Assembly (NCBI GenBank): GCA_902798975.1 | Contig: CADBYT010000025.1 | Span: 1-36,329 of the forward strand | DNA from: an uncultured Bacteroidia bacterium | Lineage (GTDB): Bacteria > Bacteroidota > Bacteroidia > Bacteroidales > UBA932 | Direction of reading: 5' to 3' | Length of the DNA: 36,329 nt | Shown here: positions 1 through 36,329 of the stretch, piece by piece | How the letters are laid out: each line of letters opens with the position of its first letter | Position numbering within the stretch: the first letter of the stretch is position 1 | Translations under genes and position numbers: made by a program | Notes under the pieces: generated by a model | The model's database searches: none | What the model was told of the DNA's origin: nothing | Seen by the model: only the letters and a program-made list of their open reading frames with translations

Positions 1-1
1 G

Positions 2-1786
2 GTATACAAAGTCAACATTTCCGCCTCGCTGGGAGCGGATACCAAGGCTGTGGCTTATGACGACGTTTCGGGAGGCCTTGCCAGCACCTTCCGCACGACT
101 GACGACATCTGCGTTAATAACATAACGAAGGTCTTATCGGCATGTGATGGAGACTACAATGCTCTTTTCCTACATGCGGATGCCAACGCAAAGACGGCGA
201 ACCTTGTGGGCGAGCTAACGTTCTACGGGTATCCTCAATATAATGTTGTAGATGTGAACGATGCGCTTATGCTGATGTATAACACGAGCAAAAGCGTCTT
301 CGAATACAATGATGATAGAAAGAATCCCGACAACACCAAAGGCCAGAAGGGCACACTGGCAAGCCTGAGCGACTACGACTTCGCTACGGCCGAGGTGTCG
401 ATTACTGGCATCAGCGGCGAAGGTACGGGCGTCAGTCCCTACACGCTGACAACGACTCCCGCCTCATTTACGAACATGCAGTCCATGTTCAAACTGACAT
501 TCTCGGGGATGCCAGACAATTTCAGCGAAGATTATTACGATTATGACAACGGCATAAATAGTATTACCATTCATTCGACAAAGAACAAACTAGTCGATAG
601 GTATTATCCCTATACTAACTCTTACACCTGCGGAGACTTAACCATTACTCTCGGGGGTCCCAACAGCCCTAGTGACACCAAGCGCGCCGCCCGCGAGGCG
701 AACGGCGCGGGCAACGTGGTGTATGCCGCGCTGCGCTTCCAGCCGCTGGGCGCGGAAGAAACGGACGAGATAACGTTCACTATGGAGTGTACCGACGAAA
801 AGACGTACATCGCCAAGAAGACCTCGCCCGTGGGCGGCTTCCAGAACGGCAAGTACTACACCTCCACCATCGAGGCCTATCCCAAGAATGTGAACCTTGC
901 CTCAATAGGTGCCGACTTTACGGCCCGGGACGGGCAGGTGCTTACCGGCACCCTTAACGGCAACCACAAGATTTCCATCGCCGACGGGGCCACCGTGACG
1001 CTCGCAGGCATCACTATTAACGGTGGGGACGATTGGGAAAAGGCTTGGGCAGGCATCACCTGTGAGGGTGACGCCACCCTAGTGCTGGCCGACGGCACAT
1101 CGAACTTGGTGAAGCACTTCTATCAGCAGTTTGCTGCCATCAGCGTGCCTAGCGGCAAAACGCTCACCATCCAGGGAAGCGGCTCACTCACGGCGGACGC
1201 GCGAGACGAAGGCGGAGCTGGTATCGGAGGGAATTCCGGCCAAAACTACGGCAACATCATCATTAATGGATCTTCCAACGTGACGGCCTATGGTGGAGGT
1301 GGATGTGCCGGCATCGGCAGCGGTTTCACTGAATATCATAGACCTTCTGTAACTGGCGGTGATATCACCATCAACACCTGCGGCACCGTCAAGGCATACG
1401 GCGGACCCAATGCTGCCGGCATCGGCTCGGGTTATGGTGCAAGAGATAATGATAACCGTTGTGGTAATATTTTAATCAGCAAAGGTACCGTCGAGGCTAC
1501 AGGTGGTGAAGATGGTGCAGGCATCGGTACCGGACGCACTGGTTTGGGTAATAGCGAATGCGGCACTATCACCATCACTGATGGCGTGACCAGCGTCACT
1601 GCGACAAGGGGTGGAAACTATTCTAATTGTATCGGATGTGGCAAGAATGGCACCTGCGGCACGGTGACCATCGACGGCACGACCTCGTTTTCGTTCACGA
1701 CATCGACCACGCAGTTCTCGCACTTCAACTCCGCGCTGAGCACGACCACTAACGAAAACGACACCTGGACGCTGACGCATAAGTAG
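2..1786 (+). CDS. Fimbrillin-like surface protein with Gly-rich repeat region (5' partial)
   Basis: The reading frame is open from base 2, so the true start and any signal peptide lie outside the window; about 594 residues are visible. The first third resembles the N-terminal domain of Bacteroidales fimbrillin-like (Mfa-like) lipoproteins. The second half contains repeated units with the motif AGIGSG or AGIGGN, each followed by a short strand and a GxVxAxGG-like segment, which suggests a right-handed beta-helix or similar solenoid. It ends in TAG just before a repeat-rich gap. It probably acts as an exported adhesin or fimbrial tip-like protein; that role is inferred from the family. The first ~640 bases look more AT-rich than the neighbouring genes, compatible with a variable surface locus. 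Confidence 0.7.
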   Translation, partial: VYKVNISASLGADTKAVAYDDVSGGLASTFRTTDDICVNNITKVLSACDGDYNALFLHADANAKTANLVGELTFYGYPQYNVVDVNDALMLMYNTSKSVFEYNDDRKNPDNTKGQKGTLASLSDYDFATAEVSITGISGEGTGVSPYTLTTTPASFTNMQSMFKLTFSGMPDNFSEDYYDYDNGINSITIHSTKNKLVDRYYPYTNSYTCGDLTITLGGPNSPSDTKRAAREANGAGNVVYAALRFQPLGAEETDEITFTMECTDEKTYIAKKTSPVGGFQNGKYYTSTIEAYPKNVNLASIGADFTARDGQVLTGTLNGNHKISIADGATVTLAGITINGGDDWEKAWAGITCEGDATLVLADGTSNLVKHFYQQFAAISVPSGKTLTIQGSGSLTADARDEGGAGIGGNSGQNYGNIIINGSSNVTAYGGGGCAGIGSGFTEYHRPSVTGGDITINTCGTVKAYGGPNAAGIGSGYGARDNDNRCGNILISKGTVEATGGEDGAGIGTGRTGLGNSECGTITITDGVTSVTATRGGNYSNCIGCGKNGTCGTVTIDGTTSFSFTTSTTQFSHFNSALSTTTNENDTWTLTHK

Positions 1787-1792
1787 CAGTAG

Positions 1793-1820
1793 GAGATGCC
1801 CGGTCACAGCCGGGCATGAC
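1793..1820 (-). repeat. REP-like palindrome, family GTCAT...ATCTC
   Basis: Read on the minus strand it is GTCAT, stem GCCCGG, 6-base loop, stem CCGGGC, ATCTC. The conserved flanks with a different stem place it in the same family as the elements at 2155, 20323, 24041, 24111 and 33319. Confidence 0.7.
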
Positions 1821-1834
1821 GAAAGGTTGGTATA

Positions 1835-1930
1835 GGCACCAGCGCCTCGCGATACGCGGCTCGGCGCTTGCCGCCAACTCGTCGCTGAGCTCGTCCGGAG
1901 GGCTCGCTCCTCGCCGGCGGCTGCCTGGGG
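1835..1930 (+). repeat. ~95-base dispersed repeat, copy A
   Basis: The segment starting GGCACCAGCGCCTCGCGATA is nearly identical for ~40 bases to the minus strand of 24283-24375, and the two remain recognisably similar for ~95 bases, including GGGCTCGCTC and CGGCTGCC. It lies 48 bases after the stop of the fimbrillin-like gene and points away from it. Confidence 0.8.
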
Positions 1931-2154
1931 CGGGACTGAAATCGGTCAAAATCAATGCGACCCCTAAAGAATTCTCTGGGGGTGGCATCGAAAATGGCCG
2001 AAAACGATGCCGACCCAACCTTTAAAACCTGAGTCGGCGTCGAAAACGAAATAAATTGCCATTTTCGGGCAGAAATAGGCGGGGTTTTCTGGCCGGTCCC
2101 CCAAAAAAATAGGGGACCTGGCAGGTTTTGCCGGGGAATCCTGCCCGGTGGCGG

Positions 2155-2184
2155 GAGATTCGCCGGTCGGGGCCGGCGAATGAC
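2155..2184 (-). repeat. REP-like palindrome
   Basis: Arms ATTCGCCGG (2158-2166) and CCGGCGAAT (2173-2181) surround a 6-base loop and carry the family flanks GTC/CTC when read on the minus strand. A half-copy of the same motif follows at about 2197-2209. Confidence 0.75.
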
Positions 2185-2223
2185 GGTGGGATGTACCCGG
2201 CGAATGACGAAGGGGTCACAAAA

Positions 2224-2249
2224 AAGCCACCGGCAATCGTCGGTGGCTT
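2224..2249 (-). terminator. Rho-independent terminator of the minus-strand barrel gene
   Basis: Nine-base arms AAGCCACCG and CGGTGGCTT flank an 8-base loop. On the minus strand the hairpin is followed by a run of T, 23 bases beyond the stop codon at 2273. Confidence 0.85.
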
Positions 2250-2272
2250 ATCGTAATCACGCCAAGCAACTC

Positions 2273-2842
2273 TTACAGCAGATAGATGAAGCCGAAGTTG
2301 ACGGAGAACATATTCAGGTTGAACGCCGAGCCGGCCATCTTGTTGCTGAGGCCATAGTAGAAGGAGAGGCTGGGCTCGATAGCGAAGCGATCGGAGATGA
2401 AGAAGGAGTAACCGGCATTGGCTTCGATGCCAAGCGTAGTGCCATTGTTCGAGCCTTTGGGCACCTCACTTGTTTTCACATCATTGTTTCTGGTCGAAAG
2501 GTTGCCGAATGCAAAATTGGCACCGGCATAGAAGCCTTGGACGATATAGTAACGAGCACCGACGAAGACGTTGAACGCGCCGAGGCCGGAACCCTCATAA
2601 CTGGCGGACTGGTAGCCGAGACCAGCCACGATACCGAGATTGTCAATAACCGCGTAACCACCTGACGCCTGCAGGCCGAAACGGTTCATGCCAGCTTTGT
2701 CGCCGTTTACGCTGATGGTGACAGTGTTAAAGCTGATGTTGGTGAGGGAGGGGTTGATGAAGAACCTTCCCTTGGGGAGGGTCTGTGCCGATGCGGCTGT
2801 CACTAACAGAGCTGCGGCGAGGATAAAGAATAATCTTTTCAT
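2273..2842 (-). CDS. Small outer-membrane beta-barrel protein
   Basis: 189 residues. An N-terminal signal peptide (charged MKR, a hydrophobic core, likely cleavage after AASA) is followed by alternating hydrophobic/polar strands rich in Gly and aromatic residues, ending in an aromatic/hydrophobic strand. This is typical of OmpA-transmembrane-like or OmpW-like 8-stranded barrels of Bacteroidota (porin-family/OMP_b-brl). The frame stays open well upstream, but the signal peptide fixes the start at 2842. It is transcribed divergently from the TolC-like gene with only 90 bases between the two starts, and it has its own terminator. A structural or small-pore role is inferred; no specific substrate can be deduced. 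Confidence 0.8.
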   Translation of the reverse strand: MKRLFFILAAALLVTAASAQTLPKGRFFINPSLTNISFNTVTISVNGDKAGMNRFGLQASGGYAVIDNLGIVAGLGYQSASYEGSGLGAFNVFVGARYYIVQGFYAGANFAFGNLSTRNNDVKTSEVPKGSNNGTTLGIEANAGYSFFISDRFAIEPSLSFYYGLSNKMAGSAFNLNMFSVNFGFIYLL

Positions 2843-2915
2843 GTGTGTGAGGGGTTTATTCGGCGTGAAAATAAGGATATTTTGCCAATTATCAAAGAAA
2901 TAGCCAGAAATTTCA

Positions 2916-2923
2916 TATCTTTG
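2916..2923 (+). promoter_or_regulatory. Candidate -7 element for the exporter operon
   Basis: TATCTTTG matches the Bacteroidota -7 consensus TAnnTTTG and ends 9 bases before the TolC-like start codon, which would give a very short leader. No convincing -33 TTTG is seen at the right distance. Confidence 0.45.
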
Positions 2924-2932
2924 AGAAGCAGT

Positions 2933-4198
2933 ATGAAAAGAATCGCGGTCCACATAATTATATTTTTCCTGTCCATTCCCGCCGTCTTCGGGCAAAGCCC
3001 GCTCTCGCTGGAGACCTGTCGCGAAGCGGCACGGAACGAAGGAAAACTCGAAGAACTGTACACCCTCATTGCACTTGACCAGGAGGCGAATGCCCGCCTG
3101 GAACAGCATCCTTTCCTGCTCTCCATCAGCGCGTATGGCACGGCCTCGTACCAGACCGACGCGCCCAATCCCGCGAGCGTGACGGACTTCCCGTTCGTGC
3201 TCCATGCCAGCCCCAAGTTCCAGTACCATGCCGGTTTCCTGATGGCGCAGCCCATCTACAGCGGCGGGCAGCGCCGCGTGCGCTCGGAGCTGAACGATGT
3301 CGAGCACGAAATACAGCGGACGAACCTGGACAGCCGGGGCGTCGAGCTGGACAGCGCCGTGGAAGAGCTGTTCCTCGGCATCCTGCTGGCGCGCAAGCGC
3401 GATGAGATCCTCACGCGGCAGCTGAACGCCGTCCGCATCAAGCAGGAAGACGCCCGCCGGGCCCACGAGGCCGGCGCAGTGTACAGGGACGCCGTGCTCT
3501 CGCTGGAGGCGCAGCTCTCCAAATTGGAAGCGGAACTGGCCGGCAACGGGGCCCAGACGGCGGCCGCCATCGCCATGCTGGCGGAACTGACCGGACTTCC
3601 GATCGACGCGGAGACCGAACTGGAGCTCCCCGTCGGGGAGGATACGGGCGCATTCGTGCCGGATCCCGGCCTCGCCCGCCTGGACTTGCAGGGTCGGCAG
3701 ATCGAACTCAACAAGCGGCTCCTCCGGGCGCAGGCACGCCCTTCGCTGCAGGCCATTGCCACGATCGGCTACGGCCGCTGGCCGCTCAATTTCTTCGAGC
3801 GCCGTCCGGACGTGTACGGGATCGTGGGGCTGACGCTGCACATCCCGATCACGGACTGGCGCGCCGTGAACCAGGGTACGGCGCGGCTGGATGCCGCCGC
3901 CCGCCAGCTGGACCTGGAGCGCGAGAACGCCGAGCGCCAAAAGCGCCTGGCCCTGTTAAAATACGACGGGGAGATCGCGCGCTACAATACCCTGCTCGAC
4001 GCGAACGAGCGCACGGTGGCCCGTTACGAAGAGCTTTGCAACGAGCTGGACGCGCTCTCCACGCAGGGCGCTTCCTCCCTGTCCGACTACCTGACTGCCC
4101 TGGAGCAGCTCTCCGCCGCCCGGTTGGACGGCGAACTGTATGCCATCCTGAAATTACAACAGCAACTTCTGCGTAAGCGATATATTTCCAAGCCATGA
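2933..4198 (+). CDS. TolC-like outer-membrane efflux protein
   Basis: 421 residues from the ATG that opens a signal peptide (MKRIAVHIIIFFLSIPAVFG). The mature part has the long amphipathic helices and Ala/Leu/Glu/Arg-rich periodicity of the outer-membrane efflux protein (OEP) family, with two related halves. The family forms the trimeric outer-membrane duct of tripartite exporters. Its stop overlaps the start of the HlyD-like gene (ATGA at 4195-4198), so it is the first gene of a tightly coupled exporter operon. An upstream in-frame start at 2843 is rejected because it would bury the signal peptide. Confidence 0.88.
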   Translation: MKRIAVHIIIFFLSIPAVFGQSPLSLETCREAARNEGKLEELYTLIALDQEANARLEQHPFLLSISAYGTASYQTDAPNPASVTDFPFVLHASPKFQYHAGFLMAQPIYSGGQRRVRSELNDVEHEIQRTNLDSRGVELDSAVEELFLGILLARKRDEILTRQLNAVRIKQEDARRAHEAGAVYRDAVLSLEAQLSKLEAELAGNGAQTAAAIAMLAELTGLPIDAETELELPVGEDTGAFVPDPGLARLDLQGRQIELNKRLLRAQARPSLQAIATIGYGRWPLNFFERRPDVYGIVGLTLHIPITDWRAVNQGTARLDAAARQLDLERENAERQKRLALLKYDGEIARYNTLLDANERTVARYEELCNELDALSTQGASSLSDYLTALEQLSAARLDGELYAILKLQQQLLRKRYISKP

Positions 4199-5097
4199 CC
4201 CGACGCTCTTTCGCCACCCTGTTTTGTCTGATACTGCTTTGCTGCGCCTGCGGCCGCAGCGGTCGGCCGGATGCATACGGCATCATCGACGCCCACAGCT
4301 GGATGGTGGCGGCGTCCGAAGCCGGCCAGATTGTCGATCTCCAGGCGGAGGAAGGGCTCCGGGTCGCCCGCGGCACCCTGACGGTGCAGCTCGACACGGC
4401 CGCGCTAGACCTGCAGCTGAAGGCCCTCGAATCCCAGATCCGGGCGCTCCTGCCGACCCTGCCTGACGTGAGCCGGCAGCTGGACGTCCTGTATCGGCAG
4501 AAGGAGTCGCTCGTCAACGAGCGGACCAAGCTGGCGACGCTCGTCGCTTCCGGCACCGCCTCCTCCGGACAGCTGGACAAACTTGACGACCAGATCCGTG
4601 TCGTGGACAGCCAGATCTCGGCGGCCCGCTCCTCCATGTCGCGGGAGACGGCGGCCGTGATGGCCAACATCGAATCGCTGCGCTCCCAGGCGGATATCGT
4701 ACGGGACCGGATTGCCCGCTGCGCGGTGAAGAATCCGGAAGACGGCACGGTCACGGAGCTCTTCGCGCACCTGCATGAATTCGTGGCGCCCGGCCAGCCG
4801 GTGTATAAATTGTCCGACCTGGAGCACCTGTACGTGGATGCCTGGCTGGACGGCGGGACGCTTTCGCGCGTTGCCCTGGGCGATGCCGTGGAGGTCAAGG
4901 TGGACGACGGCGCCAGGGCGCTCCGGCCGGTGTCCGGGCGGATCACGTACATCGCAGGGGAGGCAGAATTCACCCCGAACAGGGTACTGACCCGCGACAC
5001 CCGTGTCACCATGGTCTACCATGTGCGGATTGAGCTGGCGGAAGGCGGCCCCCTCAGGCCGGGCATGCCCGCGGAAATCTTCCTTGCGGCCAAATGA
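4195..5097 (+). CDS. HlyD/YbhG-family periplasmic adaptor, probable lipoprotein
   Basis: 300 residues. The N-terminus is a lipoprotein-type signal ending near CCACG. It is followed by a first half biotinyl-lipoyl-like segment, a long coiled-coil hairpin (about residues 65-180), the second half-lipoyl segment (PEDGTVTELF) and a C-terminal beta-barrel containing AEFTPN and RPGMPAEIF, motifs typical of adaptors paired with ABC-2 exporters such as YbhG. It would link the inner-membrane ABC transporter to the TolC-like duct. It overlaps the genes on both sides by 4 bases, which implies translational coupling. Confidence 0.88.
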   Translation: MTRRSFATLFCLILLCCACGRSGRPDAYGIIDAHSWMVAASEAGQIVDLQAEEGLRVARGTLTVQLDTAALDLQLKALESQIRALLPTLPDVSRQLDVLYRQKESLVNERTKLATLVASGTASSGQLDKLDDQIRVVDSQISAARSSMSRETAAVMANIESLRSQADIVRDRIARCAVKNPEDGTVTELFAHLHEFVAPGQPVYKLSDLEHLYVDAWLDGGTLSRVALGDAVEVKVDDGARALRPVSGRITYIAGEAEFTPNRVLTRDTRVTMVYHVRIELAEGGPLRPGMPAEIFLAAK

Positions 5098-5987
5098 TCG
5101 TCGCCGAAGGCATACTCAAGCAGTTCGGCTCCCACCAGGTTCTCAAAGGCGTGTCTTTCCAGGTGGAAGACGGGCAGATTGTGGCCCTGATGGGCGCGAA
5201 CGGCGCCGGTAAATCCACCCTTTTCGATATTCTGGCGACCATCGACCCCGATTTCGAAGGCTCGGTTGCCGTGGCGGACTACGACGTGCGCAAGAACCCC
5301 CGCGAAGCGCGCAGCCGCATCGGCTACGTGCCCGGCCGTTTCTCCCTGTACGGCGACCTGACCGTGGCTGAAAATCTGGAATTCTTTGCCGGGGCTTATG
5401 GCTGCCGGGCGGGCGACATCGAGGCGCTGTCCCCCTTCCTGTGGCGCAGCATCGCGGATTTCTCCGGTTTCCGGGCGGACACGCTTTCCGGCGGCATGAA
5501 GCAGAAACTGGCCATCTGCTGCGCACTGGTACACAATCCTTCCGTGCTGCTGCTTGACGAACCGACCGTGGGCGTGGATCCCGTGTCCCGCCACGACATG
5601 TGGAAGGAAATAGGCGCCCTGCGCGACAAGGGCGTCTGCGTGCTCGTCAGCACGCACTATCTGGACGAAGCGACTCTGTCGGACAAGATCCTGTTCCTGG
5701 ATCAGGGCGAGATCCTGCTGTTCGACAGTCCGGCCGACATCGTCGGCTCCTACAGCCGCCGCATCTTCGCCTTCCCGTGCCCGTCTGACGAACTGCCGCA
5801 GATTGAGGCCGCCCTCACCGCGATGCCGGGCGTGCTGGAATACTATCTCTGGGGCGACAGCCTGCATATCACGGTCGACGCCTCTTTCAATGCTGCGCCA
5901 GTGTGCGGCCACATGCCCGTGGCGGTCTCGCCGGGCATCGAGGACATCTTCATCGACACCCTGTCGGAAAGGAGGAAACGCGTATGA
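5094..5987 (+). CDS. ABC transporter ATPase (first of two)
   Basis: 297 residues. Walker A GANGAGKST is at 34-42, signature LSGGMKQ at 131-137, Walker B LLLDEP with catalytic Glu near 155, and the switch His in STHYLDEA near 186. The Q-loop position reads GYVPGRFSLYGDLT, so the usual Gln is replaced by Gly. About 80 C-terminal residues extend beyond the nucleotide-binding fold. Homology is to the halves of YbhF-type exporters. It overlaps both neighbours. It probably works as a heterodimer with the next ATPase. Confidence 0.88.
   Translation: MIVAEGILKQFGSHQVLKGVSFQVEDGQIVALMGANGAGKSTLFDILATIDPDFEGSVAVADYDVRKNPREARSRIGYVPGRFSLYGDLTVAENLEFFAGAYGCRAGDIEALSPFLWRSIADFSGFRADTLSGGMKQKLAICCALVHNPSVLLLDEPTVGVDPVSRHDMWKEIGALRDKGVCVLVSTHYLDEATLSDKILFLDQGEILLFDSPADIVGSYSRRIFAFPCPSDELPQIEAALTAMPGVLEYYLWGDSLHITVDASFNAAPVCGHMPVAVSPGIEDIFIDTLSERRKRV
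5971..5975 (+). promoter_or_regulatory. Strong Shine-Dalgarno-like GGAGG
   Basis: GGAGG lies 8 bases before the ATG of the second ATPase, inside the 3' end of the first. Shine-Dalgarno motifs are uncommon in Bacteroidota, so it stands out; it supports the start at 5984 rather than the upstream in-frame one. Confidence 0.5.
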
Positions 5988-6649
5988 GCAGGCTGGTGGA
6001 GATCGACCATATCAGCAAGCGTTTCGGCAAGTTCCTCGCCGTTGACGACGTGTCGCTGACCCTTTCCGAAGGGGAGATTCTCGGTCTGCTGGGCGCGAAC
6101 GGTGCCGGCAAGACCACGCTGATTCGCATGGTCTGCGACCTGATCCGGCCGGATGACGGACAGATCAGTGTCGTGGGCCGGCCGGGCTACATGTGCCAGA
6201 CCTTCTCGCTGGTTGAGGAGCTGACCGTCCACGAGAACATCCGCTTCTATGCCACGCTGTATGGCCTGGACCGGGCCGGGATCGCGCTCCGCGAACAGGA
6301 AATCGTGGCTTCTTTGGAGCTGGAGCCGTATATGGACCGGCCGGTCAAGTTCCTTCCCTCGGGCTGGCGGCAGTCCCTGTCGTTCTCCATCGCGGTCATC
6401 GCCGATCCGCCGGTACTCATCCTGGACGAGCCCACGAGCGGACTGGATTCGCTCTCGCGCCGGCGTCTTTGGAAAATGATCCACACCCGGGCGGCGGCAG
6501 GGACGGGGGTGATCGTGAGCACGCACTACCTGGACGAGGCCTACTACTGCAGCCGCCTGGCCATCATGAACCACGGCAGGATTGTCGCGGACGGAGCGCC
6601 CCTGGAGCTCGCCGCCACGCAGGATGAATTGCTAAGCTATTTCCGATAA
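5984..6649 (+). CDS. ABC transporter ATPase (second of two)
   Basis: 221 residues. Walker A GANGAGKTT is at 37-45, the Q-loop Gln is present in YMCQTFSL, Walker B is LILDEPTSGLD and the switch His is in STHYLDEA. The signature reads LPSGWRQ instead of LSGGQ, a variant resembling that of other ABC-2 exporter ATPases. It is short, with little beyond the nucleotide-binding domain. The start is set by the ATGA overlap with the preceding gene and the upstream GGAGG. Together with the previous gene it forms a complementary pair: one partner has an altered Q-loop, the other an altered signature. Confidence 0.88.
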   Translation: MSRLVEIDHISKRFGKFLAVDDVSLTLSEGEILGLLGANGAGKTTLIRMVCDLIRPDDGQISVVGRPGYMCQTFSLVEELTVHENIRFYATLYGLDRAGIALREQEIVASLELEPYMDRPVKFLPSGWRQSLSFSIAVIADPPVLILDEPTSGLDSLSRRRLWKMIHTRAAAGTGVIVSTHYLDEAYYCSRLAIMNHGRIVADGAPLELAATQDELLSYFR

Positions 6650-6651
6650 CG

Positions 6652-7737
6652 ATGCAGACCAACCGGAGAGAGAACATACGGTCCGTCATCCGCAAGGAGT
6701 TCCGGCACATTTTCAGGGACAAGGTCAGTTGCCTGCTGCTCTTCCTGATGCCGGCGGCCATCCTGCTGCTCTTCGGCTATGCCCTGTCGTTCGAGGTGCA
6801 CCACCACAACATCCAGGTCTGCAATCCCGGCCACAGCGTTGCGGCGGAGCGGCTGTTCACCCAGCTGGATGCCAATCCCAACCTGCGCGTCGTCGGGCGC
6901 GTGGCGAGCCCCGCGCAGATCGGCGACGCCTTCGCCCGGGCAAACACCCGCGCCGTCGTGATGTACCGGGACGATGGGATCGATGTCTTCGTGGACGGCA
7001 CCAGCTCGCAGCTTGCATTCAGCATCGAGGTCCGTCTGGGCGCTGTCATTGCCGATTTCGTGAAGCATGAAATGCGCATGGCGGCCGCGCCGGAGTCCGG
7101 TCTGCCGGTACGCTACCTGTACAATCCTTCCCTGAAGAAGGAATACATGCCCGTCCCGGGCCTCGTGCTGATGATTTTCATCCTGGTGTCGTCGATCGTA
7201 CTGGGCACGAGCGTCAACAAGGAAAAGATCCAGGGCACCTTCCGGATGCTACGGATGACCCGGATGACGAACGGGGAACTGATTGCCGGCAAGGCGCTGC
7301 CCTATTTTCTCATTTCCCTCTTTCACGTGGTCATGGTGTTCCTGATCTGCCTGTATTTCGGCATCGTGATCCGGGGCAGCCTGGCGCTGTTCTTCGGCCT
7401 CTGCATCCTGTACTCGGCCTGCTGCATGTCGCTGGGCCTGTTGATCGCGTCCTGGTTCGACCGCCCCCTGGACGTGCTGGTCCTGTGCTGGATCGTGCTG
7501 TTCATTCCGAACGTGTTCCTGTCCGGATTCATCTTCCCGGTCAGCTCGATGGAAGGCGTCATCCGGTCGATCGTGAACTACCTGCCCGGTACGGCGTTCA
7601 TCAGCGCGTTCCGGAACATCGCCTACAAAGGGACCGGGGCCGCAGAGAATCTGTCCTGGTTCCTCATCCTGTCCGGGGAGCTGGTCCTCGCCACTGCTCT
7701 TTCCCTCATCGGTTTCAGAAGGAGGATCCCGAGATGA
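6652..7737 (+). CDS. ABC-2 type permease (first of two)
   Basis: 361 residues. One N-terminal transmembrane helix (LLLFLMPAAILLLFGYAL) is followed by a ~140-residue extracytoplasmic domain and then five C-terminal helices, the layout of the ABC2_membrane_3/YbhS-YbhR family. A conserved-looking segment NKEKIQGTFRMLRMTRMT precedes the second helix. Two bases separate it from the ATPase and it overlaps the next permease. It should form the inner-membrane half-channel of the exporter. The substrate is not evident; relatives export drugs, lipids or cationic compounds. Confidence 0.88.
   Translation: MQTNRRENIRSVIRKEFRHIFRDKVSCLLLFLMPAAILLLFGYALSFEVHHHNIQVCNPGHSVAAERLFTQLDANPNLRVVGRVASPAQIGDAFARANTRAVVMYRDDGIDVFVDGTSSQLAFSIEVRLGAVIADFVKHEMRMAAAPESGLPVRYLYNPSLKKEYMPVPGLVLMIFILVSSIVLGTSVNKEKIQGTFRMLRMTRMTNGELIAGKALPYFLISLFHVVMVFLICLYFGIVIRGSLALFFGLCILYSACCMSLGLLIASWFDRPLDVLVLCWIVLFIPNVFLSGFIFPVSSMEGVIRSIVNYLPGTAFISAFRNIAYKGTGAAENLSWFLILSGELVLATALSLIGFRRRIPR
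7721..7725 (+). promoter_or_regulatory. Shine-Dalgarno-like GGAGG
   Basis: GGAGG lies 8 bases before the ATG at 7734 of the second permease, the same spacing as upstream of the second ATPase; it helps choose this start within a longer open frame. Confidence 0.45.
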
Positions 7738-8777
7738 TGCGGCGCTTGTGGCAATTGCTGGTGAAGGAGTATCTGCAGCTGGTGCGCACACCGGCGCTGC
7801 TCTTCGTGCTCGTACTCTGTCCGGTCGTGACCATCGGCTTTGTGCCGTTCGGGCTGAATGACAAGGCGCGGATCCGCGTGGCGGTGGTGGACGAATCCTT
7901 CTCCGACCGTGGACGGGAGGCTGTCGCGCTTCTGGCGCGCTCGCCCCAGATTGTCGAGGTGTCGGCCTCCGTTTCCCGGCAGGAGGGGGAGCGCCGGATG
8001 GACAAAGGGGAAGTTGATGCGCTGGTGGTCATACCCCCGGACGGGGGCGAATGCCGCATTCTCGCGGACGCGTCCCAGATCATACTGGGCGTCAATGCTG
8101 CCCTTTATACGGAGCGCCAGCTGACGGGTGAGCAGGGAGATGACCGGGTGCGCATGCACTGGCTCTATTTGTCCGATGCCGGCAATACGCAATACTACCT
8201 GGTGACCATGCTGGTGCTGCTGATTGCGATCATCGGCTGCTGCCTGGTCGCGCTGTTCGTGGTCCAGGAAAAGGAAAGCAAGGTGCTGGAACATTTGCGA
8301 AGCACGGGCCTGAGCGCCACGATGTATGTCCTGCCCAAGGTGCTGTTCGTCTCGCTGCTGGGCCTGTGTGAACTGGCTGCCGGCCTGGTGATCGCGCGGG
8401 TGATGTTCTCGCTGGAGTGCGCGGGTTCGCTGCCGGAGTTGTTCCTGCTGGCCGCATGCTTCCTCTTCGCGATCGTGAACCTGGGCATCCTGATTGCCGT
8501 CGGTACGCGCACGCTGGTCCGGACGATCTACGTCCTGGTGTTCGTGTTCATCATCCTGATTCTCCTCAGCACGATGTTCGCACCGCTGGACAACATGGAT
8601 CCCGTCTGGGCTTCGACGCGCTACGTCAACCCGTTCTTCTGGGCGGTGGACGGCGGTTGGAAGATCATCCTGAAAGGCATTCCCCTGAGCGCCAGCCCCG
8701 CCAACTGCCTGGTCCTGCTGGGCACCGGCGGCGTACTGATGCTTATTAACATATTGAAAATAAAACAGATAGACTGA
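7734..8777 (+). CDS. ABC-2 type permease (second of two)
   Basis: 347 residues from the first of two tandem ATGs (7734 and 7737). Topology matches the first permease: N-terminal helix (ALLFVLVLCPVVTIGFV), an extracytoplasmic domain of ~130 residues, then a cluster of hydrophobic helices including LVTMLVLLIAIIGCCLVALF. A motif QEKESKVLEHLRSTGLSA parallels NKEKIQGTFRMLR in its partner. The open frame extends back to 7485, but that part is antisense-like read-through of the upstream gene in another frame. It is the last transporter gene of the operon; the nitroreductase starts immediately after its stop. Confidence 0.87.
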   Translation: MMRRLWQLLVKEYLQLVRTPALLFVLVLCPVVTIGFVPFGLNDKARIRVAVVDESFSDRGREAVALLARSPQIVEVSASVSRQEGERRMDKGEVDALVVIPPDGGECRILADASQIILGVNAALYTERQLTGEQGDDRVRMHWLYLSDAGNTQYYLVTMLVLLIAIIGCCLVALFVVQEKESKVLEHLRSTGLSATMYVLPKVLFVSLLGLCELAAGLVIARVMFSLECAGSLPELFLLAACFLFAIVNLGILIAVGTRTLVRTIYVLVFVFIILILLSTMFAPLDNMDPVWASTRYVNPFFWAVDGGWKIILKGIPLSASPANCLVLLGTGGVLMLINILKIKQID

Positions 8778-8778
8778 T

Positions 8779-9357
8779 ATGGAAGATTTGTATGCGCCCT
8801 TGCTCGAGCTGGCACAGCGGCGGAAGAGCTGCCGGCATTTCTCGGCGGAGCCGGTTTCCGACGAGCTGGTCGGGCAGATTCTGGCGGTCGCGTCCCGCGC
8901 CCCGTTCGCCTCGGGCAGGAACAACTGGAAGATCGCTGCGGTGCGGGACCCGCAGGTCATAGCGACCCTCAGCGCACAGGTCCGCGACAGCGCGGCGGCG
9001 ATCTGCGCGCAACTGGACGCGGGGATCGAGCCCTTCTTCCGCCGCTACGCGGAAAGCTTCACCTTCTTCGAAGGCGCGCCGGTGCTGCTGATTCCGTACT
9101 GCAGGGAGACGTCCACGATGAAGAGCATGCTGCGGGACAACGTCACGCCGGAGATCCTCGCCTGGGAGCATGACAACCTGACCAAATCCCTGTCCTGTGC
9201 GGGGATGATGATCCTGCTCGCCGCCGAGAGCCTGGGCCTCGGCGCGTGCTACATGACGGGCCCGCTGCTTGCCGGAACGGCCCTGAACGCCACCCTGGGC
9301 CTGCGGGACAATTTCCTGCTCGGCGCGGTCATTCCGGTAGGTTATCCAGCGAAATAG
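8779..9357 (+). CDS. Nitroreductase-family flavoprotein
   Basis: 192 residues, normal for the small FMN-dependent nitroreductase family. The N-terminus RRKSCRHFSAEPVSDEL is the typical phosphate/FMN-binding entry (RRSxRxF followed by a v.dell helix), followed by ASRAPFASGRNNWK (canonical APSxxNxQPW position) and a late GLGACYMTGPL segment. Members reduce nitro groups, quinones or flavins with NAD(P)H. It begins one base after the permease stop and is probably co-transcribed with the exporter; a link to modification or detoxification of the exported compound is only inference. Confidence 0.85.
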   Translation: MEDLYAPLLELAQRRKSCRHFSAEPVSDELVGQILAVASRAPFASGRNNWKIAAVRDPQVIATLSAQVRDSAAAICAQLDAGIEPFFRRYAESFTFFEGAPVLLIPYCRETSTMKSMLRDNVTPEILAWEHDNLTKSLSCAGMMILLAAESLGLGACYMTGPLLAGTALNATLGLRDNFLLGAVIPVGYPAK

Positions 9358-9360
9358 GCT

Positions 9361-10017
9361 ATGGGAGAGCGGGTCCAGGGATTCGTGTTCAATAAGATGA
9401 AGGAGAACTGCTTCGTCGTCTGGGACGAGGCGGACGGGACGGCCGTGCTGGTCGATCCCGGCTGCGACACACAGCAGGAGCTGGACGAACTGGAGGCCTT
9501 CCTGGACGGGAACGGGCTCCATCCTGCGGGGATTCTCGTGACGCATCTGCACTTTGACCACGTTGCCGGCGCGGACGCGCTGTGCCGGCGCTATAATATC
9601 GCGTGCCATGCCTGTGCGGCGGACCGGGAACTGGCGGCGCAACAGGTGGAACAGGCCCGGATCTACGGCGTTGCGGCCGAGGTCCGTGAGGAGACATTCC
9701 GCTTTTTCGATCGGGGAGCGCAGCAACTCCGTTTCGGATCCGTCACGGTGCAGGTGCTGCCCATCGGCGGCCACACGGAAGGGTCCGTGGCCTATTATTT
9801 CCCGGGAGCGGAGGCCGTGTTCGTCGGGGATACGGTGGTCAAGGGCTCGCTGGGTTTCCTGGAGACCGGCTTCCGGGAGACGCTGGAACACATCCGCGAC
9901 CACCTGCTGCCCCTGCCGGACGGGACGCGCATGTTCTCCGGCCACGGGGAAGCGTCGACAATCGGCGAAGAGAAGCAGGAGAACCGCTTTTTCAAACGGA
10001 GCGGGACACTCGCGTGA
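9361..10017 (+). CDS. Metallo-beta-lactamase-fold hydrolase (YcbL/glyoxalase II-like)
   Basis: 218 residues. The metal site HLHFDH is at 62-67 (His62, His64, Asp66, His67), a further His lies in GGHTEGS, the bridging Asp in VFVGDTVV and the final His in FSGHGEAST. The short length without the C-terminal substrate domain of true glyoxalase II fits the YcbL-type cytosolic thioesterase-like hydrolases. Start ATG is three bases after the nitroreductase stop. The last 26 bases overlap, tail to tail, the 3' end of the minus-strand lipoprotein gene. Confidence 0.87.
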   Translation: MGERVQGFVFNKMKENCFVVWDEADGTAVLVDPGCDTQQELDELEAFLDGNGLHPAGILVTHLHFDHVAGADALCRRYNIACHACAADRELAAQQVEQARIYGVAAEVREETFRFFDRGAQQLRFGSVTVQVLPIGGHTEGSVAYYFPGAEAVFVGDTVVKGSLGFLETGFRETLEHIRDHLLPLPDGTRMFSGHGEASTIGEEKQENRFFKRSGTLA

Positions 10018-10375
10018 AGTAGATGACGGTCGGAGTGCCGTTCACGGACGAGGTCTTCACCACCATCCGGTCCTCCTTGAGAAACTGGAGTTCGGCCACG
10101 TAAGTGCGGGTCTCCGTCTCGTTGACGGTGACGAGCGTGATGGTCATCCCTTCATAAGAAAAATCTTTGGCCTCGCCGGAGAAAGTCTGGCCGGAGGGCG
10201 CGTCGTAGAAGGTATAATTCCATTGTCTGTCCACGGTCACCCAGGAGTCTGCGTAGGCGGCGCCCAGATCCGGCTCCGACCTCGCGTAGACCCATTTCCC
10301 CACGTACGAAGGGACCTCGTACGGGGTGCACGCGAACGCCGCGAGCAGCAGGAGGCAGACCAGGAACTTTCTCAT
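9992..10375 (-). CDS. Small lipocalin-like lipoprotein
   Basis: 127 residues. A lipoprotein signal (MRKFLVCLLLLAAFAC, lipidated Cys16) is followed by YVGKWVYAR, resembling the opening strand of the lipocalin-like domains found in Bacteroidota lipoproteins, then a series of predicted beta strands. Start ATG overlaps the stop of the reductase gene (ATGA), making it the last gene of the FAS-like operon. It could bind or carry a hydrophobic product at the periplasmic face of a membrane, but that is inference from position and fold only. Confidence 0.75.
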   Translation of the reverse strand: MRKFLVCLLLLAAFACTPYEVPSYVGKWVYARSEPDLGAAYADSWVTVDRQWNYTFYDAPSGQTFSGEAKDFSYEGMTITLVTVNETETRTYVAELQFLKEDRMVVKTSSVNGTPTVIYFTRVSRSV

Positions 10376-11073
10376 AGGCCGAGCCAGTATCCGCCGTCGA
10401 CATGGATGACGGCGCCGTTGATGTAGCGGCTCTCGTCGGAGCAGAGGAAGGCGACGGAGGCGGCGACATCCTCCGGCGAGCCGAATTTCGCGCTGGCGTT
10501 GACGTCCCGCAGGATGTCGTGGCCCGTGTTGATGATGAGTTTCTGCAGGGATCCGCTGTCGATGCTGCCGGGCGCGACACAGTTGCAGCGCAACCCCTTC
10601 TTGGCAAACTCCGCGGCGATGCCTTTGCTGAAGGTCTCGATGTAGGCCTTGGTGCCGCCATAGACGCTCTGGCCGCGGAATACGCGCCCGGCCGTCGCCG
10701 ACGACAGGTTCACGATGATGCCGCTGCGCTTCATGCACATCTGCGGGATGACGGCCTTGCAGAGCAGGGTGGTGGCGGCGATGTTGACGCTGAGCATGCG
10801 GTCGATGTCGGCATCTTCGAGCGTGGGAAGCAGGCCCGTCTGCGTCTCGGCGGCGGCGTTGACGAGGATGTCGACGTCTTTCAGCTGCGCGGCGAAGCGC
10901 TCGATGTCCGCACGCACGGAGAAGTCTGCGCGGACGATTTCCGCATCGAACTCCGCGAGGCGGTCGGCATGGCTGCGACAGTGCAGGAGCATGGGTTTGC
11001 CGAGCTCGTGGAGCCGGCGGGCGATGGCGAGTCCGATGTTGGAACTGGCGCCGGTGATGACTACTTTTCCCAT
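10372..11073 (-). CDS. 3-oxoacyl-ACP reductase-like SDR (FabG-like)
   Basis: 233 residues, a classical short-chain dehydrogenase/reductase. Nucleotide-binding motif TGASSNIG is at 7-14, NAA in DILVNAAAET, catalytic Ser in VNLSSATA, and YGGTK as the YxxxK pair. The C-terminus ends in HVDGGYWLGL, typical of FabG. Context (ACP, dehydratase, ketosynthase upstream) argues for reduction of a beta-ketoacyl-ACP intermediate. Its start lies inside the 3' end of the ketosynthase gene (overlap 11061-11073), and it overlaps the lipoprotein downstream. Confidence 0.88.
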   Translation of the reverse strand: MGKVVITGASSNIGLAIARRLHELGKPMLLHCRSHADRLAEFDAEIVRADFSVRADIERFAAQLKDVDILVNAAAETQTGLLPTLEDADIDRMLSVNIAATTLLCKAVIPQMCMKRSGIIVNLSSATAGRVFRGQSVYGGTKAYIETFSKGIAAEFAKKGLRCNCVAPGSIDSGSLQKLIINTGHDILRDVNASAKFGSPEDVAASVAFLCSDESRYINGAVIHVDGGYWLGL

Positions 11074-12269
11074 TTCTTGATGATGAGTGCCGTGTTGTGG
11101 CCGCCAAAGGCGGAATTCATTTTCAGGATATAGCGAATCGGCATCCGGAGCGGGGTGTCCCGGACGACGCGGAAGGGGGCTTCGGGGTGCGGTGTCTCGA
11201 AATTGAGCGTCGGCGGCACCAGCTGCTCCCGCAGTGAATGGACGACGCCGATCATCTCGACGGCCGTACAGGAGCCGATCATGTGGCCGACCTGGCCCTT
11301 CATCGAATAGACGGGGATATTTTTCAGGCGCTCGCCGAAGACCCGGTGCAGGCAGTTGTACTCGGCCGGCGCGCATTTGACCGTGCCCGTACCGTGGAGG
11401 TGGATGCAGTCGATCCGTTCGGGGGTGATGCCCGCCTCGTCGAGGGCCATTCGGACGGCTTCGGCGGCAGCGGTGCCCGACGGTTCGGGATCGGTGACCG
11501 ACCAGGCGTCCATGGAACAGCCGTAGCCGGCAATCTCCGCGAGGATCTCGTGCCCGGCCGGGACGCGGTCGGAATCTTCCAGCAGGATGGCCACGGAGGC
11601 TTCTCCCAGGACGGTCCCGTTGCTCCGCAGGTCGCAGGGCTTGCATCTGCGGGGGGCAGGGTCGCTGCCGGCCGACAGGGCACCGAGCACGGAGAATCCG
11701 AGGTAGGCCGGATGGGAAATCATGGAGTCGGCGCCGCCGCTCACGATGGCGCCGGCAAGTCCGCGGCGCAGCATTCGCCAGGACAGGCCGATGGCCTGGG
11801 CGGAGGCGGTACAGGCCGAGGCGAAGAGGTGGTAGCCGGCGTCGAAATGCCATTTCGCGGCCAGCCGTCGCATGTCGGCGGCCAGCTGGTGGTAGGTGCC
11901 GTTGCCGAGCATCCCTTCCGGGAACTCCGCTCCGGATTCGATGAAACGTTCGATGTCGAAGTAATCCACGCCACTGCCGATGTTGAGCATCAGCTCGTCG
12001 GACCGGTAACGCTGCGGGAAAGCGGTCCGGTCGGAGAGCTCCCCGAGCGCCCGCTCCAGGAAGAAAAGCTTCCGGTCCACGCCGTCCGCCGTCCGGACCA
12101 CCTCCCCGTGGTGGCGGATTTCGCCGGCGGCGGTGTACTGATAGCCCTCCGTGCGGAGGTTCTGGATGTCGTCCACGCAGGGCGTCCCGGCGCGAAGGGT
12201 CTGCAGGCTCTCCTCGAAACTGCATCCCAGTGGGCTGCATGCGCCAAAACCGGTAATTACGACTGCCAT
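11061..12269 (-). CDS. Beta-ketoacyl-ACP synthase (FabF-like)
   Basis: 402 residues. The thiolase fold has the Cys-His-His triad: Cys153 in SACTASAQ, His292 in HGTGT and His329 in VGHMIGS. The spacings (139 and 37) match FabF-type condensing enzymes. It would elongate an acyl chain carried on the ACP encoded upstream. The start at 12269 (MAVVITGFGACSPLG) matches the family N-terminus; the longer frame upstream is read-through of the preceding gene. The order ACP - dehydratase - ketosynthase-like - ketosynthase - reductase resembles aryl-polyene and flexirubin loci more than the primary fatty-acid operon. Confidence 0.9.
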   Translation of the reverse strand: MAVVITGFGACSPLGCSFEESLQTLRAGTPCVDDIQNLRTEGYQYTAAGEIRHHGEVVRTADGVDRKLFFLERALGELSDRTAFPQRYRSDELMLNIGSGVDYFDIERFIESGAEFPEGMLGNGTYHQLAADMRRLAAKWHFDAGYHLFASACTASAQAIGLSWRMLRRGLAGAIVSGGADSMISHPAYLGFSVLGALSAGSDPAPRRCKPCDLRSNGTVLGEASVAILLEDSDRVPAGHEILAEIAGYGCSMDAWSVTDPEPSGTAAAEAVRMALDEAGITPERIDCIHLHGTGTVKCAPAEYNCLHRVFGERLKNIPVYSMKGQVGHMIGSCTAVEMIGVVHSLREQLVPPTLNFETPHPEAPFRVVRDTPLRMPIRYILKMNSAFGGHNTALIIKKWEK

Positions 12270-12273
12270 GGCA

Positions 12274-12831
12274 TCAGGGTCTGAAAATGGCGATGGCCGG
12301 CGCGCCGGTGCCGAGCAGCGGATGGGCGGAGAATTCTTCCGGGTCCGCCAGGGCGAACCCGACTTCGACGGAGTCGTCGGCATGCAGGAAACCGGCGCCG
12401 AGCAGGACGGGGCCGTCGCCCGGTGCCGTGAGGGCAGCGTACAACAGGGCGGAGGCGGAGTCCACGATCACATTGTTGTCGCCGGTCAGGCCGTTCTCGA
12501 TAGACACGAAACAGGGGACCATGTTGCGCATGATCTTGAACTGCGCGGTTGGCGGGACGAAGCTGAGATATTGCTTCGCGTTGAAGGAGCGGACGTCGTT
12601 CGTCTTGAATTTTTCGACCACCTCGCGGAAGAATTCGAAATTCTCGGTGTCTGCCGACGCATAGTAGAAGGGGGTTTGCGCCGGGATGTCCTCCCCGTCC
12701 AGCAGCCGGGCGGCGGCCAGGACGGCGGCGAGGGTCTCCCGCGTGTAGTATTTGACAAGTTTGCGCTTGTGAATGTACGGGAGGGCCGGAATCTGCTCGT
12801 CGGGCGAGTAATGGAGATAGACCGCCTTCAT
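12274..12831 (-). CDS. Stand-alone ketosynthase-like protein (Ketoacyl-synt_2 type, candidate chain-length factor)
   Basis: 185 residues, no signal peptide. The pattern KRKLVKYYTRETLAAVLAAA, then FYYASADTENFEF, then PTAQFKIMRNMVPCFVSIEN and NNVIVDSASALLYAAL follows the layout of the short ketosynthase N-terminal-like proteins seen in aryl-polyene clusters. No catalytic Cys in the usual TACS/SAC context is visible, so a non-catalytic partner of the adjacent ketosynthase, similar to a chain-length factor, is plausible. Its start overlaps the dehydratase stop by 4 bases; 4 bases separate its stop from the ketosynthase start. The assignment rests on pattern recognition and needs a profile search. 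Confidence 0.6.
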   Translation of the reverse strand: MKAVYLHYSPDEQIPALPYIHKRKLVKYYTRETLAAVLAAARLLDGEDIPAQTPFYYASADTENFEFFREVVEKFKTNDVRSFNAKQYLSFVPPTAQFKIMRNMVPCFVSIENGLTGDNNVIVDSASALLYAALTAPGDGPVLLGAGFLHADDSVEVGFALADPEEFSAHPLLGTGAPAIAIFRP

Positions 12832-13298
12832 CGGATAATCTTGGCGTCTCGGGTGGCAAAGCGCATCAGCGCGTCGGAAACCTGCTGCATGCCGTCGTCC
12901 AGGATGTCCAGGAAGGTGAAGAGCAGTTCCCCTTCGGCGCAGACCCGACCGTCGCGGATGGCTTTGACCGCCACTGCGCCGTATTCGTCGGGATAGAGAC
13001 ACTTGACGTCCGCCCGGTAGACGAGACGGTCGCCCGGGACGACCATGTCGCGGAACTTGATTTTCTGCACGAGCGAAAGTGCCGCGCGGCGCGGCGGGCA
13101 GCCCATTTCCTTCCGGCTCCATTCCAGGAACATGCCGGACAGCTGGGCCATGCCTTCGATGATCAGGGTGCCGGGGAAGATGGGGCAGCCCGGGAAGTGC
13201 TCGTCGAAAATGTCGTTGTCGAGCGAGACGCACTTGACGCCCTCGACATACCTGCCGGGGCAAATCTCCGTGACTTTATCGACCTGATAGAAACGCAT
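12828..13298 (-). CDS. 3-hydroxyacyl-ACP dehydratase (FabZ-like)
   Basis: 156 residues, hot-dog fold. Catalytic His34 in EHFPGCPIFPG and Glu48 in IIEGMAQLSG are 14 residues apart, as in FabZ. Length is near FabZ (about 150) with a short C-terminal tail. It would dehydrate the hydroxyacyl-ACP made by the SDR reductase. It starts three bases after the ACP stop and overlaps the next gene by 4 bases. Not the obvious housekeeping fabZ, which in Bacteroidota usually sits fused to lpxC or beside lpxA. Confidence 0.87.
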   Translation of the reverse strand: MRFYQVDKVTEICPGRYVEGVKCVSLDNDIFDEHFPGCPIFPGTLIIEGMAQLSGMFLEWSRKEMGCPPRRAALSLVQKIKFRDMVVPGDRLVYRADVKCLYPDEYGAVAVKAIRDGRVCAEGELLFTFLDILDDGMQQVSDALMRFATRDAKIIR

Positions 13299-13301
13299 GG
13301 G

Positions 13302-13676
13302 CTATTCCGCCATTTTCCGCTCGATGACTTTCGCAAGATTGTGGACCGAGAAGATCTGGAAGATGTCGGCGGTCGTCTGGCCTTCCTTGAACTGGTCGGT
13401 GTCGAAATCCTCGTTCAGCTTTGCCGCCAGGGCGGGCGTGAGCCGGCCGTCCTCCGGGAATCCCTCGGCGCCATAGTCGTTCATGGTAATCTCCGAGATT
13501 TTGATCTTGACGCCGAACTCGTTCTCGATCATGTAGAGAATTTCCACAAAATCGATGCTCTCGGCGCCCAGGTCGCGAACCAGTGCACTCTCGGGGTGGA
13601 TATCATTAACGGAATCCAGGCCCAGGATGGGGACGAGGTTTTCCATCAGTCGCTTTTCGATGTCTTGCATGCTCAT
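13302..13676 (-). CDS. Acyl carrier protein, extended form
   Basis: 124 residues from ATG 13676 (MSMQDIEKRL). The phosphopantetheine attachment site is Ser40 in DLGAESIDFVEIL. A canonical ACP is about 78 residues; here an insertion of about 40 residues (MNDYGAEGFPEDGRLTPALA and following) lies between helix II and the C-terminal helix. Such long ACPs occur in secondary FAS/PKS-like clusters rather than in primary metabolism. It is the first gene of the minus-strand operon, with a good promoter at 13692-13723. An in-frame start at 13742 would precede the promoter and is rejected. Confidence 0.85.
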   Translation of the reverse strand: MSMQDIEKRLMENLVPILGLDSVNDIHPESALVRDLGAESIDFVEILYMIENEFGVKIKISEITMNDYGAEGFPEDGRLTPALAAKLNEDFDTDQFKEGQTTADIFQIFSVHNLAKVIERKMAE

Positions 13677-13691
13677 TCTTGGATATTTAGA

Positions 13692-13723
13692 CAAAGATAA
13701 CAAAGTGTAGCCAATATTCCAAA
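13692..13723 (-). promoter_or_regulatory. Promoter of the FAS-like operon
   Basis: On the minus strand TTTG (13720-13723), a 20-base spacer and TATCTTTG (13692-13699) match the Bacteroidota -33/-7 consensus. The -7 box is 15 bases upstream of the ACP start codon. Confidence 0.8.
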
Positions 13724-13735
13724 CATCCCCATTTC

Positions 13736-13767
13736 CTGACAAATTGTCAGTGGCTCAACATTTGAGC
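13736..13767. promoter_or_regulatory. Two adjacent operator-like palindromes
   Basis: CTGACAA-A-TTGTCAG (13736-13750) is a perfect 7+1+7 palindrome; GCTCAA-CAT-TTGAGC (13753-13767) is a perfect 6+3+6 palindrome two bases further on. They lie between the divergent ACP and clpB genes, just upstream of the ACP operon -33 box, where a repressor or activator could bind. No matching regulator is identifiable in the window. Confidence 0.5.
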
Positions 13768-13807
13768 GCTGCTACTCCAGACCCTCTAATGGGCCGACGA
13801 TTTTGTT

Positions 13808-15791
13808 ATGGAGAACAGCAAGTACGAATTCTTAAGCAAGTACGCCGTGGACCTCAACGAGGCCGCGGCCAAAGGAAAGCTCGACCCGGTCATCGGCCGC
13901 GACGAGGAAATCCGTCGCGTGCTGCAGATCCTGAGTCGAAGGACCAAGAACAACCCGATCCTGGTCGGCGAACCGGGTGTCGGCAAGACCGCCATCTCGG
14001 AAGGGATCGCCACCAAGATCGTCAACGGGCAGGTGCCCGAGAACCTCAAGAGCCGCAAGGTCTACTCCCTGGACATGGGCGCGCTGATCGCAGGCGCGAA
14101 GTACCAGGGCGAGTTCGAGGAGCGGCTCAAGGGCGTCGTCAAGGAAGTCGTGGACAGCGACGGGGAGATCATCCTCTTCATCGACGAGATCCACACGCTG
14201 GTGGGCGCGGGCCGCTCGTCCGGCGCCATGGACGCCTCCAATATCCTGAAGCCTGCGCTCGCGCGCGGAGAACTGCGCACCATAGGCTCCACCACCCTGG
14301 ACGAGTACCAGAAGTACTTCGAGCAGGACAAGGCCCTGGAGCGCCGTTTCCAGAAGGTGATGGTGGACGAACCCTCGCCTGCCGAGAGCATCGCCATCCT
14401 GCGCGGCCTGAAAGAGAAATATGAGACCCACCACCGCGTGAGCATCGAGGACGACGCGCTCATCGCGGCCGTCAACCTCAGCCACCGCTACATCAACAAC
14501 CGTTTCCTCCCGGACAAGGCCATCGACCTCGTGGACGAGGCCGCCTCGAAGCTCCGTCTGGAGATGAACTCCGTCCCGGAGCCCATCGACGTGCTGGACA
14601 GCAAGATCGGATCTGAAGGCCGCCAAGGCCGAACGGGACGCGCTCGCAGCGCGCTGGAATGAAGAAAAGAGCATCGTAACCGAGCTCAACAACACCCGCC
14701 AGCAGATCGAGGACTACAAGCGCGAGGCGGCCATTGCCGAGCGCAGCGGCGACTACGGCAAGGTCGCGGAGATCCGTTACGGCAAGCTTGCCGCCGCCCA
14801 GAAGCGAATCGAGGACCTGTCCGCGAAGCAGGCCGCGATCAAGGATCCCATCATCACGGAGTCCGTCACGCCCGAGGACATCGCGGAGGTCGTGGCCCGC
14901 TGGACCGGCATCCCGGTGGCCCGCATGATGGAGAGCGAGAAGGAGAAACTGCTCCGCATGGAGGGCGAGCTGCACAAGCGGGTGGTCGGCCAGGACAAGG
15001 CCATCGCGGCCGTCTCCGACGCCGTGCGCCGCAGCCGCGCCGGCCTGTCCAACGAGCATCGGCCCATCGGCTCCTTCCTCTTCCTGGGCACCACGGGCGT
15101 CGGCAAGACCGAGCTCGCGAAGGCGCTCGCCGAATTCCTCTTCAACGACGAGACCATGATGACGCGTATCGACATGAGCGAATATCAGGAGAGCCATACC
15201 GTCAGCCGCCTGATCGGCGCACCTCCGGGATACGTCGGCTACGACGAAGGTGGCCAGCTGACCGAAGCCGTGCGGCGCAAGCCCTACTCGGTGGTGCTGC
15301 TGGACGAGATCGAGAAGGCGCATCCGGACGTGTTCAACATCCTCCTGCAGGTGCTCGACGACGGCCGTCTGACCGACAACAAGGGCCGCACGGTGGACTT
15401 CAAGAACACCATCCTCATCATGACCTCCAACCTCAAGGAGGAGGAGCTGCGCCTGCGCATGCGGCCGGAGTTCCTGAACCGTATCGACGAGATCGTGGTC
15501 TTCGACCCGCTCACGCCTGACGACATCCGGCAGATCGTGCGCATCCAGATGGAGATCCTGCGCAAGAAGCTCGAGGACGAGAACGTCGCCCTGACATTCA
15601 CGCAGGCCTTCGAGGACGACATGGTGGAGAACGGCTATGATCCGGTCTATGGCGCCCGCCCTGTCAAGCGGCTGATCCAGCGCGAGCTGGTGAACAAGCT
15701 GGCCCGCGAGATCCTGGAGGGCAAGGTCCACAAGGACTCCGCCATCGAGGTGGACTGCATCGACGGCCAGACCGTTCTGCGGAACAAATAA
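13808..15791 (+). pseudogene. clpB: ClpB-type disaggregase, lacking the N-domain and interrupted by a frameshift
   Basis: Two AAA+ domains of the ClpB disaggregase are readable. D1 has GEPGVGKTA and [14 protein letters not shown]2 has GTTGVGKTE and VVLLDEIEKAHPDV. Three lesions are visible. (a) Translation begins at [20 protein letters not shown], so the ~150-residue Clp N-domain is absent. (b) After VLDSKI near 14612 the frame shifts and the start of the middle-domain coiled coil (~27 residues) is missing; the frame resumes with [10 protein letters not shown], while the first frame stops at 14662. (c) In D2, SNL runs directly into RMRPEFLNRID, about 27 residues short, in frame. All other motifs are well conserved. 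This is either a degraded second copy or an assembly error. Confidence 0.82.
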
Positions 15792-15829
15792 CAAAAAAGC
15801 CCGGGGCAATCGCCTCGGGCTTTTTTGTT
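15790..15829. terminator. Bidirectional terminator between clpB and secG
   Basis: An 18-pair stem (one G-T pair) with loop AATC; the outer arms AACAAAAAAGCCCG and CGGGCTTTTTTGTT provide a T tract on both strands, suiting the convergent genes. It overlaps the clpB stop codon. Confidence 0.92.
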
Positions 15830-15839
15830 GACCAATCTC

Positions 15840-16175
15840 TTACTCCGTCGGAGCGTCCTGCTGGATGGGAGCGGACGGGAAGGCAGGCTGGGCGTCGGTG
15901 GCCACGTTCTCGATCTGGTCCGTCACGTCGATGGTGGCGCCGTTGGTGCCGGTCGTGAAGGAAGAGATGATGGAGACGACGAGGATGAAGGCGACAAGGC
16001 CCCAGGTGATCTTCTCGAGGGCGTCGGCCGTCTGGCGGACACCGAAGGTCTGGTTGCCGGCCACGAAGTTGCTGGCGAGACCCTCACCCTTGCCATTCTG
16101 AAGCAGCACCACGATGATGAGCAGGATGGCGGCGAGGATGATCAGCACGGTCAAAATCACAAACAATGCATTCAT
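15840..16175 (-). CDS. secG: Preprotein translocase subunit SecG
   Basis: 111 residues. Two transmembrane helices (about 4-25 and 57-77) flank the SecG loop LLQNGKGEGLASNF, followed by a Bacteroidota-style low-complexity acidic tail (QPAFPSAPIQQDAPTE). SecG assists the SecYE protein-conducting channel in the inner membrane. It is the last gene of the minus-strand set starting with the sigma54 activator, an order familiar from Bacteroidales genomes, and begins two bases after the upstream stop. Confidence 0.92.
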   Translation of the reverse strand: MNALFVILTVLIILAAILLIIVVLLQNGKGEGLASNFVAGNQTFGVRQTADALEKITWGLVAFILVVSIISSFTTGTNGATIDVTDQIENVATDAQPAFPSAPIQQDAPTE

Positions 16176-16177
16176 AT

Positions 16178-16771
16178 TCAGTTGTCTTTTTTGTTTATTT
16201 CGTCAATAAGGGCTGCAAAGTAAACACTTTTTTCCGGATATCGCAAACATAGGCGCGAATAAATGTCGATCGCTTCCTGCGGATAGCCCTGCTCGAGGTA
16301 GATGCGGGCGAGCGTCTCGGTGCAGAAAGGCCCTTCGTTCGTTTCTTCTTCTGAATGCTCCTCGGTGTAGCCCTCGCTGCGCGCCTTGGCGGCAAAACGG
16401 GCGAAGACGCTGTCGCCGTCCCTGCGCACGGTTTCATACTGGTCCTGGGAGAAATAATCCCCGCCCGCCACGACGTAGCGCGGCGCGGGCGCCTGCGGCT
16501 GCGCGTCCGTATCCTGGATGATGGTCTCCACGAGCCGGCGGGTGTCCTTGTCGGAGCAGTCTACCGTGCGGCCGGCCCGGAGCAGGGACGTGACGGCCTT
16601 GCGCTCGCACAGGTGCAGCGCCGTTTCGGCGACCTGGCTCTCGGAGAGGGCGCCGGCTTCGGCCATGCGGTGGCAGAGCTCCATGCGGGCGCCGGCGTAC
16701 CAGGGATACAGGGAGACGACTCCGGAGAGCTCCTCCAGGGTGATGTCGTGTATGTCGATGGCGTTTACCAT
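16178..16771 (-). CDS. Conserved hypothetical protein between lptE and secG, TPR-like C-terminus
   Basis: 197 residues, no signal peptide or membrane segment. The N-terminal ~75 residues are helical (LEELSGVVSLYPWYAGARME). The last 40 (TLARIYLEQGYPQEAIDIYS, then RLCLRYPEKSVYFAALIDEI) read as one tetratricopeptide-like repeat. Proteins of this kind occupy the same place in related genomes; a cytoplasmic scaffold role is possible but unproven. Start overlaps the lptE stop by 7 bases. Confidence 0.8.
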   Translation of the reverse strand: MVNAIDIHDITLEELSGVVSLYPWYAGARMELCHRMAEAGALSESQVAETALHLCERKAVTSLLRAGRTVDCSDKDTRRLVETIIQDTDAQPQAPAPRYVVAGGDYFSQDQYETVRRDGDSVFARFAAKARSEGYTEEHSEEETNEGPFCTETLARIYLEQGYPQEAIDIYSRLCLRYPEKSVYFAALIDEINKKDN

Positions 16772-17273
16772 TGGGCGACGGTGGCATTGAAGATGTCCTC
16801 GATCAGTTTGTCCACAATCTCGGCGCAGAGCGAGGACTCGACGGCGTCGAGGGAGTTGGTGGTATCGTAGTCCGCGTAGGCGGAGAAGGATTTCGCGTCG
16901 AAGTCGTCTTCGGGATACTTCCGGTTGGTGAAGCTGACGCGCACCGTCACGGTCAGGCGGTTCTGCGTGGCCACTTCGTTGGCGGAGACGGAGGCGGGGG
17001 CCACGTTGTAGCCCGTGATCTCGCCCGTGATCTCCATGTCGCCGTCCTGCTCCACCTGCTCAAGCCGCGTCATGCGGCGGAAACGGGTGCGCAGCGCCTC
17101 GGTGATGTCGCTGCTCAGCGAGGGGTTCACCTTCTCCGCGCGGTACTCGAAGTAGTCGATGCAGATGGTGTTGACATCGTTCTGGATGGAGGTGCCGGAG
17201 AAGGAATAGATGCCGCAGCCACTGAGCAGCAGCGCCGTGGCCAGGAGCGGAAGTATGCGTGCGAAGCGCCGTG

Positions 17274-17277
<4 letters not shown>
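16765..17277 (-). CDS. lptE: LptE-like LPS-assembly lipoprotein
   Basis: 170 residues. A lipoprotein signal ends in LLSGCG (Cys about 21), followed by IYSFSGTSIQNDVNTICIDYF, the typical LptE opening of Bacteroidota, and strands with basic residues in the middle. LptE plugs the LptD barrel that inserts lipopolysaccharide in the outer leaflet. It overlaps the upstream regulator by 4 bases and the downstream hypothetical by 7. Confidence 0.88.
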
Positions 17278-18488
<1,211 letters not shown>

Positions 18489-18514
18489 AGAGAGCAAAGT
18501 TAAGGATTATTTTT

Positions 18515-18522
18515 TATATTTG
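18515..18522 (+). promoter_or_regulatory. Candidate -7 element of the OmpA-domain lipoprotein gene
   Basis: TATATTTG matches TAnnTTTG and lies 41 bases before the start codon at 18564. No clear -33 TTTG at 19-21 bases upstream. Confidence 0.55.
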
Positions 18523-18563
18523 TGAATCGAATAACACGTACAACCATAAAACCAGGAATCAGC

Positions 18564-20213
18564 ATGAAAAATATCACGAGAATTCTTCTCCTGTTCGCCA
18601 CCGTCGTCGTGGCCGCCGCTTGCGGCAAATCCCGCGCCGAGCAGATGAAACTGGCCGAGAAGGTCCAGATCGACTGCACGCCCGAAGTGCTCGCCCTCGT
18701 GGGCGACAAGATCCCCGTCTCCCTGACGGTCACCTATCCGGACGGCTATTTCCATCCCAAGGCCACGCTGCAGGTCACGCCCGTGCTGGTGTACAGCAGC
18801 GGCGAGGAGCAGAAAGGCCCCACCTTCACCTACCAGGGCGAGAAGGTGCTGGACAATTATAAAGTCGTCCCCAAGGCGGGCGGCACCGTCCGCGAGCAGT
18901 TCGCGTTCGACTATGAGGAAGGCGTCGAGCAGGCGCACCTCGAACTGCGCGGCGTGGCCGGCTACAATGGCAAGGAGATCGCCATCCCGGCCGTGAAGGT
19001 GGCCGACGGCACGATCGTGACCCAGCTGCTTGCCAGCCAGCACGGCACCTACAGCTACAAGAAAGACGACTACCAGGCCGTGATCCACGAGCAGACGGAA
19101 GGCCAGGTGATGTACGACTACAATTCCTCCACCATCAAGGGCAGCGAGCTCCGTTCGCAGTCGATCAAGGAGCTGCAGGCCGCCCTGGCCCAGATCGAGG
19201 CCGATCCGCGCTACACCGTCACGGGTACGAGCGTCGTGGCTTACGCCTCTCCGGAAGGCGGCCAGGAGTACAACGCCAAGCTCTCCGACAACCGCGCCGC
19301 TTCCGCCCAGAAGGCCTGGGGCCAGGTCACGGGCGACAAGAACGCTCCGGACAACCTGGAGGTGCGCAGTATCGGACAGGACTGGGAAGGCTTCCGCGAG
19401 GCCGTCCAGAAGTCTGACATCGAGGACAAGGAGCTGATCCTGCGCGTCCTGTCGATGTACAGCGATCCGGCCGTGCGCGAGAGCGAGATCAAGAACATGT
19501 CCAAGGTCTACACCGAGATCAACAAGAGCGTCTTCCCGGAGCTCCGCCGCGCCCGCTTCATCACGGAGATGGACTACCAGAATTTCTCGGACGAGGAGCT
19601 GGTCGAGATGTCCCGCCAGGCGGTGGACGTGCTGGACGAGGAAGGCCTGCTGCGCGTGGCTTCCATCACGGAGGACAACGCCCGCAAGGAGGAACTCTAC
19701 AAGAAGGCCGTGGACAAGTTCGGTTCCGACCGCGCCCGTTTCAACCTGGCCGCCATGGCGCTGGATGACCAGCGTCCGGACGCTGCCGCGAAGTATCTGA
19801 ACGCCATCAAGACCCAGGATGCCGATGTGCAGAACGCCCGCGGCGTGGTCGAGCTGCAGCGTGGCGACCGCAAGGCTGCCGCGGACTGGTTCCGCAAGGC
19901 CGGCACCCCGGAAGCGAAGGCCAACCTCGGCCTGCTGCAGCTGCTGGACGGCAACTATGACGCCGCCGCGAAGCAGCTCGAGGGCTCCGACGGCCTGAAC
20001 GGCGCCATTGCCAGCCTGCTGGCCGGCCGCCTGGATGAGGCCGAGGCCCGCGTGACCTGCCACTGTGGCCGTGCCGAATACGTGCGCGCCATCATCGCCG
20101 CCCGCAAGGGTGACGCCGCCGGTGTCCGCACGCACCTGGCCAACGTCGAGGCGAAGGACAAGCGCCTCTACGAGCAGTCCCGCACCGATGTCGAATTCGC
20201 AAAGTACCGGTAG
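18564..20213 (+). CDS. OmpA-domain lipoprotein with TPR-like repeats
   Basis: 549 residues from ATG 18564. A lipoprotein signal ends in VAAACG (Cys20). A beta-rich N-terminal region of ~170 residues is followed by an OmpA-C-like peptidoglycan-binding segment (YDYNSSTIKGSELRSQSIKE, then VVAYASPEGG with SDNRAASAQ). The last ~200 residues are Ala-rich helical repeats of TPR type (DRARFNLAAMALDDQRPDAA, GVVELQRGDRKAAADWFRKA). Probably an outer-membrane-anchored, periplasm-facing scaffold that contacts peptidoglycan. It is divergent from the sigma54 activator, which could regulate it. Upstream in-frame starts would precede the signal peptide. Confidence 0.82.
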   Translation: MKNITRILLLFATVVVAAACGKSRAEQMKLAEKVQIDCTPEVLALVGDKIPVSLTVTYPDGYFHPKATLQVTPVLVYSSGEEQKGPTFTYQGEKVLDNYKVVPKAGGTVREQFAFDYEEGVEQAHLELRGVAGYNGKEIAIPAVKVADGTIVTQLLASQHGTYSYKKDDYQAVIHEQTEGQVMYDYNSSTIKGSELRSQSIKELQAALAQIEADPRYTVTGTSVVAYASPEGGQEYNAKLSDNRAASAQKAWGQVTGDKNAPDNLEVRSIGQDWEGFREAVQKSDIEDKELILRVLSMYSDPAVRESEIKNMSKVYTEINKSVFPELRRARFITEMDYQNFSDEELVEMSRQAVDVLDEEGLLRVASITEDNARKEELYKKAVDKFGSDRARFNLAAMALDDQRPDAAAKYLNAIKTQDADVQNARGVVELQRGDRKAAADWFRKAGTPEAKANLGLLQLLDGNYDAAAKQLEGSDGLNGAIASLLAGRLDEAEARVTCHCGRAEYVRAIIAARKGDAAGVRTHLANVEAKDKRLYEQSRTDVEFAKYR

Positions 20214-20217
20214 CCTC

Positions 20218-20323
20218 CGGGCTTGCCGCGGCCTAGCGGGCGGCCGGAAATTATTTTTCGTGCAGTAGCCCGAAAAACCAATTTCCGCTCCGCCCTCCAC
20301 AACGCCGACGCGCGGCAAGCCCG
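20218..20323 (+). repeat. Structured dispersed repeat, copy 1 (upstream of rpsL)
   Basis: The element is closed by 13-base perfect arms (20218-20230 with 20311-20323: CGGGCTTGCCGCG / CGCGGCAAGCCCG). Inside are nested stems GGGCGG/CCGCCC (20238-20243, 20290-20295), GGAAATT/AATTTCC (20246-20252, 20280-20286) and TTTTTCG/CGAAAAA (20254-20260, 20271-20277) with loop TGCAGTAGCC. The core is almost identical in copy 2 at 33199-33303, but there the outer arms have a different sequence that is again complementary. Confidence 0.85.
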
Positions 20324-20355
20324 TCATTCGCCGGCTCGACCGGCGAATCTCTTTT
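20323..20355 (+). terminator. REP-like palindrome acting as terminator upstream of rpsL
   Basis: GTCATTCGCCGG, loop CTCGA, CCGGCGAATCTC then TTTT. The 9-pair stem (20326-20334 / 20340-20348) with a T tail would end transcripts from the OmpA-domain gene. It is a member of the GTCAT...ATCTC family. Confidence 0.7.
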
Positions 20356-20366
20356 GCAATCAATAT

Positions 20367-20397
20367 TTTGCGTTTTTCGGATTTTTCCGTATATTTG
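20367..20397 (+). promoter_or_regulatory. Promoter of the rpsL-rpsG-fusA-rpsJ operon
   Basis: TTTG (20367-20370), 19-base spacer, TATATTTG (20390-20397). It is nearly identical in design to the rplC promoter at 33424-33454. Confidence 0.85.
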
Positions 20398-20398
20398 C

Positions 20399-20425
20399 AG
20401 CCCCCAAAAACTGGGGGCTTTTTAT
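20399..20425 (+). promoter_or_regulatory. Start-of-transcript hairpin in the rpsL leader
   Basis: AGCCCCC (20399-20405) pairs with GGGGGCT (20413-20419), loop AAAAACT, followed by TTTTATAA. It starts at or within a few bases of the predicted transcription start, so it may be a 5' stabiliser or an attenuator. A similar hairpin lies at the same place in the rplC leader. Confidence 0.6.
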
Positions 20426-20448
20426 AACTTATTTATTAACAACTGTTT

Positions 20449-20820
20449 ATGCCAACTATTCAACAATTGGTTCGCAAAGGACGCGAGGTTATCGAAGTCA
20501 AGTCGAAATCTCGTGCGTTGGATGCTTGTCCTCAGAAGCGTGGCGTATGCTTGAGAGTCTATACGACGACCCCCAAGAAGCCGAACTCCGCTATGCGTAA
20601 GGTCGCGCGTGTACGTCTCACGAATTCTAAAGAGGTCAATGCCTACATTCCGGGCGAGGGACACAACCTGCAGGAGCACTCCATCGTGCTCGTGCGCGGC
20701 GGTCGTGTCAAGGACCTCCCCGGTGTACGTTACCACATCCTCCGCGGTGCTTTGGATACTGCCGGCGTGGAAGGACGGACCCAGTCCCGTTCGCTCTACG
20801 GCGCCAAGAGGCCGAAGTAA
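20449..20820 (+). CDS. rpsL: 30S ribosomal protein S12
   Basis: 123 residues, full length. The decoding-centre loop [17 protein letters not shown] and [13 protein letters not shown] are intact, with Lys at both positions whose change gives streptomycin resistance in other bacteria, so the wild-type form. First gene of the str-type operon. Confidence 0.97.
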
Positions 20821-20861
20821 TTGCCGAAGGATGGTTTAATTATTAATTTTTCACATTTACC

Positions 20862-21250
20862 ATGAGAAAAGCAAAGCCTAAGAAGAGGATTCTACTTCCT
20901 GATCCCAAGTTTCACGACACGCAGGTCACCCGCTTCGTGAACAACCTGATGTTGCAGGGGAAGAAGAGTATCGCGTATTCTATTTTTTACGATGCCATTG
21001 ATATGGTAGGCGAGAAGATGAAAGATTCTGACAAGGCTCCTCTGGATATTTGCGCCCTGAGCGGAAGGTTTCTCTCTCCATGAAGAATATGATATCCTTC
21101 GCCCGCAAACGCTCCGGCCGCTCGATGGCAGAAAAACTTTGTGCCGAAATCATCGCCGCCTACAACAGCGAGGGCGGCGCGTTCAAGCGGAAGGAAGACA
21201 TGCACAAGATGGCCGAGGCCAACAAGGCCTTCGCTCATTTCCGTTTCTAA
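20862..21250 (+). pseudogene. rpsG: 30S ribosomal protein S7, interrupted by an internal deletion
   Basis: The N-terminal 63 residues (MRKAKPKKRILLPDP to APLDI) are normal S7, then the frame is lost and stops at 21083. From 21053 another frame continues with [20 protein letters not shown] to the normal C-terminus [12 protein letters not shown] at 21250. The conserved stretch that should lie between (the ALENVTPQVEVKSRRVGGAT-type region that contacts 16S rRNA) is absent. The remnant is 389 nt; adding 88 nt gives 477, exactly a 158-residue S7 plus stop, the usual Bacteroidota length. S7 is essential, so a sequencing/assembly deletion is the most likely explanation. Confidence 0.9.
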
Positions 21251-21267
21251 TTGATTTAGTTCGTTAG

Positions 21268-23385
21268 ATGGCTAAAAGAGATCTTAAGTACACGAGGAAC
21301 ATCGGCATCATGGCGCACATCGATGCCGGCAAGACCACCACGTCCGAGCGCATCCTCTACTACACCGGCAAGACCCACAAGATCGGTGAGGTCCACGAAG
21401 GTGCAGCCACGATGGACTGGATGGTGCAGGAGCAGGAGCGTGGTATCACCATCACTTCCGCTGCCACCACCGCGTTCTGGCACTATGGCGGGGAGACGTA
21501 TCAGATCAACCTGATCGACACTCCGGGCCATGTGGACTTCACGGTGGAGGTCGAGCGTTCCCTCCGTGTCCTCGACGGTACGATAGCCACGTTCTGCGCC
21601 GTGGGGCGCGTTCAGCCCCAGTCCGAGACGGTTTGGCGCCAGGCAGATAAATATCGCGTGCCGAAGATTGCCTATGTGAACAAGATGGACCGCGTCGGTG
21701 CTGATTTCCTCGCCTGTGTCGAGGAGATCAAGACCAAGCTCGGTGCCACCGCCGTTCCGATCTGCCTCCCCATTGGTGCGGAGGAGAATTTCCAAGGAAT
21801 TGTTGACCTGATTGCCCGGAAGGCGATCGTCTACAAGCCTGGCGACGACCTGGTGAACTACGAGATCCAGGACGTTCCCGCCGACATGCAGGACGCTGTC
21901 GCCTTCTGGCACGACAAGCTGGTCGAATCCGCCGCCGAATGCGACGACGCCCTGATGGACAAGTACTTCGAGGCGCCCGAATCCATCACGGAGGAGGAGA
22001 TCATCGCCGCGCTGCGCAAGGGCACCATCGCCATGCAGATTGTTCCTGCATGCTGCGGTTCCTCGTTCAAGAACAAAGGCGTCCAGTTCCTGCTGGATGC
22101 CGTGATGCGTTACCTCCCGTCCCCGCTGGATATCGGCGCGACGAAGGCGACGAACCTCGCGAACGAGCAGGAGGTGCAACTGAAGCCCGAGGCCACCGAG
22201 CCGTTCTGCGGTCTTGTGTTCAAGATTGCGACCGACCCGTTCGTGGGACGCCTGGCGTATGTCCGTGTCTATTCCGGTCACCTGGATGCCGGTTCCTACG
22301 TGCTCAATTCCCGTTCGGGTAAGAAGGAGCGCGTGGCCCGTCTCTACCAGATGCACTCCAACCACCAGAACCCCATCGAGTTCGTGGAGGCCGGTGACAT
22401 CTGCGCGGCGGTCGGCTTCAAGGATCTGCGCACCGGCGACACGATCTGCGCGGAAAATCATCGTTATTCCCTGGAGTCCATGGAGTTCCCCGATCCCGTG
22501 ATCGGTATCGCCGTGGAGCCCAAGACGCAGAAAGACCTCGACAAGCTGGGCGTCGCGCTCGGCAAGCTCGCCGAGGAGGATCCTACCTTCACCGTCAAGT
22601 CTGACGCCGATACGGGCCAGACCGTCATCAGCGGTATGGGTGAGCTCCACCTCGACATCATCGTGGACCGTCTGCGCCGTGAGTTCGGCGTCGAGATCAA
22701 CCAGGGTGCTCCGCAGGTCAACTACAAAGAGGCGATCACCACCACCGTCCAGCATCGTGAAGTCTTCAAGAAGCAGACGGGCGGTCGCGGTAAATTTGCT
22801 GATATCATCGTCGAGATCGGTCCCGCCGACGAGGGCGTGCAGGGTCTCCAGTTCGACAACCAGGTCAAGGGCGGCAACGTGCCCAAGGAATTCGTGCCCT
22901 GCGTACAGAAGGGCTTCGAGTCCGCGATGGCGAACGGTGTCCTGGCCGGTTACGAGGTGCCTTCCCTGAAGGTCACCCTGCTGGACGGCTCCTTCCACCC
23001 GGTCGACTCCGACCAGCTCTCCTTCGAACTGGCCGCCCGCATGGCGTTCCGTCATGCCTGCCCCAAGTGCAAGCCTGTCATCATGGAGCCCATCATGAAC
23101 CTCGAGGTCGTGACCCCGGAGGACTACATGGGCGACATCGTGGGCGACCTCAACCGTCGCCGCGGACAGATTGTCGCGATGGACTCGACGACCAACGGCG
23201 CCCGCATCGTGAAGGCCTTCGTGCCTCTCTCCGAGCAGTTCGGCTACGTCACCGTGCTCCGCACCCTGTCTTCGGGCCGTGCCACCAGCACGATGTCGTT
23301 CGACCACTACGCCGAGGTCCCGGCCGCGATGGCCAAGGACATCGTGGAGAAGAGCGGTTATCACATCCCGTCTGACGACGAATAG
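21268..23385 (+). CDS. fusA: Elongation factor G
   Basis: 705 residues, the usual Bacteroidota length, apparently without gaps. G1 motif [10 protein letters not shown] is at 16-25, followed by the G2/effector region [12 protein letters not shown]3 DTPGHVDF and G4 NKMD. Domain IV includes RGQIVAMDS. GTPase that drives translocation on the ribosome. Placed between rpsG and rpsJ as in most str operons; its integrity contrasts with the broken rpsG just upstream. Confidence 0.97.
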
Positions 23386-23411
23386 TATTGAATTGAAAAA
23401 AGCATTTTGAT

Positions 23412-23717
23412 ATGAGCCAGAAAATTAGAATCAAACTCAAGTCTTTCGACCACATGCTCGTGGACAAGTCCGCGGCCAAGATTGTCGAGACTGTGAAGTC
23501 TACCGGCGCGAAGGTGAATGGTCCCATTCCCCTTCCGACCAACAAGAAGATCTTCACCGTCAACCGCTCGACCTTCGTGAACAAGAAGGCCCGCGAGCAG
23601 TTCGAGCTCGACTCCTACCGCCGGCTTCTCGATATCGAGGAATCCAACGCCAAGACGGTGGATGCCCTGATGAAACTTGAGCTCCCCTCTGGTGTGGAGG
23701 TCGAGATCAAGGTCTGA
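23412..23717 (+). CDS. rpsJ: 30S ribosomal protein S10
   Basis: 101 residues, complete; contains [20 protein letters not shown] and the C-terminus [11 protein letters not shown]. In most Bacteroidales rpsJ is followed directly by rplC; here a tRNA and about 9.8 kb of unrelated genes intervene. Confidence 0.97.
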
Positions 23718-23744
23718 GCCTGATCGGCACGCATTGAAACGAAC

Positions 23745-23777
23745 ATGCAGGACTGTCCCGGCAGGGCGGTCCTGCAT
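23745..23777 (+). terminator. Hairpin between rpsJ and the tRNA gene
   Basis: Nine-base perfect arms ATGCAGGAC and GTCCTGCAT separated by 15 bases. There is no T tail, so it may be a processing site or a weak/Rho-dependent end for the rpsL operon. Confidence 0.45.
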
Positions 23778-23779
23778 TC

Positions 23780-23854
23780 GGTCCCTTAGCTCAGTTGGTT
23801 AGCAGCAGCTGACTCATAATCAGCGGGTCGCAGGTTCAAGTCCTGCAGGGACCA
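23780..23854 (+). tRNA. tRNA with CAT anticodon (tRNA-Ile2 more likely than elongator tRNA-Met)
   Basis: Acceptor GGTCCCT/AGGGACC, anticodon arm GCTGA-CTCATAA-TCAGC with CAT at 23815-23817, T arm GCAGG-TTCAAGT-CCTGC, discriminator A. CCA is not encoded. CCCTTAGC, GGTCGC and TTCAAGTCC resemble the minor isoleucine tRNA that TilS converts to lysidine-34, but elongator Met cannot be excluded. The D stem GCTC pairs with GAGC only if one extra C (23803) is bulged, which is unusual. Confidence 0.9.
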
Positions 23855-23890
23855 CAAAAGGACGGCACATTGCCGTCCTTTTGTGGTCCC
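23848..23890 (+). terminator. 20-pair perfect inverted repeat overlapping the tRNA 3' end
   Basis: Arms 23848-23867 and 23871-23890 are perfect reverse complements around CAT. The left arm begins inside the tRNA acceptor (GGGACCA). The inner part with its TTTT tract resembles a terminator; the outer part mirrors the tRNA end. Confidence 0.8.
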
Positions 23891-24040
23891 AGTCGGCGCT
23901 GCGCGCCTCCATTATCAGCGGGGGGCGTTCCCCCCGCACCCCCTGCGTCGGCCTTCGGCCTCCGAATCTTCCGTTGTGCACATCCGATTCTTTCCTACCA
24001 CCGGCCAGGATTACCCAGCTAAATCTGCCAGGTTCCCTGC

Positions 24041-24067
24041 GTCATGCCCGACCTGATCGGATATCTC
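24041..24067 (+). repeat. Degenerate REP-like palindrome
   Basis: GTCATGCCCGA, loop CCTGA, TCGGATATCTC: family flanks retained, stem reduced to about four pairs. Confidence 0.5.
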
Positions 24068-24110
24068 CGTCGTTCGGGACCCCTTGACGGCATTCATTGG
24101 CTTCCCCCTT

Positions 24111-24144
24111 GTCATTCGCCGGTCGGAGCCGGCGAATCCGGTTT
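24111..24144 (+). repeat. REP-like palindrome with T tail
   Basis: ATTCGCCGG (24114-24122) and CCGGCGAAT (24129-24137) around a 6-base loop, then CCGGTTTTTT, which could terminate plus-strand transcription. Confidence 0.7.
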
Positions 24145-24282
24145 TTTGCTGTTTTTTGTAATTGATTGATTTTTAGTTTGTTCTGAAAGTAACCAGGTGC
24201 TATTTGACCCGGTTACTTTGGTATGCTGTTGATTGATAGATTATTGCGAAAAACGCTCGTTGCTGAGGAAAACGGTTTATTC

Positions 24283-24375
24283 CGACCGGGCAGCCGTGGG
24301 TGCGAGCGAGCCCACCAAAGAGCTCGCGAAGCGTCCCGCGGCAAGCGCCGAACCGCGTATCGCGAGGCGCTGGTG
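24283..24375 (-). repeat. ~95-base dispersed repeat, copy B
   Basis: Minus-strand copy of the element at 1835-1930 (starts GGCACCAGCGCCTCGCGATA; one mismatch in the first ~40 bases, then lower similarity). It lies 133 bases beyond the stop of the minus-strand fimbrillin-like gene, in the same relative orientation as copy A. Confidence 0.8.
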
Positions 24376-24445
24376 CCCCTGGATCGCGGAATTCCTTTTT
24401 TCTTGTGAGCTGGAACGGCCTGGGTATCAGTCAAGTGCTGTTTCG

Positions 24446-24470
24446 TACTCCCCCGAAAATCAAGGGAGTA
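24446..24470 (-). terminator. Weak hairpin 3' of the fimbrillin-like gene
   Basis: TACTCCC/GGGAGTA arms with an 11-base loop, 39 bases beyond the stop codon; no T tail on the minus strand. Confidence 0.35.
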
Positions 24471-24508
24471 TAAATCAATCATATACGGCTCACAAGCCAC
24501 ATGCTGGG

Positions 24509-27049
24509 TTACTCTTCGCTGACGGTGAACCAGTCGCCGTCGGCCGTGGAGACGTAGCCGGCGGGGACGTAGCTGGTGCCGGGGCCGTCGGCCTGGTTGT
24601 CGGCCGGATTGAACTTGTGGAAGCGGCCGCCGGTCACGGAGATGCGGGCGGTGGCGGTGTCCGGGCTGGTGCAGTTGGCGTCGCAGCAGTCGAGCAGGAG
24701 CGCGGCGCCGTCGGCCTCGAATTCGCCGCCGAGGATCCGGAGTTCGCCTGCATGGACGTAGCAGAACGCGTCGGTCTCGACATCGGAGGTCACCTTGCCG
24801 GAGCCGGTGAAGGTCAGTCTGGCGCCGTCCGAGAGGTGAATGTTGCTGTACAACGGCGCGTCCTCGGTGCCGAAGTTGTAGCGGCCCGCGAACTTGAGGT
24901 TGCGCCCGTTCAGGTCGATGGTGACGTCGTAGCCGGAGCCGAAGGTGAAGTAGTCCTTGCTGTAGAGGTCGAAGTTGAGCTTGATGTTCATCACGGTGTT
25001 CTTCTTGACCCAGTAGGCGTACTCGTAGGCGGTCTTGATGTCGGCGAATCCGTAGTAGAGGCCGTCCTCGCCGTCAAGGGTCAGGACGACGGTATCCCAC
25101 CTCGGGAGGGAGTGTTCGGGCTGGACGTAGTAGATGCTGTCGTAGTCGCCGGCGAGGATGGGGTTCCCCCAGCTCTGGCGTCCTTCGGCCGTCAGGAAGA
25201 CGTTGATGTCCTTCATCAGCTCGAAGACCTGGATTCTGCCGCCGTCGTAGAGCGTGAACACCTGGGCGTTGGAGCTGCTGGTCTCGATCCGGAAGATATA
25301 GACCCTGTAGTTGACCGTGCTCAGGATGCCCGCGTTCAGGGTGCGCCAGATGAGCGTCCTGATCGGACTCATGGTGTGTATGTAGTTGATGCCGCAGCCG
25401 GAGGAGCCGTATTTGCAGTCCACGGTGGCGCCTTCGGCGTAGACGTAGAGGTTGTTGACCGTGCCGAAGACCTCCACGCCGGCGCTGCCGTAGTCGAGGT
25501 TGAGCCTCTCGATGTAGTTGCTGCCGCTGTAGGTCATCTTGAGCATGTCGCCGGACGTGTGCTGCACGATGCCGGTCGCCTTGCACTTGATGAAGGTGAC
25601 GGCGCCGGCCGTGACTTCCAAATCGCCGACGGTCAGGAGCTTGGAACCGGTCTCCTTGCTGCCCAGGGTGAGGTCGTGTGTGGAGGTGATCATGTCGATC
25701 ATCTGGTCGGAGGAGGTGGCCGTGATGGTGGTGCCGGCTTCGGCGTTGTTGATCAGGAGGTCCACCCGGCCGCCGTCCATCACGACGTTGCCGCCGTTGA
25801 TGGTCAGGGTCTCGATGTGGACGCCGTGGCCGATCACCAGCGTGTTGGTGGCGGTAGTGGCGGAAATGGACTTATAGACGGTGGCCGTGCCGGATGACGC
25901 CAGGGTCACGGTGGTCTTGGGCAGGCTAAGGTCCATGTTCACATCGGTAGCGTCTGGCAGCGTAATGGTCAGGCTGTTCTGGGCTGCGGAAGACTCAGCC
26001 GCGCTACCATCTGTGATCACAAGTGGATGTTCATCGGGGGTGACGACAGGCTCCGCGAAAGTGAGGCCGATGGAGGCGTTGCCGCCGATGGCGGGAATGG
26101 CGATGGTGGCGTTGTCCTCGGTGGTGGAGATGCCGCCGGCTTCGGCGCTGACGACGTTGATCTCGACCTTGTCGCCGTCGGCGATGGCGCTGAGCCCGTC
26201 GCTGATGTCGGCGGGCGAGGAGGCCGTCAGCTCGACGTAGTTGATGCCGGCGCGGTAGAGCTTGCCGCGCGCGAACTCACGCGTAGCCCAGGACTTGACG
26301 TCCCGGAGCTCGCTGTCGACGCGCGCCTGGAGCTTGAGGTCATAGGTGCCGGCCGGGATCGGAAGGAAGACGGTGCGGTTCTCGGTGGCCGTGGTCGCAG
26401 GGAAGGTGACGCTGACGCTCTGGCTGCCGCCTTCGGAATAGGTGAGTTCCGGAAGGTCGGATTCCGAGAGGGTACCCGAGGTGAAGGTGCCGGACAGGTG
26501 CTGGGTCGAGGAAGAAAGGATGAGCTCCGTGGTCCCGGCAGGGAGGTTGTTGAAGCTGACCTTGATCACGGCCGCGAGGTGGTGGAAGGTGAGGGAAGAG
26601 CCCCAGGTGGCCCACATCGGGATGACGGTCTTGACGAGGTCTTCCTCATCGACGGCCTGGGTGTCGAACGCGATGCTCTCCGGGAGGGTCATCGTCAGCT
26701 TGGAGTCGGACAGGGCCGTGACGCTGGCGGCGGGGAAGGCGGCGAACGCCTCCTCGCCGGACGCCAGCTGGGGCTCTCCTATAAAGTAGAAGCGGGCGGT
26801 CTCGAGGCCGCTGTCGTCGGGACTGATGTTCCAGACCTCGCTCGCGGTGCCGCCGTCGTTGAAGACCTTGATGGCGTCGTCGTCTGTCCAGACGATGTTG
26901 ACGTCGTGGACCGCGGCGCGCGTGAGGCTGTTGCCGTCGATGGAGGCGGTGATGCTTTTCCGGATGTTTTCGGTGGTCTGTTCCTCTTTCGCGCATGCAC
27001 AAAACAACATGGACGCGGCCGCGAGGAGGGCGAATGCGTAATGTCTCAT
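24509..27049 (-). CDS. Large fimbrillin-like surface lipoprotein
   Basis: 846 residues. A lipoprotein signal ends in FCAC (Cys19). Residues ~30-280 look like the Bacteroidales fimbrillin-like (Mfa_like) domain: SLTRAAVHDVNIVWTDDDAI, then NISPDDSGLETARFYFIGEP and ITASIDGN. The remainder is a long run of short beta strands with repeated TLTINGGNVVMDGGRVDL-type units, consistent with a beta-helix or solenoid, and a Cys-containing stretch (LLLDCCDANC) near the C-terminus. Likely an exported adhesin or fimbrial component. The domain plan parallels the partial gene at the window start; both are followed by the same 95-base repeat. Very long open frames on the other strand are GC-driven shadows. Confidence 0.8.
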   Translation of the reverse strand: MRHYAFALLAAASMLFCACAKEEQTTENIRKSITASIDGNSLTRAAVHDVNIVWTDDDAIKVFNDGGTASEVWNISPDDSGLETARFYFIGEPQLASGEEAFAAFPAASVTALSDSKLTMTLPESIAFDTQAVDEEDLVKTVIPMWATWGSSLTFHHLAAVIKVSFNNLPAGTTELILSSSTQHLSGTFTSGTLSESDLPELTYSEGGSQSVSVTFPATTATENRTVFLPIPAGTYDLKLQARVDSELRDVKSWATREFARGKLYRAGINYVELTASSPADISDGLSAIADGDKVEINVVSAEAGGISTTEDNATIAIPAIGGNASIGLTFAEPVVTPDEHPLVITDGSAAESSAAQNSLTITLPDATDVNMDLSLPKTTVTLASSGTATVYKSISATTATNTLVIGHGVHIETLTINGGNVVMDGGRVDLLINNAEAGTTITATSSDQMIDMITSTHDLTLGSKETGSKLLTVGDLEVTAGAVTFIKCKATGIVQHTSGDMLKMTYSGSNYIERLNLDYGSAGVEVFGTVNNLYVYAEGATVDCKYGSSGCGINYIHTMSPIRTLIWRTLNAGILSTVNYRVYIFRIETSSSNAQVFTLYDGGRIQVFELMKDINVFLTAEGRQSWGNPILAGDYDSIYYVQPEHSLPRWDTVVLTLDGEDGLYYGFADIKTAYEYAYWVKKNTVMNIKLNFDLYSKDYFTFGSGYDVTIDLNGRNLKFAGRYNFGTEDAPLYSNIHLSDGARLTFTGSGKVTSDVETDAFCYVHAGELRILGGEFEADGAALLLDCCDANCTSPDTATARISVTGGRFHKFNPADNQADGPGTSYVPAGYVSTADGDWFTVSEE

Positions 27050-27063
27050 TTCTCGCGTGGGGT

Positions 27064-27189
27064 TTAGATGTCTTCAGGAATAAGGGGATCGCTGCCGCCG
27101 CTGCCGACCAGGATGATATTTTTTGTCTCCAGCCCGAACACGATAGTCACAGGCGGTAGATACGTTTCTTTTGCTTTTTCTTCTGTCAT
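27064..27189 (-). CDS. Short peptide ORF upstream of the fimbrillin-like gene
   Basis: 41 residues from ATG 27189 (MTEEKAKETYLPPVTIVFGL, then SGGSDPLIPEDI). Bacteroidales surface-protein loci often carry tiny ORFs of this style, with YxxPxVxVV near the start and a Gly/Ser/Asp-rich end, beside fimbrillin genes. The frame is open back to a GTG at 27261, giving 65 residues, but a TATCTTTG box at 27216-27223 favours the shorter form. It ends 14 bases before the adhesin start, so the two are probably co-transcribed. Function unknown. Confidence 0.5.
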   Translation of the reverse strand: MTEEKAKETYLPPVTIVFGLETKNIILVGSGGSDPLIPEDI

Positions 27190-27215
27190 GGGTCTGATAC
27201 CGTAGGAGATTTTGT

Positions 27216-27223
27216 CAAAGATA
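27216..27223 (-). promoter_or_regulatory. Candidate -7 element of the adhesin operon
   Basis: TATCTTTG on the minus strand, 26 bases upstream of the small ORF start; the -33 region is weak. Confidence 0.5.
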
Positions 27224-27347
27224 TGCAGAATTCCCCGAACAGTTGTCCTGTTTGCGTCCACAAGTTGTCATGCGAGAGTACAAAGATGCAGCAGTAATTG
27301 CGCGAAAGTGCGATTAATTTCGTGGATGTAAATTTTTCGTAACACTA

Positions 27348-27379
27348 TTGTATCATATTAGGTTTTTTTTCTACATTTG
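27348..27379 (+). promoter_or_regulatory. Promoter of the porin gene
   Basis: TTG (27348-27350), 21-base spacer, TACATTTG (27372-27379). The porin ATG begins only 7 bases after the -7 box, so the transcript would be leaderless or nearly so. Confidence 0.65.
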
Positions 27380-27386
27380 CGGAGCC

Positions 27387-28418
27387 ATGCGCCTAAAACT
27401 AATCCTACCAATGCTATTTATCACGGGTGTGTTGTCTGCACAAACTGTGAAGGATTGGTTTACAAAGCCCTCTCTGGCGGCCGCATCGCAGATTACCGAG
27501 AAGTATTCCGTACAGGACAATAAGTTCAAGACCATCCCGCTGGTCATGCTCAAGGCGTCGTTCGGGCAGAATACCCCGTTCACCGTCAACCTGCTTTACG
27601 ATATCCCCAACACGCAGTTCCTGACCGTCGAAGCCATCTGGCAGCCCATCCACCAGATTGGTATCCATATCGGCCTGCAGAAGATGCTCTTCCAGTACGA
27701 GACGACGTTTGCCCCGTATTCCTATGGTATTATCGGATATTCGCAGGCTTCTTCTTATCTGGGCGGCTATTCGAGTGACTACACCGGGATCAGCTCGCGC
27801 AGCCGTGACTGGGGCCTTGTGCTGCAGGGTTCTTTCTGGCCCGAAGAGGGCTTCTCGAAACTCTCTTATGCGGTCGGTGTCTTCAACGGCAACGGCTACA
27901 ACTTCAAGGACGACAACAAGGCCAAGGATATCCACGGCCGCCTGGTTTTCCAGCCCAACCGCAACCTGACGTTCACCCTGGGCGGCATGCTCGGCTACTA
28001 TACACCGTTGCATGAAGATGGCCCCGGACATCACCATTGGCACACGGACGAGGGCCTGGCCTGCCGGCGCCGCATCACGGCCGGCGTATGGTACGACAAT
28101 GGAAAGTTGTTCGTACGAAGCGAGAATGTCTACGGCAAGACGGACGGTATGATGAGCGACGGCGCCATGGTGCTGCTCGGCTACAAGTTCCTGTCGAGAC
28201 TGCAGCTGTCCTCCCGCGTGGACCGTTTCCAGCGGGACCTCACCGATCCGCTCAGCACCTCCACCAAGCTGGACTTCTGCTTCACGCACTACCTGACCAA
28301 AGACAGGACGATCTACTACGCCATCCAGTACGGCCACAACTTCTTCTCCGATTCGAACATCCCCGGCACTGACACCATCATGGTCTGCCTGAACCTCGCG
28401 CTGCTGCGCAAATTCTAA
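27387..28418 (+). CDS. Outer-membrane porin (phosphate-selective porin O/P-like)
   Basis: 343 residues from ATG 27387. A signal peptide (MRLKLILPMLFITGVLSA) is followed by amphipathic strands rich in aromatic residues and Gly, ending in Phe (LALLRKF), as expected for a 16-stranded barrel. FNGNGYNFKDDNKAKDIHGR and SSRVDRFQRD resemble the O/P-type porin family of Bacteroidota. An insert GPGHHHWHTDEG is His-rich and could be a metal-binding extracellular loop. Monocistronic by appearance; a separate promoter precedes cdaA. A start at 27348 would include the promoter and is rejected. Confidence 0.75.
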   Translation: MRLKLILPMLFITGVLSAQTVKDWFTKPSLAAASQITEKYSVQDNKFKTIPLVMLKASFGQNTPFTVNLLYDIPNTQFLTVEAIWQPIHQIGIHIGLQKMLFQYETTFAPYSYGIIGYSQASSYLGGYSSDYTGISSRSRDWGLVLQGSFWPEEGFSKLSYAVGVFNGNGYNFKDDNKAKDIHGRLVFQPNRNLTFTLGGMLGYYTPLHEDGPGHHHWHTDEGLACRRRITAGVWYDNGKLFVRSENVYGKTDGMMSDGAMVLLGYKFLSRLQLSSRVDRFQRDLTDPLSTSTKLDFCFTHYLTKDRTIYYAIQYGHNFFSDSNIPGTDTIMVCLNLALLRKF

Positions 28419-28454
28419 TTTTCAAATAGACTTTATTTCATCAGATTAATTATT

Positions 28455-28462
28455 TACCTTTG
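28455..28462 (+). promoter_or_regulatory. Candidate -7 element of the cdaA operon
   Basis: TACCTTTG matches TAnnTTTG and ends 19 bases before the cdaA ATG; -33 is AT-rich but not a clean TTTG. Confidence 0.6.
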
Positions 28463-28481
28463 TGTAGTAATTAGTCTGGTG

Positions 28482-29267
28482 ATGCTGGAGTTTTTGCATT
28501 TTTCCTGGATAGACATCCTTGACATCCTGATGGTGGCCGCGATCATCTTCCTGATATTCAGGTCGATACGCGGGACGACCGCCATCAATATCTTCATCGC
28601 CATCATCATTGTGCTCCTGGTCCGCGTCATTGCGGAAGCCGTCGGGATGAAGATGATGTCCTCCCTGCTCGGCACCCTCATCGACATGGGCGCCGTGGCG
28701 CTGGTGGTCATCTTCCAGCCCGAAGTGCGCCGCTTCCTGAATTCGCTGGGCCGCAAGGCCGAGACCACCCTGGAGCGGCAGAGTTTCCTGCAGCGGCTCG
28801 TCCCGTCCTGGCGCAGCCGGAAGGTGGACACCCACGCCATCAGCGAGATCACCGAAGCCTGCCGGGAGATGTCCGCGCAGAAGGAAGGCGCGCTCATCCT
28901 CATCCTGCACAAGAATACCCTGGAGGACATCATCGCCACGGGCGATACCGTGGACGCCGAGATCAGCCGCCGCCTGATCATGAATATCTTCTTCAAGAAT
29001 TCGCCCCTGCACGACGGCGCGATGATCATCGCGAACAACCGCATCGCCGCGGCCCGCTGCACCCTTCCCATCACGAACCGCACCGACCTGCCCGCCCGCT
29101 ACGGCATGCGCCACAAGGCCGCCCTCGGCATTTCCGAGCAGTGCGACGCCGACGTGATCGTCGTGAGCGAGGAGACGGGAGGCATCTCGCTTGCCCGCGG
29201 CGGCCAGCTCACACCCATCGAAACCATCAACACCCTGAATCTGCTGCTCGGAGAGACCCAGGAATGA
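28482..29267 (+). CDS. cdaA: Diadenylate cyclase CdaA (DacA)
   Basis: 261 residues. N-terminal membrane helices (about 12-85) are followed by the DisA_N catalytic domain with the two hallmark motifs DGA (LHDGAMI near 177) and RHR-like RHKAALG near 210. It joins two ATP to c-di-AMP, a second messenger for potassium and envelope homeostasis, at the inner membrane. A GTG at 28479 directly precedes the ATG. The stop overlaps the mutS2 start (ATGA). Usual neighbours such as folP or cdaR are not present here. Confidence 0.92.
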   Translation: MLEFLHFSWIDILDILMVAAIIFLIFRSIRGTTAINIFIAIIIVLLVRVIAEAVGMKMMSSLLGTLIDMGAVALVVIFQPEVRRFLNSLGRKAETTLERQSFLQRLVPSWRSRKVDTHAISEITEACREMSAQKEGALILILHKNTLEDIIATGDTVDAEISRRLIMNIFFKNSPLHDGAMIIANNRIAAARCTLPITNRTDLPARYGMRHKAALGISEQCDADVIVVSEETGGISLARGGQLTPIETINTLNLLLGETQE

Positions 29268-31729
29268 TCCACGAACGACTGGAAAGCAAACTCGGCTTCG
29301 ACAAAATCCGCAAGATGATCGCCGACCGCTGCCTGACGGATTACGCCGCCGGGCGGGTGGCCGAGGAGGCCTTTTCCACCGACACCGACATCATTCGCCG
29401 GAGGCTTGCCCTCGCCGACGAGATGCGCCTGATCCTGATGTTCGAGGAGAATTTCCCGACCACGGGCTACATCGACGCCATCCCCTTCCTGTCCGCGCTG
29501 GAGCGCGACGGATCCTGCATCGACGTGCTTTCGCTCGGCAAGCTCAAGACCGTCACGGACACCGTCCGCCGCGTCCTGCACTTCTTCGGCAGCGTCAAGG
29601 GCGGCATCTATCCGCAGCTGGAGAAACTCGTCTCGCCCATCCGCTTCTTCCCCGAAGTGCAGCGGCGCATCGAGAGCATCCTCGACAAATACGGCGACAT
29701 CAAGGATTCCGCTTCCGACCGGCTCTTCGAGATCCGGCGCGACCTCCGCAGCAAGGAGGCGGCCATCTCGAAACGCGCCGGCGCCATTCTGCGCAAGGCG
29801 CAGGAAGAGGGCGTCGTGGACGCCGACGCGGACGTGACCATCCGCGACGGCAAATACCTCATCCCCGTGGGCACCTCCGCCAAGCGCAAGCTCGCGGGCT
29901 TCGTACATGACGTGTCCGCCTCCGGCAAGACGGCCTTCATCGAACCGGCCGAGATCATCGAGCTGGAGAACGATATCGCCGAGCTCCATTTCGAAGAAGA
30001 GCGCGAGATCCGCAAGATTCTGCTGGAATTCACCGACTTCCTGCGGCCCTACCTGCCCGAACTGCTGGCCGGCGCCGCCTTCATCGGGGAGCTGGATTTC
30101 CTGATGGCGAAGGCGCAGACGGCGCTGGACCTCGTGGCCGGCATGCCTGTCATCTCGACCGACGGCAGCCTGTCGCTGCGCAAGGCGCGCCACCCGCTGC
30201 TGGAGAAGGCGCTCGTCCGCGAGGGGCGCAGCATCGTCCCGCTGACGGTCACCCTGACGGACAAGAAACGCATCCTGCTCATCTCCGGCCCCAACGCGGG
30301 CGGCAAGTCCGTCTGCCTCAAGACGGTCGGACTCCTCCAATACATGTTCCAGTGGGGCATGCTCATTCCCACTTCCGAGAGCTCCGAGCTCCCGGTCTTC
30401 GACCGCATAGCCGTGAGCATCGGCGACGACCAGAACCTCGAAGACGACCTCAGCACCTACAGTTCCTTCCTCGCGGACATGCGCGAGCTGCTCTCGGTGG
30501 CCGACGAGCGGACGCTGGTGCTCATCGACGAATTCGGCTCGGGCACGGAGCCGGCGGCCGGCGGCGCCATCGCCGAGGCCATCCTGGCCGAACTCGACCG
30601 CCGCGGCGTGCGGGCCGTGATCACCACACACTACACCAACCTCAAGCTCTACGCCGCAGGTGCCGACACGCACGTGGTCAACGGCGCCATGCTCTACGAC
30701 GCCGCGAAGATCGCCCCGATGTTCCAGCTGGAGATCGGCCTGCCCGGCAATTCCTTTGCCTTCGAGCTGGCGCGCAAGATGCGCCTGCCGGAGAGCATCG
30801 TCAAGGACGCGGAGACGCGCGCCGGCGAGGAATTCGTGGGGATTGAGCGCAACCTGCGCAAGATCGCCCGCAACCGCCGGGCCCTGGACGAGAAGCTCCA
30901 GAAGATCAAGCATACCGACAAGGCCCTCGAGGGTATCACCGAGCGCTACGAGAAGGAGTTGGAGGATATCCAGAAGCAGAAGAAGGCCATCCTCGAGGAG
31001 GCCCGCAAAGAGGCGGAGCAGATCGTCAAGGGGGCAGGCAAGCAGGTGGAGAAGACCATCCGCGACATCAAGGAGGCCCAGGCCGGCAAAGAGCAGACCA
31101 AGGCCGCGCGCCAGGAGCTTCAGGGCTTCCTCGGCGCCCTGCAGGAGCGCAAATCCAAGGAGAAGAAGACGCGCGACGCCTACATCGACCGCAAACTCGA
31201 GCAGCTCAAGAAGCGCAAGAAGGGCGGCGCGGCCGCCGGGGACGCCGAGCCTGCGAAGAGCGAGCCGCTCAAGGTGGGCGAGAAGGTCCGCATCAAGGAG
31301 AACGGCCTCGTGGGCGAGGTGGCCAAGATCAGCAGCAAATCCGTGACCGTGATCGTGGGCAACATCACCAGCACCATGGCGCCGGCGCGCGTGGAGCGCA
31401 TTTCTTCGAATGAATTCCGCGAAGCGTCCCGTAAGGTGTTCGCGCCCGTGCAGCAGCGGGTGGATAGCGCCATCACGGAGCGCAAGCTCTCCTTCAAGCC
31501 CGAATTGGATATCCGCGGCGAGCGCCTCTCCGACGCGCTGGACATTGTCACGCATTACATCGACGATGCCGTCATGCTCGGCATCGGCTCCGTGCGCATC
31601 ATCCACGGCAAGGGGACCGGCGTGCTGCGCGAGGAAATACAGAAATACCTCCGGACCATCCCGGGGCTGACCGTCAGCGACGAGGACGTGCGCAACGGCG
31701 GCACCGGCGTAACCGTGGTCAAACTATGA
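29264..31729 (+). CDS. mutS2: MutS2 family ATPase/endonuclease
   Basis: 821 residues from the ATG that overlaps the cdaA stop. There is no mismatch-recognition domain; the core and clamp helices are followed by the MutS ATPase with Walker A GPNAGGKS near 342 and Walker B LVLIDEFGSGTEP near 417, then a long Lys/Glu-rich coiled coil (about 510-640). A C-terminal Smr domain carries LDIRGER near 747 and HGKGTG. In other bacteria MutS2 suppresses recombination or splits collided ribosomes; which applies here cannot be read from sequence. The frame is open further upstream, but that part overlaps cdaA out of frame. Confidence 0.92.
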   Translation: MIHERLESKLGFDKIRKMIADRCLTDYAAGRVAEEAFSTDTDIIRRRLALADEMRLILMFEENFPTTGYIDAIPFLSALERDGSCIDVLSLGKLKTVTDTVRRVLHFFGSVKGGIYPQLEKLVSPIRFFPEVQRRIESILDKYGDIKDSASDRLFEIRRDLRSKEAAISKRAGAILRKAQEEGVVDADADVTIRDGKYLIPVGTSAKRKLAGFVHDVSASGKTAFIEPAEIIELENDIAELHFEEEREIRKILLEFTDFLRPYLPELLAGAAFIGELDFLMAKAQTALDLVAGMPVISTDGSLSLRKARHPLLEKALVREGRSIVPLTVTLTDKKRILLISGPNAGGKSVCLKTVGLLQYMFQWGMLIPTSESSELPVFDRIAVSIGDDQNLEDDLSTYSSFLADMRELLSVADERTLVLIDEFGSGTEPAAGGAIAEAILAELDRRGVRAVITTHYTNLKLYAAGADTHVVNGAMLYDAAKIAPMFQLEIGLPGNSFAFELARKMRLPESIVKDAETRAGEEFVGIERNLRKIARNRRALDEKLQKIKHTDKALEGITERYEKELEDIQKQKKAILEEARKEAEQIVKGAGKQVEKTIRDIKEAQAGKEQTKAARQELQGFLGALQERKSKEKKTRDAYIDRKLEQLKKRKKGGAAAGDAEPAKSEPLKVGEKVRIKENGLVGEVAKISSKSVTVIVGNITSTMAPARVERISSNEFREASRKVFAPVQQRVDSAITERKLSFKPELDIRGERLSDALDIVTHYIDDAVMLGIGSVRIIHGKGTGVLREEIQKYLRTIPGLTVSDEDVRNGGTGVTVVKL

Positions 31730-32115
31730 GAACGGACAGGGCCGTCGTCGGCCGCAGGGGAGAAGAGGAAGCCAGCCGCTACCTCACCCGGCTCGGCCAC
31801 AGGGTCCTCGCGCGCAACTGGCGCGGAGGGCACCTCGAGCTGGATATCATCACCCTGACGGGCAGCGAGCTCCACTTTGTGGAAGTCAAGAGCCGCGTGG
31901 CGCCCGTGATGGCTGAGCCCCAGCGCAACGTGGGCCGCGACAAGCAGCGGCGCATGGTCGCCGCCGCGCAGGCCTTCCTGCACGGCGAGGCCCGCAAGGA
32001 CCTGCCCGCCGACCTGGAAGTCTTCTTCGACGTGATGTCGGTCGTCTTCTACGGTACGGGCGAAGAATTTGACATTGAGTACTATCCTAAAGCTTTTACG
32101 CCACTGTATGCTTAA
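31726..32115 (+). CDS. yraN: YraN-family (UPF0102) putative endonuclease
   Basis: 129 residues. The restriction-endonuclease-like core is visible: GRRGEEEASRYL, then RNWRGGHLELDIITL and LHFVEVKSR, giving the E...D...ExK pattern. The family is widespread and resembles Holliday-junction resolvases, but its role is unresolved. Start overlaps the mutS2 stop; its last 8 bases overlap the manC start, so translation is coupled along this row. Confidence 0.9.
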   Translation: MRTDRAVVGRRGEEEASRYLTRLGHRVLARNWRGGHLELDIITLTGSELHFVEVKSRVAPVMAEPQRNVGRDKQRRMVAAAQAFLHGEARKDLPADLEVFFDVMSVVFYGTGEEFDIEYYPKAFTPLYA

Positions 32116-33199
32116 TAACCATCATTACTGTATAATCATGGCCGGCGGGATCGGATCCCGCTTCTGGCCGATCAGCCGGGCTGACCAGCCCAAGCAGTTC
32201 CTCGATTTCAGCATCCTGGGCCGTTCTTTCTTGCGCCGTACCTACGACCGCATGAAAGTGGTCATTCCCGAGGAGAACATCATCGTGGTGAGTCTGGAGC
32301 GCTACCGCGACCAGGTGATGACGCAGCTGCCCGAGCTGCCTGCGTGCAATCTCCTGCTTGAGCCCTACAACCGCAACACGGCGCCCTGTATCGCTTTTGC
32401 GACCTACGTGATCCTGCAGCGCGACCCGGAGGCCGTCACCGTGGTGACGCCTTCCGACCACGCCATTGCGCGGCACGAAGTGTTCAACAGGACGCTGGAG
32501 GCGGCGCTCGACTATGCCGCAGGGTCCGACGCGCTCATCACCCTGGGTGTCGTGCCCACGCGCGCGGATTCCAATTTCGGTTATATCCAGATGGCCGGGA
32601 AGTCCGAGGACGGCCGCCCCGTCAAGATCAAGACCTTCACCGAGAAGCCGGACGCCGAGCTGGCGCGCGTGTTCGTGGATACGCACGAGTTCCTCTGGAA
32701 TTCCGGTATTTTCGTCTGGCGTGCGGATTCCATTCGCAGGGAGCTGGAGAAATATGCTCCCGAGATCACCGACCTCTGGGCCGGCTGGCAGGAGGCGCTC
32801 GGTTCCAGCGGGCAGCAGGCCTTCGTGGACCGCATCTATACGGACATGCCACGCATCTCCATCGACTACGCCGTGATGGAGAAGACGGACAACGCCTGGG
32901 TGTATCCAGCGGAGTTCCGCTGGGCGGATATCGGAAACTGGGAGTCTCTCTACGAGTATCTGGCCTATCATGACGACCAGGGCAACGCGCTCAACCGCAC
33001 CAGCCGCCGCCTGCTCGTGGACAGTGCCGACAATATCGTCTATTCTACCCGCGACGACAAGTTGCTGGCGATCCGGGGCATGGAGAATTTCATCATCATC
33101 GACACCGAAGACGTTCTGATGATCTGTCCGCGCGACGAGCGGAAGCTCAAGGACTTCCTTTCCCGCCTCGCCATGCCCGAGTACGAAGAATATCGGTAG
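32108..33199 (+). CDS. manC: Mannose-1-phosphate guanylyltransferase (GDP)
   Basis: 363 residues from ATG 32108. The nucleotidyltransferase signature MAGGIGSRFWPISR is followed by QPKQF, then LLEPYNRNTAPCI and FTEKPD, and SIDYAVMEK, all typical of GDP-mannose pyrophosphorylases. No C-terminal isomerase domain, so monofunctional. Makes GDP-mannose for glycans, capsule or LPS. An upstream in-frame ATG at 32069 lies inside yraN and would add residues before the family N-terminus. Confidence 0.92.
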   Translation: MLNNHHYCIIMAGGIGSRFWPISRADQPKQFLDFSILGRSFLRRTYDRMKVVIPEENIIVVSLERYRDQVMTQLPELPACNLLLEPYNRNTAPCIAFATYVILQRDPEAVTVVTPSDHAIARHEVFNRTLEAALDYAAGSDALITLGVVPTRADSNFGYIQMAGKSEDGRPVKIKTFTEKPDAELARVFVDTHEFLWNSGIFVWRADSIRRELEKYAPEITDLWAGWQEALGSSGQQAFVDRIYTDMPRISIDYAVMEKTDNAWVYPAEFRWADIGNWESLYEYLAYHDDQGNALNRTSRRLLVDSADNIVYSTRDDKLLAIRGMENFIIIDTEDVLMICPRDERKLKDFLSRLAMPEYEEYR

Positions 33200-33303
33200 G
33201 TCGGGTGCCCCCTCGCGGGCGGCCGGAAATTATTTTTCGTGCAGTAGCGCGAAAAACCAATTTCCGCTCCGCCCTCCACGACGCCAACCCGCTGCACCCG
33301 ACC
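33199..33303 (+). repeat. Structured dispersed repeat, copy 2 (upstream of rplC)
   Basis: Outer arms GGTCGGGTGC (33199-33208) and GCACCCGACC (33294-33303) differ from those of copy 1 but again pair perfectly. The core (about 33215-33283) matches copy 1 with only a few differences and keeps all three inner stems and the TGCAGTAGC loop. It starts at the last base of the manC stop codon. Confidence 0.85.
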
Positions 33304-33318
33304 GTATCCAATCCATCC

Positions 33319-33354
33319 GTCATTCGCCGGCTCCGACCGGCGAATCTCTTTTTT
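33319..33354 (+). terminator. REP-like palindrome with T tail downstream of manC
   Basis: ATTCGCCGG (33322-33330) and CCGGCGAAT (33337-33345) around CTCCGA, then CTCTTTTTT. Same design and position as the element at 20323. Confidence 0.75.
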
Positions 33355-33402
33355 CCGCTCCGCCCTCCACGACGCTGACGCGCGGCAAGCCGGCGGCCGG
33401 AA
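33355..33402 (+). repeat. Fragment of the structured repeat
   Basis: 33355-33391 repeats the right part of copy 1 (CCGCTCCGCCCTCCAC onward, to CGCGGCAAGCC), followed at 33392 by GGCGGCCGGAA, a piece of the left core: a scrambled or recombined partial copy. Confidence 0.7.
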
Positions 33403-33423
33403 GAAACAATTGTAAATCAACTA

Positions 33424-33454
33424 TTTGTAATTTGAGAAATTAGTTGTATATTTG
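33424..33454 (+). promoter_or_regulatory. Promoter of the rplC operon
   Basis: TTTG (33424-33427), 19-base spacer, TATATTTG (33447-33454), identical in spacing and -7 sequence to the rpsL promoter; both continue CAGCCC. Confidence 0.85.
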
Positions 33455-33457
33455 CAG

Positions 33458-33473
33458 CCCGCAAAAATGCGGG
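33458..33473 (+). promoter_or_regulatory. Start-of-transcript hairpin in the rplC leader
   Basis: CCCGCA and TGCGGG with loop AAAA, 3 bases after the -7 box. Sequence differs from the rpsL leader hairpin but position and shape are the same. Confidence 0.6.
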
Positions 33474-33514
33474 AAAACTTATAAAGTGTTTATAAACAAT
33501 TAATTAACAAACCA

Positions 33515-34141
33515 ATGCCTGGATTAATTGGAAAGAAAATCGGAATGACTTCCGTTTTCGGTGCCGACGGTAAGAACATACCGTGCACCGTCATCGAGGC
33601 TGGTCCGTGCGTCGTTACGCAGCTGCGTACTCTTGAGAAGGACGGCTATGAGGCCGTGCAGCTTGCCTATGGCGAAACCACCGAAAAGCACACCAGCGCG
33701 CCCCTGATGGGGCACTTCAAAAAGGCAGGTACCACTCCCAAGCGCAAGCTGGTCGAATTCAAGGCCGACTTCGAAGGTGAGGTGGCCCTCGGCACCACGT
33801 TCACCGTGGCCGACATCTTCACCGAGGATGTCAAGTACGTGGACGTGATCGGTACCTCCAAGGGTAAGGGTTTCCAGGGTGTTGTGCACCGTCATCACTT
33901 CGCCGGCGTCGGCGGACAGACCCACGGCCAGCACAATCGTCTGCGTCACCCCGGTTCCATGGGTGCGTCCTCCTGGCCGTCCCGCGTTCTCCCCGGCATG
34001 CGTATGGCTGGCCACATGGGCAGCGAGCGCGTGAAGGTCGAGAATCTCGAGGTCCTCAAGGTGCTCCCTGAGAACAATCTCGTCGTTGTCAAAGGTTCCG
34101 TCCCCGGAGCCAAGGGTTCTTATGTAATTGTGGAGGCTTAG
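33515..34141 (+). CDS. rplC: 50S ribosomal protein L3
   Basis: 208 residues, complete: [15 protein letters not shown] start, [17 protein letters not shown] and [14 protein letters not shown] central motifs. First gene after the split from rpsJ, with its own promoter. Confidence 0.97.
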
Positions 34142-34145
34142 CGTT

Positions 34146-34775
34146 ATGGAATTAGAAGTTTTGAAAATTGACGGCACCAAGTCCGGCAAGAAAGTGACGC
34201 TCGAAGAGAACGTCTTCGCTATTGAACCCAACGACCACGCCGTTTATCTCGACGTCGTCCAGTACCTCGCCAACCAGCGTCACGGTAACTCCAAGACCAA
34301 GGATCGCAGCGAGATCGCGCACAGCACCAAGAAGCTCGGTCGCCAGAAGGGCGGCGGCGGTGCCCGTCACGGCTCCCTGAAAGCGAACATCTTCGTCGGT
34401 GGCGGCCGCGTGTTCGGTCCCGTCCCCCGTTTCTATCACAATAAGTTGAACAAGAAGGTCAAGGCCCTTGCCCGCAAGTCCGCGCTGACCTACAAGGCCC
34501 AGGAGAATGCTATCATCGTCCTCGAGCCGTTCACGATGGATGCACCCAAGACCAAGGAACTCCTCGCGATCAACAACGCCATCAAGGCCGGCGACCGCAA
34601 GGTTCTCTACGTGCTCCCTCAGAATTCAACCAACATCTATCTTTCATCCCGCAACCTTCCTCAGGTGAATGTCCTCTCCGTTGATGAGATCAACACCTAC
34701 GCCATCATGAACGCCAATACCCTGGTGCTCTTCGACGGCGTGCAGGACATCCTCGCCGAGCGGAACATGCGCTAA
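34146..34775 (+). CDS. rplD: 50S ribosomal protein L4
   Basis: 209 residues from ATG 34146; STKKLGRQKGGGGARHG loop and IYLSSRNLPQVNVL are intact. An in-frame ATG at 34128 would overlap rplC and is less likely. Confidence 0.97.
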   Translation: MELEVLKIDGTKSGKKVTLEENVFAIEPNDHAVYLDVVQYLANQRHGNSKTKDRSEIAHSTKKLGRQKGGGGARHGSLKANIFVGGGRVFGPVPRFYHNKLNKKVKALARKSALTYKAQENAIIVLEPFTMDAPKTKELLAINNAIKAGDRKVLYVLPQNSTNIYLSSRNLPQVNVLSVDEINTYAIMNANTLVLFDGVQDILAERNMR

Positions 34776-34787
34776 ACGTACACGAAG

Positions 34788-35078
34788 ATGGGAATTATCA
34801 TTAAGCCAATCGTTACAGAGAAGTTGACGGATCAGGGCGAAAAGTTGAACCGTTACGGCTTTATCGTGGAAGGTAAGGCCAACAAACTTCAGATCAAAGA
34901 GGCTGTGGAGAAGATGTACAATGTCTCCGTGGCCGATGTCAATACGGTGAACTATCACGGCAAGCGCAAGAGCCGCTACACCAAGGCGGGTCTGCTCCGC
35001 GGCCGGATGAATCACTTCAAGAAGGCGTACATCACCCTCGCCGGTGATGACAAGATCGATTTCTACGCTAACATTTAA
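34788..35078 (+). CDS. rplW: 50S ribosomal protein L23
   Basis: 96 residues, full length; [20 protein letters not shown] and [14 protein letters not shown] as in the family. Lies at the exit tunnel of the ribosome; usual place in the operon. Confidence 0.96.
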
Positions 35079-35092
35079 GGGAGGGACAGACA

Positions 35093-35917
35093 ATGGCAGT
35101 TAGAAAATTCAAACCGGTTACTCCCGGTCAGAGAAACAAAGTGATCAGCACCTTCGAGGAGATCACCGCGAAGAAACCCCAGAAATCATTGTGCGAGCCC
35201 CTCAAGAGCTCCGGCGGACGCAACAACACCGGTCAGATGACCGTGCGTTACATTGGTGGCGGTCACAAGAGAATGTACCGCATCATCGACTTCCGCCGCG
35301 CCAAGGACGAGTGCACCGCCACGGTCCAGACCATCGAGTATGATCCGAACCGCAGCGCCCGCATCGCCCTCGTGCAATACGAAGACGGAGAGAAGAGATA
35401 CATCATCGCTCCGAAAGGACTCAAGGTAGGTCAGGTGATCGCTTCCGGCAGCGGCGTCGCTCCGGAGGTCGGCAACTGCCTCCCGCTCAGCGAAATTCCT
35501 GTTGGTACCCTCGTGCACTGCATCGAGCTCCGTCCCGGCCAGGGCGCCGCTATGGCCCGTTCCGCCGGTACGTTCGCGCAGCTTGCCGCCCGCGAAGGGA
35601 CCCACGCCGTGCTCCGTCTGCCTTCCGGCGAGACCCGCATGGTGCTCGTGTCCTGCCGCGCCACGGTTGGTGAGGTGTCCAACACTGAACACAACCTGGA
35701 GAGCCACGGCAAGGCCGGCCGTCGTCGCTGGCTGGGCAAGCGCCCGCACAACCGTGGTGTTGTGATGAACCCGCACGATCACCCGATGGGTGGTGGTGAA
35801 GGCCGCGCTTCCGGTGGACACCCGCGTTCCCGTAAGGGTCTCCCTGCAAAGGGCTACAAGACGCGTAATCCGAAGGCCGCTTCCAACAAGTTCATCATCG
35901 AGAGAAGAAAGAAATAA
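35093..35917 (+). CDS. rplB: 50S ribosomal protein L2
   Basis: 274 residues, full length; [20 protein letters not shown] and [17 protein letters not shown] are intact, including the His of the peptidyl-transferase-proximal loop. A purine-rich GGGAGGG lies upstream of the ATG. Confidence 0.97.
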
Positions 35918-35938
35918 CAGGAATTAACTTTTGAGATT

Positions 35939-36211
35939 ATGAGTCGTTCTTTAAGAAAAGGTCCCTATATCCAGGAAGCCCTGGAGAAGAGAGTTCTTGC
36001 TATGAATGATGGTAGCAAGAAGAAGGAAGTGGTCAAGACCTGGTCCCGTGCCAGCATGATCTCTCCTGACTTTATCGGCCATACGATCGCCGTTCACAAC
36101 GGGAACAAGTTCATCCCTGTGTACGTCACCGAGCAGATGGTCGGCCACAAGCTGGGCGAGTTCGCCCCCACCCGCAACTTTAGAGGTCATTCAGGTAACA
36201 ATAAGAAGTAA
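35939..36211 (+). CDS. rpsS: 30S ribosomal protein S19
   Basis: 90 residues, full length; [18 protein letters not shown] and [15 protein letters not shown] are typical. Confidence 0.97.
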
Positions 36212-36216
36212 TCATT

Positions 36217-36329
36217 ATGGGAAAGCGTAAAAGACTTATGGCCGAGCGCCTCAAGGAGGCGAAGAAGGTTACAGCTGTTGCCAAGCTGAATGACGTCCCC
36301 ACCTCTCCCCGCAAGATGCGTCTGGTGGC
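36217..36329 (+). CDS. rplV: 50S ribosomal protein L22 (3' partial)
   Basis: 37 codons before the window ends; [17 protein letters not shown] matches the L22 N-terminal region and the gene is in its usual place after rpsS. Confidence 0.92.

Follow-up and report, generated by a model that had tools for sequence, protein, structure and literature searches.

Among the closest described systems are the REPINs, in which two REPs stand in inverted orientation and each has a short hairpin and an end tag of its own. Palindromic mobile DNA that resides in frame in conserved genes has been described, as far as the sections cited here go, above all from Rickettsia and Wolbachia (PMC2229807, PMC3733652), and further species are named for short REPs (PMC3733652). 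RPE-1 of Rickettsia is a long stem-loop of about 105-146 bp, found both in intergenic regions and fused in frame in conserved genes (PMC2229807, PMC3733652). YPAL/RU-2 of Yersinia, a palindromic mobile element of 168 bp, lies at or next to dyad symmetry, makes target duplications and is known from filled and empty sites (PMC2229807, in the section cited). CGTC REPs are shorter: a CGTC tag is followed by an 8-9 bp stem that starts with AT and encloses a loop of 4-5 nt. They have members in Bacteroidetes and occur inside genes, and the cited section of PMC3733652 gives them no dedicated transposase. According to the section cited of PMC6006769, TnpAY1 genes of subclass 2.6 in Bacteroidetes have atypical secondary structures at their flanks, and copies of these structures lie at other places of the genome. 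Coding palindromes are also on record from Nematomorpha (PMC6649704, cited in part), and template switching is a mutation mechanism whose reverse-complement copies create or repair perfect stems (PMC8794818, cited in part).

The element described here occurs twice in the window, by which we mean the whole stretch of 36,329 nucleotides analysed (contig CADBYT010000025.1 of an uncultured Bacteroidia bacterium); all its features are given on the forward strand. Repeat comparison and folds place copy 1 with its arms at 20218..20323 (covariance-model match 20216-20323) and copy 2 at 33199..33303 (match 33198-33302), and the two have an 86-nt stretch in common at 93% identity. The conserved core hairpin of copy 1 (20238..20295), supported by folds and by covariation over 80 copies, comprises three stems (20238-20243/20290-20295, 20245-20252/20280-20287 and 20254-20260/20271-20277) with a variable tip between, and is followed, on the right side only, by a tail that is unpaired and conserved in the alignment (TCCACAACGC, 20296..20305). 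Outer arms enclose the whole: CGGGCTTGCCGCG (20218..20230) pairs with CGCGGCAAGCCCG (20311..20323) over 13 bp in copy 1, and GGTCGGGTGC (33199..33208) with GCACCCGACC (33294..33303) over 10 bp in copy 2. Both copies fold into nested core stems plus outer arm with DNA or RNA parameters and on either strand (z-scores -4.9 to -7.0; 0 of 200 shuffles equally stable in each of the eight folds). Copy 1 starts 4 nt past a TAG stop codon, and the first base of copy 2 is the last base of its TAG. Downstream of each copy stands a hairpin of the form CGTC-ATTCGCCGG-loop-CCGGCGAAT-CTC, and the genes after these hairpins are, as we take it from their sequences, rpsL (copy 1) and rplC (copy 2). The hairpin 3' of copy 1 (20322..20351) overlaps the arm end with its CG; that of copy 2 lies at 33318..33348, and both agree or nearly agree with the definition of CGTC REPs (PMC3733652, section cited), having loops of 5-6 nt. 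A rearranged partial copy at 33352..33391 is 95% identical to the right half of copy 1 and carries a right arm of the CTTGC class (see below). In the relatives G200 and G323 a full copy, oppositely oriented, lies near this partial copy, which makes the spot of copy 2 a hotspot.

The initial annotation of this locus is thus borne out in its description: a near-identical core of three nested stems, outer arms that differ between the copies (13 versus 10 pairs) and yet are self-complementary in each, a start no more than 5 bases from a stop codon, a REP-like hairpin downstream of both copies, and a scrambled fragment at 33355-33402, now recognised as the partial copy. CGTC-type REP hairpins of the window are found at 20326-20348, 33322-33345, 24114-24137 and 2158-2181; such stems at the same spot differ between species and stay paired, as at the L002 site with CGCCGG in the window's own genome (G000) and CCGGG in G200 and G323. 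A presumed rpsJ-like gene (23412-23717) lies, together with what we take to be fusA and rpsL, some 10 kb before the presumed rplC, in the region from 33515 onward, and the usual S10 operon order is therefore split.

The family is dispersed: at least 42 matches to a 76-nt core query were found in the window's own genome, the fragment at 33352 included, and a covariance-model search, a check of the kind that the annotation had proposed, located the element in 29 of 151 sampled genomes of the genus. The own genome comprises 2.09 Mb in 39 contigs with a completeness given as 71%; since 50 candidates were listed and 40 scored at first look, more copies may exist. Only two of the about 42 sites lie before ribosomal-protein operons. 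A scan of genome contigs returned five stretches, all from Bacteroidales or Bacteroidia MAGs, with titles that include yak rumen and buffalo omasum, and it says little on host range because most copies have five A's at a place where its pattern had four. A single scan of viral contigs, made with an exact pattern, gave no match that would indicate carriage by phages, and among the literature matches listed no such element is described from Bacteroidales.

Copies placed side by side yield a consensus of a core (CGGGCGGCCGGAAATTATTTTTCG-tip-CGAAAAACCAATTTCCGCTCCGCCC), the tail TCCACRACGC, which is unpaired and confined to one side, conserved short spacers and the outer arms. The analysis of arms and context rests on 89 distinct copies from 10 genomes, in which orthologous copies of different species are counted apart (L313 has the same sequence as G108:C106), and the alignment on 80 of these, with a core length of 64-66 and near-duplicates dropped. 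In the own genome, the copies L026, L035-L038, L040 and L041 represent a variant whose left stem contains about 45 extra nt (CAATGACCGTGGGGCGTTCCCCCCGGACCCCCTGCGTCACTTCG or a similar sequence) as a nested repeat, for example in G000:C13 near 19819. A second, larger repeat family (..GTGCCTGCGTCTCGGC.TCCATCCTCGCTTCCCGC..) occupies an ABC-F gene linker (L254 in G000, L252, L253, L251) and atpG (site 2 in L206, L207, L211) in several relatives.

The conserved part is an imperfect palindrome with three nested, covarying stems. Over the 80 aligned copies, 85.1% of the cells are paired compared to 76.9% after shuffling, and double changes number 263 compared to 121, with 0 of 500 shuffles coming up to the observed level; pairing falls to 52-60% when partners are slid by one column. 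The core helix is paired in 95.2% of cells, the arm helix at a fixed offset in 62.7%. Among 1,680 core cells 1,634 are Watson-Crick pairs, and the remainder consists of 17 A.C, 8 G.T and 20 other mismatches and one gap. If the core acted as an RNA of this strand, G.U should be preferred to A.C; the core pairing therefore looks like a property of the DNA, and it is compatible with template switching as well as with selection on a DNA hairpin.

A large part of the family does carry private, locus-specific complementary arms: they are frequent, and they are not universal. Perfect arms of at least 6 bp are present in 58 of 89 copies, compared to 12.9% in a swap control that combines left flanks with the right flanks of other loci, and 28 of the 58 armed copies share one arm offset. 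Two arm classes recur, CTTGC in 22 copies and the stem of a REP (CGCCGG) in 10; the 26 single arms pair over 9.2 bp on average with their own partner and over 3.4 bp when swapped. In a further set from other genomes (40 loci, one of them without an oriented core), arms of at least 7 bp occur in 13 of 39 copies where 3.9 are expected; it includes a subfamily with GTCTTCCAGAC in the left end, whose arms measure 6 to 15 bp with 4 bp common to the subfamily. The perfect arm is shorter than 6 bp in 31 of the 89 copies, some of which look decayed or hold one mismatch, and in the divergent genome G028 16 of 17 copies have arms below 7 bp. The annotation had named two observations that would speak against it: copies with non-complementary arms do occur, as these figures show, and arms formed by chance from adjacent sequence are contradicted by the swapped flanks.

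Arms can differ completely between copies with the same core, as in L001 and L003, where the core is identical over 69 nt. At one site, G065 and G119 hold copies in opposite orientation with unrelated perfect arms of 15 bp and 12 bp, where relatives have a short spacer. In trpC, the arms of a full copy in G150 and of an internally deleted copy in its sister species G097 read GGCCCCGTT/AACGGGGCC and GGCCCCGCTTC/GAAGCGGGGCC, a compensated C.G to T.A difference. Two further arrangements were seen at related loci: in L194 (G080) and L195 (G200) a tandem repeat of left arm and spacer (AGGCTTGCCATCCCC and relatives) adjoins the copy upstream of a RAYT gene, and in L102 (G150), at a site orthologous to that of the L026 copy in metH, coding GATCAGCGTGCACCGCG is followed, across a 2-nt loop, by its perfect inverted copy without the element core.

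Copies are found after stop codons, and others are inserted in frame in genes identified by profiles, the frames staying open through the copies. The hosts are trpC (IGPS), atpG (F1 ATP synthase gamma, two copies), metH (MetH, three), rmlD (RmlD, two), an MBOAT gene and an ABC-F gene; a further open-frame copy lies near the start of a putative porin. As in RPE-1, a long palindrome is thus fused in frame in conserved genes. The encoded insert is mostly of the type NYFS...AEKPIS...STTP, and would be read as a peptide of the kind NYFSDKFAEKPISAPPSTTP. An overall open-frame count of 31 of 89 copies is no evidence, because spurious open frames of considerable length abound in DNA this rich in G+C. 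By visual judgement, 8 of 10 species have a palindromic insert of some kind at one spot in atpG: the own genome has this element, seven others have REP-like hairpins, and no insert was seen in G058 and G065.

The positions in the window, where both copies stand between a stop codon and a ribosomal-protein gene, and the strong folds could indicate a structured RNA of untranslated regions, such as a ribosomal-protein leader, a terminator or a 3'-end element, and 60 of the 89 copies lie no more than 60 nt from the stop of a frame of at least 100 codons, a count without random control. This explanation, which covers two of the candidates of the initial annotation, is largely contradicted and very improbable: the element occupies about 42 sites, some of them in frame inside genes, it is absent from the rpsL site in 17 of 18 relatives' loci, and its core mismatches display no excess of G.T. 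No Rfam family reaches its gathering score in the window, with the sole exception of a tRNA at 23780-23854. TTTT, as in the T-run that follows the stem of an intrinsic terminator, is present within 15 nt outside the right arm in 2 of 58 armed copies. Neither an untranslated-region motif nor a 3'-end or terminator element finds support.

Filled and empty sites bear on the origin of the arms. At the rpsL site G200 possesses an orthologous copy that shares the arms along 9 bp, G323 shows no more than a REP hairpin, and the element was not seen in the other 16 of the 18 relatives' loci. Nine sites with perfect arms were compared with 23 empty alleles of relatives, and in none of these alleles is either arm complete. 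The alleles were chosen visually for being clean, L003, L004, L005, L009 and L032 being among the sites excluded, and the count leaves aside L008 as well as L014 and L022, whose arms are imperfect and whose four empty alleles likewise have neither arm. The longest arm piece shared with an empty allele is 8 of 11 nt, in the right arm of L137 against the allele of G150, where the left arm shares 4; elsewhere it is 3-7 nt. Shared pieces at L022 (7 nt), L137 (8 nt) and L356 (7 nt) exceed about 98-99% of shuffled arms, uncorrected for twelve sites, and in a comparison for a single native arm L137 is suggestive, L018 and trpC ambiguous. Since the 23 alleles hold neither complete arm, the old target at these sites did not include the arms, which were brought by the element or made at insertion.

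Three origins of the arms can be weighed on this basis. If the arms were the target, the core would have been inserted at the tip of pre-existing hairpins, REPs or similar palindromes, perhaps in a two-step history in which the hairpin came first and the core may have followed later. The REP-type stems among the armed copies point this way, as do the common element-free hairpins of the CGCCGG kind (27 of 394 perfect hairpins in the loci examined), the loci L038 and L041, which look like simple insertions in a REP loop, another hairpin within a REP loop in G108, and the insertion of YPAL at dyad symmetry (PMC2229807, section cited). We consider it rather unlikely, because hairpins of the CTTGC class, the commonest among the arms, rarely stand without the element (5 of 394), the 23 empty alleles contain no such hairpin, and the rpsL site of G323 has only the nearby REP. 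Alternatively, insertion or replication might give rise to new arms in that one flank is copied in inverted form, through template switching or in the course of transposition, an origin that we regard as possible at a tentative level. It would explain the unrelated single arms on near-identical cores (L001/L003), the opposite copies of G065 and G119, the one-sided sharing at L137 and the inverted coding copy without core in G150, and template switching can create and repair stems (PMC8794818, section cited); against it, not even one arm is native at most empty sites, L137 apart, the spacers between core and arms stay unpaired, and the two recurrent arm classes suggest that arms are carried.

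Carriage of the arms with the element, their sequence drifting while template switching or selection on the hairpin maintains the pairing, deserves the same cautious standing. It agrees with the number of CTTGC copies, with the arms of L014 and L118, which belong to a recurrent class and are absent from the empty alleles, with the compensated change in trpC, and with core double changes that involve few G.T steps; against it stand the wholly different arms on identical or near-identical cores, a change faster than drift alone would give. The empty sites allow arms made at insertion without showing them.

A mover of such an element would be expected among REP-associated tyrosine transposases (RAYT). 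Matches to the Y1_Tnp profile occur in all seven genomes tried, at 14 loci, above the curated cut-off in five genomes. A copy lies about 0.3 kb or less away from four of the 14 loci, on one side only, and none is found by the other ten; no REPtron layout is therefore seen. Protein searches of the own genome gave five RAYT-like matches, two of them at 144 and 249 nt from a copy and the other three 10 to 45 kb from the nearest. The two copy-adjacent proteins match the NCBIfam model of REP-associated tyrosine transposases with E values of 2.5e-10 and 1.3e-9, under its 80-bit cut-off, and as single proteins stay just below the cut-off of Pfam Y1_Tnp. Genomes with a class A RAYT (at least 70% identity) contain the element in five of six cases, G008 being the carrier without it, compared to 24 of 145 others (p 0.001, uncorrected for kinship). 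Among the 151 genomes the element is present in 9 of 13 with a class A RAYT defined more loosely (p 5e-5) and in 21 of 65 with a class B RAYT, a membership assigned by hand from the protein-match list (p 4e-4), both likewise uncorrected for kinship. This co-occurrence speaks for mobilisation by RAYT, although the link is weak.

Taken together, the family probably represents non-autonomous miniature palindromic mobile elements of about 110 nt, similar to REPINs and RPE, which would most likely be moved as a single-stranded DNA hairpin by RAYT, a Y1 HUH enzyme. The mobile REPIN/MITE-like candidate of the annotation is supported by dispersal, filled and empty sites, in-frame insertions and RAYT genes in the genomes. 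What the transposase recognises would probably be the conserved imperfect hairpin together with the unpaired tail on one side; insertion would take place beside stop codons or, in frame, in protein linkers that tolerate it, with outer arms carried along or made at insertion. No target duplication stands out: abutting repeats of at least 3 nt occur in 3 of 58 armed copies (1.6 expected) and of at least 4 nt in 2 of 58 (0.4 expected). These counts do not support a classical MITE with target-site duplication.

The element is RPE-1-like in location and REPIN-like in size and company, and neither definition is fully matched. With RPE-1 and the coding palindromes of Wolbachia it shares size, stem-loop and in-frame gene insertion; it differs from RPE-1 in belonging to another phylum and in its locus-specific arms, the likeness being one of description, not of sequence. 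Like REPINs with RAYT, it is hairpin-forming miniature mobile DNA of about 100 nt in genomes that contain RAYT genes, but its halves are not REPs with own hairpin and tag: minimum-energy folds pair the left half with the right half, the core ends without a tag, and RAYT adjacency is patchy (the four of 14 Y1_Tnp loci, one-sided, and two of five RAYT-like genes in the own genome). The window hairpins, and likewise the arms in 10 of 58 armed copies, fit CGTC REPs (CGTC tag, 9-bp stem with AT at its start, loop of 5-6 nt), whereas the element is a palindrome of greater length and has no CGTC tag itself. YPAL/RU-2, compared by description, is likewise palindromic and mobile with filled and empty sites, but it measures 168 bp, makes target duplications and has other hosts. 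The atypical structures of subclass 2.6, likened by description and not sequence, are perhaps of this element's kind, as far as the cited section of their source describes them. Stems made by template switching resemble the arms as perfect inverted copies, but represent a mutation mechanism and not an element family.

A comparable, longer in-frame element is now found in a genus of Bacteroidales that includes rumen species, inside ATP synthase gamma, TrpC and MetH, and candidate transposases are present in the same genomes. Conceivably, though we suggest it with reserve, each insertion is accompanied by the synthesis of a new pair of perfectly complementary arms, through single-strand transposition or through the element itself; every copy, also in housekeeping genes, would thereby receive a private hairpin. 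With complementary private arms, the origin of paired stems, whether by selection, template switching or transposition, becomes a question for empty sites at the level of strains.
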